Shown one piece after another: positions 1-64,000 of a DNA stretch of 64,000 bases. This DNA is from an uncultured Anaerolineaceae bacterium (GTDB lineage Bacteria; Chloroflexota; Anaerolineae; Anaerolineales; Anaerolineaceae), in NCBI GenBank assembly GCA_927443345.1, contig CAKMKJ010000035.1, positions 28,286 through 92,285 on the forward strand, in the 5' to 3' direction. Under the pieces are notes generated by a model. It was not told the origin of the DNA, did not search any database, and worked only from the letters and a program-made list of their open reading frames with translations. Numbering within the stretch: the first letter of the stretch is position 1; every line of letters starts with the position of its first letter. Made by a program: the position numbers and the translations under genes.

Positions 1-3000
1 TCCAAATTCGTCACTGTATGGATTGGTAGCCAACAAACATTCAAGAGTCGAGTCATATTCGGGCATGATGTAAGCCATGTTTGTGGCGTGTGTGGTACCA
101 AGAACCCACTCAATATACTGTGTGGCTGTGATTCGACGAGTATGAGGCAGATGGTTTTTCAGCTTCAAATGGATAATTTTTACAGGGTCTTCAGGGCTGG
201 AGAAAAGCGTCAGGCATTGTTCAAGGCCGTGCGAGGTGTGCTCAAAACGAGTATAGCCTGCACCATGCGCCACGCGGTAAGGTTGGCCTGATCCAGCAGG
301 CAGCGGCGTTGGCGTCCATACTTCTCCGGTTTCTTCATCTCTCAAATAAAGCGCTTCACCGGTAGGGTCGCAAATCGGGTCATTAGCCCAGGGTGTCAAG
401 CGGTTCTCTCCGCTATTCAGTGCCCAGGTACATTGACTGCCTGATTCGCTGACCATGAACCCAAAATTAGGATAGCCGATCACATTAACCCAGGGCGCAG
501 GTGTCGTTTTGCGGACGGCAATGCCCTTTTCATTTAAGAAAACAGCATCCCAATTAATGATGTACTCTTTGCCGTCAGAACTAAAGCCGCCAAAACCGTT
601 GGCAAATTGAAGTTCATCTTTGTTGATTGTTACGGAATCTTTTTCTGAGAGCTGCGTGATCAAATCATTATCGGCTGGCAGTGTAGGAATGAATGCAGGC
701 AGATGGTGCACTGGCATTGAATATCCCGGCAGTTGATCTTCAAGGGAGCCCATAGCACCATCAAACACCAACCGGCCCGCAGTTTGCAGCAATGTATATT
801 CTTCAGCAGAAATATGGTCGCCATAGAGGATGAAAATTCCACCCCTCTGGTTGAATTGATCTTCGCCATTCATTTTTGCCACAAGATGATAAAGCGAGCT
901 GTTTAATTCCGCGCCATAATCCGTTTTCTGACCGTTAAGAATCACCAGGTCCATCTTGATTCGTCTGTTGCGTAAAAATTTATGCACCTGCAGGGTTTCA
1001 GCGACAAGGTCTATCTGTTGAGGATCATCAAGCTGCACCAACATAATCGGAAAGTCTCCCGAAATGCCGAACCGCCATAATCCAGATTGCCCAAGACGGT
1101 TTGCCGCCAGCATTTCAGATGAAGCACGAACCGCTTTGAAGGGATACAAAAGGGCTGAAAGAACTTGCATGATATTTTTAAAAACATCTGAAGTGATTTC
1201 TTGTTTTCCAAGCCAGGTTTGAGCTGCAATATTCGCCTGGTGGAATGAACGATCTATAATGGCCCAATTATGGTATTTCCGCGCCAACTCCAAAACTGCT
1301 TCACGGCTATCTCCGCTGAAGGTCATATAAGCCAGGTCTGCGCTTTTATGCGGTTCAATGATGAACGATTGTCCGAGTGAAAAAATTGGGTCGAGCGTAG
1401 CGCCTGAGGTTCCAGAGAGGTATTCTTTTGAATTCAAAGCTATCGGGTTTCGCATCGTGCGATCACGTCCGATAAACTTGTTACGATCTGCTTCATGTCT
1501 CGTCGCGATTTGTGGATCTTTATTGACACACATGTGACCCATGAAAATGCTTGCATCCTGATCTGAACGTGGACGACGCGTGAAGATCTGCAGCCCTAGT
1601 TCCGGCACAAACTCACTCTCAATAAACAATTTATTAAACGCAGGGTGTCTGGCATCACCAGCCTGTGAGCCCAGAATCACCTCTCCATAAGAGGTTACCC
1701 TTAAAGTGCGGAATTGCTCAGAATGATTGTGTAGGTGAATTCGACGAATTTCTAATGGATCATCTGGAACAACCGTGATTTCTGTATTTGAAGATATCTC
1801 GTCTTGCATGCGCCTGAACACTGCCATATGTGCAAAATTGGTGACCTGCATATCAGAAGCTTCAGCAGGAATAGGTTGGTGACATGCAGACCAAATTTCA
1901 TTCACTTCATCCATATCGCGTTGAATGTCTTGAATATAGATCCAGGTTCCTGATGCATCTAAAACACCATCTGGCTGCCAACGCGTCAGATCCATTCCAC
2001 GCCATGAACTATAACCGCCGCCCATGTTCGAAACTAACAGGTTATAACTGCCGTTAGAAAGAAGATGCATCTGCGGAATTGGCGTCTGCACCGGCACCGA
2101 CCAGGGCTCTACCTCAACGGGTGCTATTGCAACGCGCTGTGTTCCACTTACATTTTCGCCGTATGGATCTTGAGTTTCAATTCTCTGAGGTATCTGTTCC
2201 TGCAAGATTAATTCCACACTTTGGATGCGAGGATCGGAATGCATACGCTCTACCATAATATCGTCATGAAAAAAGTTCACCATAGCCATCATGATCATCC
2301 CCTGATGATGAGCCATATATTCACTGACTATGACTGAGCTTTCATCCAGATGTAATCTTTCTGGCGTAAAATCAATTGCTTCGTAAACGCCATAGAGGCC
2401 GAGCATCTTGTGACTGATCAAATGGTCAATATTGTGGATCACCGCGTGCGGTGCATAGCTAACCGCCATCAACGATGCGTAAGGCGAAATAACCAGGTCA
2501 TCAGCCAGGCCACGTTTGAATCCCAACCCTGGAACCCCAAAAGCTCTATACTGATAATTTAGATTGTTATCGAATCGATAAAAACCGGATTCAGAAATCC
2601 CCCAGGGGATGGACTTTGATTTGCCATAGGCAATTTGATGCTGAACTGCTCCGATCGTGCTATCTGCCAATAAGGTACCCGGGTATGAACGCAAAAAAAG
2701 TGGGGGCATGAGATATTCAAACATGGTGCCGCTCCACGACAGCAAAACATACATTCCACCTATTTGCGTAACCGGACGCCCAAGATGCATCCAATGCTTT
2801 TGAGGGATATCTCCTTTAGCAATCGCCACAACGGATGCGATCCTCGATTCTGAAGCCAGCAGATCGTAATAATTTTGATCCATTGCACCGGCATCCAGGT
2901 TGTACCCAATGTGAAAAACAGCTCGCTGAGGGTGATATAGAAAACGGAAATCCATTTCATCGGTAAATTGTTCTGACCGTTCGGCAATAAACAAAAATCG

Positions 3001-6000
3001 ATTGCTTAACATCTCGGCGTTGGAATCTACCTTTGCAAGAGAATTCTTCAGATCAACCAGCCAATTTGTGGCCATGTCTAAAGCTTCTTTGTGAATAGGC
3101 AGTTCCTTTGAGTGCACAAGTTTTTTAAGCAAGGTGTTTATCATCGGAAGAGCTGTCTTAACATGAACCCTAATTTGGGACAAAGGCAAATTTATAGGTA
3201 AGTGTTTCTTAATTTCATCAATCAGTGGAAGCAATTCTGCATCTTGAAAGTATTCAGGCGTGTTATCCAGAAATGGTACCCAAGGCACTAATTCAGTTAT
3301 CGTTCGCCGAACAGCCGTATGGTGTCGTTCTACTTGAGCGGCAACTTCCTGAAGTTTTTCTAATGTACTCAATGAAAAAGCAGATCGTCCTACCTTCACA
3401 AGTCCCATCAGCCTGTTTGAAATATCCTTCCAAAACGGACCACTGGCATGCACGAATAAACGATACCATTGGTCCCGATGGGTATGGACATTCAAGATAT
3501 CCGTATGGAGCTTATTGATGAGCTGATTTATTTCAGTAACTTGCTGATCAAACTCAACCTTGCGTTCCTCTTTTAACATTTCTGTAAGATTTGCGAGCGT
3601 ATCAAGGTAACCCTGCCACAAATTCCAGCGAAAAATCGGTTGCCTGAGAATATCTTTACATGCCTGTGCGGTAACAATGAAACTGGCTGCCAAATTGCCA
3701 CTGTCAACCGTAGAAACATACTTTGGATGGAGTGGCTGAAGTGTTTGCGTATCATACCAATTCAAGAAATGACCGCGAAATCGATCCAATTGACCAAGCG
3801 ATTCAATGGTGGTTGATAGCCGGGTAGCCAGTGCCAGTTGATCTAGATAACCCAGATCATAGGCCGCCAATGTTGACGTCAAAAGCAATCCGATGTTCGT
3901 CGGTGAAGTGCGGTGAGCAATAATCCCTACCGGAGATTCTTGATAATGGTCGGGGGGCAGCCAATGATCGCCAGGGCCAACGAATCGCTCAAAAAATCCC
4001 CAGGTTCGCCTTGTGATCTGCCGTAAATGACTGACTTGCTCCTCATTTAATGTGATTTTTTTCTCTGTGATCGGGTGGTTAATCTTCCAGACGATTAAAG
4101 GTGAGACCAACCATAACAGCAAAACTGGCACCCCATAAAGAATTGCTGATAAGCTGCTTTTTGAATCATACAACATCCCGACTGCTAGAAGTATGGCAAG
4201 AAGGCTTGAGGCAGCCATTTTTTGCCAGGCAAAATTACGGCGAGCTTGCGAAACAAAAAGCTTGGCAGATTGCGCCGCAGTGGTCCATTGCAGAAGATTC
4301 TTTCTGCTTATAAACAACCGATATAAAGTAGTAAGAATTGCGTCAATCGAAATATAAGCTTCATACGCCAAGAAAGCGATAGCGAGAAACCATCTCAAAA
4401 AGTTCCAACCCATGGGCCGAAAAGCAATACGCAAATCATCGCCTTGTAAAACAGCCCCGGCACTATGGGCTAACCCTGTGAGAATGGGAAGCCCAAGCGT
4501 TAACAATATTGCTGAAGTCCAAAGCAAATTAAAGCCTGGCAGAAATATCATTCCCAATACGATAATTAACAAAAGGGTTGGGGCCATCAGTGCACGCCGC
4601 AGATTATCAAACATCTTCCAACGGTCAATTTTTGAGAAGATCATGTCTGGGCTGTTCTTTTTGAGCAGCCAGGGCAATAATTGCCAATCCCCTCGAATCC
4701 AACGTCTTTGACGCATCACCTGAGTGAAATAATTTTGCGGATAGTCTTCAATCATGGTGATGTCGGTGACCAAACCAGCACGCCCCATTATGCCTTCCAA
4801 CAGATCATGGCTCAAGACAGTGTTTTCTGGTATTTTGTTATCTATACTACGCATAAAGGCGTCTACATCATAGATGCCCTTGCCCACAAAACTGCCTTCG
4901 CCAAAAAAGTCTTGATAGGCATCAGAAACTGCAAGTGAATACAAATCCAGACCAGCATCCCCACTGAACAAGCGTGTGAACCACGAATGATTCGCGCTTC
5001 TTGGGTGAATCTCCATTCGAGGTTGAAGAACGGTATAACCAGAAGTGACCTCACCTGTCTTATCATCTAACAATGCCTGGTTGAGGGGATGGGCAAGCGT
5101 GCCGGCCAATCGGCAGGCAGCGCCCCTTGGCAGAATGGTGTCTGAATCAAGAGTGATCACAAAATGAACACGAGACAGGGCGCTCAAATCGTCAGGCGCT
5201 GTGATAAAGGTGAGGTTTTTCTCTGAGCGTAAAAGCTGATTGAGTTCAAAGAGCTTTCCCCGTTTACGCTCCCACCCCATCCACGTATGTTCAGAGGCAT
5301 TCCACAATCGTTTTCGATGTAAAAAATAGAAAAGAGGTTCCTTTTTTCGCGGGATGTAACCAATTTGGTCAAGCAGCGTGCCATCAGAGGATGCACTGGC
5401 TGGATCAAGGCTTTCATATTTACGATTTAAGAATTCAATCGAAGCTTTTGCATATTGTAAAAGCATAATATCTTCTGGTAATGTCTCGGCATCAGCATCA
5501 CGAAAATCTGTTAATATTGCAAAACTTAGCCCGGGTTCAGGGTTGCGCAAATAATGCAATTCTAATTGTTGAGTCAGTGAATCGACATCACCGCGACTAG
5601 TAATCATGGCCGGGATGACAATCAGGGTTTGAAATGGATCAGGAATTTCATCTTTAAAATCTAGTTTTGGCAAATACTTGGGGGGAATACGAAGTGTGAT
5701 CAACCAATTAACCAAACTTGTTGCGATTGTCAAAGCGGGATTTGTCATCATTAAACAAAGTAATGAAAAAATAATCCACTTAAATAGAGTTGGCACCAAC
5801 ACACTCATCGTTGTGCCAGTGTGCGAGAAAATACCAAATCCGATCAAGAGAAACAAGAACAGTGTAAGCACTGCGATGAATCCAATACTTGAAAAATAAA
5901 CACCCGTGTTGTGGATATTTATCCATTTCTTTAGTCTTTCAGTGCGGGCAGGTTTATAACCGATCTGGTACTCAAATTCGGCTCGGCGTTTACCGAATAA

Positions 6001-6993
6001 AAATTCTCCAATATGTACGTGCTGATAATTTCCATTTAGTTGATTTAGATCATTGTTTTTACCTGCAGCAAGTGCCAATTCAATCAATTGCTGGGCAACT
6101 TCATTTTCGTTTCGATTCACGCTAAGTGACAGTGTTTCTATTTCTTTTCGATACTGATCTCGTGTTTTAAAATCCATTTGAGTGTATTTTCTTGCAGGAT
6201 CTTGCCTGAGGGTCTGTTCAAGACAACTCACTGATTCAAAGAAATCGTTCCATTTTAATTCGGCAATCGCGCGAAGACTGAGAATAATATTTGCAATTTT
6301 ATTGTTGGCTGTGCCGTCGGTTTCGTCATCCAAGGTTGAGGTTGCACGTTCAGTTTTATGGAAATCAGAAAAATAATAGGGTAATTTTGGCGGTTTCGTG
6401 GGATTGATCGTGACCGTCAATTCGTGAGATAGAAATTCAATCAAACAATATCTCAAGAAGATTGGCAAAGCCCACAGCTCACCCATGGATAATGAAACGC
6501 TGCCCTGAAACTCTTTTAGAATATTGATGACATCTGTTGAATCAAACAACATGTTTTGAGATGAAAGAATAGCGCGCGCCAAGGCATAGATACGCGGAAA
6601 CCCACTAAAGGGTCCGCACGCCAGTTTTGGAAGCTGCAAATAAAAGCTTGTTGGAAGATCTTCTTTTATCTGTTGGAGAGATTGGCGAATAATATAATAA
6701 TTGTCCAACATCCATTCAGATGTATAAGAGAGCGTCATTTGTTTCTGAGAAATCTCACGAAAATATTGATGCGCATCTGCGAGCCAGGTTATATGCAGCG
6801 CAAGATCGTGCCCTGGAATATCCCGACCTGTCAAAGCTCGACCCGCTGTTCTTTTTATCGAACGTGGAACAACTTCTTGATAGTTTTTTAGTAGTGCTTC
6901 AACCAGGTTGTGGGTATGTTGAATTTTTGAGGAGGTAGAATTGTCTTCGAAGTAACCTTCTTCATCGGATTGATTGACACAATCATCAAACAT
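1..6993 (-). CDS. ndvB: Cyclic beta-1,2-glucan synthase (GT84 + GH94/GT36, NdvB-like), C-terminus truncated by window edge
   Basis: Minus-strand frame opens at ATG 6993 (MFDDCVNQSDEEGYF...). Spot translation gives EWMLDNYYIIRQSLQQIKEDLPTSFYLQLPKLACGPFSGFPRIYALARAIL near the N-terminus, VITLDSDTILPRGAACRLAGTLAHPLNQAL (GT84) around 5.1 kb, and RRITATQYIEWVLGTTHATNMAYIMPEYDSTLECLLATNPYSDEFG at the left edge. The frame reaches base 1 without a stop where checked; the short minus ORFs listed here all fall in another frame. Confidence 0.93.
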   Translation of the reverse strand, partial: MFDDCVNQSDEEGYFEDNSTSSKIQHTHNLVEALLKNYQEVVPRSIKRTAGRALTGRDIPGHDLALHITWLADAHQYFREISQKQMTLSYTSEWMLDNYYIIRQSLQQIKEDLPTSFYLQLPKLACGPFSGFPRIYALARAILSSQNMLFDSTDVINILKEFQGSVSLSMGELWALPIFLRYCLIEFLSHELTVTINPTKPPKLPYYFSDFHKTERATSTLDDETDGTANNKIANIILSLRAIAELKWNDFFESVSCLEQTLRQDPARKYTQMDFKTRDQYRKEIETLSLSVNRNENEVAQQLIELALAAGKNNDLNQLNGNYQHVHIGEFLFGKRRAEFEYQIGYKPARTERLKKWINIHNTGVYFSSIGFIAVLTLFLFLLIGFGIFSHTGTTMSVLVPTLFKWIIFSLLCLMMTNPALTIATSLVNWLITLRIPPKYLPKLDFKDEIPDPFQTLIVIPAMITSRGDVDSLTQQLELHYLRNPEPGLSFAILTDFRDADAETLPEDIMLLQYAKASIEFLNRKYESLDPASASSDGTLLDQIGYIPRKKEPLFYFLHRKRLWNASEHTWMGWERKRGKLFELNQLLRSEKNLTFITAPDDLSALSRVHFVITLDSDTILPRGAACRLAGTLAHPLNQALLDDKTGEVTSGYTVLQPRMEIHPRSANHSWFTRLFSGDAGLDLYSLAVSDAYQDFFGEGSFVGKGIYDVDAFMRSIDNKIPENTVLSHDLLEGIMGRAGLVTDITMIEDYPQNYFTQVMRQRRWIRGDWQLLPWLLKKNSPDMIFSKIDRWKMFDNLRRALMAPTLLLIIVLGMIFLPGFNLLWTSAILLTLGLPILTGLAHSAGAVLQGDDLRIAFRPMGWNFLRWFLAIAFLAYEAYISIDAILTTLYRLFISRKNLLQWTTAAQSAKLFVSQARRNFAWQKMAASSLLAILLAVGMLYDSKSSLSAILYGVPVLLLWLVSPLIVWKINHPITEKKITLNEEQVSHLRQITRRTWGFFERFVGPGDHWLPPDHYQESPVGIIAHRTSPTNIGLLLTSTLAAYDLGYLDQLALATRLSTTIESLGQLDRFRGHFLNWYDTQTLQPLHPKYVSTVDSGNLAASFIVTAQACKDILRQPIFRWNLWQGYLDTLANLTEMLKEERKVEFDQQVTEINQLINKLHTDILNVHTHRDQWYRLFVHASGPFWKDISNRLMGLVKVGRSAFSLSTLEKLQEVAAQVERHHTAVRRTITELVPWVPFLDNTPEYFQDAELLPLIDEIKKHLPINLPLSQIRVHVKTALPMINTLLKKLVHSKELPIHKEALDMATNWLVDLKNSLAKVDSNAEMLSNRFLFIAERSEQFTDEMDFRFLYHPQRAVFHIGYNLDAGAMDQNYYDLLASESRIASVVAIAKGDIPQKHWMHLGRPVTQIGGMYVLLSWSGTMFEYLMPPLFLRSYPGTLLADSTIGAVQHQIAYGKSKSIPWGISESGFYRFDNNLNYQYRAFGVPGLGFKRGLADDLVISPYASLMAVSYAPHAVIHNIDHLISHKMLGLYGVYEAIDFTPERLHLDESSVIVSEYMAHHQGMIMMAMVNFFHDDIMVERMHSDPRIQSVELILQEQIPQRIETQDPYGENVSGTQRVAIAPVEVEPWSVPVQTPIPQMHLLSNGSYNLLVSNMGGGYSSWRGMDLTRWQPDGVLDASGTWIYIQDIQRDMDEVNEIWSACHQPIPAEASDMQVTNFAHMAVFRRMQDEISSNTEITVVPDDPLEIRRIHLHNHSEQFRTLRVTSYGEVILGSQAGDARHPAFNKLFIESEFVPELGLQIFTRRPRSDQDASIFMGHMCVNKDPQIATRHEADRNKFIGRDRTMRNPIALNSKEYLSGTSGATLDPIFSLGQSFIIEPHKSADLAYMTFSGDSREAVLELARKYHNWAIIDRSFHQANIAAQTWLGKQEITSDVFKNIMQVLSALLYPFKAVRASSEMLAANRLGQSGLWRFGISGDFPIMLVQLDDPQQIDLVAETLQVHKFLRNRRIKMDLVILNGQKTDYGAELNSSLYHLVAKMNGEDQFNQRGGIFILYGDHISAEEYTLLQTAGRLVFDGAMGSLEDQLPGYSMPVHHLPAFIPTLPADNDLITQLSEKDSVTINKDELQFANGFGGFSSDGKEYIINWDAVFLNEKGIAVRKTTPAPWVNVIGYPNFGFMVSESGSQCTWALNSGENRLTPWANDPICDPTGEALYLRDEETGEVWTPTPLPAGSGQPYRVAHGAGYTRFEHTSHGLEQCLTLFSSPEDPVKIIHLKLKNHLPHTRRITATQYIEWVLGTTHATNMAYIMPEYDSTLECLLATNPYSDEFG

Positions 6994-6995
6994 GC

Positions 6996-8048
6996 TTATA
7001 AGCCCCCTGATTTTTCACAGGCGAGTTCGGCAGCAGAAGGTTGAACTTTTGAACGAGGCAAGTCTTGAATTACTAAAACTGTTTTCGTTCCGTGTTCCAA
7101 ATAGTTGCGTGTTACCGTTCCGTATGGCCAGTTTGCCCTTCCGGTATAGCCATGGGCGCAAAGCACAACCAGATCAATAACCTCATCATGATCAGCAAGC
7201 TCTTGAATGGCAGAAGACACGCTGGCATTTTCAATCATCATACTTTCACAATCAACCGGTAAACGTTCTTTCATTTCTTGCAAATAGTTGTTTACAGAAA
7301 GGCGGCTAACCTGCATTAATTGTTCAGATAACTTTTCAATTTTTGCCGGATATGGCTCTGGGATGGGTATTTCAGGCGGTTTGATGATCGCCGCAAGAAT
7401 TAACCGGGGTTGAATAACTGTTTCACCAATTGCAAGATCTTTTTTTGATTCGCCTCTCGCTAAAGCAATCCCGGCCGAAAGTGAGCATTCTGCGCGTCGA
7501 GAACTGTCAATAGGCAGCAAGATGCGTTGATAATTTACTGGCATATTTTCATCATCAGTTTGGTTATAAGCCCGCACCACCAGGATGGGCAGATAGATCA
7601 AATTGATCACCTTCTGAGTGACACTGCTAATATTCCAGCGGCTCAATCCACTTGAACCATGAGTACTGATCACCACCAGGTCAATGTTTTCAGAATGCGC
7701 GAAATTAATAATATTTTCAGCCGTTTTTCCTTCGAGAATATTGTATTCAACGCGAGGGCTACATTCATCAAGGTCATCAGCTTTGAGAGGATTAGTCTTC
7801 CGGGTATCCGTTTCTAATTCCTTGCATAAACGATCGGTAATTGCCTGCATATACAAATCTGCTTCCGCTTTTCGAATCTGCCACTTCAATGGGTCAACCG
7901 CATCCGGGTTTTCATGAAATGAGATTGGGTTGAGTACACGCAACAAAATAATATTGGATTCAAAAATTCGGGCAAATTGCAATGCATGCGGAATTGCGCG
8001 TTCTGCAAGTAATGAACCATCCAATGGAACAAGGATACGGTTGAACAT
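6996..8048 (-). CDS. Universal stress protein, two tandem UspA domains
   Basis: MFNRILVPLDGSLLAERAIPHALQFA... and a second domain YQRILLPIDSSRRAECSL...VVLCAHGYTGRANWPYGTVTRNYLEHGTKTVLVI. Stop lies 2 nt before the glucan synthase ATG. Confidence 0.93.
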   Translation of the reverse strand: MFNRILVPLDGSLLAERAIPHALQFARIFESNIILLRVLNPISFHENPDAVDPLKWQIRKAEADLYMQAITDRLCKELETDTRKTNPLKADDLDECSPRVEYNILEGKTAENIINFAHSENIDLVVISTHGSSGLSRWNISSVTQKVINLIYLPILVVRAYNQTDDENMPVNYQRILLPIDSSRRAECSLSAGIALARGESKKDLAIGETVIQPRLILAAIIKPPEIPIPEPYPAKIEKLSEQLMQVSRLSVNNYLQEMKERLPVDCESMMIENASVSSAIQELADHDEVIDLVVLCAHGYTGRANWPYGTVTRNYLEHGTKTVLVIQDLPRSKVQPSAAELACEKSGGL

Positions 8049-8255
8049 AGTAAATCTCCAGAGTTACAAAACGAACCTTAATAATCATAATGGCTACTAA
8101 TAATATAGCAATATAGGGCTTATTAGTCAAATTTACACAAAAATAGCTAATAGATAGATAGGCGTAAATGCCAAAAAACTAAAAATTCAAAAAATGAGCC
8201 AAAACGCACCGTTAATATCCTTATTTGTGCATTTTAGAAATCTGACTCTAGAATA

Positions 8256-8287
8256 ATGATATGGGATTATGCTGTTTTTGTCCCGGA
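8256..8287 (-). promoter_or_regulatory. Weaker, minus-strand copy (E) of the GGGAC promoter-like motif upstream of the Usp gene
   Basis: Minus strand reads CCGGGACAAAAACAGCATAATCCCATATCAT. GGGAC, (A)AGC, CATAT.AT resemble copy C, with a spacer one nt shorter. Confidence 0.35.
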
Positions 8288-8444
8288 AGTTATCTATAAA
8301 AATCCTGACAATAAACTGAATTTATTAGTATTTTTATTTTTTGGCTATCTTTTCAATGTGGTAACGTGTTATAACCAATATAGGGAGTAATACTTTATTG
8401 GTAGAAAGTAGAGGATTAATTGGTTAAATTAATATATTGAGATT

Positions 8445-8471
8445 ACTTCATAATGAATAACATTATGAAGT
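8445..8471. promoter_or_regulatory. 11-bp perfect inverted repeat (ACTTCATAATG-AATAA-CATTATGAAGT), candidate operator upstream of HK-RR operon
   Basis: Direct reading of sequence; lies about 75 bp before the kinase start codon. Confidence 0.5.
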
Positions 8472-8547
8472 TACCCAGCCGCACCCTCACTTTGTGATTT
8501 AAACTCATTGATAATTTGGATGTGCCTGGTTCTAAAGAAAGGGACCT

Positions 8548-10449
8548 ATGAATCATAGGGACACACTTTTCGAAAACCAGTTCATGGAATTAAAAACTCG
8601 CTTTAGAAAAGCTGGGCTTGAAGAGAAAAAATTACTGGCACTAGAATTTTCAAAATGGGCTGCTCAACAGTTAGCACAATTGGGTATAAAACCATCCACG
8701 TTCGTATTTAATGACGAATTAGGTAATTCATCAATACCCAAAAAAAACAGAATTCATCCCCAAATAAGCAGCCAGAAAATATTTGATTTTTTGGATATTC
8801 GAGCCATTGTAAACAATAATGGTCTCTTGCGGCAGATTACTGAGAATATTGTTCAAGTCATTTGGCTTCAAGATATCGAAACGAACCAAATCTTGTATAT
8901 AAGCCCTGCTTTTGAAACAGTTTGGGGTCGCTCCATTCAAGGAATGATCGCTGATCCATCTTTGATGCTAGAAAGTGTTCACCCTGAAGATCGCGTACAG
9001 GTTTTGGTCTCAAAACCTCAAATCTGCCACAAACCGATCAGTCAAATTTATCGAATAATTCGCCCCGATGGCACATTACGCTGGATACATAGCAGGGCAT
9101 TTATCATCGATGATGCCAAAGGTAAGCCTTGTTGTCATTTCCATATTGCTGAAGACACCACTGATCAAAAACAAATAGAACTTAAACTGCGAAAAACTTT
9201 GGATCGCTCTCGTGAGCAATTTGATTTAAGCCATAAAATGAGTCTTGTAAGAAAACCTGAAGCTGTTTTAAAAACGCTTATGTCTGCTCACGAATTTCAA
9301 CAGGCATTTCGCAGCGCTCTAATTTTTTTCGATGACCCGGCAGTTGGCATAGATCGTGGCGTTGAGTTTTCAGCATCATGGCAATCCAGTCAAAGTCTTC
9401 GTCCTTGGACCAATGAATTTAGTTTATATGAGGATTTGTCATTTCTGCAACTATTACAAGCAAATCAAACAGTCATTTTTTCAAATGTAAATGAAGACCC
9501 GCGATTATCACCCGATGTGCGAAAATTATTACGAGAAGAACACATAAAAATGATAATAGCCTTCCCCTTGATTGCCTTGGGAACCTGGTTGGGCTGCCTG
9601 TTGGTATATTTTCCAAAAGAACAGAATTTTGACCACATTGAATTACGACACCTAAAAATATTGATTGACCAAACGACAATTACCCTCTTCAACCTCCAAT
9701 TGCTTGAAGACGCAGAAGATTCACGGCATGAAGCAGAACGAGCGAATGAAATAAAGACTGAGTTCCTGGCGATGATCTCGCATGAACTGCGCACACCATT
9801 AACATCCATAAAGGGTTTTGCAACCACACTATTAGCTGATGATGTCATTTGGAATCCTCAAGAACAACGCGAATTCATTCAAACAATTAATCTGGAAACA
9901 ATACGACTGCAAGAACTAATAGACCATTTATTGGATCTTTCTCGTCTTGAAGCGGGAATGCTGCCCATCACTCTTGAACCGCACTCGATTTACGAAATCT
10001 TTGATGATACTGAATCACAAATCTCGATATTAACCAATGGGCATATCCTACAAAAAAATATTCCCTTGAATTTGCCCATGCTTTTGGTTGACGCAAGAAG
10101 GATTGCTCAAGTCATCGTCAATCTGGTTAAAAATTCATCAACTTATGCACCAAAAGGGACTATGATCAGCATTACTGCCAGCATCCATGGTTCATTTTTG
10201 CGGATCAACGTTAGTGATGAAGGACCTGGTATTTCACCAAGTGAATATAAAAAAGTGTTTAAAGCCTTTAAACGCGGAACAAATGCAGAACAGAAATATT
10301 TGCAAGGAGCGGGATTGGGTTTGGCCATCTGCAAAGGCCTGGTGGAAGCTCATGGAGGCCGAATTTGGATAAAAAAGAAAACGGTCATTGGAGCATCGAT
10401 TTCTTTTACTTTGCCTCTCAATTTACCAAAAAATCCAGTGATGAACTAA
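8548..10449 (+). CDS. PAS-GAF sensor histidine kinase
   Basis: PAS region (WLQDIETNQILYISPAFETVWG), GAF-like middle, H-box AMISHELRTPLTSIKG, N/G boxes VNLVKNSSTYAP, DEGPGIS, GAGLGLAICKGLVEAHGG. Confidence 0.92.
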   Translation: MNHRDTLFENQFMELKTRFRKAGLEEKKLLALEFSKWAAQQLAQLGIKPSTFVFNDELGNSSIPKKNRIHPQISSQKIFDFLDIRAIVNNNGLLRQITENIVQVIWLQDIETNQILYISPAFETVWGRSIQGMIADPSLMLESVHPEDRVQVLVSKPQICHKPISQIYRIIRPDGTLRWIHSRAFIIDDAKGKPCCHFHIAEDTTDQKQIELKLRKTLDRSREQFDLSHKMSLVRKPEAVLKTLMSAHEFQQAFRSALIFFDDPAVGIDRGVEFSASWQSSQSLRPWTNEFSLYEDLSFLQLLQANQTVIFSNVNEDPRLSPDVRKLLREEHIKMIIAFPLIALGTWLGCLLVYFPKEQNFDHIELRHLKILIDQTTITLFNLQLLEDAEDSRHEAERANEIKTEFLAMISHELRTPLTSIKGFATTLLADDVIWNPQEQREFIQTINLETIRLQELIDHLLDLSRLEAGMLPITLEPHSIYEIFDDTESQISILTNGHILQKNIPLNLPMLLVDARRIAQVIVNLVKNSSTYAPKGTMISITASIHGSFLRINVSDEGPGISPSEYKKVFKAFKRGTNAEQKYLQGAGLGLAICKGLVEAHGGRIWIKKKTVIGASISFTLPLNLPKNPVMN

Positions 10450-10467
10450 GAAACGGGGTATCAAACT

Positions 10468-11151
10468 ATGGGAAACATACTGATAGTAGAAGATGATCCA
10501 AACATTCGCAAACTCGTGAGAGTGAACCTTGTCAAACGCGGATACACAGTCAGCGAAGCTGAAGACAGCCACACTGCCATTTCACTATTTCAAGAAATCC
10601 CTGTTGATCTTGTACTGCTTGACCTGGTCATCCCGGGGCTGTCTGGTGTGGATGTGTGCGCCTGGATCAGGGCACGTTCAGATGTGCCGATTATAATTTT
10701 GAGCGCACGCCTCGAAGAAGATCTCAAAGTCGCAGCCCTGGATGCCGGCGCAGATGATTATGTGACAAAACCCTTTGGACAAGAAGAACTGCTTGCCAGG
10801 GTTAGAGCATTTCTACGGCGCACATACATCTCCGCAAAAACGAGCGACAATCGAATTCAAATTGGTGACCTGATCATCGATCTTGAGGCTCGCAGAGTTT
10901 TTGTAGGTGAAGAAGATCTTCACCTTACTAGAACTGAATATTCAATTCTTTCAGAATTAGCCAGCAGTATGGATGGAATCGTGACCCATGATGAATTACT
11001 GGTGCGCGTGTGGGGGCCTGAATATCGGGGCTCAAACCATTACCTTCATACCTACCTCGGACGTTTACGCAAAAAGCTGGGAGATTATAACGAACTGCTA
11101 GAAACTGTTTCCGGCATGGGTTACAACCTGCACTCAAAAAAGATCTACTAA
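10468..11151 (+). CDS. OmpR/KdpE-family response regulator
   Basis: REC domain ILIVEDDPNIRKLV...LLDLVIPGLSGVDV...ADDYVTKPFG, plus C-terminal winged helix (LTRTEYSILSELASS...YLGRLRKKLG). Confidence 0.94.
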   Translation: MGNILIVEDDPNIRKLVRVNLVKRGYTVSEAEDSHTAISLFQEIPVDLVLLDLVIPGLSGVDVCAWIRARSDVPIIILSARLEEDLKVAALDAGADDYVTKPFGQEELLARVRAFLRRTYISAKTSDNRIQIGDLIIDLEARRVFVGEEDLHLTRTEYSILSELASSMDGIVTHDELLVRVWGPEYRGSNHYLHTYLGRLRKKLGDYNELLETVSGMGYNLHSKKIY

Positions 11152-11266
11152 TTCATCGATGTGCTCTTCAATTGTTGTGAACCTTTCAAGCGCAATAAAA
11201 TAGGTAACTTTTTTTTGTAACCTATCTGTGGGTTCCACCATAATATAAAATGATTTTAAAAAAAAT

Positions 11267-11301
11267 CTACCCTCAAATAATTGATGAGGGTAGCTTTTTT
11301 G
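11267..11301. terminator. Bidirectional intrinsic terminator between convergent genes
   Basis: 9-bp perfect stem CTACCCTCA/TGAGGGTAG with a T-run to the right and an A-run to the left. Confidence 0.8.
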
Positions 11302-11327
11302 TTCAACACGTTTGGATTATTGTATTG

Positions 11328-12080
11328 CTATTTTGTTACATATCCAAAGAGTGTGTAGGTTCCCGCTTCTGGAGCGATCGCGCAAGCTGAGGTAACGCCA
11401 TCTACTTCTGGAATAACTCTTAAAGTAGTTGGAAGTCTGGCCCAAAGGCCATCTTTCAATTGGCGAATTTCAACGACCATCTTTGCACTTCCAGCGGAGA
11501 ATGGGTGGCAGATTTCACCATAGCTGGTGACTTCAACACCATTCGAGTAACTATCAAGCCATGAAGGTCTGGGGTACATGACAAAATCAACAGAAACTTC
11601 ATTTCCCCTGTTCCACAAGCCAGGTTTTTCGACAGCAGCGACGTCTTCTACAAGATCATCTTCTGTGGGCACATGATAGTAAGCAAACAATGCATAGGTT
11701 CCAGCATAATTTGTTTGTGCACATGCATGAAAAATTCCTTCAGATGGTGCCGGAGCTAATTCTGTTGTGGTCTTAACCTTAACCCATGTCTTATCAACCA
11801 ATTGTCTGATCTCTCCAACCCAATCAAAGCCTGCACCTCTGAATTCATGGCAGATAAGGGCTGGTGCCGTGGTCTTGATTCCTTCGGTGATCAATTGAAG
11901 ATAGGAAGGAGCCCCGACTGAAGTAACAGAAACCTCAGTACCAATTACAGGTAAGGGGACGATCCAATCTCCTGGTGCTAAAGCTGAATTGGTAGCCGCT
12001 TTTGCAGCCTGGGGTACGTTCAACATAACCATACCCAACACAAAAACAATTACGAATAACCCGGTAAATACTTTTTTCAT
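11328..12080 (-). CDS. Secreted protein of unknown function with Sec signal peptide
   Basis: Start at internal ATG MKKVFTGLFVIVFVLGMVMLNVPQAAKA (GAGG upstream). Two internally similar halves, each with an ICHEF/ICHPF...IRQL motif. Confidence 0.7.
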   Translation of the reverse strand: MKKVFTGLFVIVFVLGMVMLNVPQAAKAATNSALAPGDWIVPLPVIGTEVSVTSVGAPSYLQLITEGIKTTAPALICHEFRGAGFDWVGEIRQLVDKTWVKVKTTTELAPAPSEGIFHACAQTNYAGTYALFAYYHVPTEDDLVEDVAAVEKPGLWNRGNEVSVDFVMYPRPSWLDSYSNGVEVTSYGEICHPFSAGSAKMVVEIRQLKDGLWARLPTTLRVIPEVDGVTSACAIAPEAGTYTLFGYVTK

Positions 12081-12275
12081 TTTTCCTCTTTTCAAATAAG
12101 ATGGGTTGATTTCAACATAATACCCATCCCTTCCGATATATGTCCTCAATGAAAACAAAAATATTCCTATATTTTTTGCAAGTTGCGAATAAAAAAATCC
12201 CGCTTAATTCCATACTTTTATTCAATTTCAATGATGAATCTAAAAAAAACTATATTGAGTATTTATTGAGTTAGT

Positions 12276-12309
12276 GTTTGGGACATTAATAGCCATCATC
12301 ACCTAATAT
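12276..12309 (+). promoter_or_regulatory. GGGAC promoter-like motif, copy A (upstream of DUF3494/sortase operon)
   Basis: GTTTGGGACATTAATAGCCATCATCACCTAATAT; -10-like TAATAT at 12304-12309. Confidence 0.6.
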
Positions 12310-12790
12310 GGTACTGAATCTATTCCCCAAAGAAAGGAGTGCATTTTTGACCCGGATTTTTGCCAGCCCGATTCCCATTTCAGCCCTCCGAACAAAGTAA
12401 TTATGGGAAAAGAAATTTCTTCACAAGGAATCCAGATCATAAATCGGTTTGCAAAATGACGTTACTAAAAACAAATACAAAGCGAAATGGTTGCTTGAAC
12501 AATGCCTGGTGGATTGACGACTGGACAACAAAGGTGACAAATCAGAATAAACTGAAGACAAGCCTTATGCTCCAGGAAAATGCAACAAATATTGTCTTGA
12601 AATCAAATACTGATTCAATTGCCATGATCAAGACAAGAAACTTTATCAGTGACTCATTCACATCATCAACGGGTATTGAGGGAACAGTCATTATAGGCAC
12701 AACCTCAACCGCAACAGACCTGAACGTGCATGAAACCTTGCTCAACATCCAACCACTTACTTGTATCTCAAATCAAAAAGGATGGAAGAA

Positions 12791-13735
12791 ATGAAAACAA
12801 ATAGAGTTCTAACCATTACAATCGTACTGATTCTGCTGGTCGCTGCAGCAGGAATAACCTATACCGGTGTAATTGCCAGACCTTATAGCGCTGCCACGGC
12901 TCCCGGCCTGGGAGCGGCAGGATATTATTCAATATTGGCAGGTGTATCGGCTTCCAGTGCAAATATGACTACTTTAGGTGGAAGTTTAGGAATGAGCCCA
13001 GGTATTACCTTAAACGGTCCATATTCTGTGGGCGGCTCAACAGATTTGGGTCCTGCAACGAATGCGGCAAACGCGCAAAGTGACGCATTAGGAGCTTTTG
13101 GTAACCTGGCCGGTCAGGGGTCTGATGGCACTTGGAGTATGGCGACTAGCCCTTTACCAGGTGTCTGGACAGATGCATCCAGCCCCGCATTTTCTGGAAC
13201 GCTCACGCTGACTGGTGATTATTCGGATGTCTGGGTTTTTCAGATTTCAACTGATTTCACCTTCAGTGGTGCTGTCGTAATGGCTGGAAATGCACAGGCA
13301 TGTAATGTTTTCTGGCAGGTCGCGAGTGATGCAACCATTGCATCAGGATCGTCATTTATCGGAACCTTGATTGCTTCAGGAGATATCACAGTTGTTTCAG
13401 GGGCCAACGTAAGTGGCAGAATATTGTCACTTAACGATGCTGTAACCACCGACAATAACACCATCAGCATGCCGCCATGCAATTCTGCTGCTGCTGCCGG
13501 CCCTTCTCTCCCCGACAACCCACAACCCGAAAGCGGTTCAACTGAAGCCTATGTTGGCACACAAACAGCCCTCACAGCCACAGCAATTTCAAGCAGAGCC
13601 GGTGTTCCCAGTACAGGCGGCGCACCCCTTAATGGTGATGGAACCTTATGGTTGATTTTAGGTTTTAGTGCCCTATGTGTTGTGATTCTTTTCTATCTAA
13701 CCAGAAAAATCCAACGCAACAATGGATCAAAATGA
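12791..13735 (+). CDS. Ice-binding-like (DUF3494) surface protein with C-terminal sortase-type anchor
   Basis: MKTNRVLTITIVLILLVAAAG signal; ILAGVSASSANMTTLGGSLGMSPG; QACNVFWQVASDATIASGSSFIGTLIASGDITVVSGANVSGRILSLNDAVTTDNNTI; tail VPSTGG-hydrophobic-RKIQRNNGSK. Confidence 0.87.
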   Translation: MKTNRVLTITIVLILLVAAAGITYTGVIARPYSAATAPGLGAAGYYSILAGVSASSANMTTLGGSLGMSPGITLNGPYSVGGSTDLGPATNAANAQSDALGAFGNLAGQGSDGTWSMATSPLPGVWTDASSPAFSGTLTLTGDYSDVWVFQISTDFTFSGAVVMAGNAQACNVFWQVASDATIASGSSFIGTLIASGDITVVSGANVSGRILSLNDAVTTDNNTISMPPCNSAAAAGPSLPDNPQPESGSTEAYVGTQTALTATAISSRAGVPSTGGAPLNGDGTLWLILGFSALCVVILFYLTRKIQRNNGSK

Positions 13736-14552
13736 TAGCGCAAAACCGAGATTGATTGATAAACTTTTCTATTTTCGAAGACAATTATTTCTCGTGGTTT
13801 TGCTGCTAACCATTACCTTAATCATAAGTATTGTTCAAAGTGAGACGTGGAAGGAGGATGAAATTCTTTCTGCGTCTCATTCAACTATCCAAAAACAAGC
13901 TATGCAAGAGTCTGGCGATGTTGCAAAGCAACTAGCGCGCGAGGCAAAAACCCCCGATCGGCTTACCTCCTCGCTTTCGCCCACGGCAACGCCAATGCCT
14001 TCAATTCTGGGGATAGATTATGATCCCACGCTTGACCTTCATTCAGGGCCGGTACCATTGCCGCTCAAAATCTTGATCCCGATTCTTGAGGTGGATGCCC
14101 CCATCCTTGGCGTCGGTCTGACAATTAACAATGATATGGATGCGCCGAAAGGTCTTTACGGTGATCCAAACTGGTCTTCAGCATTTTGGTATCGCGGCAG
14201 CGCAATCCCTGGTGAGCCCGGAACTGCCACCATGGCTGGACATGTCAATGGCCTCCTCGGCCAACCCGAAACTTTTGCTCGCATTAGAAGACTTAAACCC
14301 GGAGACCTGATAATCATAAAAGTAAATAAAACAGATACTGCAATATATTTTGTTGTGGATGAAGTAAAAAAGTATTCCCTGGCTGAATTAAGAGAACCAG
14401 AAATCGTAGATAGAGTCTTCGGTGCCAAAGTTGGGTCAGATGAACAAAAACTCTCTGATGGCCTTTCTCACCTTACACTCATCACTTGTATAGGGAATTA
14501 CATAGATGGGGAATTTGATCATCGTATTGTGGTCTTTTCTACTTTGCGCTAA
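13722..14552 (+). CDS. Sortase
   Basis: AGHVNG (His), LTLITC (Cys), HRIVVFS (Arg) catalytic signature and N-terminal TM segment. Overlaps the upstream gene by 14 nt. Confidence 0.9.
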   Translation: MDQNDSAKPRLIDKLFYFRRQLFLVVLLLTITLIISIVQSETWKEDEILSASHSTIQKQAMQESGDVAKQLAREAKTPDRLTSSLSPTATPMPSILGIDYDPTLDLHSGPVPLPLKILIPILEVDAPILGVGLTINNDMDAPKGLYGDPNWSSAFWYRGSAIPGEPGTATMAGHVNGLLGQPETFARIRRLKPGDLIIIKVNKTDTAIYFVVDEVKKYSLAELREPEIVDRVFGAKVGSDEQKLSDGLSHLTLITCIGNYIDGEFDHRIVVFSTLR

Positions 14553-14659
14553 GAATTATTTTTTCAAATTACCCCTTGGTTTCATTAAAGGATGTCTATT
14601 TCAACGGTTTTTGATTACCTAAAAGTTCCATTTGTATATATAGACATTTAACAGAATGT

Positions 14660-14693
14660 ATTAGGGACTTAGGTATGACCAACCCGGTAAGCT
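14660..14693 (+). promoter_or_regulatory. GGGAC promoter-like motif, copy B (upstream of Dps)
   Basis: ATTAGGGACTTAGGTATGACCAACCCGGTAAGCT; -10-like TAAGCT at 14688-14693. Confidence 0.5.
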
Positions 14694-14732
14694 GTTATTG
14701 TAGCAATAAACTATCTACATTCAGGAGGCTAC

Positions 14733-15281
14733 ATGGGACTCATCCGAAACAACGGCCACGATCCAACCGTGCCAATCCTCATCCAACCTAACATCGGTCT
14801 GGAAAGTGATGTAAGGCTGCCGATCATTAATATTCTCAATAGCATCCTTTCGAATGAGGCTGTGCTGACTTTGAAGACACGGAATGCCCATTGGAATGTG
14901 CACGGGGTAAATTTTTTTGAACTTCACATACTCTTTGATACCCAATACAAACAACTGAACGATATCTCTGATGAAATCGCAGAAAGAGTGCGAATGGTGG
15001 GTGGCGTCGCAATGGGAAGTTTTGCAGAGTATTTGACTCACACGAACCTTGCAGAAAACCCTCCCGAAGTACCAGATACCCTGCATTTATTGGCGGATCA
15101 TGAAACAATCATCCGTTATCTGCATGAAGACATCCGCAAATGCAATGATGAGTATGAAGATGAAGGCACCTCAGACCTGATGGTAAGCGTGATGCGGATG
15201 CATGAAAAAATGGCCTGGATGCTTCGATCTTATCTCGACACAGAATCAACTATCGGCGAAAGCCAGAAAAGGAATAATTAA
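14733..15281 (+). CDS. dps: Dps-family ferritin-like protein, canonical ferroxidase ligands
   Basis: LKTRNAHWNVHGVNFFELHILFDTQYKQLNDISDEIAERVRMVGGVAMGS: the His/His/Asp/Asp/Glu positions match Dps. Confidence 0.93.
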   Translation: MGLIRNNGHDPTVPILIQPNIGLESDVRLPIINILNSILSNEAVLTLKTRNAHWNVHGVNFFELHILFDTQYKQLNDISDEIAERVRMVGGVAMGSFAEYLTHTNLAENPPEVPDTLHLLADHETIIRYLHEDIRKCNDEYEDEGTSDLMVSVMRMHEKMAWMLRSYLDTESTIGESQKRNN

Positions 15282-15282
15282 G

Positions 15283-15624
15283 ATGAATGAAAAACAATTT
15301 GAAGCAAAAATGGAAAAAGAGGGCACTAACGTCAAGAATGCTGTTGATAATATGGTTGAAGATGGCGTCTCAAAATTGAAATCTGAGTATGATGAATTTA
15401 GAGGACTCGTCAAAGAAAATGTTACTAAAGCGGCCTCGTCCATCAATAAAGAAGTAAACCACGGAATGCAACAATATAACACAAAGGTACATGAGGTTGC
15501 AGAAAAACTCCCATTTGATTTCAACCACAGCGTTCGCAAATATCCCTGGGTTGTGATCTCTTTTGGTTTGGTATTTGGTTTGATTCTTGGATTCTTGCTC
15601 AAACCATCCCGCCAAACCCGCTAA
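15283..15624 (+). CDS. DUF883/ElaB-YqjD-like membrane-anchored stress protein
   Basis: Start at ATG 15283; charged helical N-terminus and C-terminal HSVRKYPWVVISFGLVFGLILGFLL anchor. Confidence 0.75.
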   Translation: MNEKQFEAKMEKEGTNVKNAVDNMVEDGVSKLKSEYDEFRGLVKENVTKAASSINKEVNHGMQQYNTKVHEVAEKLPFDFNHSVRKYPWVVISFGLVFGLILGFLLKPSRQTR

Positions 15625-15658
15625 TCGACACAAAAACACAATTTGAAAAGAGGTTTTT

Positions 15659-16162
15659 ATGACTGATTTTAGAGAAACAAGAACATCACAACACGAAGAA
15701 GGACGTACTCAGCGAATCGCTACATTCAAAGCGACGCAATTGATTTGGCTCTTCCTCGGAATAATTGAAGCAATAATCGCATTACGCTTCATTTTCAGAT
15801 TGATTGGCGTCTATGCAGAAAATAATTTTGCCAGCTTCATTTATGGCCTTTCCAATATCTTCGTTGCACCGTTTCTATCCTTAACAGGCGCACCGGCATC
15901 TGGCAATATGGTGTTTGAATTTTCATCCCTGCTGGCCATGGGCGTCTATTTGCTAATTGCCTGGGGCATTGAACGGATCGTGTATGTGATTTTTTATCGT
16001 CCACGAGGACCAGTGAGTGTCAGGCAAACGATTGTTGATAACCATACAAACCAACAATCTGCACCTGGTATACGACGGACCACCAGAACTCAATCACCCA
16101 CCGGAACGCAACAGACTTCTGTTACTGAACAAACGCATACATCACCTCCCGGTTCTATTTAA
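15659..16162 (+). CDS. YggT-family-like membrane protein
   Basis: IEAIIALRFIFRLIGVYAENNFASFIYGLSNIFVAPFLSLTG pattern and a second hydrophobic segment. Confidence 0.7.
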   Translation: MTDFRETRTSQHEEGRTQRIATFKATQLIWLFLGIIEAIIALRFIFRLIGVYAENNFASFIYGLSNIFVAPFLSLTGAPASGNMVFEFSSLLAMGVYLLIAWGIERIVYVIFYRPRGPVSVRQTIVDNHTNQQSAPGIRRTTRTQSPTGTQQTSVTEQTHTSPPGSI

Positions 16163-16177
16163 AGGTAGCACGGCATT

Positions 16178-16226
16178 AACCACCGGTTTTAATTGGTAAA
16201 GTAAAAATAACCGGTGGTTTTGTTTT
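16178..16226 (+). terminator. Intrinsic terminator
   Basis: AACCACCGGTT...AACCGGTGGTT followed by TTGTTTT. Confidence 0.75.
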
Positions 16227-16285
16227 ACTAAAACAAAAGAACTTTATAAAATTTTGGTGAAAATAGAGTTCAAAAAGGAGTAAAA

Positions 16286-16414
16286 ATGAGACTATTTAAT
16301 TTCTTGGTTTGGCTGACTACAGGTGCATTTATCGGATGGTTTGCAGGCAAAATGGTGAGCGCAGAAAACCTTCGCCAACAGAAAGCCAACCTTAATCTAG
16401 ACGATTCTGATTAA
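16286..16414 (+). CDS. Small (about 42 aa) membrane protein, below ORF-track cutoff
   Basis: MRLFNFLVWLTTGAFIGWFAGKMVSAENLRQQKANLNLDDSD* preceded by AAAAAGGAG. Start coordinate uncertain by about 1 nt. Confidence 0.6.
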   Translation: MRLFNFLVWLTTGAFIGWFAGKMVSAENLRQQKANLNLDDSD

Positions 16415-16565
16415 TTGGCTGAAATCTTATTGATTTTCAATTATCACTAGGAGTGTAAACTGCTCACCATATGAGTATCAAATGGGACAAAATGGTGTTA
16501 GTAAGCGAAGTCCCAGACAGTCAACTGCCTGGTTATTACATTCAAATTTATAAAAGGAGAACATA

Positions 16566-16832
16566 ATGGGATTACTATCCTGGATTGTTGTTGGTTTGAT
16601 CGCTGGATGGTTGGCAGGATTGATCATGCGCGGTAGCGGCTTTGGATTGCTCGGTAACATCGTCGTGGGCGTAATCGGTGGTTTATTGGGTGGATGGCTT
16701 GCTTCTTCTGTATTCAATATTGGACCAGGCATGAGCGGCATAAACTTTGGATCCATCGTGATCGCCTTTTTGGGCGCAATAGTACTCATTTTAATATTGC
16801 GCTTGCTTGGTCTTGGACGTAAACGGGTATAA
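16566..16832 (+). CDS. GlsB/YeaQ/YmgE family membrane protein
   Basis: MGLLSWIVVGLIAGWLAGLIMRGSGFGLLGNIVVGVIGGLLGGWL; AAAAGGAG upstream. Confidence 0.93.
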   Translation: MGLLSWIVVGLIAGWLAGLIMRGSGFGLLGNIVVGVIGGLLGGWLASSVFNIGPGMSGINFGSIVIAFLGAIVLILILRLLGLGRKRV

Positions 16833-16849
16833 ACGTAAAGCTTATTTTC

Positions 16850-16904
16850 CGCCCTGGATTACTGCTGTGAGGATATATAGACGGCCGTATCCAGGGCGTT
16901 TTTT
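16850..16904 (+). terminator. Intrinsic terminator with a 29-nt loop
   Basis: CGCCCTGGAT ... ATCCAGGGCG then TTTTTT. Confidence 0.75.
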
Positions 16905-17040
16905 GAAGACCTTATGATTTAACCACCAAAAAATAAGTGATTGATTGAAGGTTACCTTCATTTTTTGTAAGTCAATTTTTTGCCACATGATCATTATCAA
17001 TTTATAAATAATAAATTATGCAGTTAAAGAAAGCAAACTG

Positions 17041-17994
17041 ATGATCTCAAAGAAACATACCAAACACCTCTTGCCCGCAAAACTTGTCTTCAACCCGAGT
17101 GCCGGCGCTGCCAGGGCGCATCCTATTGAAATTGTAGATATCATTCACGAACTTCAAGCTCAACGTATCGTCCCTGAACCTTTTCTGGTCGAACCAGGTT
17201 GTGACCTTGAAGGGGCTGTAAAACAAGCGCTTGAAAAAGGGTTTCGATTGTTTGTGGTTTGCGGAGGCGACGGCACCATTTCAGCCGTGGCAAGAATCCT
17301 TGCTGGCACTGATGCCACACTTGGGGTCATTCCAATTGGCACACAAAATAACGTGCCATTAAGTTTTGGCATACCTGATGACATTCCCGCAGCCATTGCC
17401 CTTTTGCGGACCGGTAAGCGTGTTAAAGTTGACCTTGGCCTGGCAACTTGTGAAAAAACCGTATTAACTTTTTTAGAAGGTGTTTCAATTGGTTTAGTGG
17501 CAGATTTATTTCCAACAGTAGATGACATTCAACATGGTGATTTATCCAAGATAGGTGAAGTCTTTAAAACTTTATCATCCTCTCCACCCGCAGAGATAAG
17601 CCTTTTTATAGATCAAAAGAAAAAAATGCATGATTTGGGGCATGTCGTGTTGGTCACCAATATGCCATTTATGGGCTTCCATTATCAAGTCTGCCCAGCA
17701 AAATCTTTTCGGGATGGATTTTTAGATGTGATTCATATGGCTGACCTGACCAAATTGGAACTTTTAAAACATATTTTCCTTGGGATCGGCATGGATAGAC
17801 CAGAAGATCCGCGCATTAAACATTTGAGGGTGCGGAAGCTTGTGATTGATACAAACCCTGCGATGAGTGTGATGGCAGATGGAATTATGCTTGGAACTGG
17901 TCAGGTAACCATAGAAGTTTTGCACCACGCATTATCAGTAATTGTAAATCCTACAGTATTGCGCCCGGTTGAACCTAAGAAATTAGAAGAGTAA
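17041..17994 (+). CDS. Diacylglycerol/lipid kinase family protein (YegS/BmrU-like)
   Basis: LVFNPSAGAARAH...FVVCGGDGTISAVARILAGTDATLGVIPIGTQNNVPLSFGIPDD. Confidence 0.93.
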   Translation: MISKKHTKHLLPAKLVFNPSAGAARAHPIEIVDIIHELQAQRIVPEPFLVEPGCDLEGAVKQALEKGFRLFVVCGGDGTISAVARILAGTDATLGVIPIGTQNNVPLSFGIPDDIPAAIALLRTGKRVKVDLGLATCEKTVLTFLEGVSIGLVADLFPTVDDIQHGDLSKIGEVFKTLSSSPPAEISLFIDQKKKMHDLGHVVLVTNMPFMGFHYQVCPAKSFRDGFLDVIHMADLTKLELLKHIFLGIGMDRPEDPRIKHLRVRKLVIDTNPAMSVMADGIMLGTGQVTIEVLHHALSVIVNPTVLRPVEPKKLEE

Positions 17995-18002
17995 ATATTG
18001 GT

Positions 18003-18770
18003 ATGAGTAATAATCACAAAGAAAAGGTTGTCAATGTACAAAAACGATTATTCGGATGGGTGAAAAGCCACGTTTCAATAATTCGGCTTGGATTGATAGC
18101 TTTAAGCCTATTAATCATTTTAGTTTTGATCCCCTCTCATATTCGAGTTTATTTTTGGCAAGGATTGTTAAAACAAAAAATCCTGGCAGCCATGCTTGTT
18201 AGTTTCTCTATTTTGGCGATCTCTTTAATTTTATCCGCCGGTCAACGCCTTGACTCGTGGTTCTTCCTACTGCTAAATATTCGCGGACATCGACCCCCAT
18301 GGTTGGATAAATTGATGGTTGGTTTTACCAACTTGGGGCATGCATTTGCCACACTTGGGTTTGCACTTGTTTTATTGCTCAGTGGAAAACAAATTTTTTC
18401 TTACAAACTTATATTGGGCAGCATAACCTTATGGCTATTGGTTGAATTTCTAAAATTGATCATATTTCGTTCACGTCCATTTGTTCGACTCACCCAAACG
18501 CGCATTGTTGGTGGCAAGGCGATTGGAAGATCGTTTCCCAGTGGGCACACAAGCCAGATTTTTTTTACTGCTGTTATTTTTATCCAGGGGTTTCACCTCC
18601 CTTTGATCGCTGCACTCGGATTATATGCGATTGCCCTTCTTGTTGGCGTCACCCGCATTTATGTTGGCGCACACTATCCGCGAGACATCATGGCCGGCGC
18701 TATTCTCGGCAGCGCTTGGGGGATTTTTTGGGGCTTGATCGACCGTTTCTTTTTCATCAGTCTGACTTAA
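18003..18770 (+). CDS. PAP2 family phosphatase
   Basis: KLIIFRSRPF...GRSFPSGHTSQ...RIYVGAHYPRDIMAGAILG. Confidence 0.94.
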   Translation: MSNNHKEKVVNVQKRLFGWVKSHVSIIRLGLIALSLLIILVLIPSHIRVYFWQGLLKQKILAAMLVSFSILAISLILSAGQRLDSWFFLLLNIRGHRPPWLDKLMVGFTNLGHAFATLGFALVLLLSGKQIFSYKLILGSITLWLLVEFLKLIIFRSRPFVRLTQTRIVGGKAIGRSFPSGHTSQIFFTAVIFIQGFHLPLIAALGLYAIALLVGVTRIYVGAHYPRDIMAGAILGSAWGIFWGLIDRFFFISLT

Positions 18771-18845
18771 ACCCCAAAGTCCATAATTTGAATTTTTTTT
18801 GTAAAAATATCGCACATAAACCTTTATAGTTTTTATTTAGTTTGT

Positions 18846-18879
18846 TTTAGGGACTTAAATAGCCTAATTCTCATATGAT
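18846..18879 (+). promoter_or_regulatory. GGGAC promoter-like motif, copy C (upstream of triple-PAS hybrid kinase operon)
   Basis: TTTAGGGACTTAAATAGCCTAATTCTCATATGAT; -10-like TATGAT at 18874-18879. Confidence 0.6.
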
Positions 18880-18924
18880 TTTAATTGACGTCATATCGGG
18901 CACTATATTTTATTGAGGCTATTA

Positions 18925-21906
18925 ATGATAAAAAACACAGACTCAAAAATAAAAATATCTGGCGATGTAAAGCCAACAATAATTAGCAGTTTACAAAGTC
19001 AGGAAACTCACAAAATTACTGGGGCATTACAGAATGCCATATTTAACAGCGCTAACTTTTCAAGTATCGCAACGGACGCAAAAGGAATCATCCAAATTTT
19101 TAACGTCGGAGCTGAAAAGATGCTCGGCTATGATGCGGAGGATGTTGTCAATAAAAAAACGCCGGCAGATATCTCAGATCCTTTCGAGCTCATTTCTCGT
19201 GCAAAATCGTTAAGTTTGGAGCGCTCAACACCCATCACCCCCGGGTTCGAGGCTTTAGTTTTCAAGGCATCACGCGGCATCGAAGACATCTACGAGTTAA
19301 CTTATATTCGCAAAGACGGCAGCCGCTTTCCGGCAATTGTATCGGTCACTGCTTTACGAGACGAAACAGAAGAAATTATCGGATACCTGTTGATCGGCAC
19401 CGATAATACAGCTCGAAAACAAGCAGAAGAAGCATTACTCAAAGCCGGCGCTCTGCAAAATGCAATCTTTTACAGCGCTAACTTTTCAAGCATAGCAACG
19501 GATGCCAAAGGAATAATTCAAATTTTCAACGTCGGGGCAGAACGCATGCTTGGATACGAGGCAGATGAAGTGGTCAACACCAAGACCCCGGCAGATATTT
19601 CCGATCCTCAAGAATTAATCACCCGCGCCAAAACCTTGAGCCTGGAACTTTCAACAAATATTAAACCCGGTTTTGAAGCTCTGGTTTTTAAGGCCTCTCG
19701 TGGCATTGAAGACATTTATGAATTGACCTATATCCGCAAAGATGGCAGCCGCTTTCCGGCTATGGTCTCAGTGACTGCGCTACGTGACGACCAGGGAGGA
19801 ATCATTGGCTTTCTTCTCATTGGCACAGATAACACTGCTCGAAAACAAGCTGAAGAAAATCTGCTAAAAGCAGGGGCTTTGCAAGATGCCATCTTTAAAA
19901 GTGCAAATTTTTCAAGCATTGCCACAGATGAAAAAGGGGTAATTCAAATTTTCAACGTGGGTGCTGAGCGCATGCTGGGTTACGCAGCCGCAGATGTAAT
20001 GAACAAGATAACACCGGCAGACATTTCAGATCCGGTTGAAGTCATTGCACGGGCAAAATCCTTGAGCGTTGAACTCTCAACACCCATCACGCCAGGTTTC
20101 GAAGCCCTGGTATTCAAAGCATCGCGTGGAATTGAAGATATCTATGAATTGACCTACATCCGCAAAGACGGCAGCAGGTTCCCGGCTATTGTTTCAGTTA
20201 CTGCTTTAAGAGACCCCCAGGGTGACATTATCGGTTATCTGTTGATCGGCACCGATAATACCGCTCGTAAACAGATTGAAGAAGAACAAAAAATTCTCAG
20301 CCAGCGCTTGCGCGACCAACAATTTTATACACGCTCACTCTTTGAAGCCAATATAGACGCACTCATGACCACCGATCCTTTTGGTATCTTGACAGATGTC
20401 AACAAACAAATGGAAGCCCTCACTGGATGCACACGGGATGAGCTAATAGGTGCACCTTTCAGGAATTATTTTACTGATCCTGACCGGGCAGAAATGGGGG
20501 TCAAGCAGGTGTTAAGTGAAAAGAAAATTACTAATTATGAATTAACAGCGCGAGCCAGAGACGGAAGAGAAACCATCGTTTCTTATAATGCTACTACCTT
20601 CTATGACCGCAACCGTAAGTTACAAGGCATGTTCGCTGCTGCGAGAGATGTCACAGAACGTCATCGATTGGATGAAGTTTTGGAAGAAAAAAATAGCGAA
20701 TTAGTAATTGCCAAAACCGCATCTGAAAAGGCCAACCTGGCGAAATCTGAGTTTCTATCCAGTATGAGTCACGAGTTGCGCAGCCCTTTAAATGCCATTT
20801 TAGGGTTCGCTCAATTGCTAGAAACTGATACTCAGCCCTTGTCTTCAGTGCAAAAACAGAATATCGCACAAATCCTCCAGGCTGGATGGCATCTTTTAAA
20901 ATTGATTGATGAAATTCTGGATCTTGCAAAAGTGGAATCCGGACAGGTTCCACTCTCACCAGAACCTGTTTCGCTAGCAGAGGTATTTCTTGAATGTCAA
21001 AGTATGGTTGAATCACAATCAAAGCAATTTGGCATCCAGTTAATTTTTCCGAAATTTGAAAAACCGGTTTTTGTCAGAGCGGATCGCATCAGAATTATCC
21101 AGGTGATTACCAATCTGCTTTCAAATGCCATCAAATACAACAAACCTTTGGGAATTGTCGAAATCAGTTGTACAAAACGAACCCCTGGTCGTGTGCGCAT
21201 CAGCATCAGTGATACCGGTAATGGATTGACCACCTCAGAAATTTCGCAATTGTTTCAGTCATTTAACCGTCTAGGCCAGGAAAGTACCGGCGTTGAGGGG
21301 ACGGGTATCGGATTGGTAGTTGCAAAACGATTGATAGAACTCATGGGTGGTGAGATTGGGGTTGACAGCGTGATCGGCAAAGGAAGTATCTTCTGGTTTG
21401 AGTTAATTTCAATCAAAGAACCGCATCTCTTTAGTGAAGCGAATGAGGATGAAGATAAGGGAAAACCACCTCGATTCCGAAAAAACAGAAAACACACATT
21501 GCTCTATATTGAAGACAACCCTGCAAACTTGACATTAGTCGAACAAATTTTCATGCGATACCCTGATTTAACCCTGATCACTGCGATCACAGGTAAAGCA
21601 GGTGTCGAAATGGCAATTAAATCGCTTCCAGATGCGATATTAATGGATATCAATTTGCCTGATATCAGTGGATTTGAAGCTTTGAAAATGCTGCACCTTA
21701 ATCCGTTAACTTCTCATATTCCAGTCATGGCACTCAGTGCCAGCGCTATGCCGAGAGATATTCAAAAGGGTCTTGAATCTGGATTTTTCAGATACATTAC
21801 CAAACCCATCAAGGTCAACGATTTTATTTCATCACTCGATTTTGCCCTGGAATACGCAGACCATAACCTTGAGAATAATAAACTAAAAGTGAAAGAAACA
21901 TCATGA
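18925..21906 (+). CDS. Hybrid sensor kinase: three tandem PAS repeats, a fourth PAS, HisKA/HATPase and C-terminal REC
   Basis: Three 142-aa PAS units; H-box SSMSHELRSPLNAILG; DTGNGL, GTGIGLVVAKRLIELMGG; REC LLYIEDNPANLTLVE...ILMDINLPDISG...RYITKPI. ATG 18925 preferred over the track's non-ATG start. Confidence 0.93.
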   Translation: MIKNTDSKIKISGDVKPTIISSLQSQETHKITGALQNAIFNSANFSSIATDAKGIIQIFNVGAEKMLGYDAEDVVNKKTPADISDPFELISRAKSLSLERSTPITPGFEALVFKASRGIEDIYELTYIRKDGSRFPAIVSVTALRDETEEIIGYLLIGTDNTARKQAEEALLKAGALQNAIFYSANFSSIATDAKGIIQIFNVGAERMLGYEADEVVNTKTPADISDPQELITRAKTLSLELSTNIKPGFEALVFKASRGIEDIYELTYIRKDGSRFPAMVSVTALRDDQGGIIGFLLIGTDNTARKQAEENLLKAGALQDAIFKSANFSSIATDEKGVIQIFNVGAERMLGYAAADVMNKITPADISDPVEVIARAKSLSVELSTPITPGFEALVFKASRGIEDIYELTYIRKDGSRFPAIVSVTALRDPQGDIIGYLLIGTDNTARKQIEEEQKILSQRLRDQQFYTRSLFEANIDALMTTDPFGILTDVNKQMEALTGCTRDELIGAPFRNYFTDPDRAEMGVKQVLSEKKITNYELTARARDGRETIVSYNATTFYDRNRKLQGMFAAARDVTERHRLDEVLEEKNSELVIAKTASEKANLAKSEFLSSMSHELRSPLNAILGFAQLLETDTQPLSSVQKQNIAQILQAGWHLLKLIDEILDLAKVESGQVPLSPEPVSLAEVFLECQSMVESQSKQFGIQLIFPKFEKPVFVRADRIRIIQVITNLLSNAIKYNKPLGIVEISCTKRTPGRVRISISDTGNGLTTSEISQLFQSFNRLGQESTGVEGTGIGLVVAKRLIELMGGEIGVDSVIGKGSIFWFELISIKEPHLFSEANEDEDKGKPPRFRKNRKHTLLYIEDNPANLTLVEQIFMRYPDLTLITAITGKAGVEMAIKSLPDAILMDINLPDISGFEALKMLHLNPLTSHIPVMALSASAMPRDIQKGLESGFFRYITKPIKVNDFISSLDFALEYADHNLENNKLKVKETS
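19021..20298 (+). repeat. Three in-frame 426-bp coding repeats (PAS modules)
   Basis: GALQ(N/D)AIF units begin at 19021, 19447 and 19873, exactly 426 bp apart. Confidence 0.9.
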
Positions 21907-22973
21907 TAAATTCGACAGAAATATTCTCAGGAAAAATCTTGATTGTTGATGACCAACATGCCAATATACTACTTTTACAACAAATGCTAAGTTACGCCGG
22001 ATACACATCCATATCATCGACAACGATTCCTGCTGAAGTTAACGCTCTACATGCAGCGGAGCATTATGACTTGATTCTCCTGGATCTACAAATGCCAGGC
22101 ATGGATGGTTTTGAGGTGATGGAAAAATTAAAAGATATTGAGCCAGAGGGTTATCTACCTGTTTTAGTGGTCACAGCCCAGCCCAATCACAAATTGCACG
22201 CTTTAGAAGTTGGCGCGAAAGATTTTATCAGCAAACCGTTTGAATTAAGTGAAGTATTGGCCCGGGTGCGTAATTTTTTAGAAGTTCGACTATTACACAA
22301 GAAACTTACAGAGTATAACGGCCTATTGGAACAGAAAGTTCTAGAACGGACTGCCGAGCTGCGGGAAAGTAATCTGGAGACACTTTTTACCTTGACGCGA
22401 GCAGTGGAATATAAGGATGAAGATATCGGTACACATGTGCAGCGCATAAGTGAATGCACCCGAGTACTTGGCCAATTACTTGATCAAGATGATGATTTTA
22501 ATAGAATGATCTTCCTGGCTAGCCCGCTGCATGATGTTGGAAAAATTGGCATTCCAGATCATATCCTTTTAAAACCAGGTGCTTTAACCCCTGAAGAATG
22601 GCAGATCATGAAGCAGCACACCACCGTTGGAGCAAGCATCCTCGGGAATCGAAAATCACCTTTGTTAATAATGGGTGCCGAGATCGCTCTTAACCATCAC
22701 GAACGTTGGGATGGAAGCGGGTACCCCAACGGGATAGAGAATGATGTTATTCCAATATCCGCACGCATCATGAACATCTGTGATATCTACGATGCACTGC
22801 GCAGCATCCGTCCATACAAACCAGCATTAAGCCATCTACAAGCATTGGATATCATTTCCAATGGTGATGGACGTACCCAGCCAGAACAATTTGATCCGAT
22901 AATCCTCGATACTTTCAAAATGCATCACCTCGCCTTCCAGGAAATCTTTGATGAATATGGCGTGATCGAATGA
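21903..22973 (+). CDS. RpfG-like response regulator with HD-GYP c-di-GMP phosphodiesterase domain
   Basis: REC ILIVDDQHANILLLQQML...LLDLQMPGMDGFEV; HDVGKIGIPD and LNHHERWDGSGYPNG. 4-nt overlap with the upstream gene. Confidence 0.94.
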   Translation: MINSTEIFSGKILIVDDQHANILLLQQMLSYAGYTSISSTTIPAEVNALHAAEHYDLILLDLQMPGMDGFEVMEKLKDIEPEGYLPVLVVTAQPNHKLHALEVGAKDFISKPFELSEVLARVRNFLEVRLLHKKLTEYNGLLEQKVLERTAELRESNLETLFTLTRAVEYKDEDIGTHVQRISECTRVLGQLLDQDDDFNRMIFLASPLHDVGKIGIPDHILLKPGALTPEEWQIMKQHTTVGASILGNRKSPLLIMGAEIALNHHERWDGSGYPNGIENDVIPISARIMNICDIYDALRSIRPYKPALSHLQALDIISNGDGRTQPEQFDPIILDTFKMHHLAFQEIFDEYGVIE

Positions 22974-23995
22974 AGTCAAATCCCATGCAAACACAAACAA
23001 GAATAATCAACAAACTCGGAAAAATTATTCTAGAAACAAAAGAGAGGTGGGGCAGTAATATGAAAGCGATTAACGACCAATCACTCGTTGACTCAGAACT
23101 GCGGTATAGACGACTGTTTGAAGCTGCGCAAGATGGAATTTTAATTTTAGATGCTGAAACTGGTGCCATAAAAGATGTAAACCCTTTTCTGGAAAAACTA
23201 TTGGGCTATACAGAAGACGAGTTTATTTCTAAGAAACTTTGGGAAGTTGGTGCATTTAAAGATATTAAGGCAAGTAAAAATGCATTTCTGGCTTTACAGA
23301 AAAATGAATATATCCGTTATAAAGATTTGCCCCTGCGTGCCAAGAACGGTCAACTCATCCAGGTTGAATTTGTCAGTGATGTTTATACAGAAGGCCGCGA
23401 AAAAGTGATTCAATGTAATATCCGTGATATTACAGAACGCAAACAAGTTCAAGATGCTTTGTTAAAAAGTGAAGCGTTGTTACGCGAACAATCTGTAAGA
23501 GATTCATTAACCGGTCTGTTTAATCGTCGTTATCTTGAAGAGACATTGCGCAGAGAAATCAATCGGGCTGCTCGAAAAAAATATACGCTTGGCGTTTTGA
23601 TGCTTGATATAGACTATTTTAAGACGATTAATGACACATTTGGACATTCAGCCGGTGATGTGGTCTTGTGCGAATTTTCAAACATACTTAGCCGTAATAT
23701 TCGAGAAGAAGATATCGCTTGCCGTTATGGTGGAGATGAATTCGTTGTTGTCTTACCAGATACTTCGCTCCAGGTCACCATGGAACGGGCCGAACAATTA
23801 CTCTCGATAACCGGTCAATTGCAATTGCAATTTGAAGACCGCACCATCAGTGACTTAAGTATTTCCATTGGCATATCTTTCTTTCCAGATAATGGCCTCA
23901 CTAAAGGAGATATCTTGCGAACTGTCGATATGGCATTATTTTGCGCGAAAAATAATGGTCGCGGCTGCCTGGTAATTTCTGATCGCCTCACCTGA
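22970..23995 (+). CDS. PAS-GGDEF diguanylate cyclase
   Basis: PAS segment; RDSLTGLFNRRYLEETL; REEDIACRYGGDEF (I-site RxxD plus intact GGDEF). 4-nt overlap with the HD-GYP gene. Confidence 0.94.
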   Translation: MKSNPMQTQTRIINKLGKIILETKERWGSNMKAINDQSLVDSELRYRRLFEAAQDGILILDAETGAIKDVNPFLEKLLGYTEDEFISKKLWEVGAFKDIKASKNAFLALQKNEYIRYKDLPLRAKNGQLIQVEFVSDVYTEGREKVIQCNIRDITERKQVQDALLKSEALLREQSVRDSLTGLFNRRYLEETLRREINRAARKKYTLGVLMLDIDYFKTINDTFGHSAGDVVLCEFSNILSRNIREEDIACRYGGDEFVVVLPDTSLQVTMERAEQLLSITGQLQLQFEDRTISDLSISIGISFFPDNGLTKGDILRTVDMALFCAKNNGRGCLVISDRLT

Positions 23996-24135
23996 CACCC
24001 TAGCCTGCCTCAATTGTCAGATCACAGGGTAAATCTGTTTAACGGAATTACTTTTATTAGAATCATTTCTGAAAAATGATCCGCTTTCATCATCCCTAAT
24101 GCCAAAAATCGATTGATAGGAAATATATAGGCAAT

Positions 24136-24169
24136 GTTAGGGACATAGATAGCCCTTTTCTCTTAGTAT
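24136..24169 (+). promoter_or_regulatory. GGGAC promoter-like motif, copy D (upstream of divergent Dps paralog)
   Basis: GTTAGGGACATAGATAGCCCTTTTCTCTTAGTAT; -10-like TAGTAT at 24164-24169. Confidence 0.6.
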
Positions 24170-24244
24170 TTTATTGTATCAAAAACACAACTGAGAACCT
24201 CCAAACATCCAGCTTAACTGGAAGAAATGAGGAAAGGATCCTGT

Positions 24245-24766
24245 ATGAGTCTCAAAGAAAAACAGCAAACCATATTACAAGTTGCGAATTCTCCATATAG
24301 ATTAATTGAAGACTCAAACAATCCACAAAAAATATTTGAAATTCTAAACCATGCAATTGCAGATGAAGCCGTAATAAGCATGAAAACAAAAAATGCAAAA
24401 TGGAATTTGTGTAGAGATGGTTTCTCAGATTTGTGCAACATTTACGAGATCCACCTTATCCAAATAAATGAAATTGCGGTCGAGCTCGCTGATCGCGCAC
24501 GGATGCTGCATTTTCAGCCCATAGGAAGTATTTCAGATTTCCTTGCCCATTCCAGGCTTTCTGAAACTCCCGGGATCGTTCCAGATGCTTTTCAATTACT
24601 TTCGGATCACGAAAGCATCATCCGTTTTTTTCGAGAAGATTTTCGAGATTGCAAAAACATTTATGAAGAAATTTGCACATCACAAGTACTAATAAAAAGC
24701 ATTCGTCTGCACGAAAAAATGGCCTGGATGCTTCGATCATTTAGTAAAAAAAGAGAAAATCATTGA
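24245..24766 (+). CDS. Dps-like paralog with substituted ferroxidase ligands
   Basis: SMKTKNAKWNLCRDGFSDLCNIYEIHLIQINEIAVELADRARML...LLSDHESIIRFFREDFRDCKN...RLHEKMAWMLRSF aligns with the Dps at 14733. ATG 24245 has AGGAAAGG upstream. Confidence 0.85.
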   Translation: MSLKEKQQTILQVANSPYRLIEDSNNPQKIFEILNHAIADEAVISMKTKNAKWNLCRDGFSDLCNIYEIHLIQINEIAVELADRARMLHFQPIGSISDFLAHSRLSETPGIVPDAFQLLSDHESIIRFFREDFRDCKNIYEEICTSQVLIKSIRLHEKMAWMLRSFSKKRENH

Positions 24767-24848
24767 TGCTTACACAGTAATAAATTGAAAGACAAATAAA
24801 AACTAAACGGTATTGTAAATTTATTTCAATATAAAAAGGAGCAACATA

Positions 24849-25064
24849 ATGAATAAAGATATTTTTGAAGGTAAATGGAAACAAATTAGTGGAGAAGCAA
24901 AATCATGGTGGGGGAAACTTACCGATGATGATGTGAAACAAGCAGCCGGTAAATTAGACGTGTTCGCCGGAATTCTGCAAGAGAAATACGGCTATACCCA
25001 TGAGCGCGCAGTTGAAGAAATAGATAAAAGAGTTACCGAGTTTGAAAAAAATTTGAAGAAATAA
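24849..25064 (+). CDS. CsbD family stress protein
   Basis: IFEGKWKQISGEAKSWWGKLTDDDVKQAAGKLDVFAGILQEKYGYTHERAVEEIDKRV. Confidence 0.95.
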   Translation: MNKDIFEGKWKQISGEAKSWWGKLTDDDVKQAAGKLDVFAGILQEKYGYTHERAVEEIDKRVTEFEKNLKK

Positions 25065-25146
25065 AGCGTTCCTGCTTACTTAATACGAAAGATTCTATGC
25101 ATCAAAACATAAATTTTTCACAACTTATCGAAAAAAGGAGTACCAC

Positions 25147-25401
25147 ATGAATGTTCTAATTTATTTGATTGCTGCCGCTGTAATTGGATGGGTTGCCACC
25201 GAGATCATGCGCGACCGACAAAGTTTGTTGATTAATATTGTTATTGCGATCGTTGGCGCTTTCCTTGCCGGGTATTTCATCAGCCCCCTTCTCAATATTG
25301 GGACGATCAATGATGCCATTACTCTCCCGACAATGTTCGTCACCCTTTTAGGTTCGCTAATCTTAATCATCATTGTGAGAGCAATAAGGCGAAGAAGGTA
25401 A
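25147..25401 (+). CDS. GlsB/YeaQ/YmgE family membrane protein (second paralog)
   Basis: MNVLIYLIAAAVIGWVATEIMRDRQSLLINIVIAIVGAFLAGYF. Confidence 0.88.
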   Translation: MNVLIYLIAAAVIGWVATEIMRDRQSLLINIVIAIVGAFLAGYFISPLLNIGTINDAITLPTMFVTLLGSLILIIIVRAIRRRR

Positions 25402-25498
25402 TTTTATAAGTTCAACTTCGAATTTTCTGGAATACATTGAACATTTCAGAAAATTCGAAGAGTGTGAGTTTGTCCTCTTAATCGAGGAAGCAGGAAAA

Positions 25499-25687
25499 AT
25501 GGAAATCTCTCTGAATAAGCAAAATCAACCCGCCGAGCGGGTAAACCACTTAATGGTTGTCACTCAAATAATTCTAACGGTAATCATCAGGTTGAATTCA
25601 TGGTTTACCATGTCAAAGCTAGAACGGTTCAAAGCTGGAATTGATACAAGTGGTGAGGGACGTGAAGATCATTCAGTTTTTTTCTAA
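25499..25687 (+). CDS. Hypothetical small protein
   Basis: 62-aa ORF with GAGGAAG upstream; no recognised family. Confidence 0.3.
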   Translation: MEISLNKQNQPAERVNHLMVVTQIILTVIIRLNSWFTMSKLERFKAGIDTSGEGREDHSVFF

Positions 25688-25735
25688 ATCTGAAAATACT
25701 TCAGATAATATCAAATTTGAAAAGGAGAATAAATT

Positions 25736-25891
25736 ATGTGGACGATAATTGTTATTTTGGTTGTTCTTTGGCTTCTAGGCGCTTTTGGTGGAAGAGTAAT
25801 TCCTAACTTCCCAAAAACCGGTGGATGGGTGCACACATTGATTGTGATTGCACTTATCCTCATCGTGTTAAGACTTCTCGGGATTCTGTAA
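25736..25891 (+). CDS. Small (51 aa) membrane protein, lmo0937-like
   Basis: MWTIIVILVVLWLLGAFGGRVIPNFPKTGGWVHTLIVIALILIVLRLLGIL*; AAAAGGAG upstream. Below track cutoff. Confidence 0.75.
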   Translation: MWTIIVILVVLWLLGAFGGRVIPNFPKTGGWVHTLIVIALILIVLRLLGIL

Positions 25892-25943
25892 TTCAATCCT
25901 CAAGTAGCAAGACTTCGCAATGTTGCTAACCGGAGAAATAAAA

Positions 25944-26087
25944 ATGGCCGACCCCAAAAAAGAAAAATTGAGTCCTTTCGACAAATTAAAGTTGAAGAAA
26001 AAATCCAAAAGTGAGAGCAAACATATTCGCCGCCTCAAAGAAACCGCACGCAAAGATGCGATTCCTGAACCAATAAAAAAGAAATAG
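25944..26087 (+). CDS. Small (47 aa) highly basic protein
   Basis: MADPKKEKLSPFDKLKLKKKSKSESKHIRRLKETARKDAIPEPIKKK*; CGGAGA upstream. Below track cutoff. Confidence 0.55.
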   Translation: MADPKKEKLSPFDKLKLKKKSKSESKHIRRLKETARKDAIPEPIKKK

Positions 26088-26109
26088 CACGTCAGGCAAG
26101 AGGAAAAAA

Positions 26110-26517
26110 ATGAAAAACGAAGTTGGTCTGTGGGTTGATCATCGCAAGGCGGTCATTGTTACTCTTGAAAACCAGAGAGAGACCGTTCAAATCATATTGT
26201 CGACCATTGAAAAAAGAACCCGTTTCTCAATTGGCTCACATTCAGACACACCAAAAAACTTAACTGGTGCAATTGCTGAAGAGACTCGAGATCGCCAATA
26301 TATTGTACATTTGGGAAAATATTTTTCAGAAATAGCCTTTAAAATCCGGGCAGCCGACTCAATTTTTCTCTTTGGTCCTGGTGAAGCCAAGATCCAGTTT
26401 GCAGCCTACCTTAAAAAAGAAAAGCTTGACGGAAAAATTGCAACCATTGATTCTGTTGATAAGATGACCGACCGCCAGATTTTCACAAAGATGCATGATT
26501 ACTTTGTTCATGCTTAA
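26110..26517 (+). CDS. eRF1-like / translational-machinery-like stress protein
   Basis: VGLWVDHRKAVIV...IFLFGPGEAKIQFAAYLKKEKLDGKIATIDSVDKMTDRQIF pattern. Confidence 0.6.
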   Translation: MKNEVGLWVDHRKAVIVTLENQRETVQIILSTIEKRTRFSIGSHSDTPKNLTGAIAEETRDRQYIVHLGKYFSEIAFKIRAADSIFLFGPGEAKIQFAAYLKKEKLDGKIATIDSVDKMTDRQIFTKMHDYFVHA

Positions 26518-26562
26518 GAATTAGGCACTTTTTGGGATGCACCATTGTTTTCTTTCAAAATT

Positions 26563-26603
26563 ATGATGAAGATATAAAAAGTGACCGTTTATATCTTCAT
26601 CAT
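26563..26603. other. 16-bp perfect inverted repeat (hairpin) between eRF1-like and AI-2E genes
   Basis: ATGATGAAGATATAAA-AAGTGACCG-TTTATATCTTCATCAT. Confidence 0.8.
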
Positions 26604-26688
26604 CTTGTTACGAGGTGCTGATTATGTCAAATCTAAACCTTTATCATTACAATTCAAGCTTCACAATATCAAAATATGGCACAAAAGT

Positions 26689-27963
26689 ATGACTGACCTT
26701 TTACCTGTTACTGCTGAGAAATGGACCTTCAGGCGAATTGTTTGGGCGACTCTGGTCACGCTTTTTGTGGTTTTTTGTTTTTGGCTTTTTTATCGTTTTT
26801 ACAACGTAGCTTTTACCATTTTCATCGCGATCGTCATCGGCACGGTCATCAGACCCCTCGTTTTGTGGATGGGTCGTCGCCATATCCCCCAAATAATCGG
26901 GGTTGCACTGATTTTCATAATCTTTCTCGGTTTTCTAACCGGCTTTTTCTTTCTGCTTTATCCCCTCATCGTTGATCAAAGCGCTACCATCATCACTTCT
27001 GTCCAAGGTTACTACTTGAGTCTGCGCGAATGGATGCTGCAAAACTCAAACTCATTGCTGACATTAACAGGCAGTTTCCTTCCTGAGAAGATTCCTTCAC
27101 TAACACCCCTTCAACCCACAGGTCAGCAAATTCTGGCCTCCGCAGAACAAGTGATGAGATACATTTCAAGTGCTTTCAAAATCATTTTTACGGGGTTATC
27201 TTTTTCATTATTCGTGGTTTATTGGACGATATACGGTCCCAAAACTATTCAATCCTTCACCAACCTGCTGCCGAAACAAAACCGTGAAAGTATTCTTGCG
27301 ATTATTACCGCGGTCGAATCCAAGCTGGGCTTTTTTATCGCCGGCCAGGGTGTTTTATGCCTGGTGATTGGTGTATTGGCGATGGTTGCCTATTCAATCA
27401 TTGGGCTGCCTAACGCTCTGATGTTGGCATTGATTGCTGGTGTGATGGAGGCCGTTCCAATGATTGGTCCGATCCTGGGTGCAATACCTGCTGCGGTCAT
27501 TGCATTATCCATTGAGCCAGCCAAATTGATCTGGGTCATTGTGGCGACCCTGGTCATTCAACAATTAGAAAACCAGTTGCTGGTTCCCAGAATTATGAAA
27601 AAGGCAGTTGGGGTAAACCCATTTGTATCGCTGTTATCCATTTTTGCCTTCAGTTCACTCTTTGGCATCACCGGAGCATTGATGGCCATCCCCATCGCAG
27701 CCATAATCCAATTGATACTTGATCGCTTCGTCTTCAACCGTGGTTCTCTCAAACCAGAAACCGCGGCAGGTCGCGACATTGTCAGCCGGCTGCGCTTTGA
27801 CGCACAGAACCTGACCAAAGGCCTTCGAAAGCAAGCCAGGCTAAAAAAAGAAGGAGCACCCAAAGAAGTAAAACAAATCGATAAAGTCATGGATGAAATT
27901 GAAGATATCGCTATTGATCTTGATTCCCTGTTAGCCCAAATCCCCCCGACGGGTGACTCATGA
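26689..27963 (+). CDS. AI-2E family transporter (first of pair)
   Basis: Polytopic; LIAGVMEAVPMIGPILGAIPAAVIAL and ENQLLVPRIMKKAVGVNPFVSLLSIFAFSSLFGITGALMAIPIAA. ATG 26689 preferred to the track start inside the hairpin. Confidence 0.88.
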   Translation: MTDLLPVTAEKWTFRRIVWATLVTLFVVFCFWLFYRFYNVAFTIFIAIVIGTVIRPLVLWMGRRHIPQIIGVALIFIIFLGFLTGFFFLLYPLIVDQSATIITSVQGYYLSLREWMLQNSNSLLTLTGSFLPEKIPSLTPLQPTGQQILASAEQVMRYISSAFKIIFTGLSFSLFVVYWTIYGPKTIQSFTNLLPKQNRESILAIITAVESKLGFFIAGQGVLCLVIGVLAMVAYSIIGLPNALMLALIAGVMEAVPMIGPILGAIPAAVIALSIEPAKLIWVIVATLVIQQLENQLLVPRIMKKAVGVNPFVSLLSIFAFSSLFGITGALMAIPIAAIIQLILDRFVFNRGSLKPETAAGRDIVSRLRFDAQNLTKGLRKQARLKKEGAPKEVKQIDKVMDEIEDIAIDLDSLLAQIPPTGDS

Positions 27964-29162
27964 GCCGAATAATCGTCCGTATTGTTCTGGCAATCATGAC
28001 CACTTTGCTCGTTCTGGTCGTTTTTTGGCAATTTCGAATTGCGATTATCTATGTTTTCATTTCATTAACCCTGGCGGCTGTGGTTCGGCCGCTTTCTACC
28101 AGACTGATTGGCAAACGTTTAATCAAGCGCATATTTTGGACTTTAGCATATATTATCGCTTTCCTTGGATTCTTTTTTCTTATCTTCCTTTCAATCCGTT
28201 TTGCTCTGGCGGAAATGCAAACGCTCATCGAGGAACTCTCCGTCAGGGATGTATGGGTTTTCCCGGATTGGCTTGTTGGCACCACCTTCCAAAGTACTAT
28301 ATTGAATTGGTTGCCGCCTCCGAGTGACCTTTTCCACGCGTTTACCGGCGATAAAGGTCAATTAATTCTTCCAACCTTATTCAGCATCGTGAAAAACATC
28401 GGCAGCATCATTGCTGCAGTCGTCGTCATACTCATATTGAGCATATACTGGAGCATAAACCAGATTCATTTTGAACGTTTATGGCTTTCTTTACTCCCCA
28501 TTGACCAACGCAAACAGGCCCGCGGAATTTGGCGTAATGTCGAACCAGAAGTTGGCGCATATGTCCGTAATCAGGTAATGCTCAGTGTAGTTGCAGGAAT
28601 GCTGCTCGGTGTGGGCTATTGGCTGCTCGGATCGCAGTACCCTATATTCATGGCGCTGGCTGGTGCTGCAGCTTGTATGATTCCAGTCGTTGGTCTGCCC
28701 CTTGCGCTCGTCCCTCCTCTTCTGGTTGGGCTAATCACCAGCACACAGCTTAGCTTGTTCACCACGTTATATGCTTTTATTATCATGGTCTTATTGGTCG
28801 TTTTTATCAAACCACGCTTCTTTAGACTCCGTTGGAACAATCCCCTGCCCACTTTGGTGCTGCTGCTTGTGCTGGCGGATGCATTTGGTGTCATCGGAAT
28901 TATTGTTGCCCCGCCCATTTCTGCGGTATGCCAAATATTATGGAGCCGCCTGATCAGCCGTCGCCTGCCCTCAGGAGCAGCAGCCAACATCACTGACCTG
29001 AAAGAACGAGAGCTTCAACTGCGAGAAAGAATATCTACTCTGACCGGCGAAACACCTCCGCTGATCACCAGCAGCCTTGAAAAACTATCTGATCTGATCT
29101 CCAACGCCGAGCCGCTGCTGCAGGGCGTAAATATTGAAGAAGTAGACACCATCACTGAGTAA
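27960..29162 (+). CDS. AI-2E family transporter (second of pair)
   Basis: Same architecture: GAAACMIPVVGLPLALVPPLLVGL...LVLADAFGVIGIIVAPPISAV. ATGA overlap with the first. Confidence 0.85.
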   Translation: MSRIIVRIVLAIMTTLLVLVVFWQFRIAIIYVFISLTLAAVVRPLSTRLIGKRLIKRIFWTLAYIIAFLGFFFLIFLSIRFALAEMQTLIEELSVRDVWVFPDWLVGTTFQSTILNWLPPPSDLFHAFTGDKGQLILPTLFSIVKNIGSIIAAVVVILILSIYWSINQIHFERLWLSLLPIDQRKQARGIWRNVEPEVGAYVRNQVMLSVVAGMLLGVGYWLLGSQYPIFMALAGAAACMIPVVGLPLALVPPLLVGLITSTQLSLFTTLYAFIIMVLLVVFIKPRFFRLRWNNPLPTLVLLLVLADAFGVIGIIVAPPISAVCQILWSRLISRRLPSGAAANITDLKERELQLRERISTLTGETPPLITSSLEKLSDLISNAEPLLQGVNIEEVDTITE

Positions 29163-29213
29163 TCAGCGCCTTTGACCTTTCTTCATATATATAGAGGTAT
29201 ATTCTTTTTACTA

Positions 29214-30386
29214 TTACCTCATAGAAATGAACTCGCTAAGATCAGAGGTCAGTATCGTGTTCAACTCTTCAATATTGTCTTTCCTGGTTTCAGTAAAAAC
29301 AAAGCCAAATACCGGATATTTTTGATAATTGATTTTTCTGAGCTCAAGTGGCTTCTCAAAACAGGCAAGCAGTTTCTCAAAATCAAATGAGGCGATTTCT
29401 TCGGCTTTCTTCCCAGTTGAATTATCCAGTACAACCACACTAAAGAGTTTTCCCTCTTTGCCGCTGAGAAGTTCCGGCCAAATGGGTTTTTGTTGCTTGA
29501 AATAATACAAATAAGGATTTATGCCATAAGCGGCAAATGTCAAATCAGGGGTTGAACACCAGCCGCCAAAGCGCATCGGATTTACTTCGATGGGCAAGAT
29601 TACCCCTTGACTATCTCGTCTCAGTTCGATATGCACAGGAAAGTTTTGAGTATGGGTCAATTGGCCAATCTTGCCTACGAAATCGGTGAGTTCCACCAGG
29701 TTATTCTCAATAATTTCTTTTGAAGTTGTATAGACCCGGTCGCTCACATCGTTGTCAGAAGAAAATGTATGATGAAGAATATTCAGAATGACAGGCTCAC
29801 CAGCGGAATTAAAGTAGGCATCTACGGCAAATTCATCCCCCTCGATGCATTGCTCTATGATGAATGAGTCGCTGCCCAAAACCTCATCTGGATACAATCC
29901 TCGCGTGTGTTCAATTTCTTTATGAATGTCGCCAATGGTCTGCTGCCATTCATCAAGAGTTGTCACTTTGTGCACCCCCATGCTAAAAAAGCCCACATTT
30001 GGCTTAATAATAAAGGGCATGGGCAACCCGTCGACCTCAAATGTTTTTAACGCGTCTAGTGGTAATTCTATGAAGTAAAAATCAGGAAACATGGATTCTG
30101 TCAGTTGCCTGAATCTGGCTTTATTTTTGAATTGATCAATCTTTTTGGGGAGTTCACTAAAAGGCAGGTTTTTGGCGATCCATTCGATGGCGTTTTCTGA
30201 GGTCGAATAGAACAAGTGCGAGTCTGATTCGCGCACCATGCTCACAGCCTGCTCTTCACTAATGAGATTGGTGCCAGTCAAAAGATTTAACTTTTTTGCT
30301 GACGCTGTATTCACCACCGGAATGTTATTGTCTCGAATGGTTTGTTTGAAAAAATCTGAAATGTAGGGTTCATCGACGAAAAACAT
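29214..30386 (-). CDS. ATP-grasp domain protein
   Basis: MPFIIKPNVGFFSMGVHKVTTLDEW...FIIEQCIEGDEFAVDAYF...PIEVNPMRFGGWCSTPD; ATG 30386 has AAGGA upstream. Confidence 0.82.
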   Translation of the reverse strand: MFFVDEPYISDFFKQTIRDNNIPVVNTASAKKLNLLTGTNLISEEQAVSMVRESDSHLFYSTSENAIEWIAKNLPFSELPKKIDQFKNKARFRQLTESMFPDFYFIELPLDALKTFEVDGLPMPFIIKPNVGFFSMGVHKVTTLDEWQQTIGDIHKEIEHTRGLYPDEVLGSDSFIIEQCIEGDEFAVDAYFNSAGEPVILNILHHTFSSDNDVSDRVYTTSKEIIENNLVELTDFVGKIGQLTHTQNFPVHIELRRDSQGVILPIEVNPMRFGGWCSTPDLTFAAYGINPYLYYFKQQKPIWPELLSGKEGKLFSVVVLDNSTGKKAEEIASFDFEKLLACFEKPLELRKINYQKYPVFGFVFTETRKDNIEELNTILTSDLSEFISMR

Positions 30387-30708
30387 ATTTGTCCTTATAC
30401 AGCATTGAAATTTTTTTGAAAAAATGGTGTTTGCAGAAAAATGCAAAACCAATTATGCCATGAAACCTTGGCATATATCCGGTTATCTTGAAAGTTCTAT
30501 TTCCTTACCCTAAACTTGATCCCAATTTCAATAATCTTGTCACTTTTGCTTGAAAATACCATCTATATATAAGAATGTAGAATTATCAGATTCAATTTCC
30601 AATTATCAGTTCAAAACCATATTCTGATTAATTTGAATCAAGATCAGATCATCTGATTCATTGATAAAAAAAACGTGTCAAAAATAATAGACAAACCAGG
30701 AGAATAAA

Positions 30709-31050
30709 ATGCTTCAGACAAAGCTCACCACCCTTCAAAATAAAGAAGAATTGAACAATCTCATTGCTCAAGAAGAAAAAGTAGCCGTGTGCTGCGGACG
30801 CATGGGGCCAATGTGCATCCCCGTTTATGGGATTTTTGAAGTGTACGAAGAGAAATATCCTGACATAAAATTCCGCAACATGGATTTCGATACACCTGAT
30901 GCTGACGTGATCAAGCTTTTGCCTGAATGCCGTGGCTTTAACGGTCTTCCCTTCACGGTATATTACCGCAATGGCAAGGTCGTCAAAGCAACCACCAGCA
31001 TTCAATCTGCAAAACAGATTAAAGACATCATTGAAGAGGTTTTTGCCTAA
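30709..31050 (+). CDS. Thioredoxin-like protein with atypical active site
   Basis: VAVCCGRMGPMCIPVYGIFEVYEEKYPDIKFRNMDFDTPD...FNGLPFTVYYRNGKVVK; thioredoxin fold with cis-Pro motif. Confidence 0.8.
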   Translation: MLQTKLTTLQNKEELNNLIAQEEKVAVCCGRMGPMCIPVYGIFEVYEEKYPDIKFRNMDFDTPDADVIKLLPECRGFNGLPFTVYYRNGKVVKATTSIQSAKQIKDIIEEVFA

Positions 31051-31093
31051 ATCAAGAAGATTTACCAAGAATCCAATATTCGAGTTTGAGAAG

Positions 31094-31123
31094 AAAGTAA
31101 TGTCATGGAAAGTAATGTCATGG
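31094..31123. repeat. Tandem 15-bp duplication across the trxB start codon
   Basis: AAAGTAATGTCATGG twice in succession. Confidence 0.95.
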
Positions 31124-32046
31124 AAAACAATATACATTCACACGATCTAATCATCATTGGCGCAGGTCCAGCGGGGCTGGCAGCGGCAATATACACATCA
31201 AGAGCCTCGCTTTCAACACTGGTTATTGATGAATCCATGGCGGGTGGGCAGATAAAAACGACCCATCAAGTAGCAAATTATCCTGGTTTTGTTGATCCCA
31301 TTGCCGGACACGAACTCGCTCGCAACATGCGTGATCAAGCCGCCAGATTTGGCACCCAATTTGAATTAGCAGCTGAAATTACACATCTTCAGCTTGATGG
31401 GTCAGAAAAAATTGTGACCGTAGATGACACACCTTACACAACCAGGAACATCATCATCGCAACAGGGTCCTCTCCCCGTTTGTTAAATGTACCAGGCGAA
31501 ATTGAATACAAAGGGTCAGGTGTTTCTTACTGTGCGACCTGTGACGGAGAATTCTTCAAAGATAAAGACGTCACTGTCATTGGCGGTGGAAACAGCGCAA
31601 TGGAAGAATCCTTACTGCTGCTGCAAATGGTTAAATCGCTGACGGTCATCCACCAGTTTGACGAACTGCAGGCAGAAAAAATAACAGCCAACAAAGTGCT
31701 GAACAATCCTAAAACGAAAATTTTATGGTCTCATGAACCCCGTGAGTTTATCAAGAACAACGAAAAGATGCTCACCCTGGCAGAGAATCTCAAAACCAAA
31801 GAAATTGTAAAACTTGAATCAGATGGTATCTTTATTTTTGCCGGCATGGTACCAAACACCGGTCTGGTCAAAAATACGCCATTGCAATTATCTGAGTACG
31901 GTTACGTTGTGACAAACGAAAATATGGAAACAAATTTGAATGGAGTCTACGCGGCAGGGGATGTGCGTGTAAAGAAATACAGGCAAATCACCACCGCCAT
32001 CAACGATGGAACTATCGCGGCATTAAACATAATTCAAAAACATTAA
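31105..32046 (+). CDS. trxB: Thioredoxin reductase
   Basis: LIIIGAGPAGLAAAIYTSRA, YCATCDGEFFKDKDVTVIGGGNSAMEES, GVYAAGDVRVKKYRQITTAINDG. Alternative start at 31120. Confidence 0.95.
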   Translation: MESNVMENNIHSHDLIIIGAGPAGLAAAIYTSRASLSTLVIDESMAGGQIKTTHQVANYPGFVDPIAGHELARNMRDQAARFGTQFELAAEITHLQLDGSEKIVTVDDTPYTTRNIIIATGSSPRLLNVPGEIEYKGSGVSYCATCDGEFFKDKDVTVIGGGNSAMEESLLLLQMVKSLTVIHQFDELQAEKITANKVLNNPKTKILWSHEPREFIKNNEKMLTLAENLKTKEIVKLESDGIFIFAGMVPNTGLVKNTPLQLSEYGYVVTNENMETNLNGVYAAGDVRVKKYRQITTAINDGTIAALNIIQKH

Positions 32047-32096
32047 CGATTTGAAATTCAATTAGAAGCAATTTTTTCTGAAAGCAGAGGTAAGGC

Positions 32097-32504
32097 ATGG
32101 GTACAGCAACTGTCAAATGGATCGGCGGCAAACAATTTGTGGGTATTGACTCAACCAATCACTCGGTTGTGCTTTCTACACCAGATGAAGGGGTTGGCAT
32201 CAAACCATCAGAGTTGCTGCTAATCGCTGTGGCATCCTGCACGGCCGTGGATGTTGTGGAGATACTGGAGAAAAAACGCATGCCGCTCACCTACCTTGAA
32301 ATAAGCGCAACGGGCGAGCAAGACCAAGATCCCCCCTGGACTTTTCGGAAGGTGCACATCAATTATCGCGTCGGTGGCAAAAATTTGACCGAAAAAGCGG
32401 TGTCTCAAGCCATCCAACTTTCTGAAGAAAAATATTGTTCCGTGGCAGCCACGATTCGCGCGACAGCACAGATTACAACGAATTTTGAAATAATCGCTGA
32501 ATGA
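32097..32504 (+). CDS. OsmC family protein
   Basis: GGKQFVGIDSTNHSVVL...GVGIKPSELLLIAVASCTAVDVVEIL...EEKYCSVAATI. Confidence 0.92.
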   Translation: MGTATVKWIGGKQFVGIDSTNHSVVLSTPDEGVGIKPSELLLIAVASCTAVDVVEILEKKRMPLTYLEISATGEQDQDPPWTFRKVHINYRVGGKNLTEKAVSQAIQLSEEKYCSVAATIRATAQITTNFEIIAE

Positions 32505-32521
32505 TTTTTTGTCACCACCCA

Positions 32522-32564
32522 AAATCAAAAAGGATCAAATTTTAAAAATGATCCTTTTTGATTT
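32522..32564. terminator. Bidirectional intrinsic terminator
   Basis: 16-bp perfect stem AAATCAAAAAGGATCA/TGATCCTTTTTGATTT between convergent genes. Confidence 0.85.
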
Positions 32565-32577
32565 AATATCACCTTGC

Positions 32578-33123
32578 CTACTTTTCCAGAATATAAAGAA
32601 CCAAATGATCCAATCTCTCTTGCTGGTACATCTTCAATCCTGCTTCTTTGGCGGCAGAAGCAATTTTCTCAACTGATAAGCGGTGTTCCAGGGGTGGACC
32701 GAATTCCCCAACTTCATGGGGCCATTCAAGTATTGCGATGCGTCGCTTCATAACACGGCTGGCTTCGCTCAGTGCTCTTTCGAGATCATCAACCTCATGC
32801 AGTAATAACCCCATAAAGAGGATGTCAAAAGAGTGGTCATCAAAAGGCAGTTTTTCTGCGACACCTATGCGAAATTGCGCAGTAGGGACGAACATCTGTG
32901 CGGCAGGAATCATTTCAGGGTTCGCATCCAGGCCTGTTACCTCAAACCCTTTAGCAGCAAACTGTTCAGCAAACAAACCGGAGCCTGTGCCAATATCAAG
33001 AAATGTTTTTGTATCCTCCAGGCCTGCCAATACCAGTTCCACAACCCGCGCAACTTCCAAACGGGCGATCCGATCTGGATCACGTAGTCTTTCGATCTCT
33101 CGATTGAACCTTTTCTCGTGCAT
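32578..33123 (-). CDS. Class I SAM-dependent methyltransferase
   Basis: TFLDIGTGSGLFAEQFAAKGFEVTGLDANPEMI...LPFDDHSFDILFMGLLLHEVDD. Confidence 0.92.
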   Translation of the reverse strand: MHEKRFNREIERLRDPDRIARLEVARVVELVLAGLEDTKTFLDIGTGSGLFAEQFAAKGFEVTGLDANPEMIPAAQMFVPTAQFRIGVAEKLPFDDHSFDILFMGLLLHEVDDLERALSEASRVMKRRIAILEWPHEVGEFGPPLEHRLSVEKIASAAKEAGLKMYQQERLDHLVLYILEK

Positions 33124-33155
33124 GTTACCTCTCTCTTTTGGTGAAGCAGGTTAGA

Positions 33156-33701
33156 TTAATCTAAAAATCCGGCAGGCGGAATTCCAAACGCTTGAATCAG
33201 CCTCGCCCAATAATTCACCTGTGCAGCCGTACTTGCCAAAATCACCATTTCACGTTCATCAAAATGCTGCTTCAAGCTCTCAATAAATGCAGGTTGAAAT
33301 CTCAAAGGTGTCTGTGAGATTAATTTTGCATATTCAATTGCCAATTGCTCGCGTTCTGTAAAAGTCTTTACCTCTTCAAGCGCCTTTCTTCCCTGGAGCG
33401 CTGCCAACTCATCAGGGGAGATGTGCTTTTTATCATACTGATAGCTGTTCATATCAATGCAAAATGGACAGGCCGCCGCATAAGACGCCTGAATGCGGAC
33501 AATCTTCAATATTCGCTCATCCAAATTTCGGTCTTTATGGGCGACCAAAGATTCCAACAACCCTGATCCAATGGCAGCCTTAGGATACCAGGCAAGGATT
33601 TTGGCTGGAAGCATGTCTTTGCCGGTGAGCTTCTTCGAAATCCAAATTCCAAATCGCAAAAATAACGGTAATTTCTTTGGTGCCTTAATGAATGCTTCCA
33701 T
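33156..33701 (-). CDS. Carboxymuconolactone decarboxylase / AhpD-like protein
   Basis: ERILKIVRIQASYAAACPFCIDMNSYQYDKKHIS...VILASTAAQVNYWARLIQAFGIP; CxxC present. Confidence 0.9.
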   Translation of the reverse strand: MEAFIKAPKKLPLFLRFGIWISKKLTGKDMLPAKILAWYPKAAIGSGLLESLVAHKDRNLDERILKIVRIQASYAAACPFCIDMNSYQYDKKHISPDELAALQGRKALEEVKTFTEREQLAIEYAKLISQTPLRFQPAFIESLKQHFDEREMVILASTAAQVNYWARLIQAFGIPPAGFLD

Positions 33702-33850
33702 CCTTTACCTTCAATTCATAAACTATATTTTTGTCGTTGTTCTAAAATTACTGATTCCGTAAATAAATTGTAACTTCTTTGAATCAACGACATCTAATCT
33801 TTTAGATGCAGATATTATAAAAAAGTTAAATCCTTAAGGAGGATACAAAA

Positions 33851-34054
33851 ATGAAAATGAATGAATCTGGTATGGATCGAATAATTCGAGTAATCGTCGG
33901 TTTGGTTTTATTGGTTCTTTTCTTTACTCAGGTTGTTGCAGGTGCCCTCGGAATTGCGGCTGTCGTAGTTGGAGCGGTGCTTCTCATCACTGGTTTGGTG
34001 GGCTTTTGCCCGCTCTATGGATTGTTAAAAATTCAGACCAGGAAAAAATCATAA
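33851..34054 (+). CDS. DUF2892 (YgaP-TM-like) membrane protein
   Basis: MNESGMDRIIRVIVGLVLLVLFF...LITGLVGFCPLYGLLKI. Confidence 0.9.
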   Translation: MKMNESGMDRIIRVIVGLVLLVLFFTQVVAGALGIAAVVVGAVLLITGLVGFCPLYGLLKIQTRKKS

Positions 34055-34072
34055 CCCGAATGTGTCAAAATT

Positions 34073-34102
34073 AACCAGGGACGCAGCTTTGCGCCCCTGG
34101 TT
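34073..34102. other. Hairpin between DUF2892 and Trx-DUF2892 genes
   Basis: AACCAGGG-ACGCAGCTTTGCGC-CCCTGGTT. Confidence 0.7.
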
Positions 34103-34118
34103 TAATAAAAGGAGTCTC

Positions 34119-34652
34119 ATGAAAAAACTGGAATTTCAAAGAAAAATAAAAAGCAATCCCAGGCCGCTTATCGTTGATTTATGGGCACCCTGGTGCTCTC
34201 CCTGTAAAGCCATGGCGCCAGGTTTTAAAGTAGTCAGTCAAAAATATCAAGGTCAGGTGGATGTACTCAAGATCAACGTGGATGAATCGCCAGAAGTGAT
34301 GAAAGAATTAGGCGTCATGAGTATCCCCACAGTCATTGGTTTTGTCAGGGGCGAAGAAATCTTGCGCCGTACCGGCATGCAAACCCAGGGCATGCTCGAC
34401 TTCTTTTTTGAAACAACCCTGAGTGAGAAAAAACCGGCCATCATGCCCCCCGCTCCGGCGACACGAGTAATCCGCACGCTGTTGGGATTAACTGCGGCGG
34501 CGTTGGGATGGTTTGTGTGGGATTCAATTTGGATCGTGATTGCAGGCGGAATTATTGTGTTCAGCGGATATTATGACCGCTGCCCCATTTTTAGAGCCAT
34601 TGCACCGCGGATTAAGAGTCTTTTTATGACTTCTAAAAATACTGCGGGGTAA
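34119..34652 (+). CDS. Thioredoxin fused to C-terminal DUF2892 domain
   Basis: IVDLWAPWCSPCKAMAPGFK...GVMSIPTVIGFVRGEE then IRTLLGLTAAALGWFV...YYDRCPIFRAI. RBS AAAGGAG before ATG 34119. Confidence 0.9.
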   Translation: MKKLEFQRKIKSNPRPLIVDLWAPWCSPCKAMAPGFKVVSQKYQGQVDVLKINVDESPEVMKELGVMSIPTVIGFVRGEEILRRTGMQTQGMLDFFFETTLSEKKPAIMPPAPATRVIRTLLGLTAAALGWFVWDSIWIVIAGGIIVFSGYYDRCPIFRAIAPRIKSLFMTSKNTAG

Positions 34653-34688
34653 TTCTTATACGCCTCAAAAAACAGTATCTGTAAATCG

Positions 34689-34762
34689 AATTGCGTTGTG
34701 AATATTCTGGTATATAATTACTTTTTCTGCGACTCTATTACCACAATACACACAACGCAATT
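34689..34762. promoter_or_regulatory. 12-bp inverted repeats flanking a putative promoter (XRE-cupin autoregulatory operator)
   Basis: AATTGCGTTGTG (34689-34700) and CACAACGCAATT (34751-34762), with TGGTATATAAT between. Confidence 0.6.
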
Positions 34763-34776
34763 TATTGGAGCATTTC

Positions 34777-35442
34777 ATGGTAAATCAACAAACTAGCCGC
34801 ACCGGGATTGATGAACGCCATGTCGCAGCAAAAGCCACACCAGATGAATCCAATTCAGCCGAGACGATTGTGGGGCTGAAAATCCGCGGGTTGCGTAACG
34901 AAAAAAGATACTCGTTGAAAATGCTGGCCGAACGAAGTGGATTGAACATAAATACGCTCAGCCTTATCGAAAACAGCAAATCCTCTCCGTCAGTCAGCAC
35001 CCTGCAGCAATTAGCTCGAGCCCTGGATGTGCCCCTCTCAGCTTTTTTCGAATCCGAGCCAACCGCCAAACGAGTGGTTTTTACTACTCAAGACCATCGA
35101 CCAGGCGCTGAATTCAGTAATGCCTTTATGCAGAACCTGGGTAAAGATCTCAAAGACAACGCGGTTCAACCCTTTATCGTAACCTTAAAAACAGAAGCGG
35201 GCAGCGGAGAACAGATGATCGTTCATACCGGTCATGAGTTTGTATATTGTCTGTCAGGTATGATCGAATACACAATTGATAATCAGCGTTACACATTAAC
35301 ACCCGGTGACAGTTTGCTTTTTGAAGCTCATTTGCCTCATCAATGGACCAACATCCACGATAGTGATTCGCAGCTCATTTTAGTGCTTTATCCCGCTGAT
35401 CAACGTGAAGAACCTGGTGGTCGGCACTTTCCTGTCGAATAA
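34777..35442 (+). CDS. XRE-family regulator with cupin domain
   Basis: IRGLRNEKRYSLKMLAERSGLNINTLSLIENSKSSPSVSTLQQLARALDVPLSAFF; cupin HTGHEFVYCLSGMIEYTIDNQRYTLTPGDSLLFEAHLPHQWTN. Confidence 0.94.
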   Translation: MVNQQTSRTGIDERHVAAKATPDESNSAETIVGLKIRGLRNEKRYSLKMLAERSGLNINTLSLIENSKSSPSVSTLQQLARALDVPLSAFFESEPTAKRVVFTTQDHRPGAEFSNAFMQNLGKDLKDNAVQPFIVTLKTEAGSGEQMIVHTGHEFVYCLSGMIEYTIDNQRYTLTPGDSLLFEAHLPHQWTNIHDSDSQLILVLYPADQREEPGGRHFPVE

Positions 35443-35450
35443 GGAGCAAC

Positions 35451-35846
35451 ATGAAAATAGCAATCATTACCGATGATGGAACATCCATAAGTCAACATTT
35501 CGGACGTGCAACCCACTATTTGGTGCTGACCATTGAAAATGGAAAGATCACCAACCGTGACATGCGCAGCAAGCTGGGACACAACCAATTTTCAGGTGAA
35601 TCACACGAAGAGCACCACGGCGAAAACCACGGCGTGGATGAAGCACACCATAATAAACATGCCCAAATGGCTGGCGCTATTGGTGATTGCGAAGCAGTGA
35701 TTTGCGGCGGCATGGGAATGGGCGCCTATCAAAGCATGCTAAGACTTAATATAAAACCGATCGTGACCGATTTGCAAGATATCGACGCTGTTGCCCAATC
35801 TTATTTCGCTGGTCAATTAGTCGATCACACTGAAAAACTGCACTAA
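35451..35846 (+). CDS. NifX/NifB-type (dinitrogenase Fe-Mo cofactor family) protein with His-rich insertion
   Basis: MKIAIITDDGTSISQHFGRATHYLVLTIENGKI...GESHEEHHGENHGVDEAHHNKHAQM...DCEAVICGGMGMGAYQSM. Confidence 0.88.
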   Translation: MKIAIITDDGTSISQHFGRATHYLVLTIENGKITNRDMRSKLGHNQFSGESHEEHHGENHGVDEAHHNKHAQMAGAIGDCEAVICGGMGMGAYQSMLRLNIKPIVTDLQDIDAVAQSYFAGQLVDHTEKLH

Positions 35847-35870
35847 AAATATTGAACAAAAGGTATACCT

Positions 35871-36197
35871 ATGGATGATCCAATAATTTATGAAATGCAA
35901 GCTGAGCTTTGTCATTGCATGAGCCAACCCGCCCGCCTTCAAATCTTGCATTTATTATTTGCTGGCCCGACAAACGTTGGAGATATTGCCAAGCAGACCG
36001 GTTTGGGTCAAACCACTGTCTCAAGGAATCTTGGAATTTTGCGGGGCAAAGGGATAGTTCTTACCGAACGACGTGGACAGGAAATCATTTACCGTGTGGC
36101 TAACCCTAAAATGGTTGAAGTCTGCAATTTAATGCGTGAAGTTCTTTCTGAACAACTCATAGAACGTTCGAAAATTTTTTCCGTTTCAAACAATTAA
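35871..36197 (+). CDS. ArsR-family transcriptional regulator
   Basis: LCHCMSQPARLQILHLLFAGPTNVGDIAKQTGLGQTTVSRNLGILRGKGIVLTERRGQEIIYRV. Confidence 0.93.
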   Translation: MDDPIIYEMQAELCHCMSQPARLQILHLLFAGPTNVGDIAKQTGLGQTTVSRNLGILRGKGIVLTERRGQEIIYRVANPKMVEVCNLMREVLSEQLIERSKIFSVSNN

Positions 36198-36212
36198 TCA
36201 TCAGCATCCACT

Positions 36213-36250
36213 GATAACAAAACTCCCCAACGCTGGGGAGTTTTGTTATC
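36213..36250. terminator. Strong hairpin / intrinsic terminator
   Basis: 17-bp perfect stem GATAACAAAACTCCCCA-ACGC-TGGGGAGTTTTGTTATC. Confidence 0.8.
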
Positions 36251-36447
36251 AAGTGGTGTACACCGAAATGAATTAGTCAAAATTGGATTATTTACCTAAA
36301 TGTAATTGAACCGATAATTATTATAAGTTTTATAATGGATGTACTAGAACTATCCGAAATTACTCTATTTAAATGGATAGTTGATAGGTCAACGTGGTCT
36401 TTTTGTATTTAATCAGATTCTGTTGATCAAAAAAGCGGGATCCAACC

Positions 36448-36996
36448 TTGAAGATATCTGACTATCCAGACGACAAATTAATTGCTCAATGCATTGCTGG
36501 TCAGCAGTCTGCATGGGAGGAATTAATCGCGCGTTATGAAAAACTGATCTATTCCACCGCTCTTCGCACTGGTCTGCAACCCAATGAGGCGGATGAAGTA
36601 TTTCAGAATGTGTGCCTGATTTTGCTGAAGGAGCTAAAGCATTTACGTCAAACGAATAGTTTAGGTGCCTGGTTGGTGACTACTATTCGCAGAGAATGTT
36701 GGGCTCTTTGGCGGCATGAAAAAATAAATCTCGAAGAATTGGATGAGCAATTTGCCTCTGATGAATCTCCTGAAAATTTAGCACAGCATGTAGAGGATGC
36801 TCAAAAGGTAATTTCCGCTTTCAAACAATTGGGTGAACCCTGTCATCAACTATTATGGCGTCTTTATTTCAATGAAGAGAATACCTCATATGCTGAAATT
36901 GCACGAGACTTGAATATCTCACCAAACAGCATTGGCCCCACCCGTTCGCGCTGTCTTGAAAAGTTAAAAACCATTTTGATCAGTAACAACTTTTGA
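36448..36996 (+). CDS. ECF-type RNA polymerase sigma factor
   Basis: AWEELIARYEKLIYSTALRTGLQPNEADEVFQNVCLILLKEL...ISPNSIGPTRSRCLEKLK; TTG start as in track. Confidence 0.9.
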   Translation: MKISDYPDDKLIAQCIAGQQSAWEELIARYEKLIYSTALRTGLQPNEADEVFQNVCLILLKELKHLRQTNSLGAWLVTTIRRECWALWRHEKINLEELDEQFASDESPENLAQHVEDAQKVISAFKQLGEPCHQLLWRLYFNEENTSYAEIARDLNISPNSIGPTRSRCLEKLKTILISNNF

Positions 36997-37016
36997 TATT
37001 AGTGAATAAAAAGACG

Positions 37017-38111
37017 ATGGATAACAATACACATTACTCAACCGAACAACTCATAGACTTTCTGGAAGGTCGCCTGGACTCTTCATCGAGCTTTGCGTTG
37101 ACGAAGCATCTCGAAAGCGGATGCAAGGTTTGTAATGAAACGTTTGAAATATACAAACGCATGTTTTCAGCGATTCAAACACTACATTGGAAAACCCCTT
37201 CACCCAGTGCTCACAAAAAAGTAGTTCAAGCCTATTCAGAAAAATATCAAGCAAAAACAAAAACCAGGTGGTTGCCATTTTTTAGACCTGCATTTATTGC
37301 ACTTACAGTTTTGGCGTTAATTACTTTTGCTCTTCTCTTCAATCTGAACCCGGGGGTTGTATATGCCGGGTATCTTGAAAATGTGACCGGACAGGTCGAA
37401 ATGAAGGATCCAACGACAGGTTCGTGGCATACAGTAACACATGGTCAATCCGTGCCAATTAATGCTTCAATCCGCTCTTTGTCAGAGTCACAGGCAACTA
37501 TAAGATTCCCAGGCGGCGAACACACTCTATTAGGATCAGAATCTGAAGTCCAACTAATGGCATTGACACAATCTCAAGGATTATGGGAAATCTCGCTGGA
37601 ACAAGTAAGCGGACAAACCGAAAATCAGACTGCCCAAAAAACAGATTCATTTACAATTCGAACACAGGTCGGTATGGCTAACGGCCACAATGCTCATTTC
37701 ATTTTAAAAATTCTCCCACATGGGTCGGCCGAGATGCGCGTCCTCCAAGGGCAAGTAGAAATTCACACCCCTACTCAGAACTCAATCATTAATTCTGGAG
37801 AAATAGCAATCTTTCCATCGACAAATTCTACAGAGTTATCACCTGGAGATACTGATGGCAACCTTGATCCCTCTCCATATCCATCTCCGGAGTCATCAGA
37901 AACTGCCGAACCGACTTTGGTGCCAACGAAAACACCAAAAAATATAGTTATACCAACACAAACTCCAACCCCAAGTGATTCGTCTACAATTTCGGTTCCA
38001 ACGGATGGTGCCACCGATTCACCCATTTCCGATGTGGATTGCAGTCCTGGCAATTCAGGCGGCGCAGGAAATTCAGAAAATGCATACAATTCAGAAAGTG
38101 CCTGCAAATAA
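37017..38111 (+). CDS. Anti-sigma/FecR-like membrane protein with low-complexity extracytoplasmic tail
   Basis: HLESGCKVC zinc-finger-like N-terminus, one TM (FIALTVLALITFALLF), FecR-like GQVEMKDPTTGSWHTVTHGQSVPINASIRS, PT/S-rich C-terminus. Confidence 0.75.
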   Translation: MDNNTHYSTEQLIDFLEGRLDSSSSFALTKHLESGCKVCNETFEIYKRMFSAIQTLHWKTPSPSAHKKVVQAYSEKYQAKTKTRWLPFFRPAFIALTVLALITFALLFNLNPGVVYAGYLENVTGQVEMKDPTTGSWHTVTHGQSVPINASIRSLSESQATIRFPGGEHTLLGSESEVQLMALTQSQGLWEISLEQVSGQTENQTAQKTDSFTIRTQVGMANGHNAHFILKILPHGSAEMRVLQGQVEIHTPTQNSIINSGEIAIFPSTNSTELSPGDTDGNLDPSPYPSPESSETAEPTLVPTKTPKNIVIPTQTPTPSDSSTISVPTDGATDSPISDVDCSPGNSGGAGNSENAYNSESACK

Positions 38112-38213
38112 TGTGTAACTTGATGTACTAAATTTGATTTTTTATCCTCATATTAATCAAGAACATAATTAATGGTAGTTTACTGGTAGATTTATTGGTA
38201 GAAGTTGAGACAA

Positions 38214-38245
38214 AGCGGCTCTCAGGGTAAAACCCGAGAGCCGCT
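38214..38245. terminator. Hairpin between convergent genes, probable terminator
   Basis: AGCGGCTCTC-AGGGTAAAACCC-GAGAGCCGCT; no strong U-tract. Confidence 0.5.
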
Positions 38246-38305
38246 CACATTTAATCTCAGAAAAACTTTGAAGTATTCTGTTATATGCTCAAATTAGTAA
38301 TAAGA

Positions 38306-39514
38306 TCAAGACAATACACGCACCTTGATCGTCCCCGGTACTGCCCATAACGCATCCAGAATTTCTATAGTAACCGTGCTGCTAACATCAAAAATAGCGT
38401 AACCAATTTCCTGTGTGGTGCGTAAAGATTGACCGGTGATATTAAAGTCACAGGCAGCAAACACCTGGCTAACACCTGCAATGACACCAGCGATATTCTT
38501 GTGGATGTGCAGAATACGGTGACTTTCTGTCTGCTGCTGCAACTCGATCTGCGGAAAATTGACACTCAAACGCGTATCACCTCTTGACAGAAAATGCAGC
38601 ATCTTGCTTGAGACGAATTCAGAGATCTCACGTTGTGCTTCTTGAGTGCTGCCGGCGACATGCGGCGTAAGCAGTGTATTTGGCAGCCCTTGCAGTGGGG
38701 AGTAAAATTTTTCCCCGCTATCTGGTTCCACCGGAAAAACGTCAACAGCCACACCTTTTAGTTTTCCGCTTTGCACACGCGCCGCCAAAGCATCAATATC
38801 CACCACAAAACCGCGGCTTAAATTAATAAAAATAGCGTCGTTCTTCATCATCTGAAACTGCGGCGCACCAATCAAATTAGTGTTTTCAATCTGCCCGCTC
38901 ACATGCACACTGACCACGTCTGCAACGCGTAAGGCTTCTTCCATGGTGTGCATACGCACTGCGTTGCCCAAACTCAGTTTTTCGCAATTGTCATAATAGA
39001 CAACATTCATCCCCAGGCTCTCGGCAAGTACACTCAATTGCGAACCAATGTTTCCATAGCCAATAATGCCCAGCGTTTTTCCACGCAGCTCAACAGATCC
39101 CGAGGCGGTTTTTTTCCAAATACCCTGGTGCATTTCATTATTTCGGTCAGGAATAAAACGCAGTAGTGCCAGCATGTGTCCCAGAGCCAGTTCTGCCACA
39201 CTGCGCGTGTTTGAGAAAGGAGCATTGAAGACTGGGATGCCAGCCTCAGAGCTGGCTGTCAAATTAATCTTATCCGTACCAATGCAAAAAGCACCGATGA
39301 CACTCAGCTTCTTTGAGACCTTGATCATTTCCGCGGTGACTTCGGTCTTTGACCTAACCCCTAAAGCCACGACATCTTTTAGGGATTCTTGAAGTTCTGC
39401 CTTGCCCAGGCTTTTGCTGAGGCATTCGACCTCGTAACCATGCGCTTCAAATGCACGGCATGCGTCGTTGTGGATGTTTTCGAGCAATAAGATTTTACCT
39501 TTACCATTAGCCAT
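38306..39514 (-). CDS. serA: D-3-phosphoglycerate dehydrogenase with C-terminal ACT domain
   Basis: GAFCIGTDKINLTASSEAGIPVFNAPFSNTRSVAELALGHML...LGIIGYGNIGSQLSVLAESLGM...LSRGFVVDIDALA...TPHVAGSTQEAQREI. Confidence 0.93.
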   Translation of the reverse strand: MANGKGKILLLENIHNDACRAFEAHGYEVECLSKSLGKAELQESLKDVVALGVRSKTEVTAEMIKVSKKLSVIGAFCIGTDKINLTASSEAGIPVFNAPFSNTRSVAELALGHMLALLRFIPDRNNEMHQGIWKKTASGSVELRGKTLGIIGYGNIGSQLSVLAESLGMNVVYYDNCEKLSLGNAVRMHTMEEALRVADVVSVHVSGQIENTNLIGAPQFQMMKNDAIFINLSRGFVVDIDALAARVQSGKLKGVAVDVFPVEPDSGEKFYSPLQGLPNTLLTPHVAGSTQEAQREISEFVSSKMLHFLSRGDTRLSVNFPQIELQQQTESHRILHIHKNIAGVIAGVSQVFAACDFNITGQSLRTTQEIGYAIFDVSSTVTIEILDALWAVPGTIKVRVLS

Positions 39515-40008
39515 GATTCAGAACTCCGTTTCAATGATGAAATAATAATTGCAGTACCCTTCTATTGCATTTTCAATACACAAGAAAAATGTCAAAATCG
39601 AAATAAATTGATAAAATTGCAATTACAAAGTGTCTATTGTACAGTATGCCCCCATTCTGATGTTAGTTAAAAACAGCAAGAATTTGCACTTTATCCAATG
39701 AGACTGGTCAATTTACATAAGACCAATCATCGCAAACAAATCAGATAACATGCAAATAGTGTTCAGGCTGGTTTTTAACCCTAACCGAGGTGGACAACAA
39801 TTACTCTATTATACGCAAAAATGGTTGTCTAGACGAATTGCTTTTTTTGTATTCTAAAGGTATTATTACACAATAATTTTTCAGAATTCCGATTCTTATT
39901 ACCTTAGATTCAAAAATTAAAGCAGATAATATTGGCAGGGTATTATTATTGCCATTATACTTTCTTGCAAGCTTCAAACAATAACCTGTTTGATCAGGAG
40001 ACTTTATT

Positions 40009-41655
40009 ATGCATGAAATAGTTGCCAATCCAGCGCCGCAATCTGATTTCTCCAATATCAAATGCATTGAGGGGTTCGACCGTATCCGTTCAGAATATTC
40101 AGCATACCTGTGTGATGAATCCAAGCTGACGCCCAAACCCTTTGATTTTCTATTCTTCCCCAAGGATGAAGCAGAACTCGCAGCGATCTTATGTGAAATG
40201 CAGCGCCGCAAGATTCACGTCACCATTGCAGCCGCTCGCACCGGTTTGGTTGGCGGAAGCGTCCCCTCGGATGGCGCGTTGGTCTCGCTGGAGCTGCTTG
40301 ATCAAGTGCAGGAAGTTTACTTTCACGCTGAATCAAATGAATGGCGGGTACGCGCGCAGACCAGTGTCAGCCTCAAAAGCCTGGAAACCATGCTGCGCTT
40401 CAAACAGTTCCCCACCCTTGACCAAAGCACGGATGCGGCGGTCAAACGAAACCTCGCGCAGTTCAAAGAGAATGCCGAGCATTTTTTCTACCCGCCAGAC
40501 CCCACCGAAATGAGCGCTTCGCTGGGCGGATCGGTGGTGACCAATGCATCCGGTGCGCGCACTTACCGTTACGGTCCGACCCGTGCCTGGGTTCGCGGTT
40601 TGCGTGTCTACCTGGCCAACGGCGAATATTTGGATATTCCGAGGGGTAAGTATTTCGCCTCCCCCGCCGGTCAGTTCGTGGTGTGGACTTCAAAAGGTGA
40701 AGCCTGCAATATTACCATCCCCGATTATGCACAGCCCAAAACCAAAAGCACCGCAGGCCTTTTCGCTGAGCCTGACATGGATTTGGTGGACCTTTTCATC
40801 GGCTCTGAAGGCGTCTTGGGGGTTGTCACCTCAGTTGAAGTGGCACTGGTCAAGAAAGAAGACAAGGTTTCCATCATCCAGTTTCTCGATTCTGATGAAC
40901 AAGCCGTTCAGTTGACTCTGGCGCTGCGCGCTGAAAAACGCTTGCAACTTGATTTTCTTGAGTTCTATTCAGGCAACGCTTTGAACTTGCTGCGCAATCT
41001 GCAAAAAACGGAACCCTCCACTGTGGGCATGCCGGTCATCCCTGATGATGCAAAATCCGCCATCTTCATTGAAATGAGCTTCGACCCTCATGCTGCTCAA
41101 CTTGATTTTTCAATCCTAGAAAAGGTCGTCGCCTCCTGCGGCGCGGATCTGGCACGCTCCTGGGCTGGTTACGAAAGCCGCGAGTTGGATCGGTTCAAGG
41201 TCTTCCGCCACATGGTGCCTGAGACCATCAACAGCATCCTCGCCGAACGCAAGAAACAGTATCCCGGCATACACAAACTCGGCACAGATATGGCCGTACC
41301 GGATGAACACCTCGAAGAAATATGGGCGCTCTACAAATCCCGCTGTGATGCGCTTGGGCTGGAATGGGCCGCCTTTGGACACATTGGCAACAACCACATC
41401 CATGTAAACATCATGCCGAGAAACATGGATGAACTCGAAAAGGGCATGCAGTTGTATGCAGAATTTGCCAAAAAGACGGTTGAGTTTGGCGGCGCAGTAT
41501 CAGCAGAACACGGCATCGGCAAGATTAAAAGCCATTTTCTACCCCTGATGTTTACCCCCGTGCAAATTCAACAAATGCGCAACGTGAAACAAGCCCTCGA
41601 CCCCAAGGGGTTGTTGAATCCCAATAACATCTTCCCCGCGGAGGTGCATGCATGA
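40009..41655 (+). CDS. FAD-linked oxidase (GlcD / D-lactate dehydrogenase type)
   Basis: FFPKDEAELAAILCEMQRRKIHVTIAAARTGLVGGSVPSDGALVSLE...EPDMDLVDLFIGSEGVLGVVT...AEHGIGKIKSHFL. Confidence 0.92.
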   Translation: MHEIVANPAPQSDFSNIKCIEGFDRIRSEYSAYLCDESKLTPKPFDFLFFPKDEAELAAILCEMQRRKIHVTIAAARTGLVGGSVPSDGALVSLELLDQVQEVYFHAESNEWRVRAQTSVSLKSLETMLRFKQFPTLDQSTDAAVKRNLAQFKENAEHFFYPPDPTEMSASLGGSVVTNASGARTYRYGPTRAWVRGLRVYLANGEYLDIPRGKYFASPAGQFVVWTSKGEACNITIPDYAQPKTKSTAGLFAEPDMDLVDLFIGSEGVLGVVTSVEVALVKKEDKVSIIQFLDSDEQAVQLTLALRAEKRLQLDFLEFYSGNALNLLRNLQKTEPSTVGMPVIPDDAKSAIFIEMSFDPHAAQLDFSILEKVVASCGADLARSWAGYESRELDRFKVFRHMVPETINSILAERKKQYPGIHKLGTDMAVPDEHLEEIWALYKSRCDALGLEWAAFGHIGNNHIHVNIMPRNMDELEKGMQLYAEFAKKTVEFGGAVSAEHGIGKIKSHFLPLMFTPVQIQQMRNVKQALDPKGLLNPNNIFPAEVHA

Positions 41656-42452
41656 AAATAGTGGTCTGCATCAAACAGGTGCCTGAAGTCACCAATGTGC
41701 AGGTGGACCCCGAAACGGGAACCCTGATTCGTGAAGGCGTCAAATCCATCCTCAACCCGTTCTGCGAATACGCGCTGGATCATGCCGTTCGCCTCGAGCA
41801 AGAATTTGACGATGTTTCAATATCAGTCATCAGTATGGGGCCGCCGCAGGCTAAAGATGCGCTGCTGCGCTGCCTCGAGCTTGGCGCGGATGAGGGCATT
41901 CTGGTCACTGACCGCAAATTTGCCGGTGCGGATTCATGGGTCACAGCGCTGACCCTGGCCGAAGCCATCCGCTTGACGGTGCCAGATTATGACCTGATCC
42001 TGGTGGGCAAGCAGGCTATTGACGGCGACACCGCCCAAGTTGGCCCTGAAATCGCCGAAATCCTCTCGCTGCCCCAGATCACTTACGGCATCGAGGTTGG
42101 CTTAAGCAGCACCAGGAAACAGGTAAGAGTGAAACAGGAAGTCGAACGCGGATACGAAGTGGTTGAAGCTTCTTTGCCCGCGCTGGTCACTTGCAGCAAG
42201 GGTGAAGTGGTTCGCCGCGCGCCCTCCTTTTTGGATGTGCTCAACGCCCGAAAGAAACCCATGCGCAGCGTCAGCGCTGACGACCTAAGAATCCCCGCAG
42301 AAGAATTGGGGCTCAAAGGGTCTTTCACACAGGTGGTTAAAGTATTCCCGCCTCCAGGAAAGAAATGCGGAAGGCTGCTGCAGAACCTTGAAACCGACCA
42401 GGCTGCCGCCGAGATTTTTAATTTTCTCAAAGAAAAACGTTTTATAGAATGA
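41652..42452 (+). CDS. etfB: Electron transfer flavoprotein beta subunit
   Basis: MKIVVCIKQVPEVTNVQVDPETGTLIREGVKSILNPFCEYALDHAVRLEQEF...LVGKQAIDGDTAQVGPEIAE. ATGA overlap with upstream gene. Confidence 0.95.
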   Translation: MKIVVCIKQVPEVTNVQVDPETGTLIREGVKSILNPFCEYALDHAVRLEQEFDDVSISVISMGPPQAKDALLRCLELGADEGILVTDRKFAGADSWVTALTLAEAIRLTVPDYDLILVGKQAIDGDTAQVGPEIAEILSLPQITYGIEVGLSSTRKQVRVKQEVERGYEVVEASLPALVTCSKGEVVRRAPSFLDVLNARKKPMRSVSADDLRIPAEELGLKGSFTQVVKVFPPPGKKCGRLLQNLETDQAAAEIFNFLKEKRFIE

Positions 42453-42477
42453 TTGGCCGACAAGGAAGAGATGACTC

Positions 42478-43680
42478 ATGTTAATCATTGATCATGAACG
42501 CTGTACGTTATGCAAATTATGTATTCGTAGCTGCCCGTTTGGCGCGTTTTTCGTTGAAGAGAACTTGCTCCAGGTTAATGAAAGCTGCACCTTGTGCGGA
42601 ACCTGCACCAACGTATGCCGCTTTAATGCACTGCATATCGAGCGAAAGCTGGCGTCGAGTGAAGAACTGGCGAAGTATAAGGGTGTGATGGTGTGGATTG
42701 AACTGGATGATGCCGCAGACTTGCCCAAGCCCAAAAAGGTTTCACTTGAATTGCTCGGCAAAGGCCATCAGCTCGCGAACGACCTGGGTGAAGAACTGAT
42801 TGCCGTGGTTCTGACGGATTCAGAAGCAGTTGATCTGCAAACACCGGGGCATTACGGCGCCGATCGGGTTATCTTGTGCCGTCATGACCTGCTTAAAACC
42901 TACTCCACGGATGGATTCACCAGTGTGCTGTGTGCGGTCATTTCGTCCAACAAACCGGCGGTCGTGCTTTATGGCGCCACCCCCCACGGACGCGACCTCG
43001 CGCCCCGCGTAGCTGCCCGCCTGAAACTTGGCCTGACCGCAGATTGCACCGGGCTTGAAATTGACGAAAAAAGACAATTGGTGCAGACCCGCCCGGCCTT
43101 TGGCGGAAACATCATGGCATCCATTATTACCCCCTATAACCGTCCACAAACCTCCACCGTGCGACCTAATGTATTCCCCATCCCCGCGCTGGATGATAAA
43201 CATCAAGCCGTGGTTGAGAACTTCACCGTCACTTTGACCAAAGCTGCCATCCGCACCCGGGTGGTTGAAAAGAACTACATCGAAGAAGGCTGCGAAGAAA
43301 GCATCGAAAATGCCAGAGTATTAGTGGCTGCCGGCAGAGGCTGCCAGAAAGCCTCCAACCTTGAGCTTTTGCGCACCCTGGCCTGTCAGTTGGGCGGGGG
43401 CCTAGCCGGTTCACGCGCCATCGTTGAGCAGGGCTGGATTCCGCACACCCAACAAGTGGGTCAATCTGGCACCACGGTTGGCCCTGAACTCTACATCGCC
43501 GCCGGCATCAGCGGCGCCATTCAACACCAGGTGGGCATGAGCTCCTCCAAAACCATCATCGCTGTCAACAAAGACCCTGAAGCCGCCATCTTCAAATTGG
43601 CTGATCTGGGTGTTGTTGGCGATGCGCAAGAAATCCTGCCAAAACTCTCGAAGCTGATCGAGCAGGATGTGCAAAAGTAA
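42478..43680 (+). CDS. etfA: Electron transfer flavoprotein alpha subunit with N-terminal 2x[4Fe-4S] ferredoxin domain
   Basis: CTLCKLCIRSCPF and CTLCGTCTNVCRF, then AGRGCQKASNLELLRTLACQLGGGLAGSRAIVEQGWIPHTQQVGQSGTTVGPELYIAAGISGAIQH. Confidence 0.95.
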   Translation: MLIIDHERCTLCKLCIRSCPFGAFFVEENLLQVNESCTLCGTCTNVCRFNALHIERKLASSEELAKYKGVMVWIELDDAADLPKPKKVSLELLGKGHQLANDLGEELIAVVLTDSEAVDLQTPGHYGADRVILCRHDLLKTYSTDGFTSVLCAVISSNKPAVVLYGATPHGRDLAPRVAARLKLGLTADCTGLEIDEKRQLVQTRPAFGGNIMASIITPYNRPQTSTVRPNVFPIPALDDKHQAVVENFTVTLTKAAIRTRVVEKNYIEEGCEESIENARVLVAAGRGCQKASNLELLRTLACQLGGGLAGSRAIVEQGWIPHTQQVGQSGTTVGPELYIAAGISGAIQHQVGMSSSKTIIAVNKDPEAAIFKLADLGVVGDAQEILPKLSKLIEQDVQK

Positions 43681-43848
43681 CCAATTTCGTGAATAAATAA
43701 ACTTTACGAAAGATGTTCTTTCTTAATTGAACATTTGTTTAGACTTAATCAAATTTCATTCCTTTATTCGATAAATCTTATGTGCGATTTGTTGCCTCTT
43801 GACCGTTATAATAAACTTGATAATTTATGCCGATTAGAGGACGTGATC

Positions 43849-45408
43849 ATGTCAGATGTAACCTTGCGTGAATCGGATTCACCAAAAACTTTGCTTTTCC
43901 TTAAACCAACCAAGTGGGTTGTCAACTTTTTGCTTGTACTCTTTCTGCTGGCAGGCTTTGCAGTTCGATTCATTGATTTTGCTGATCTGCCCCTTGATTT
44001 TGCCGCCACCCGTCAACTGCATTCCTTCATCATGGCCAGGGGCATCTATTATCAGATGGATACACCTGATACCCTTGCGATGGCGCAAGATTTACGCGGA
44101 TTCGGAATTAACACCGGTAATGCCGAATCCAGAATTGAACCTCCTATCATGGAGTATCTGGCTGCATTCACTTACCGCCTTATCGGCCAGGAAAATATCC
44201 TCGTACCGCGGCTGTTGTCGATGCTTTTCTGGGTGCTCGGCGGCATCCCCCTCTTTCTTTTAGCCCGCAAACTGATGAATATTAACGGCGCTTTTGCCGC
44301 GCTGGCAACCTATCTTTTCATTCCATTTGGTGTGCTTGCCAGCCGAAGTTTTCAACCTGATCCTTTGATGGTGATGAGCATCCTTTGGGCTTTATATTTT
44401 CAAATTCGCTGGTCTGACAATTCGACCATGAAAAATGCTGTTCTGGCAGGTATGTTTTCCGGTATTGCGCTCTTCGTCAAGGCACCATCAGCATTCTTTG
44501 TCGGTTTTTCATTTGCCGGATTGATTCTCTCCAAAGGGTTCAAAAATTGGATCAAGAATCCGCAAATCTATTTGATGGCCGCGTTGGCCTTGCTGCCAGC
44601 AATCCTCTTTAATGCTATCAGCGCCACTGTCGGTGGCAATGCCTATTCTATTTTTGGAACGCGTTTCTTCCCACAATACTTTATCGACCCAAAATGGTAT
44701 TCCAACTGGCTGCAAATAGCCAAGTCAGTCACGGGTTATTTCCCATTGATTCTCGGTGTGCTCGCCATCTTCCTGATCAAGGTAAAACAAAATCGAGTCT
44801 TTTATTTCTGTCTGTGGTTAGGATACATTTTCTATGGCTTCACCTTCGCCTACCATATCTACACGCACAATTATTATCACCTGCCATTAATTCCAACTAT
44901 TGCCCTGGGCATTGGGTTCTTTTTCGCGGTGATTTTCGAAAAACTTGAAGCCTCCAACCCGAATTGGGTCTCACGCACTTTTGTGGTATTGATTTTATTG
45001 TTTTCAATAGGCCTCTGTGTGCAGGTCACCCGTGGAAATTTAATAGCCAAAGACTACCGCCATGAAGCCAAGTATTGGAAGGATCTCGGTGCCAGCATTG
45101 GGGGCAACGCATCCGTCATCGCCCTGACACACGACAACGGTTATCGCATCAGCTATTGGGGATATGTGAATCCGAAATTGTGGCCGACCGCCGGAGACCG
45201 TACCATCAAATCACTGGTTGGCGCTACCGATCCGGCATTTCAGCAGATGTTCAAGGAACTAGCATTAGGAAAAGATTATTTCCTTGTGACGCTGAATGGC
45301 GAACTTGAATCGCAACCAGATTTGCGTGATCATCTTTTTGCAACTTATCCATATCAACAAGGTGATGGATACTATTTGTTTGATCTTCGTCAAACAATTT
45401 CGCAGTAA
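43849..45408 (+). CDS. ArnT/PMT-like glycosyltransferase (GT39/GT83-type) membrane protein
   Basis: Polytopic; DFADLPLDFAATRQLHSFIMARGIYYQ...EPPIMEYLAAFTYRLIGQENILVPRLLSMLFWVLGGIPLFLLARKLM. Confidence 0.8.
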   Translation: MSDVTLRESDSPKTLLFLKPTKWVVNFLLVLFLLAGFAVRFIDFADLPLDFAATRQLHSFIMARGIYYQMDTPDTLAMAQDLRGFGINTGNAESRIEPPIMEYLAAFTYRLIGQENILVPRLLSMLFWVLGGIPLFLLARKLMNINGAFAALATYLFIPFGVLASRSFQPDPLMVMSILWALYFQIRWSDNSTMKNAVLAGMFSGIALFVKAPSAFFVGFSFAGLILSKGFKNWIKNPQIYLMAALALLPAILFNAISATVGGNAYSIFGTRFFPQYFIDPKWYSNWLQIAKSVTGYFPLILGVLAIFLIKVKQNRVFYFCLWLGYIFYGFTFAYHIYTHNYYHLPLIPTIALGIGFFFAVIFEKLEASNPNWVSRTFVVLILLFSIGLCVQVTRGNLIAKDYRHEAKYWKDLGASIGGNASVIALTHDNGYRISYWGYVNPKLWPTAGDRTIKSLVGATDPAFQQMFKELALGKDYFLVTLNGELESQPDLRDHLFATYPYQQGDGYYLFDLRQTISQ

Positions 45409-45497
45409 GATTTTTACTTTATCGACAAGAATTACAATCATAATTGAATAAAATTGTGTGATCAAAGTTGGTGAAAATAGTCCCAACTTTGATTTTT

Positions 45498-46478
45498 TTA
45501 CTCCAGCTTGTGCTCAAAATTGGCGATTTCTTCTTCAAGGCTGACTTTTTCTGTGGGTCGTCCTTTTTGACCCAAAAGCAGTGAATATAAACTGCTGCCC
45601 ATGGTCAAGGCTGCGCCGAACAGTGTAATCCATGAGGGGAATTGGCCCCACAGCAGAAAGCCCCAGGTGGTATTGATCGGCAGCGACATGTACTCAAAGG
45701 GTGCCACCACGGATGCTCTCGCCAGGCTGTAAGCTTTGGCAATAAAGAACATACCGCCAGCCCAGATCAACGCCAGACCAAAGATTACCACCAAATCCAG
45801 CCAGGTCGGCATGCTCCACGCATGGAAGAGGAAGGCGATACTCGGGTTAGCGTTGGGCATGGGACCAATCGCAATGACGATGGGTGCCAGAATGGCCGAA
45901 AAACCCAGGTAGACAAAGGTGCTGAAGTAACCCATGGTTGCGCTGCTGTCAGTGGTTTGCAGCCGGCGGGTGACTAAAATTGACAATACATAAAACAACA
46001 CATTCAGCAGCACAAAAATCGACCCCAGATTGAAATGCGCCGAATCCGGGCGGATAATGATCAGCACACCGATAAACCCTACGATCAGCGCAACCCACTT
46101 CTTGAACACCACCTTCTCTCCCAATATCATCACCGATAAGAGCGTGATCATCAAAGGGGTCGAAAACTTGATCGCCGATATTTCAGCTAATGGTAGTGAC
46201 GCGAGCCCCATGAAGTAAGTGGTGTAAGAGAGAAAAAGAAAAGCGCCCCGCAGAATTTCAAGTTTAGGCTGTTTTGTTTTGGGCAGCCCTCTCTGGCCTT
46301 CCATACGGTAAAAGATCAACGTAATGGGTATCGCGATCAGCGTGCGCAGAATAACAATTTGCAAAATGGGATAGCTGCCGCCCATTCTCTTTACAGTAAT
46401 ATCCTGTAAAGAGAAAATCAAAATTCCCAATACCAGCGCACCGACACCTAATAAATTTTTTCTATTATTCTTCATCAA
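45498..46478 (-). CDS. EamA/DMT-family transporter
   Basis: Ten-TM pattern; LRGAFLFLSYTTYFMGLASLPLAEISAIKFSTPLMITLLSVMILGEKVVFKKWVALIVGFIGVLIIIRP. Confidence 0.92.
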   Translation of the reverse strand: MMKNNRKNLLGVGALVLGILIFSLQDITVKRMGGSYPILQIVILRTLIAIPITLIFYRMEGQRGLPKTKQPKLEILRGAFLFLSYTTYFMGLASLPLAEISAIKFSTPLMITLLSVMILGEKVVFKKWVALIVGFIGVLIIIRPDSAHFNLGSIFVLLNVLFYVLSILVTRRLQTTDSSATMGYFSTFVYLGFSAILAPIVIAIGPMPNANPSIAFLFHAWSMPTWLDLVVIFGLALIWAGGMFFIAKAYSLARASVVAPFEYMSLPINTTWGFLLWGQFPSWITLFGAALTMGSSLYSLLLGQKGRPTEKVSLEEEIANFEHKLE

Positions 46479-46481
46479 ACA

Positions 46482-47850
<1,369 letters not shown>

Positions 47851-47947
47851 GGTTTTTTTCTCCAGTCACACTATAACGCCTGGAGTTAACTCCAAGTCAA
47901 GGGATAATTTTCTATTATCCTCTATTTGTCCAATAATAACAAAAAAA

Positions 47948-47972
47948 GATGCCTCCTTTTATTGGAGGCATC
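47948..47972 (-). terminator. Intrinsic terminator of the ABC operon
   Basis: Minus strand GATGCCTCC-AATAAAA-GGAGGCATC followed by TTTTTTTG. Confidence 0.8.
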
Positions 47973-48043
47973 GCTGAAATTGATAGGATATTGCTATTTA
48001 CGTTCTTTATGTGAATGTTACGTTGTTTATCAGTGGACTCTAT

Positions 48044-48811
48044 TTATGCCCGCTGTTTATACACCTGCATGGCAATGAGATACGCTACGATCATAATCCC
48101 GACGCACCAGGCAAGCGCGATCCACAGGTCATTGCCAACTGGTTGACCATACAGCAGCGCACGGATGGATTCCACAATCGAAGTTGCTGGCTGATTTTCG
48201 GCAAAGGCGCGCACCACTTTTGGCATCGACTCGGTCGGCACAAACGCCGAACTGATAAAGGGCAAAAAGATTATCGGATATGAAAAACCTGTGGCCCCAT
48301 CTATCGATTTTGCAGACAATCCAGCGATCGCTGCCACCCACGTCAAGGCCAAAGTAACCAATGCGAGGATACCCGCTACGGCAAGCCATTCCAACACACC
48401 CGCCTGTGAGCGAAAGCCCATCAGCAGCGCCACAATTATGATCACTGTTACAGACATCGCATTCGATACCAGTGATGTCAGCACGTGCCCCCACAGCGCT
48501 GCCGAACGTGCAATCGGCATGGAGTGGAAGCGTTCGAAGATTCCCCTTTGCATATCCAAAAACAGTCGATAAGCTGTATAAGAGATACCGCTGGCAATTG
48601 CAATCAACAGACTACCCGGCAGCAAGTAATTAACATAGTTATCTGTACCGGTTTGAATGGCGCCGCCGAAAACGTAGACAAACAACAGCATCATCACAAT
48701 CGGTGTGACGGTTACCGTGAGAATCGTATCCATGCTGCGGAAAATATGCCGCATCGACCGTCCAAGCATGACGCCCATATCGCTGCAAAAGTAATTTTTT
48801 TGTGTTTCCAT
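48044..48811 (-). CDS. ABC-2 type permease
   Basis: LLPGSLLIAIASGISYTAYRLFLDMQRGIFERFHSMPIARSAALWGHVLTSLVSNAMSV. Confidence 0.92.
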   Translation of the reverse strand: METQKNYFCSDMGVMLGRSMRHIFRSMDTILTVTVTPIVMMLLFVYVFGGAIQTGTDNYVNYLLPGSLLIAIASGISYTAYRLFLDMQRGIFERFHSMPIARSAALWGHVLTSLVSNAMSVTVIIIVALLMGFRSQAGVLEWLAVAGILALVTLALTWVAAIAGLSAKSIDGATGFSYPIIFLPFISSAFVPTESMPKVVRAFAENQPATSIVESIRALLYGQPVGNDLWIALAWCVGIMIVAYLIAMQVYKQRA

Positions 48812-49582
48812 TTATTTTTCCTCTTTCTTGCCGATGATGGCGAGGAAGATTTCCTCCAGAGTCGGCTGTTTTTCAATATATTCCACCTTTGCAGGCGGGA
48901 ACAATTTTTTCAAATCGGCGAGCGTGCCATTGGCGATAATTTTGCCCTCATGCAAAATAGCAATCTGGTCGGCAAGCTGCTCGGCTTCTTCTAAATACTG
49001 TGTGGTCAGAAACACCGTTGTGCCATTGGCAGCCAGTGCTTTGACCGTCTTCCATACCTCAATGCGCCCTTCAGGATCAAGCCCGGTGGTCGGCTCATCA
49101 AGAAAAATGAGCTGCGGTTTGCCTACAAGACTCATAGCAATGTCGAGTCTGCGGCTCATCCCGCCTGAGTAAGTGACTACTCTGCGATCGGCGGCATCAG
49201 CCAAGCTGAAGCGGTTCAGTAACTCATCAGCCACCTGACGCGGATTTTCGAGATGCCTTAGTTTGGCGATCATGATCAAATTTTCTCGCCCCGTCAACAC
49301 CTCGTCCACCGCGGCAAATTGTCCCGTCAGACTGATGGATTGGCGCACTAAACCAGGCCTGGTTGCAACGTCAAAACCATTAACAGAAGCGGTTCCCACA
49401 TCCTTTTTAAGCAGCGTGGTGAGGATTTTAATAATCGTGGTCTTACCTGCACCATTTGAACCGAGCAGGGCGAAAATGCTGCCCTTTTCAACTTCAAAAT
49501 CTACCCCTTTTAATACTTGAAGTTTCTTGTAGGCTTTTTGCAGCCCATTAACCTGGATTGCTTTGTTTTGATTACTATTCAT
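48812..49582 (-). CDS. ABC transporter ATP-binding protein (DrrA-like)
   Basis: LLGSNGAGKTTIIKILTTLL, YSGGMSRRLDIAMSLVGKPQLIFLDEPTTGLDPEGR. Start at MNSNQNK. Confidence 0.95.
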   Translation of the reverse strand: MNSNQNKAIQVNGLQKAYKKLQVLKGVDFEVEKGSIFALLGSNGAGKTTIIKILTTLLKKDVGTASVNGFDVATRPGLVRQSISLTGQFAAVDEVLTGRENLIMIAKLRHLENPRQVADELLNRFSLADAADRRVVTYSGGMSRRLDIAMSLVGKPQLIFLDEPTTGLDPEGRIEVWKTVKALAANGTTVFLTTQYLEEAEQLADQIAILHEGKIIANGTLADLKKLFPPAKVEYIEKQPTLEEIFLAIIGKKEEK

Positions 49583-49727
49583 TAGATTATCCTTTCGTAG
49601 GTTTTGTTTATGAAAATAGGTGCATAAAACCATCATTTTCTCGGTATGTGAGAAAACGCTTTCGTGATTTTCAGTGGGTTAAAGTCTCACTGAATGTGGA
49701 TTAGCTTTTAGAAAAAAGTGACTGAAA

Positions 49728-50447
49728 TTAGATCGTATTGACGTTGGTCAAATTGGCTTTATATCCTTTTAATAATGCGTAAGTTAATTTATCCATAGTT
49801 GCACCATCAAAAATTGCTTTTCTGGGATCTGAATTTTTGAAATTGACGTTTTGAATGACAGCATTCTTGAATGAGGTTCCGTTTAAATCAGACCCATGAA
49901 AATTGGTACCAACCAGAGTAACACCCTCAAAACTGGCGCCATTTAAATCCGATCCATTAAATTCTGTGTTTTCAACGTTGGCGTTTCTGAAACTTGTATT
50001 TCTCAAATCGGACCCTTTGAACACCGCTTCAGTTAAATTAGCGCCATCAAATTTGACATTTCTCAAATCCATGCCTTTAAAGGATCCGTTGGATAATTCT
50101 GCTCCGCTAAAATCCGCCCCTTTTAATGAACTATTATCGAACTTACTGCTTTGCGCGACCACACCGCGTAAATCTGAATTACTCATATCCAGGTTGGAAT
50201 AATCTTTATTGATAATTTGATGAAGTGATTTAGTCTTTGCTGCGATGCTGTCAACGATCTCACCAATATCGCCGATGGATTCAATGGTCATTTTGAAGGC
50301 AATCTCTTCATCATGACCTTCGTTTACCAGGTCGTTGAAACGGTCTTGCAGATTAATTGAAATCTCATCCTTCAATTCTCTTACCGTCTTCACATCTTCG
50401 TATTGTGAGAAAATACCTCTTAAGTAATTTTCAATTCTTTCATTCAT
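49728..50447 (-). CDS. DUF1700-like N-terminal domain fused to pentapeptide repeats
   Basis: N-term MNERIENYLRGIFSQYEDVKTVRELKDEISINLQDRFNDLVNEGHDEEIAFKMTIESIGDI; then A(D/N)LxG(A/S)xF-type repeats. Confidence 0.88.
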   Translation of the reverse strand: MNERIENYLRGIFSQYEDVKTVRELKDEISINLQDRFNDLVNEGHDEEIAFKMTIESIGDIGEIVDSIAAKTKSLHQIINKDYSNLDMSNSDLRGVVAQSSKFDNSSLKGADFSGAELSNGSFKGMDLRNVKFDGANLTEAVFKGSDLRNTSFRNANVENTEFNGSDLNGASFEGVTLVGTNFHGSDLNGTSFKNAVIQNVNFKNSDPRKAIFDGATMDKLTYALLKGYKANLTNVNTI

Positions 50448-50465
50448 GATTTTTTATCCTTATAT

Positions 50466-50795
50466 TTATAGAAGTTGATCCAGAATACGTTTGGCGTATT
50501 CCCAATTCGCTTTATTCTCTGCGTAAAGCGTTTTCCCTTTTTCACTGACTCGGTAGTACTTCCGCCGGCCACCCTGGGTTTCATCGCCCCAATAAGAAGT
50601 GATGCCGCCGTCGCCTTCGAGCCGTTTCAAGCTGGAATACATGGTGGCTTCTTTCAGTTCATATTCGCCAAGCGAATTTGAACTGATTAGTTTGGATATC
50701 TCATACCCATATTTATCGCCATCCATGAGCAGCTTGAGGATCATCGTGTCTGTGTGACCTCTGAGCAAATCTGAAGAAATTTTATTATCAATCAT
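50466..50795 (-). CDS. PadR-family transcriptional regulator
   Basis: LLRGHTDTMILKLLMDGDKYGYEISKLISSNSLGEYELKEATMYSSLKRLEGDGGITSYWGDETQGGRRKYYRVSEKG. Confidence 0.95.
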   Translation of the reverse strand: MIDNKISSDLLRGHTDTMILKLLMDGDKYGYEISKLISSNSLGEYELKEATMYSSLKRLEGDGGITSYWGDETQGGRRKYYRVSEKGKTLYAENKANWEYAKRILDQLL

Positions 50796-50945
50796 GCTGC
50801 CTCCTGTATGTTTAATTTATACATCATATTACTATGTCTGTCAATGTACTATTTTCATCATAATACTATTCCCGTAACACCAGTTACTCGTCTCATAAAA
50901 AAATGGATGTGCTTGTCCATCGTGATAGACGTATAATACTGACTA

Positions 50946-51635
50946 ATGAAAAAAATATTGGTCATTGATGACGATACCCTCATGCGGCGCAGCATGGCTT
51001 ATAACCTCGAACAAGCCGGCTACAAAGCATTTACTGCTGCCAATGCGGAAGATGGTCTTGAAATCATCCGCAACGCGCCCCCCGACCTAGTCTTGCTGGA
51101 TATCGGCCTCCCCGAGATGGATGGCCTCGACGCCATCAAACAGATCAAATCCATATCTCCCATCCCTGTCATCTTTGTCACCGCCCGCCGCCGTGAACTG
51201 GATGAAGTTGTCGGGCTTGAACTCGGCGCTGACGATTACATCACCAAACCCTTTGACCATGACGTGCTGCTTGCCCATATCAAAGCTGTGCTGCGCCGTT
51301 CTTCACCGGCTGCAGAGCTGGCTGCCACCATGCCCATTCAAGCCGGCACACTCTATATGGACCCCATCACACACACCGCCAAACTGACTGATAAAATACT
51401 CGAGTTGAGTCCGCGTGAATTTGACCTGCTTTATCTGCTCGCACGTGACCGCAATCAGGTAAAATCCACCTCGGAGATTCTTTCTCAGGTTTGGGGTGCG
51501 GAGTATTATGGCGAACCCCAGGTGGTTTATGTGCACATCCGCTGGCTGCGCCAGAAGCTTGAAGTTGATCCCAACCATCCTTCCTTGATTCTCACAGTTC
51601 GCGGAGTGGGTTACAAATTTTCTGGAGGCGAATAA
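50946..51635 (+). CDS. OmpR-family response regulator
   Basis: KILVIDDDTLMRRSMAYNLEQAGY...LLDIGLPEMDGLDAI...DDYITKPFDHDVLLAHIKAVLRR; winged-helix C-terminus. Confidence 0.95.
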   Translation: MKKILVIDDDTLMRRSMAYNLEQAGYKAFTAANAEDGLEIIRNAPPDLVLLDIGLPEMDGLDAIKQIKSISPIPVIFVTARRRELDEVVGLELGADDYITKPFDHDVLLAHIKAVLRRSSPAAELAATMPIQAGTLYMDPITHTAKLTDKILELSPREFDLLYLLARDRNQVKSTSEILSQVWGAEYYGEPQVVYVHIRWLRQKLEVDPNHPSLILTVRGVGYKFSGGE

Positions 51636-53059
51636 TGTTTCGCACAATTCAACGCAGAATGATCTTCGGTCAACTCCTCGTTTTATTACTCGTATTACCG
51701 CTGATGGGTGTTCTTTTGATATTCGGCATTGAAAGCCGCTTCTTGATCCCCAAGTTCGCCAATACCCTGCTGGGAGACGCAAGGCTGCTTTCTGAGATCA
51801 GCAGTGCAGAATATGAGCTTTGGGGCAATCCTTTCCTTATCGAAAAGTTGATCTCCCGGGTTCAATTGGATCCATCCATTAAGGTCATGTTCCTTGATTC
51901 TGCTGGCAGACCTTTATACTCTTCTGATCCCGCTGATTATTCAAACCCGGTGGCTATCAATTCCAACGGTATCATTAGCGCCCAAAATGGTCATGAAATC
52001 GCCTTGACCTCCTATTCCATCATCCGCATCAAAGATACTTATGTAGATGTTTATGAACCGGTTTTGGATTCAAGCAATTCAATTATCGGCATCGTCAGGC
52101 TGACTTACCGGGTGGAATCACTGTATCAAATTTTTGATCAACTGCGTTGGCAAATCGTGCTTGTGGTGCTAATAGGACTGGTCATCAGTGCGCTCATCAG
52201 CGCATGGATGGCTATGCGAATTAGCCGCCCGATCACAAAAGTGACCAGGGCCATCTACGATCTGGCGGTTGGCCGCAGTCATGTGCCCCTTGAAGAAACC
52301 GGTCCCGATGAATTGCAGTCTCAGGCTCAGGCTGTCAACTTTCTGGTCGCCGAACTGGATACCCACGAAAAATCCAGGCGCCAGTTGCTGGCCAACCTGG
52401 TGCATGAACTGGGGCGTCCGCTGGGTTCCATCCGCTCCGCCATCCACGCGCTTGAGACAGGCGCAGATAAAGACCCCTCCCTATACAAAGACCTCACCTC
52501 TGGCATGGATGGCGAAACGCTACGCCTTCAACATTTGCTGAATGATCTCTCGCATCTCTACGACCAATCCGTCGGCGCCCTGGAACTTGATGTTCAAACC
52601 GTGGATATTCAACAATGGCTGCCGGGTGTGCTGCGCTCCTGGCAGCTTCTCGCTCAAGAAAAGAGTCTCTCCTGGAGCGAACACATCAGTCCCGATTGTT
52701 CAACCATCAAAATGGACCCTGACCGTATGGCTCAGGTGGTGGGCAATTTATTGAGCAATGCTGTCAAATACACCAAACCGGGCGGCAGCATCAATGTTGC
52801 CGCAGACATTGACAACGAAAAATTCCATCTCTCCATTCAAGATAGCGGTGTCGGCATTCAACCTGATGAGATCAAAAAAGTGTTCCTGCCCTTCTTTAGA
52901 GGGAAACAAGGCCGCCGCATCAAACAGGGCATGGGGTTGGGGCTATCCATTGCCAGAGATTTGACCGAAGCGCACGGTGGCACACTTGATGTCACTTCCC
53001 ATCCCAATGGCGGCAGTATCTTCGAGGTTTGGCTTCCCTTGAATTCGGAGGATTCATAA
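51635..53059 (+). CDS. HAMP-containing sensor histidine kinase
   Basis: Two TMs, LLANLVHELGRPLGSIRSAI (H-box), GNLLSNAVKYTKPGG, QDSGVGI, GMGLGLSIARDLTEAHGG. Confidence 0.93.
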   Translation: MFRTIQRRMIFGQLLVLLLVLPLMGVLLIFGIESRFLIPKFANTLLGDARLLSEISSAEYELWGNPFLIEKLISRVQLDPSIKVMFLDSAGRPLYSSDPADYSNPVAINSNGIISAQNGHEIALTSYSIIRIKDTYVDVYEPVLDSSNSIIGIVRLTYRVESLYQIFDQLRWQIVLVVLIGLVISALISAWMAMRISRPITKVTRAIYDLAVGRSHVPLEETGPDELQSQAQAVNFLVAELDTHEKSRRQLLANLVHELGRPLGSIRSAIHALETGADKDPSLYKDLTSGMDGETLRLQHLLNDLSHLYDQSVGALELDVQTVDIQQWLPGVLRSWQLLAQEKSLSWSEHISPDCSTIKMDPDRMAQVVGNLLSNAVKYTKPGGSINVAADIDNEKFHLSIQDSGVGIQPDEIKKVFLPFFRGKQGRRIKQGMGLGLSIARDLTEAHGGTLDVTSHPNGGSIFEVWLPLNSEDS

Positions 53060-53111
53060 GAGAATTAAACTTTTACTCTACAATTTCGCATTTCGAATCC
53101 AAACCATGCCA

Positions 53112-53140
53112 CAAAGAATCCCCTATTTGCGGGGATTCTT
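53112..53140 (+). terminator. Intrinsic terminator
   Basis: AAAGAATCCCC-TATTTGC-GGGGATTCTTT. Confidence 0.75.
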
Positions 53141-53244
53141 TTCAATCACTCCTTAATGTCGCCTTAAGCATGCGATAAACTCGCGATAAAGACTAACCAC
53201 TGTTGAAAATGGTATCCTCCATATAACATTATTGGAGGTAACCT

Positions 53245-54912
53245 ATGAGCACTAAAAAAATATCTGCACTTTCCATCATTCTTATTCTGGCGATTTCACT
53301 CTCCGCCTGCAGCACAATCACTGCGAATCCAACCTTAACCGCCCCGACTCAAACGGTTGAAACCGAACAGCCTCAAGAAGAAGCTTCACCCGCCACTGAA
53401 TCCAGCCCCATCTTGGGATCACTTTCAGCCTATCAGACGGCGCTTGAGGGCATTTATACCAGGGTCAATCCCTCGGTAGTCAATATTCAGGTGACTGAGA
53501 ATGTACAAGTTTCCAACTCAACCACTAAAAATCCGTTTGGCAACATTCCAGGATTCGAATTCAACTTTGGCTCACCCTCAACCCCCGACCAACAAGAGTC
53601 AACCCAGGTTCAACAGTCGCTAGGCTCCGGTTTTGTATGGAACGAAGACGGATACATCGTGACCAACAACCATGTCGTCGCAGATGCCGATAAGATTCAG
53701 GTGAAATTCTCTGACGGCACCATCGCCAATGCCAAAGTGGTTGGCACGGACGTCAACAGCGATCTGGCTGTCATCCAACTCGTGGATTATTCTGGGCCGC
53801 TTCAACCGATTACATCATCCGATTCATCAGAGGTCAAAGTTGGGCAAGTGGCGATCGCCATCGGTAATCCGTATGGACTGGAAAACACTATGACTGTTGG
53901 TATTGTCAGTGCCGTGGGTCGATCGCTGCCAACAGATCAAACCTCGTCAACCTCTTACACCATCCCTGATGTCATCCAGACCGATGCCCCCATCAACCCT
54001 GGCAATTCTGGCGGTGTTTTGGTCAACGATCAGGGAGAATTAATCGGTGTGACCGCAGCCATCGAATCTTCCACCGGTTCCAATGCCGGCATCGGCTTCG
54101 CCATTCCCTCCAGCACTGTCCACAGAGTCGTGCCAGAGCTGATCAAATCAGGCAAGTATGAACATCCCTACCTCGGGTTGACCGGCACCACACTGACCCC
54201 TGACCTTTCAACAGCCATGGATCTAGACTCAGAATTGCGCGGCGTATTAGTGGTCGCGGTTGCCAATGACACTCCTGCTGACAAAGCCGGATTGATCGGC
54301 AGCAGTAAAATAGTCACTATTGATGGTAGTTCCGCACAAATCGGCGGAGACATCATTACCGCCATCGACGGACAATCACTCACTTCGATGGAAGACCTGA
54401 TCTCTTATCTGGCAAGCCATACCAAAGTCGGACAATCTATTAAACTTACCATCCTGCGTGATGGCTCCGAGAAAACTCTTGAAGCAACCGTGGCCGCCAG
54501 ACCAGGCAGCGTTGAACAAACTGCAGTCCAGAATAATCAATCCTCAGAAGAAAACGCCTCCACATCCGCGTGGATGGGAATTTCTGTCACCTCAATGAAC
54601 TCTGCCCTCGCGCAAGCAATGGGGCTGCCCGAAGATCAAAAAGGGCTTCTTTTACAGCAATTGGTCTCCGGCGGACCTGCCGATCTTGCCGGATTGATCG
54701 GCAGCTACAAACCGGTCATCATCAACGGCAAACGAGTGCTTATTGGCGGTGATATTATTACTGCCATTGAGAATCAACCCGTCTCTGCCGCGGATGAATT
54801 ACAGCAAGCTATTTCTGAAAAATCACCTGGTGACCAATTATCACTTACCATCTTACGTGATGGCAATGAAACGACCATAGTCGTTATCCTGGCTGAAAAA
54901 CCAACCAGTTAA
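53245..54912 (+). CDS. HtrA/DegP-like serine protease lipoprotein with two PDZ domains
   Basis: Lipobox-like ISLSACS; NNHVVADADKIQVKFSDG, NSDLAVIQL, TDAPINPGNSGGVLVN; two PDZ segments ending DGSEKTLEATVA and DGNETTIVVILAEKP. Confidence 0.94.
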   Translation: MSTKKISALSIILILAISLSACSTITANPTLTAPTQTVETEQPQEEASPATESSPILGSLSAYQTALEGIYTRVNPSVVNIQVTENVQVSNSTTKNPFGNIPGFEFNFGSPSTPDQQESTQVQQSLGSGFVWNEDGYIVTNNHVVADADKIQVKFSDGTIANAKVVGTDVNSDLAVIQLVDYSGPLQPITSSDSSEVKVGQVAIAIGNPYGLENTMTVGIVSAVGRSLPTDQTSSTSYTIPDVIQTDAPINPGNSGGVLVNDQGELIGVTAAIESSTGSNAGIGFAIPSSTVHRVVPELIKSGKYEHPYLGLTGTTLTPDLSTAMDLDSELRGVLVVAVANDTPADKAGLIGSSKIVTIDGSSAQIGGDIITAIDGQSLTSMEDLISYLASHTKVGQSIKLTILRDGSEKTLEATVAARPGSVEQTAVQNNQSSEENASTSAWMGISVTSMNSALAQAMGLPEDQKGLLLQQLVSGGPADLAGLIGSYKPVIINGKRVLIGGDIITAIENQPVSAADELQQAISEKSPGDQLSLTILRDGNETTIVVILAEKPTS

Positions 54913-54940
54913 CACTTCTTCCTTCCTATAGCTAGAAAAA

Positions 54941-54977
54941 ACTGCAACAGGTCCCACCGATGGGCCTGTTGTAGTTT
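54941..54977 (+). terminator. Intrinsic terminator
   Basis: ACTGCAACAGG-TCCCACCGATGGG-CCTGTTGTAGT. Confidence 0.65.
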
Positions 54978-55076
54978 AATCATCTTTATAATTTGCGAAC
55001 AACAAAAACGTCAAAACTCAGAAGTGCTGGTTCTAAATAATTACGGTATGATTGGGTTATACAAATAGGAGTTAAT

Positions 55077-55934
55077 ATGTCTGAGAATAATCAAATTCGA
55101 AAAGTTGTTAATTCCATCGAACCACAGAGTGTCATGGAAGGTGCCGGTGTCAAACTGCGCCGCTCCATTGCCACCCGTCAAGTAGACTATGTCGATCCCT
55201 TTCTGCTCTTCGACCATTTCGGCTCACACGACCCCGCGGATTATATGGCCGGGTTCCCCATGCATCCCCACCGCGGCATCGAAACCGTCACCTATATGCA
55301 AGCCGGGTCGGTGCGCCACACCGATAGTCTTGGCAATTCAGGTGTCATCTCCGCCGGCGACCTGCAGTGGATGACCGCTGGCAGCGGCATCATGCACGAA
55401 GAAATGCCCCAGCAGGGCGCTGATGGTCATATGGAAGGTTTTCAGCTTTGGGTTAACCTGCCAGCCAAATTAAAAATGAGCCCTCCGCGCTATCAAGAAA
55501 TTCAGGCGGATTCTATTCCCGAAACCAAGCCTGAACCAGGCATCCGGGTAAAAGTGATCGCCGGCGAATTCGCTGGCCAGCGCGGACCGGCGACAGAAAT
55601 TGCTGCCGACCCCACCTATCTGGATGTGGCGCTTGACCCTGGCGTCACCTTCACCACACACATAGCGTCTGACCATACCGCCTTTGGTTATCTCTACTTC
55701 GGAGATGGCGACTTTGGCGGCACTTTTGCTTCAGCCACCAAACTGCTTATTTTTGGCGAAGGAGAGTCCATTCAGGTAACAGCAGACAAAATCGGAGCGA
55801 AATTTTTATTGATATCTGGTAAACCCCTGGGTGAACCCATCGCGCGACACGGCCCCTTCGTAATGAACACTCAACAAGAGATCATGGAAGCACTTAAAGA
55901 CCTCCGTGAAGGCACCTTTATCAAACAAAGCTAA
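55077..55934 (+). CDS. Pirin family protein
   Basis: VDPFLLFDHFGSHDPADYMAGFPMHPHRGIETVTYMQAGSVRHTDSLGNSGVISAGDLQWMTAGSGIMHEE. Confidence 0.96.
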   Translation: MSENNQIRKVVNSIEPQSVMEGAGVKLRRSIATRQVDYVDPFLLFDHFGSHDPADYMAGFPMHPHRGIETVTYMQAGSVRHTDSLGNSGVISAGDLQWMTAGSGIMHEEMPQQGADGHMEGFQLWVNLPAKLKMSPPRYQEIQADSIPETKPEPGIRVKVIAGEFAGQRGPATEIAADPTYLDVALDPGVTFTTHIASDHTAFGYLYFGDGDFGGTFASATKLLIFGEGESIQVTADKIGAKFLLISGKPLGEPIARHGPFVMNTQQEIMEALKDLREGTFIKQS

Positions 55935-55950
55935 TGAACGAATAAAAATG

Positions 55951-55979
55951 ATCCCCGGTTTCAACAATGAACCGGGGAT
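55951..55979. terminator. Terminator hairpin between convergent genes
   Basis: ATCCCCGGTT-TCAACAATG-AACCGGGGAT. Confidence 0.6.
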
Positions 55980-56006
55980 ATGCAAAACGATGGCAACATC
56001 CATTAA

Positions 56007-57233
56007 TCAAGCCATTATTATTTCCATTTCGGTAATCTCAACAACAACCTTACGATTTTTCTGTAAGAGAATCACCAACACCGTAGCAATCAACGCAGAA
56101 CCCGCCCAAAAAACAAAAGGTGCACCAGCCCAATAAGCTGCCAGGCTGTTGCCAAGCGCAGGTTCCACACTCATGCCGATGCCACCGATGCCGTTGATAA
56201 TTCCCATGGCTGTTCCGGCATATACATGACCGATCCCGTCAGTTTCAATTACTGATGTAAATAACATGGCCATAAAACCATCACGCATAAAACCTGATAA
56301 CAAAACAAACACCCAAACCCAGTTACCCTTCGCGATACTTAATAAACTAAATCCCAAGACAGTCATTATGCCAGCAATCACCATGATCTTTTTACGCGAG
56401 CCCATCCGATCAGACATCAATGCCAAGGGCAGAACAAAAACCATGCTCACCAGGTTATAAGCGGAAAGGGCGCTGTCAGCTCGAAGACCTTCCCATCCGT
56501 TGCCCCGCAGATAAAGTGGCAAATAGCCCATCACCCCTTGAATTGCCCCTGCCATGCAAAACATCACCAGGCCAATCAGCCAAATATTTTTCATTTTAAA
56601 AACGTGTTGAATGCTTTTCCCCATGGATACCGATTGCCCCGTTGACGATTTTGGAATTGGAGCCGAACGCGTAAAAAACCAGGGGATGCATAAAATAGCC
56701 CCAATCAAGCCGTAGAAAACAAACACATTGCGCCATCCTCCCAACCAGGGAGACAAAATAGATGCGCTGAGAATTGACCCCAAAAAGAAACCAAGCGCCA
56801 TGGCCATGGTCACAAATCCATTCGCCAACCCCAACTGCGAATTTGGAAACCACTGTCCAATAGTCTTGAGACCATTTAAAAACACAAAGGGCATAAAGGC
56901 GCCAACCAACACTACAGAAACCAATAGAAAGCCATAATCAGGTGATAAACCCCTGATAGCCCCCAACAATCCAACCAGCAAGGTGCTGACCAGCATCATT
57001 TTCTTGGGTCCAAACTTGTCTCCCAATGACCCGCCGAATAGACTAGTGAAGATGGCTGGCAGCGAACCGATCCCCCATAAGACTCCTATTTGCACCACAT
57101 TTAAATTCAATTCTTGTGCGATCTCGTTTGAAAGCACTGACAAAGCCATCGACGGCATAGCCAGGATGACAATATTTGTGATCAAAATGAGGCATAACAG
57201 ATACCACTTATACTTACTATTATGTGTTTCCAT
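56007..57233 (-). CDS. MFS transporter
   Basis: 12-TM pattern; GVLWGIGSLPAIFTSLFGGSLGDKFGPKKMMLVSTLLVGLLGAIRGL. Confidence 0.92.
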   Translation of the reverse strand: METHNSKYKWYLLCLILITNIVILAMPSMALSVLSNEIAQELNLNVVQIGVLWGIGSLPAIFTSLFGGSLGDKFGPKKMMLVSTLLVGLLGAIRGLSPDYGFLLVSVVLVGAFMPFVFLNGLKTIGQWFPNSQLGLANGFVTMAMALGFFLGSILSASILSPWLGGWRNVFVFYGLIGAILCIPWFFTRSAPIPKSSTGQSVSMGKSIQHVFKMKNIWLIGLVMFCMAGAIQGVMGYLPLYLRGNGWEGLRADSALSAYNLVSMVFVLPLALMSDRMGSRKKIMVIAGIMTVLGFSLLSIAKGNWVWVFVLLSGFMRDGFMAMLFTSVIETDGIGHVYAGTAMGIINGIGGIGMSVEPALGNSLAAYWAGAPFVFWAGSALIATVLVILLQKNRKVVVEITEMEIIMA

Positions 57234-57544
57234 TTATTCTTTCTGTAAATTACCAGGGATAATAATTGCGTTTTCCAATAATATCATGTTAAGGCGGGCA
57301 GTTAAAGAAACGGAAATTTTTTAAAGGTAAATAGGCAAATAAATCATGCACAAATTGCTTTTGAATTTTTCTGGTTATTGTCAATTCTGTAAATCTCAAA
57401 AAATGATTTTTGTTTTCAATGATAGGCAAAACTCAGCAGGGTAATCGCATTTGGTATGATTATCCATTTATATTTAACAAATGAGCGTTTATACTGCGAC
57501 GAGACGGTTTTTGTAACTCTCTCTCTGTATTGGCGCAATATGCC

Positions 57545-57579
57545 AGAGAGGCTGCCTGTGAAATCATGGCAGCCTCTCT
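57545..57579. terminator. Hairpin, probable terminator of the downstream lipoprotein gene
   Basis: 12-bp stem AGAGAGGCTGCC/GGCAGCCTCTCT. Confidence 0.55.
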
Positions 57580-57597
57580 TTATATCCAATTTAAGTG

Positions 57598-59001
57598 TTA
57601 GCCTAGATAGAAATAACCAAAATTAACAGTATGAGATTTAGGCACACCGATGATCACGGTTGTGGCCGGGGTTCGAGCTGTAAACGACGCAGGCGCAGGA
57701 GAGACATCCACACAATACGTGCCAGCAGAAAGGCCTCCAAAATTATAGCGCCCATCAGCACCAGTGTTGGTAGAAGCAATCTCACCTCCTCCGGAACCAC
57801 AGCTGCCACTGTAGAGGTGTACAGTAGCTCCGCTCAATGGAAAATCTCCAACTTGATAAGCAAGGTCACCATTTCCATCCCTAAAAACGATACCTGTAAT
57901 ATTGGAGGGTACGGGGATGGGGGTAGCAGTAAAGGTTGGTATGGGTGTGAATGTGGGTGTGGGCGTTGCAGGTAATGGGCAAATTCCAGGTTCATTACCC
58001 TTGGGCGTGAATCCGACAGCCCAACGGCATGTGTTGTCTACCAAAGCCAATGCTTTAAGCGGGTAATGTTGGGAATCTATAAGTGGTGAACCTGCTTCCG
58101 CGTGTGTAAAGTGGTCATTATAATCAAACAAGGAAGGTTCCATAACGCCTAAATCAGTCCATGCACCCCAGAGGTATCCCGTATCATTATTGATTGCGCT
58201 TGGTTTAAATGCGATTTGAACCTCGTTAATGTCGCCAGGAGAACGTCTTGCCCAAGCCAGATCGGCGTCACTGCCTAAGCCTTGGTCGAAGAGCAAATTA
58301 TCATAACCATCGCCCAGTTGGGGGATATCTGCTGTTAGCGGAGTGCGGCTGCCGACATCATTATTTGTATCCTGCCAGACTTTGACACGATCTGTGCTCC
58401 AGCTACTGTCAGGTTGTCCTGCCTGAATGAGCACATCTCCCCGTCCATCAGAATTCAGATCCACCTCCAAACCGTAAAAACCGCGCATCTCATTCTCTGG
58501 ACTCGGCCCCTTTACATTGATTACGACATAAACCCAATCGCTGGTGCTATTCAAAACAGCTTTTTGGATATCTAGATCAGGGTAATAAACCATGTCGTTG
58601 GCTGTAAAAGGACGTTCGAATAAACCGATATTGAACAATTCCCCTCCTCGAGCACGGTTTTCACCTGCCGATTTTGATGAATCAGAATCCATCATTGCAC
58701 TCTGGGTTCCTCCGGGAGGGTCTCCTGGAACCATTTTATGTTCGATTGTTGCGGTGGGTTCCATAGTATCGGTTGGCTGAGGTGTTATGGTTTCCTCCAG
58801 AACTGGTGCCGGAGTTTCAATCTGCAGCACAGCAGTTTGGGTTTGTGCGATGCTCGTATTTACTGCTGCAAAAGTTTGCGTTATAGCCTCGCTTTGATCG
58901 CCGACGCTGCTGCCTGTGGGCAAGTTGCAGGATGATATCATCATCATCCCAATTAATACACAACACCAAAAAGGACTAAAGAACAAGTAATGTTTCTTCA
59001 T
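57598..59001 (-). CDS. Secreted lipoprotein with C-terminal SdrD B-like domain
   Basis: Lipobox MMISSC; C-terminal ITGIVFRDGNGDLAYQVGDFPLSGATVHLYSG...GRYNFGGLSAGTYCVDV. Confidence 0.75.
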   Translation of the reverse strand: MKKHYLFFSPFWCCVLIGMMMISSCNLPTGSSVGDQSEAITQTFAAVNTSIAQTQTAVLQIETPAPVLEETITPQPTDTMEPTATIEHKMVPGDPPGGTQSAMMDSDSSKSAGENRARGGELFNIGLFERPFTANDMVYYPDLDIQKAVLNSTSDWVYVVINVKGPSPENEMRGFYGLEVDLNSDGRGDVLIQAGQPDSSWSTDRVKVWQDTNNDVGSRTPLTADIPQLGDGYDNLLFDQGLGSDADLAWARRSPGDINEVQIAFKPSAINNDTGYLWGAWTDLGVMEPSLFDYNDHFTHAEAGSPLIDSQHYPLKALALVDNTCRWAVGFTPKGNEPGICPLPATPTPTFTPIPTFTATPIPVPSNITGIVFRDGNGDLAYQVGDFPLSGATVHLYSGSCGSGGGEIASTNTGADGRYNFGGLSAGTYCVDVSPAPASFTARTPATTVIIGVPKSHTVNFGYFYLG

Positions 59002-59309
59002 GATCCCTCCATCCTAACAATTGTTTATGAATGTATTTTGGGCTTTGTGACGTAATTGCGATGATCAATTCTCGCAGATAACATATTTATTCCGCAATTC
59101 ATATGTCTGCTTACTTTTGACAACTGATTCACTTGAGCAAGAGTAAAGAAACAGCTCAATAAATTAATTTTAGCATTTTTCACATCGTTTGCATTAGATT
59201 TTTCGAATCCATTTTGAAAAGACTTTAGCATTTTTAGAAAACTTTCGATCAATTCATGGATAATTATGAACTAAAATAAACACATAACACAAACCACAGG
59301 AGTCCAAAA

Positions 59310-60413
59310 ATGTCCGATCCCAGGATCGTCAAATACGCGGATGTGCTCGTCAATTATTCGGTCAAGACCCAACCCGGCGACTGGGTACACATCCAGGCTG
59401 GCAGACTGAGCACCCCCCTCGTGCGCGAAATCGTCGATCAAGTCGTTAAAGCTGGCGCCCATCCCACCTACGCCCTCACCTCAGACGAAATCACAGATGC
59501 CCTGTTCAAGAATGCCACCCCCGAACAATTAAACTGGTGCGCCCCCACCGACATGCAGATGATCAAACAGGCCAACGCCGCCATTTTCATCGCCGCACCC
59601 GAAAACTCCCGCGCCCTCAACGCCGTGGATCCCATCTTGCAGCAAGCCCGCCAAAAAGGCTGGCGCAAGTGGTACGAGATCTACATGAAGCGCTCCGCCG
59701 ACCACAGCCTGCGCTGGACCATGGCCAACTTTCCCACCCCCTCCCTCGCCCAGGATGCCGACATGAGCCTGGCAGACTATGAAGATTTCGTCTTTAAAGC
59801 AACTTTCGTAGATCAGCCTGACCCTGTCAAAGCTTGGCAAAAAGTGCATGACGACCAACAGAAGCTGGTTGATTTCCTGGCTGGCAAGAAAGAATTCCGC
59901 ATTAAAGGCCCCAACGCGGATATTGTCATGAGTGTTGAAGGCCGCGCTTTCATAAACTCGGATGGCGACAAGAACATGCCCAGCGGCGAGGTTTTCACCA
60001 GCCCGGTCGAGAACTCCGCCACAGGTTGGGTTAACTTCACCTTTCCCGCCGTCCACCTGGGTCGCGAAGTAGAAGGTGTGCACATGGAATTCAAGAACGG
60101 CAAGGCGGTCAAAGCCACTGCCGCCAAGAACGAAGACTTCCTCAACAAAATGCTGGATGTAGATAAAGGAGCGCGCGTCCTTGGCGAGCTCGGCTTGGGT
60201 ACCAACTACGGCATAGACCGCTTCACCAAAGACATCCTCTTTGATGAGAAGATTGGAGGTTCCTTCCATCTGGCGGTCGGCGCTGGCTTTGAAGAATGCG
60301 GCGGCAAAAACGTCTCAAGTTTGCACTGGGATTTTATCTGCGACGCCCGTAAGGAAACGGAGATGTTTGCCGATGGCAAACTCATTTATCAAAACGGAAG
60401 ATTTATTGTTTAG
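59310..60413 (+). CDS. M29-family aminopeptidase
   Basis: YADVLVNYSVKTQPGDWVHIQAG...FINSDGDKNMPSGEVFTSPVENSATGWVNFTFPAVHLGREVEGVHMEFKNGKAV...GELGLGTNYGIDRFTKDILFDEKIGGSFHLAVG. Confidence 0.95.
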   Translation: MSDPRIVKYADVLVNYSVKTQPGDWVHIQAGRLSTPLVREIVDQVVKAGAHPTYALTSDEITDALFKNATPEQLNWCAPTDMQMIKQANAAIFIAAPENSRALNAVDPILQQARQKGWRKWYEIYMKRSADHSLRWTMANFPTPSLAQDADMSLADYEDFVFKATFVDQPDPVKAWQKVHDDQQKLVDFLAGKKEFRIKGPNADIVMSVEGRAFINSDGDKNMPSGEVFTSPVENSATGWVNFTFPAVHLGREVEGVHMEFKNGKAVKATAAKNEDFLNKMLDVDKGARVLGELGLGTNYGIDRFTKDILFDEKIGGSFHLAVGAGFEECGGKNVSSLHWDFICDARKETEMFADGKLIYQNGRFIV

Positions 60414-60500
60414 GCTCAAATGAAGAAAAGTATTGATATTAACAAACATTGACTTGTAAGTGTAAATTTTATTTTTTTCGACAAAACCAAGTATTAATCG

Positions 60501-60549
60501 TTGACATAATAACAATTATGATGTAATATAAGGCATGATATAAGACATC
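60501..60549 (+). promoter_or_regulatory. Consensus-like promoter overlapping tandem 12-bp repeats (TA-module operator)
   Basis: TTGACA-N17-TAATAT; ATATAAGGCATG ATATAAGACATC tandem at 60526-60549; ATGATGT...ACATCAT inverted arms. Confidence 0.65.
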
Positions 60550-60562
60550 ATTTGGAGGAAAT

Positions 60563-60964
60563 ATGAATGGAAGATATTCATTAAACTTGCCTGTTGATTT
60601 AAAACAGGAAGCTGAACAAATAGCTGAACAACAAAAAATTTCTCTTAATCAATTAATCCTTTGGTCATTAACCGAAAAAGTAACTTCATTAAAAGGAAAT
60701 TTGAATGACCCTGAATTTCCTTCCATTTCATACAAGAGAGATTCAACTAATCAACTTATTCCTATTGTTAGAGGAAAAGGAATTCGAGTGCAAACCATTG
60801 TGATTGCGTCAAAACAATGGAAAGAAACCGTTTCTGATATTTGCAAGCAATACGACCTTTCTAAAAAGATGGTTGATGATGCTTTAGGTTTTTATTCTGC
60901 ACACAAGAAAATGGTGGATGCTTTGATTGCTGATAACGAATTACTAGAGAATAAACTTGGCTAA
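60563..60964 (+). CDS. Antitoxin-like protein: RHH-type N-terminus plus DUF433
   Basis: YSLNLPVDLKQEAEQIAEQQKISLNQLILWSLTEKV; IPIVRGKGIRVQTIVIASKQWKETVSDICKQYDLSKKMVDDALGFYSAHK. Confidence 0.85.
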   Translation: MNGRYSLNLPVDLKQEAEQIAEQQKISLNQLILWSLTEKVTSLKGNLNDPEFPSISYKRDSTNQLIPIVRGKGIRVQTIVIASKQWKETVSDICKQYDLSKKMVDDALGFYSAHKKMVDALIADNELLENKLG

Positions 60965-61313
60965 TTTAAAACTCCATTTAGATATGGATACATCCAGAAA
61001 AGATTTATATAAGGCATTGTTGGATAAGGGTTATGATGTCACTAGAACGCCAAATAAAGAAATTCCAGAAGATGCCAGTGATGAAATCCAACTCTTATGG
61101 GCAACTTCGCACCAGCGTATCATTTTTACTTTTAATATCAAAGATTATATTAATTTATCCAAAAAGCATCCATTTCATGCTGGAATACTATTGGCAAATC
61201 AAAGTACGACCAATATCAGTCAGCTAATTCAAGTGTTATGCAAAATATTAGATGACACAATCGATGACCCTTGGATTGGACAGATTCGGTGGATTAGGGA
61301 TTGGCAAAAATAA
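60957..61313 (+). CDS. DUF5615 PIN-like toxin candidate
   Basis: KLHLDMDTSRKDLYKALLDKGYDVTRTPNKEIPEDASDEIQLLWATSHQRIIFTFNIKDYINL. Overlaps antitoxin gene by 8 nt. Confidence 0.82.
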   Translation: MANLKLHLDMDTSRKDLYKALLDKGYDVTRTPNKEIPEDASDEIQLLWATSHQRIIFTFNIKDYINLSKKHPFHAGILLANQSTTNISQLIQVLCKILDDTIDDPWIGQIRWIRDWQK

Positions 61314-61417
61314 TAATAACAAAATAAACAATTATGCAAATTTTAAATTACACCGACATTAAAATCAATTCTTTTCTTCATAAGAGCCATTGTTTTACAC
61401 CAATCGATGGAGACAAA

Positions 61418-61927
61418 ATGAAACCTGCATTGCTGGTTATTGATGTTCAGAAACAGTTTTATAATGAAGACCCCGACACTGCCAAATCACTTGAAAGCGC
61501 AGTCAATTATTTCATCGTCCCCACCATCAGACTTTTCCATGAGAAAAAATTGCCGATCGTATTTATTCAGCACATGGAAAGAGAAGATGGCCTTGTGCCA
61601 GGCGCTGAAGGCTTCGAGTTGCCGGAAGCCCTCGATGTTCAAGCTGGTGATCTACGCATTACCAAGACCTACAACAACGCGTTCAACAAGACTGATTTAC
61701 ACGAAAAGCTCAAAACCCTGGGCGTTGATACCCTGATCGTTACAGGCTATTGCGCAGAGTGGTGCATCCTCTCCACCATTCGCGGCGCCTGGGATCTTGA
61801 CCTGAAAGCCATCGTCCTGTTGGGCTCTATTGCCAGCGGATCGAAAGAAAGCATCTCCTTCGTTGAAAACAACCATTCGTCAGTATCATTAGGCGCGTTG
61901 CAAACCTTTATCAAAGCTTTACCTTAA
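61418..61927 (+). CDS. Isochorismatase-family cysteine hydrolase
   Basis: MKPALLVIDVQKQFYNED...ITKTYNNAFNKTDLHEKLKTLGVDTLIVTGYCAEWCILSTIRGAWDLDLKAIVL. Confidence 0.93.
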   Translation: MKPALLVIDVQKQFYNEDPDTAKSLESAVNYFIVPTIRLFHEKKLPIVFIQHMEREDGLVPGAEGFELPEALDVQAGDLRITKTYNNAFNKTDLHEKLKTLGVDTLIVTGYCAEWCILSTIRGAWDLDLKAIVLLGSIASGSKESISFVENNHSSVSLGALQTFIKALP

Positions 61928-61937
61928 TCTGTTTGCT

Positions 61938-61972
61938 GATTCGAATCCCCAAAAAAGGGATTCGAATCTTTT
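61938..61972 (+). terminator. Intrinsic terminator
   Basis: 12-bp stem GATTCGAATCCC-CAAAAAA-GGGATTCGAATC then TTTT. Confidence 0.85.
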
Positions 61973-62111
61973 CTCTGACACTTGTTTGGACTCACAAATT
62001 TTCACACACATGTAACAATTTATCAAAAACAAAAAATTGACCATTTGACAATTTTGAAGTAATATTTTGATGAATAACATCAACATTGTATTATTCACGG
62101 AAGGAGCAATA

Positions 62112-62486
62112 ATGTCGCTGTTCAAGAATTTAAATGTTGTCGCGTATTATGTAACTGATTGGGAGAAAGCGAAGAAATTCTATCAAGATACGCTTGAATG
62201 GCCTGTCGTTTTCTCAAGTGACGAAGCAGGCTGGGTTGAATTTGGCCATGAGAATGAAACCCACATCTCAATTGAACGTTGGGATGGCCCAGAGCCCGCT
62301 CCACCCAAAATCGGTGGTGCCACCGTCGTTTTCACTGTGGATGATGCCATTGAAACCACAAAAAAATTACGTGCTCGTGGCGTCCGTTGTGAAGATGCGA
62401 TTACAGTGCCGGGCATGGTTTGTTATGGCACTTTTTATGACCTTGAGGGTAATCGACTACAGTTTGCCTCAAATGTCACGGAATAA
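62112..62486 (+). CDS. VOC (glyoxalase/bleomycin-resistance) family protein
   Basis: MSLFKNLNVVAYYVTDWEKAKKFYQDTLEWPVVFSSDEAGWVEFG...VPGMVCYGTFYDLEGNRLQFAS. Confidence 0.93.
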   Translation: MSLFKNLNVVAYYVTDWEKAKKFYQDTLEWPVVFSSDEAGWVEFGHENETHISIERWDGPEPAPPKIGGATVVFTVDDAIETTKKLRARGVRCEDAITVPGMVCYGTFYDLEGNRLQFASNVTE

Positions 62487-62499
62487 CCCTTTTATCATA

Positions 62500-62530
62500 G
62501 ATGCCGAATCCTTTATTGGGATTCGGCATC
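62500..62530. terminator. Intrinsic terminator
   Basis: 12-bp stem GATGCCGAATCC/GGATTCGGCATC between convergent genes. Confidence 0.75.
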
Positions 62531-62563
62531 TTGCTCTTTCAATAACTATTATTCACTCCTGAA

Positions 62564-63775
62564 TCACGGAAGTCTCAATCTTATCATCCATGTGCCGGCT
62601 GGTTCTTGTTCCACCTTTGAATAGACACCAGTCAAATGAATCCAGGTGTTGCCTGGCTGCAGATGGAAGGGGTTTCCCTCAGCGTCAAAAAACTGAATGG
62701 GTGTATCCCAACCGGTTTTGTAAAAGACATCATAAAGCATACCATCACGGCAGATCAGCGCACGACCTTTTGTTGCGACTATTTCATATTCATGGATAGA
62801 ATCGGTGTCCCCATTCAATACATTTAACTTTGCAAAGATCGTGATCACGTTTGAAGTGGCTAACTGCTCATCGTTATTACGATCAACCAGAGGGATCATC
62901 CGTGAATCACCGTTGCTGTCCACTTCATCTATCCAATGCATGTACTTCTTGGTAGCAGGATCGTAAATCCACTGGTGGTTAATATTCTTGCCATAGCGCA
63001 TGGTAAATTGATTCGCGGGAACTCCTCCCGAGGGCGCAATAGTGGCAAAAGCCATACCATCCAGGTTGGGTTTATCATTGGTCGCGTAATCTTTGGAGGC
63101 ATAATATGCTGTCATCTCGGCGGTATTGCCAAACACACTGGTCTCTGTGTTCGGCCCATCGTCACAAATGGCTTTAAATTGATCATTACAATGCTCGGCA
63201 TTGACTACCCTGCCGCCCAGTGTACCCAAAAACCTGTCCAATTCGGGTTTCCAGGCGGAGATAATGCCGATAATGCTCTGATACATCTGAGTCAGCGGAA
63301 TATCTACATATCTTCCTGAACGCATCGTGCCTACTCTGCTGTCATCTTTGCCGTAATAAAGCGCAACGAAACGATCAAGACCATTGCCAATGTAATAATC
63401 AAACACAATATCCGCGTTGGTTAACCCGGCATGTGGGCGTCCGCCAGCTTGATTCGCCACTTTCATCATCACTGGTCTGCGATCAAGAATCGCTGGATCT
63501 TCCACTTCCAGACCGGTGAGTGGATTAATATTTGGCGGAAAGTTGGTCGGCCCATAAACCACGGTTACCGGTGTGGGTGATGCTGTCGGTGTTGCTGTGC
63601 TGGTCGCCGTCGGTATTGGCGTAAGGGTTGGCGCAGCCGTAAGCGTAAGCGCTACAGCCGCCTGCATTGTCTGCTCGGTAGTCACTGGGTCAGGGGTTGC
63701 GGTCTGGCAAGCACTCAGACCAAAGATAATCACAAACAGAACCGCGATTATTTTTTGTGAAAGGTGTTTAGGCAT
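62564..63775 (-). CDS. DUF3048 (YerB-like) lipoprotein
   Basis: Lipobox GLSAC; NPLTGLEVEDPAILDRRPVMMKVANQAGGRPHAGLTNADIVFDYYIGNGLDRFVALYYGKDDSRVGTMRSGRYVDIPL. Confidence 0.9.
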   Translation of the reverse strand: MPKHLSQKIIAVLFVIIFGLSACQTATPDPVTTEQTMQAAVALTLTAAPTLTPIPTATSTATPTASPTPVTVVYGPTNFPPNINPLTGLEVEDPAILDRRPVMMKVANQAGGRPHAGLTNADIVFDYYIGNGLDRFVALYYGKDDSRVGTMRSGRYVDIPLTQMYQSIIGIISAWKPELDRFLGTLGGRVVNAEHCNDQFKAICDDGPNTETSVFGNTAEMTAYYASKDYATNDKPNLDGMAFATIAPSGGVPANQFTMRYGKNINHQWIYDPATKKYMHWIDEVDSNGDSRMIPLVDRNNDEQLATSNVITIFAKLNVLNGDTDSIHEYEIVATKGRALICRDGMLYDVFYKTGWDTPIQFFDAEGNPFHLQPGNTWIHLTGVYSKVEQEPAGTWMIRLRLP

Positions 63776-63860
63776 GAATACACTCCTGTATGCTAAAGCG
63801 CCTTATATATCAACGCATTCAGGATTATAACCTTAATAATGCGTCTTTCGTCAAGGGATA

Positions 63861-64000
63861 ATCGAGTAGGGAGCGGCGATTAACCGCCCCCTCTCACACC
63901 ACCGGACATGCGGGTCCGCATCCGGCGGTTCATCAAGCAATACGCAGTTCTTGATACCGACTTCTAATACTTTTCAGCCCTAAGTTATGAAAATATCCAT
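63861..64000 (-). mobile_element. Group II intron 3' end (domain V/VI-like), truncated by window edge
   Basis: Minus strand TGAACCGCCGGATGCGGACCCGCATGTCCGGTGGTGTGAGAGGGGGCGGTTAATCGCCGCTCCCTACTCGAT. CCGCCGGA/TCCGGTGG plus TGCG/CGCA with a 2-nt 3'-side bulge resembles domain V; a second hairpin and a terminal AT follow. Confidence 0.6.

What the first reader, a model, noticed from the sequence alone, without database searches (positions are those of the whole stretch)
24245..24766. Second Dps paralog has lost every canonical ferroxidase ligand
Aligned to the Dps at 14733 (AHW...ELHILFD...DISDEIAER), this protein reads AKW...DLCNIYE...EIAVELADR. The five known Dps ferroxidase positions change: His to Lys, His to Cys, Asp to Glu, Asp to Val, Glu to Asp. 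The rest of the fold signature (SDHESIIRFFREDFRDC, RLHEKMAWMLRSF) and the shared promoter motif remain. Inference: a non-catalytic or differently liganded Dps acting as DNA-binding, structural or heteromeric partner.
Basis: partly seen in the sequence, partly recalled or inferred. Interest (0 to 1): 0.66.

Follow-up and report, generated by a model that had tools for sequence, protein, structure and literature searches.

The report
Dps paralog without its iron-oxidising site
Next to a normal iron-detoxifying DNA-protection protein (Dps), this Anaerolineae bacterium carries a second Dps, apparently under the same promoter, that has lost its iron-oxidising site, and many relatives have lost the site repeatedly, some in every Dps that was found.

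Summary
Window 24245-24763 encodes a 173-aa Dps-fold protein, 42% identical to the Dps at 14733, with all five ferroxidase positions changed: H31K, H43C, D47E, D58V, E62D (L. innocua numbering). Two changes keep a carboxylate, and position 47 varies in ordinary Dps. So "lost every ligand" means both His and one Asp are truly gone. A syntenic ortholog (UBA8523, 59% identity) shares K/C/E but has D and S at 58/62. The degraded gene is relaxed (dN/dS 0.36 against 0.044 for the intact paralog in the same genome pair) yet still purified (2dlnL=18 against neutrality), so it is not simply decaying.

It is one case of a wider pattern. A Dps clan restricted to this family-level group lies in a stress island next to one response regulator (26 of 28 clan genomes, 0 of 119 others). 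Nearly all copies share a promoter box. Ligands changed state at least 7 times on the tree, and five genomes hold no intact Dps that I could find. Best reading: a co-regulated, ferroxidase-dead, structural or DNA-condensing Dps. A remodelled metal site has no support; a heteromeric role is possible but untested. One relative (G028) has two Dps with reciprocally broken half-sites. No protein was made.

The parts
24245..24766 (+). Dps2: ferroxidase-degraded Dps paralog, 173 aa
24398..24400 (+). codon of K52 (canonical His31)
24434..24436 (+). codon of C64 (canonical His43)
24446..24448 (+). codon of E68 (canonical Asp47; position variable in ordinary Dps)
24479..24481 (+). codon of V79 (canonical Asp58)
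24491..24493 (+). codon of D83 (canonical Glu62)
24129..24184 (+). promoter/operator box of Dps2 (TTAGGGACATAGATAGC...TAGTAT)
14733..15281 (+). Dps1: intact paralog (H, H, D, D, E)
14653..14708 (+). promoter/operator box of Dps1
18839..18894 (+). same box upstream of the PAS-repeat histidine kinase (18913)
12269..12324 (+). weaker copy of the box upstream of the ice-binding-like/sortase genes
10468..11151 (+). OmpR-type response regulator whose orthologs (75% or more identity) mark the Dps-clan genomes; likely regulator of the box (inferred)
8548..10449 (+). PAS/GAF histidine kinase next to that regulator
24849..25064 (+). CsbD-like stress protein directly downstream of Dps2
25147..25401 (+). 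GlsB/YeaQ-type (Transgly_assoc) small membrane protein

Best explanation
Dps2 is a genuine Dps-fold subunit that is apparently transcribed together with the intact Dps1 from the same stress promoter box, but it can no longer form the di-iron ferroxidase centre, because both His ligands and Asp58 are gone. It most likely works as a structural, DNA-coating or condensing Dps, as its own cage or mixed into Dps1 cages, while Dps1 does the iron/peroxide chemistry. Shown: the ligand loss, predicted fold, shared box, synteny, relaxed-but-purifying selection, and repeated loss in relatives. Inferred: lack of activity, cage assembly, DNA binding, and control by the island's response regulator.
For: Ligands. 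Fold: AF2 pLDDT 90, with the short BC helix seen in Dps and an N-terminal helix 3-14 of lower confidence; best PDB hits are Dps cages, top 8ff9, TM 0.86 on the target. Selection: omega 0.355 (0.234-0.479) for Dps2 against 0.044 (0.027-0.071) for Dps1, G000 against G013, 2dlnL=18.1 against omega=1. Within Dps2 the ferroxidase segment is 0.67 and its flanks 0.23 and 0.31, 2dlnL 9.6, df 2; in Dps1 the same segment is 0.015. Across the clan the least retained of 52 otherwise invariant columns are H43 (0.24), H31 (0.48) and D58 (0.48), against a mean of 0.86 for non-ligand columns. Groups chosen by loss of one ligand also lose the others (p 0.001-0.035). Kept throughout: L35, N36, E42, E124, H157, E158, L164, R165 of Dps1 numbering. 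Same promoter box. The net charge of core and C-terminal tail is less negative in Dps2 (core -4 against -11, C-tail +2 against -1), which suits DNA contact.
Against: No protein, expression or DNA-binding data. The N-terminal tail is charge-neutral, not Lys-rich, and lacks the QPNIGL motif of most clan members. The constraint is much weaker than on Dps1, so the gene may matter little. One search is partly circular, because the degraded group was defined by its ligands; one search is the check. Only one ortholog exists for the direct comparison. From memory, the L. innocua H31G-H43G mutant (PDB 2bjy, listed) still oxidises some iron, so His loss alone need not abolish activity.
Confidence: 0.6

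Rival explanations
1. Dps2 is a silent subunit of mixed cages, like ferritin L chain with H chain: it co-assembles with Dps1 and dilutes or tunes the number of active centres.
For: Same promoter box as Dps1, dimer-interface centre built from two subunits (PMC6675082, PMC9140674), two Dps in one island in many relatives. In G167 the partner is intact and the second copy keeps the acid half (YID|DE).
Against: In G109, G111 and G118 both island copies are degraded and no intact Dps was found to pair with. Dps1 and Dps2 are only 42% identical.
Confidence: 0.3
2. Dps2 is a duplicate on its way out: relaxed selection with slow decay and no retained function.
For: dN/dS 8 times higher than Dps1; ferroxidase segment 0.67; a third copy in G066 is a truncated remnant that still has its promoter.
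Against: omega=1 is rejected in two genome pairs (2dlnL 18.1 and 15.7). Frames stay open over 40% divergence. Degraded clades span genera, e.g. G109_b/G111_b/G164_b with support 97/96. Box and synteny are kept.
Confidence: 0.2
3. Dps2 has a remodelled metal site (Lys/Cys/Glu, perhaps other metals) rather than no site.
For: K31, C43, E47 and a His two residues after position 47 are shared by the two orthologs. His-type ferroxidase centres are known in cyanobacteria (PMC6675082).
Against: Positions 58/62 are V/D in one ortholog and D/S in the other; three of three shared at 59% identity is not significant; the segment is the most relaxed in the gene.
Confidence: 0.06

Closest known systems
Canonical Dps (E. 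coli, L. innocua, P. aeruginosa PA0962)
   Same: Fold, helix order including the short BC helix, HEKxAWMLRS C-terminal helix, PF00210 match.
   Different: His31, His43 and Asp58 absent; Glu62 replaced by Asp.
Deinococcus geothermalis Dgeo_0257/DgDps1 pair (PMC9820295)
   Same: Two Dps-like proteins in one genome, one lacking the ferroxidase residues yet multimeric and binding DNA about six times better.
   Different: Dgeo_0257 is only 11.5% identical to its partner and its origin is unclear; here the two are clear paralogs (42%) sharing a promoter box.
Lactococcus lactis DpsA/DpsB
   Same: From memory: lack canonical ferroxidase residues. PMC13319912: N-terminal helices mediate DNA binding. 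Dps2 is predicted to have an N-terminal helix too.
   Different: Not compared by sequence here; no paired intact Dps recalled.
His-type ferroxidase Dps (Nostoc NpDps4, T. elongatus DpsA; PMC6675082)
   Same: Dps with altered ferroxidase ligands.
   Different: There the canonical Asp is replaced by a metal-binding His and activity remains; here ligands are lost without a consistent replacement.
Ferritin H/L chains (from memory)
   Same: Active and silent paralogs in one protein family.
   Different: 24-mers of animals; co-assembly here is untested.

Membership tests
Dps (dodecameric ferritin) | Ferritin-like four-helix fold with a short BC helix | tested here: met
   PF00210 39.1 bits, cut-off 24.5; AF2 pLDDT 90, best PDB matches all Dps
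Dps (dodecameric ferritin) | Ferroxidase ligands H31, H43, D/E47, D58, E62 at the dimer interface | tested here: not met
   K, C, E, V, D
Dps (dodecameric ferritin) | Assembly into a 12-subunit cage | not testable with these tools
   No multimer modelling or protein
Dps (dodecameric ferritin) | Non-specific DNA binding (not universal) | not testable with these tools
   Only tail charge computed
Dps (dodecameric ferritin) | Fe(II)/H2O2 ferroxidase activity | not testable with these tools
   Predicted absent from ligand loss
Silent heteromeric subunit (ferritin L-like) | Co-assembly with an active paralog | not testable with these tools
   Shared box only makes it possible
Silent heteromeric subunit (ferritin L-like) | An intact partner is present in the same genome | tested here: inconclusive
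   Present in G000, G013, G066, G069, G167; not found in G109, G111, G118, G028, G166
Pseudogene | Neutral evolution or broken frame | tested here: not met
   Open frame; omega 0.355, CI 0.234-0.479, 2dlnL 18.1 against 1
His-type ferroxidase Dps | Asp58 replaced by a metal-binding His | tested here: not met
   Val in Dps2

The most novel reading that the evidence does not exclude
In these Anaerolineae a regulon-specific Dps clan is shedding the ferroxidase centre altogether: iron chemistry is dispensable and the selected function is structural (DNA or nucleoid). In at least one lineage (G028) the two island paralogs have become obligate partners with reciprocal half-sites (Y,Q,E|D,E and H,H,D|A,Q), so that only the heterodimer carries an intact centre, and only one per dimer.
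Probability: 0.15. Interest if true: 0.8.

Novelty: new variant of a known kind. Interest (0 to 1): 0.5.

Why it matters
Recent papers still state that all Dps family members possess ferroxidase centres (e.g. the introduction of PMC13319912), so the two Dps functions, iron chemistry and DNA protection, are hard to separate in nature. A clan in which the centre was lost several times while the fold, promoter box and island stayed gives a natural series for asking which function is selected. It also offers paired active and dead paralogs in one genome for testing mixed cages, and G028 offers a half-site complementation test.

Tried and rejected
Shifted-but-retained ligands: rejected, the segment aligns without gaps.

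New metal site: no consistent replacement residues.

Assembly error or frameshift: rejected, a syntenic ortholog exists in UBA8523.

Pure pseudogene: omega=1 rejected.

Half-site complementation as a general rule: only G028 shows it among five genomes whose two island copies are both degraded.

dS was saturated for G109_b/G111_b and G109_b/G164_b, so those omegas are not used. A second region test (G066_b/G069_b) did not show relaxation focused on the ferroxidase segment.

Full report
What is there. The window lies in a 3.67 Mb draft genome (98.8% complete). Its nearest named relative with the same gene is the Anaerolineaceae MAG UBA8523, handle G013. The ORF 24245-24766 (+) encodes 173 aa; the start is set by AGGAAAGGA just upstream. 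It matches PF00210 (39.1 bits) and Dps1 at 14733 (42%, E=1e-45). The canonical Dps centre is two His and one Asp of one monomer and one Asp and one Glu of the facing monomer (PMC6675082; E. coli H51, H63, D67 with D78, E82, PMC9140674). Dps1 has all five; Dps2 has K52, C64, E68, V79, D83. In 42 Dps from viral contigs the positions 31, 43, 58 and 62 are invariant, while 47 is not. So three changes are radical, one (E62D) is mild, and one (D47E) is within normal variation.

Is it chance or noise? The frame is open, and the ortholog in G013 (59% identity) sits in the same order: ice-binding-like, sortase, Dps1, YggT, GlsB, DAGK, PAP2, PAS kinase, HD-GYP regulator, GGDEF, Dps2, CsbD, GlsB, AI-2E. 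It has K, C, E, D, S at the five positions. Pairwise codon models over the same genome pair give omega 0.044 for Dps1 and 0.355 for Dps2; both are significantly below 1. Within Dps2 the ferroxidase segment has omega 0.67 and the flanks 0.23 and 0.31 (2dlnL 9.6, df 2), against 0.015 in the same segment of Dps1. A second pair, G066/G069, repeats the overall difference (0.132 and 0.369) but not the focus on that segment.

Wider pattern. A search of 147 genomes of the same family-level group found related Dps in 36; 28 carry the clan marked by an N-terminal QPNIGL motif in most of its members. No clan member appeared outside this group among 400 genomes of the order; only ordinary Dps at weaker scores. 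Many genomes hold two copies in one neighbourhood, with ligand strings such as YQEDE+HHDAQ (G028), HRGNE+HRNED (G118), YRGDE+NQNRE (G111), HYEDE+DQDKE (G109), DHDHE+KQSQE (G164), HHDDE+HRSEE (G066, G069), HHEDE+YIDDE (G167); G166 has a single copy, HGDNE. On a tree built without the ligand columns the intact/degraded state changes at least 7 times. Fourteen inner branches are weak, and the placement of the long Dps2 branch beside the outgroup may be a long-branch effect. A search for all PF00210 members found no intact Dps in G028, G118, G111, G109 and G166 (completeness 93-99%); the other hits there are ferritin- or bacterioferritin-type, and G164 has a separate intact Dps. A missing contig could hide one.

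What is lost and what is kept. Of 52 columns conserved in intact members, H43, H31 and D58 are the least retained in degraded ones (0.24, 0.48, 0.48; mean of non-ligand columns 0.86). Because the groups were defined by ligands, I repeated the test leaving out each defining ligand in turn; the remaining ligands are still lost more than other columns (p 0.001-0.035, no correction for relatedness). The AF2 model of Dps2, built with 45 sequences, has pLDDT 90 and the Dps helix order; its best PDB matches are all Dps.

Regulation. A 50-odd-base box, AG.t.gTaTTaGGGAC.T.GaTAGc.c.tttc..aTA.gAT..TAtTGtag, stands upstream of nearly all clan genes, intact or degraded. In the own genome a 33-base core has six sites at up to 3 mismatches, none with the pattern reversed; four are in this window, including those of Dps1 and Dps2. 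The motif matrix was built from Dps promoters, so high scores there are by construction; the hits at 12269 and 18839 are independent. Orthologs of the OmpR-type regulator at 10468 (75% identity or more) occur in 26 of 147 genomes, all of them clan genomes. The two clan genomes without a hit have the Dps near a contig end, and none of the other 119 has one (Fisher p=7e-27, not corrected for relatedness). I infer that this regulator reads the box; binding is untested.

How it most likely works. Stress switches the island on and Dps1 and Dps2 are made together. Dps1 oxidises iron; Dps2 cannot, and adds cage or DNA-coating mass, alone or mixed with Dps1. In relatives without any intact copy the clan must act without canonical ferroxidation, if it acts at all. 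Known precedent: D. geothermalis Dgeo_0257, a ferroxidase-less DNA binder beside an active Dps (PMC9820295); a paper on Streptomyces Dps says that not all Dps have ferroxidase activity (PMC3613396); Lactococcus DpsA/DpsB are similar from memory.

Half-sites. In G028 one copy has lost the His side and keeps D58/E62, the other keeps H, H, D and has lost D58/E62. A heterodimer would hold one complete and one empty centre. This is one of five genomes with two degraded island copies, so chance is not excluded. It is a testable lead, not a claim.

Noticed in passing
L127 (G000:C18 near 8882), box at L127:1541 -; genes 1083-1406 and 445-1083 -: The same promoter box stands before a small rubrerythrin/EncFtn-like protein and an Fe/Mn superoxide dismutase, suggesting an oxidative-stress regulon beyond the island.
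   Followed up: partly
L128 (G000:C28 near 27828), box at L128:1493 +: The box also precedes a short lipoprotein-like ORF and a putative neutral zinc metallopeptidase (PF04228).
   Followed up: partly
window 12269-13735: Weaker copy of the box upstream of an ice-binding-like protein (PF11999) with a sortase gene behind it; G066 and G069 have similar genes with strong boxes.
   Followed up: partly
window 18913-21906: Histidine kinase with three nearly identical tandem PAS units (ALQ.AIF.SANFSSIATD.KG...), under the same box.
   Followed up: no
L044:1781-2227 (+): Third Dps copy in G066, shortened by a deletion, still with a high-scoring promoter box: a likely remnant.
   Followed up: partly
L043:6550-7143 and 10670-11233 (-): G028 pair with reciprocal half-site losses (HHD|AQ and YQE|DE).
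   Followed up: partly
L133-L212: At least 116 stretches of IMG/VR contigs encode Dps relatives (80 fetched); the 42 distinct ones aligned all have intact H31, H43, D58 and E62.
   Followed up: partly
window 26110-26517: A 135-aa protein without a Pfam match (VGLWVDHRKAVIV...) recurs in the island with its own box in G066 and G069.
   Followed up: no
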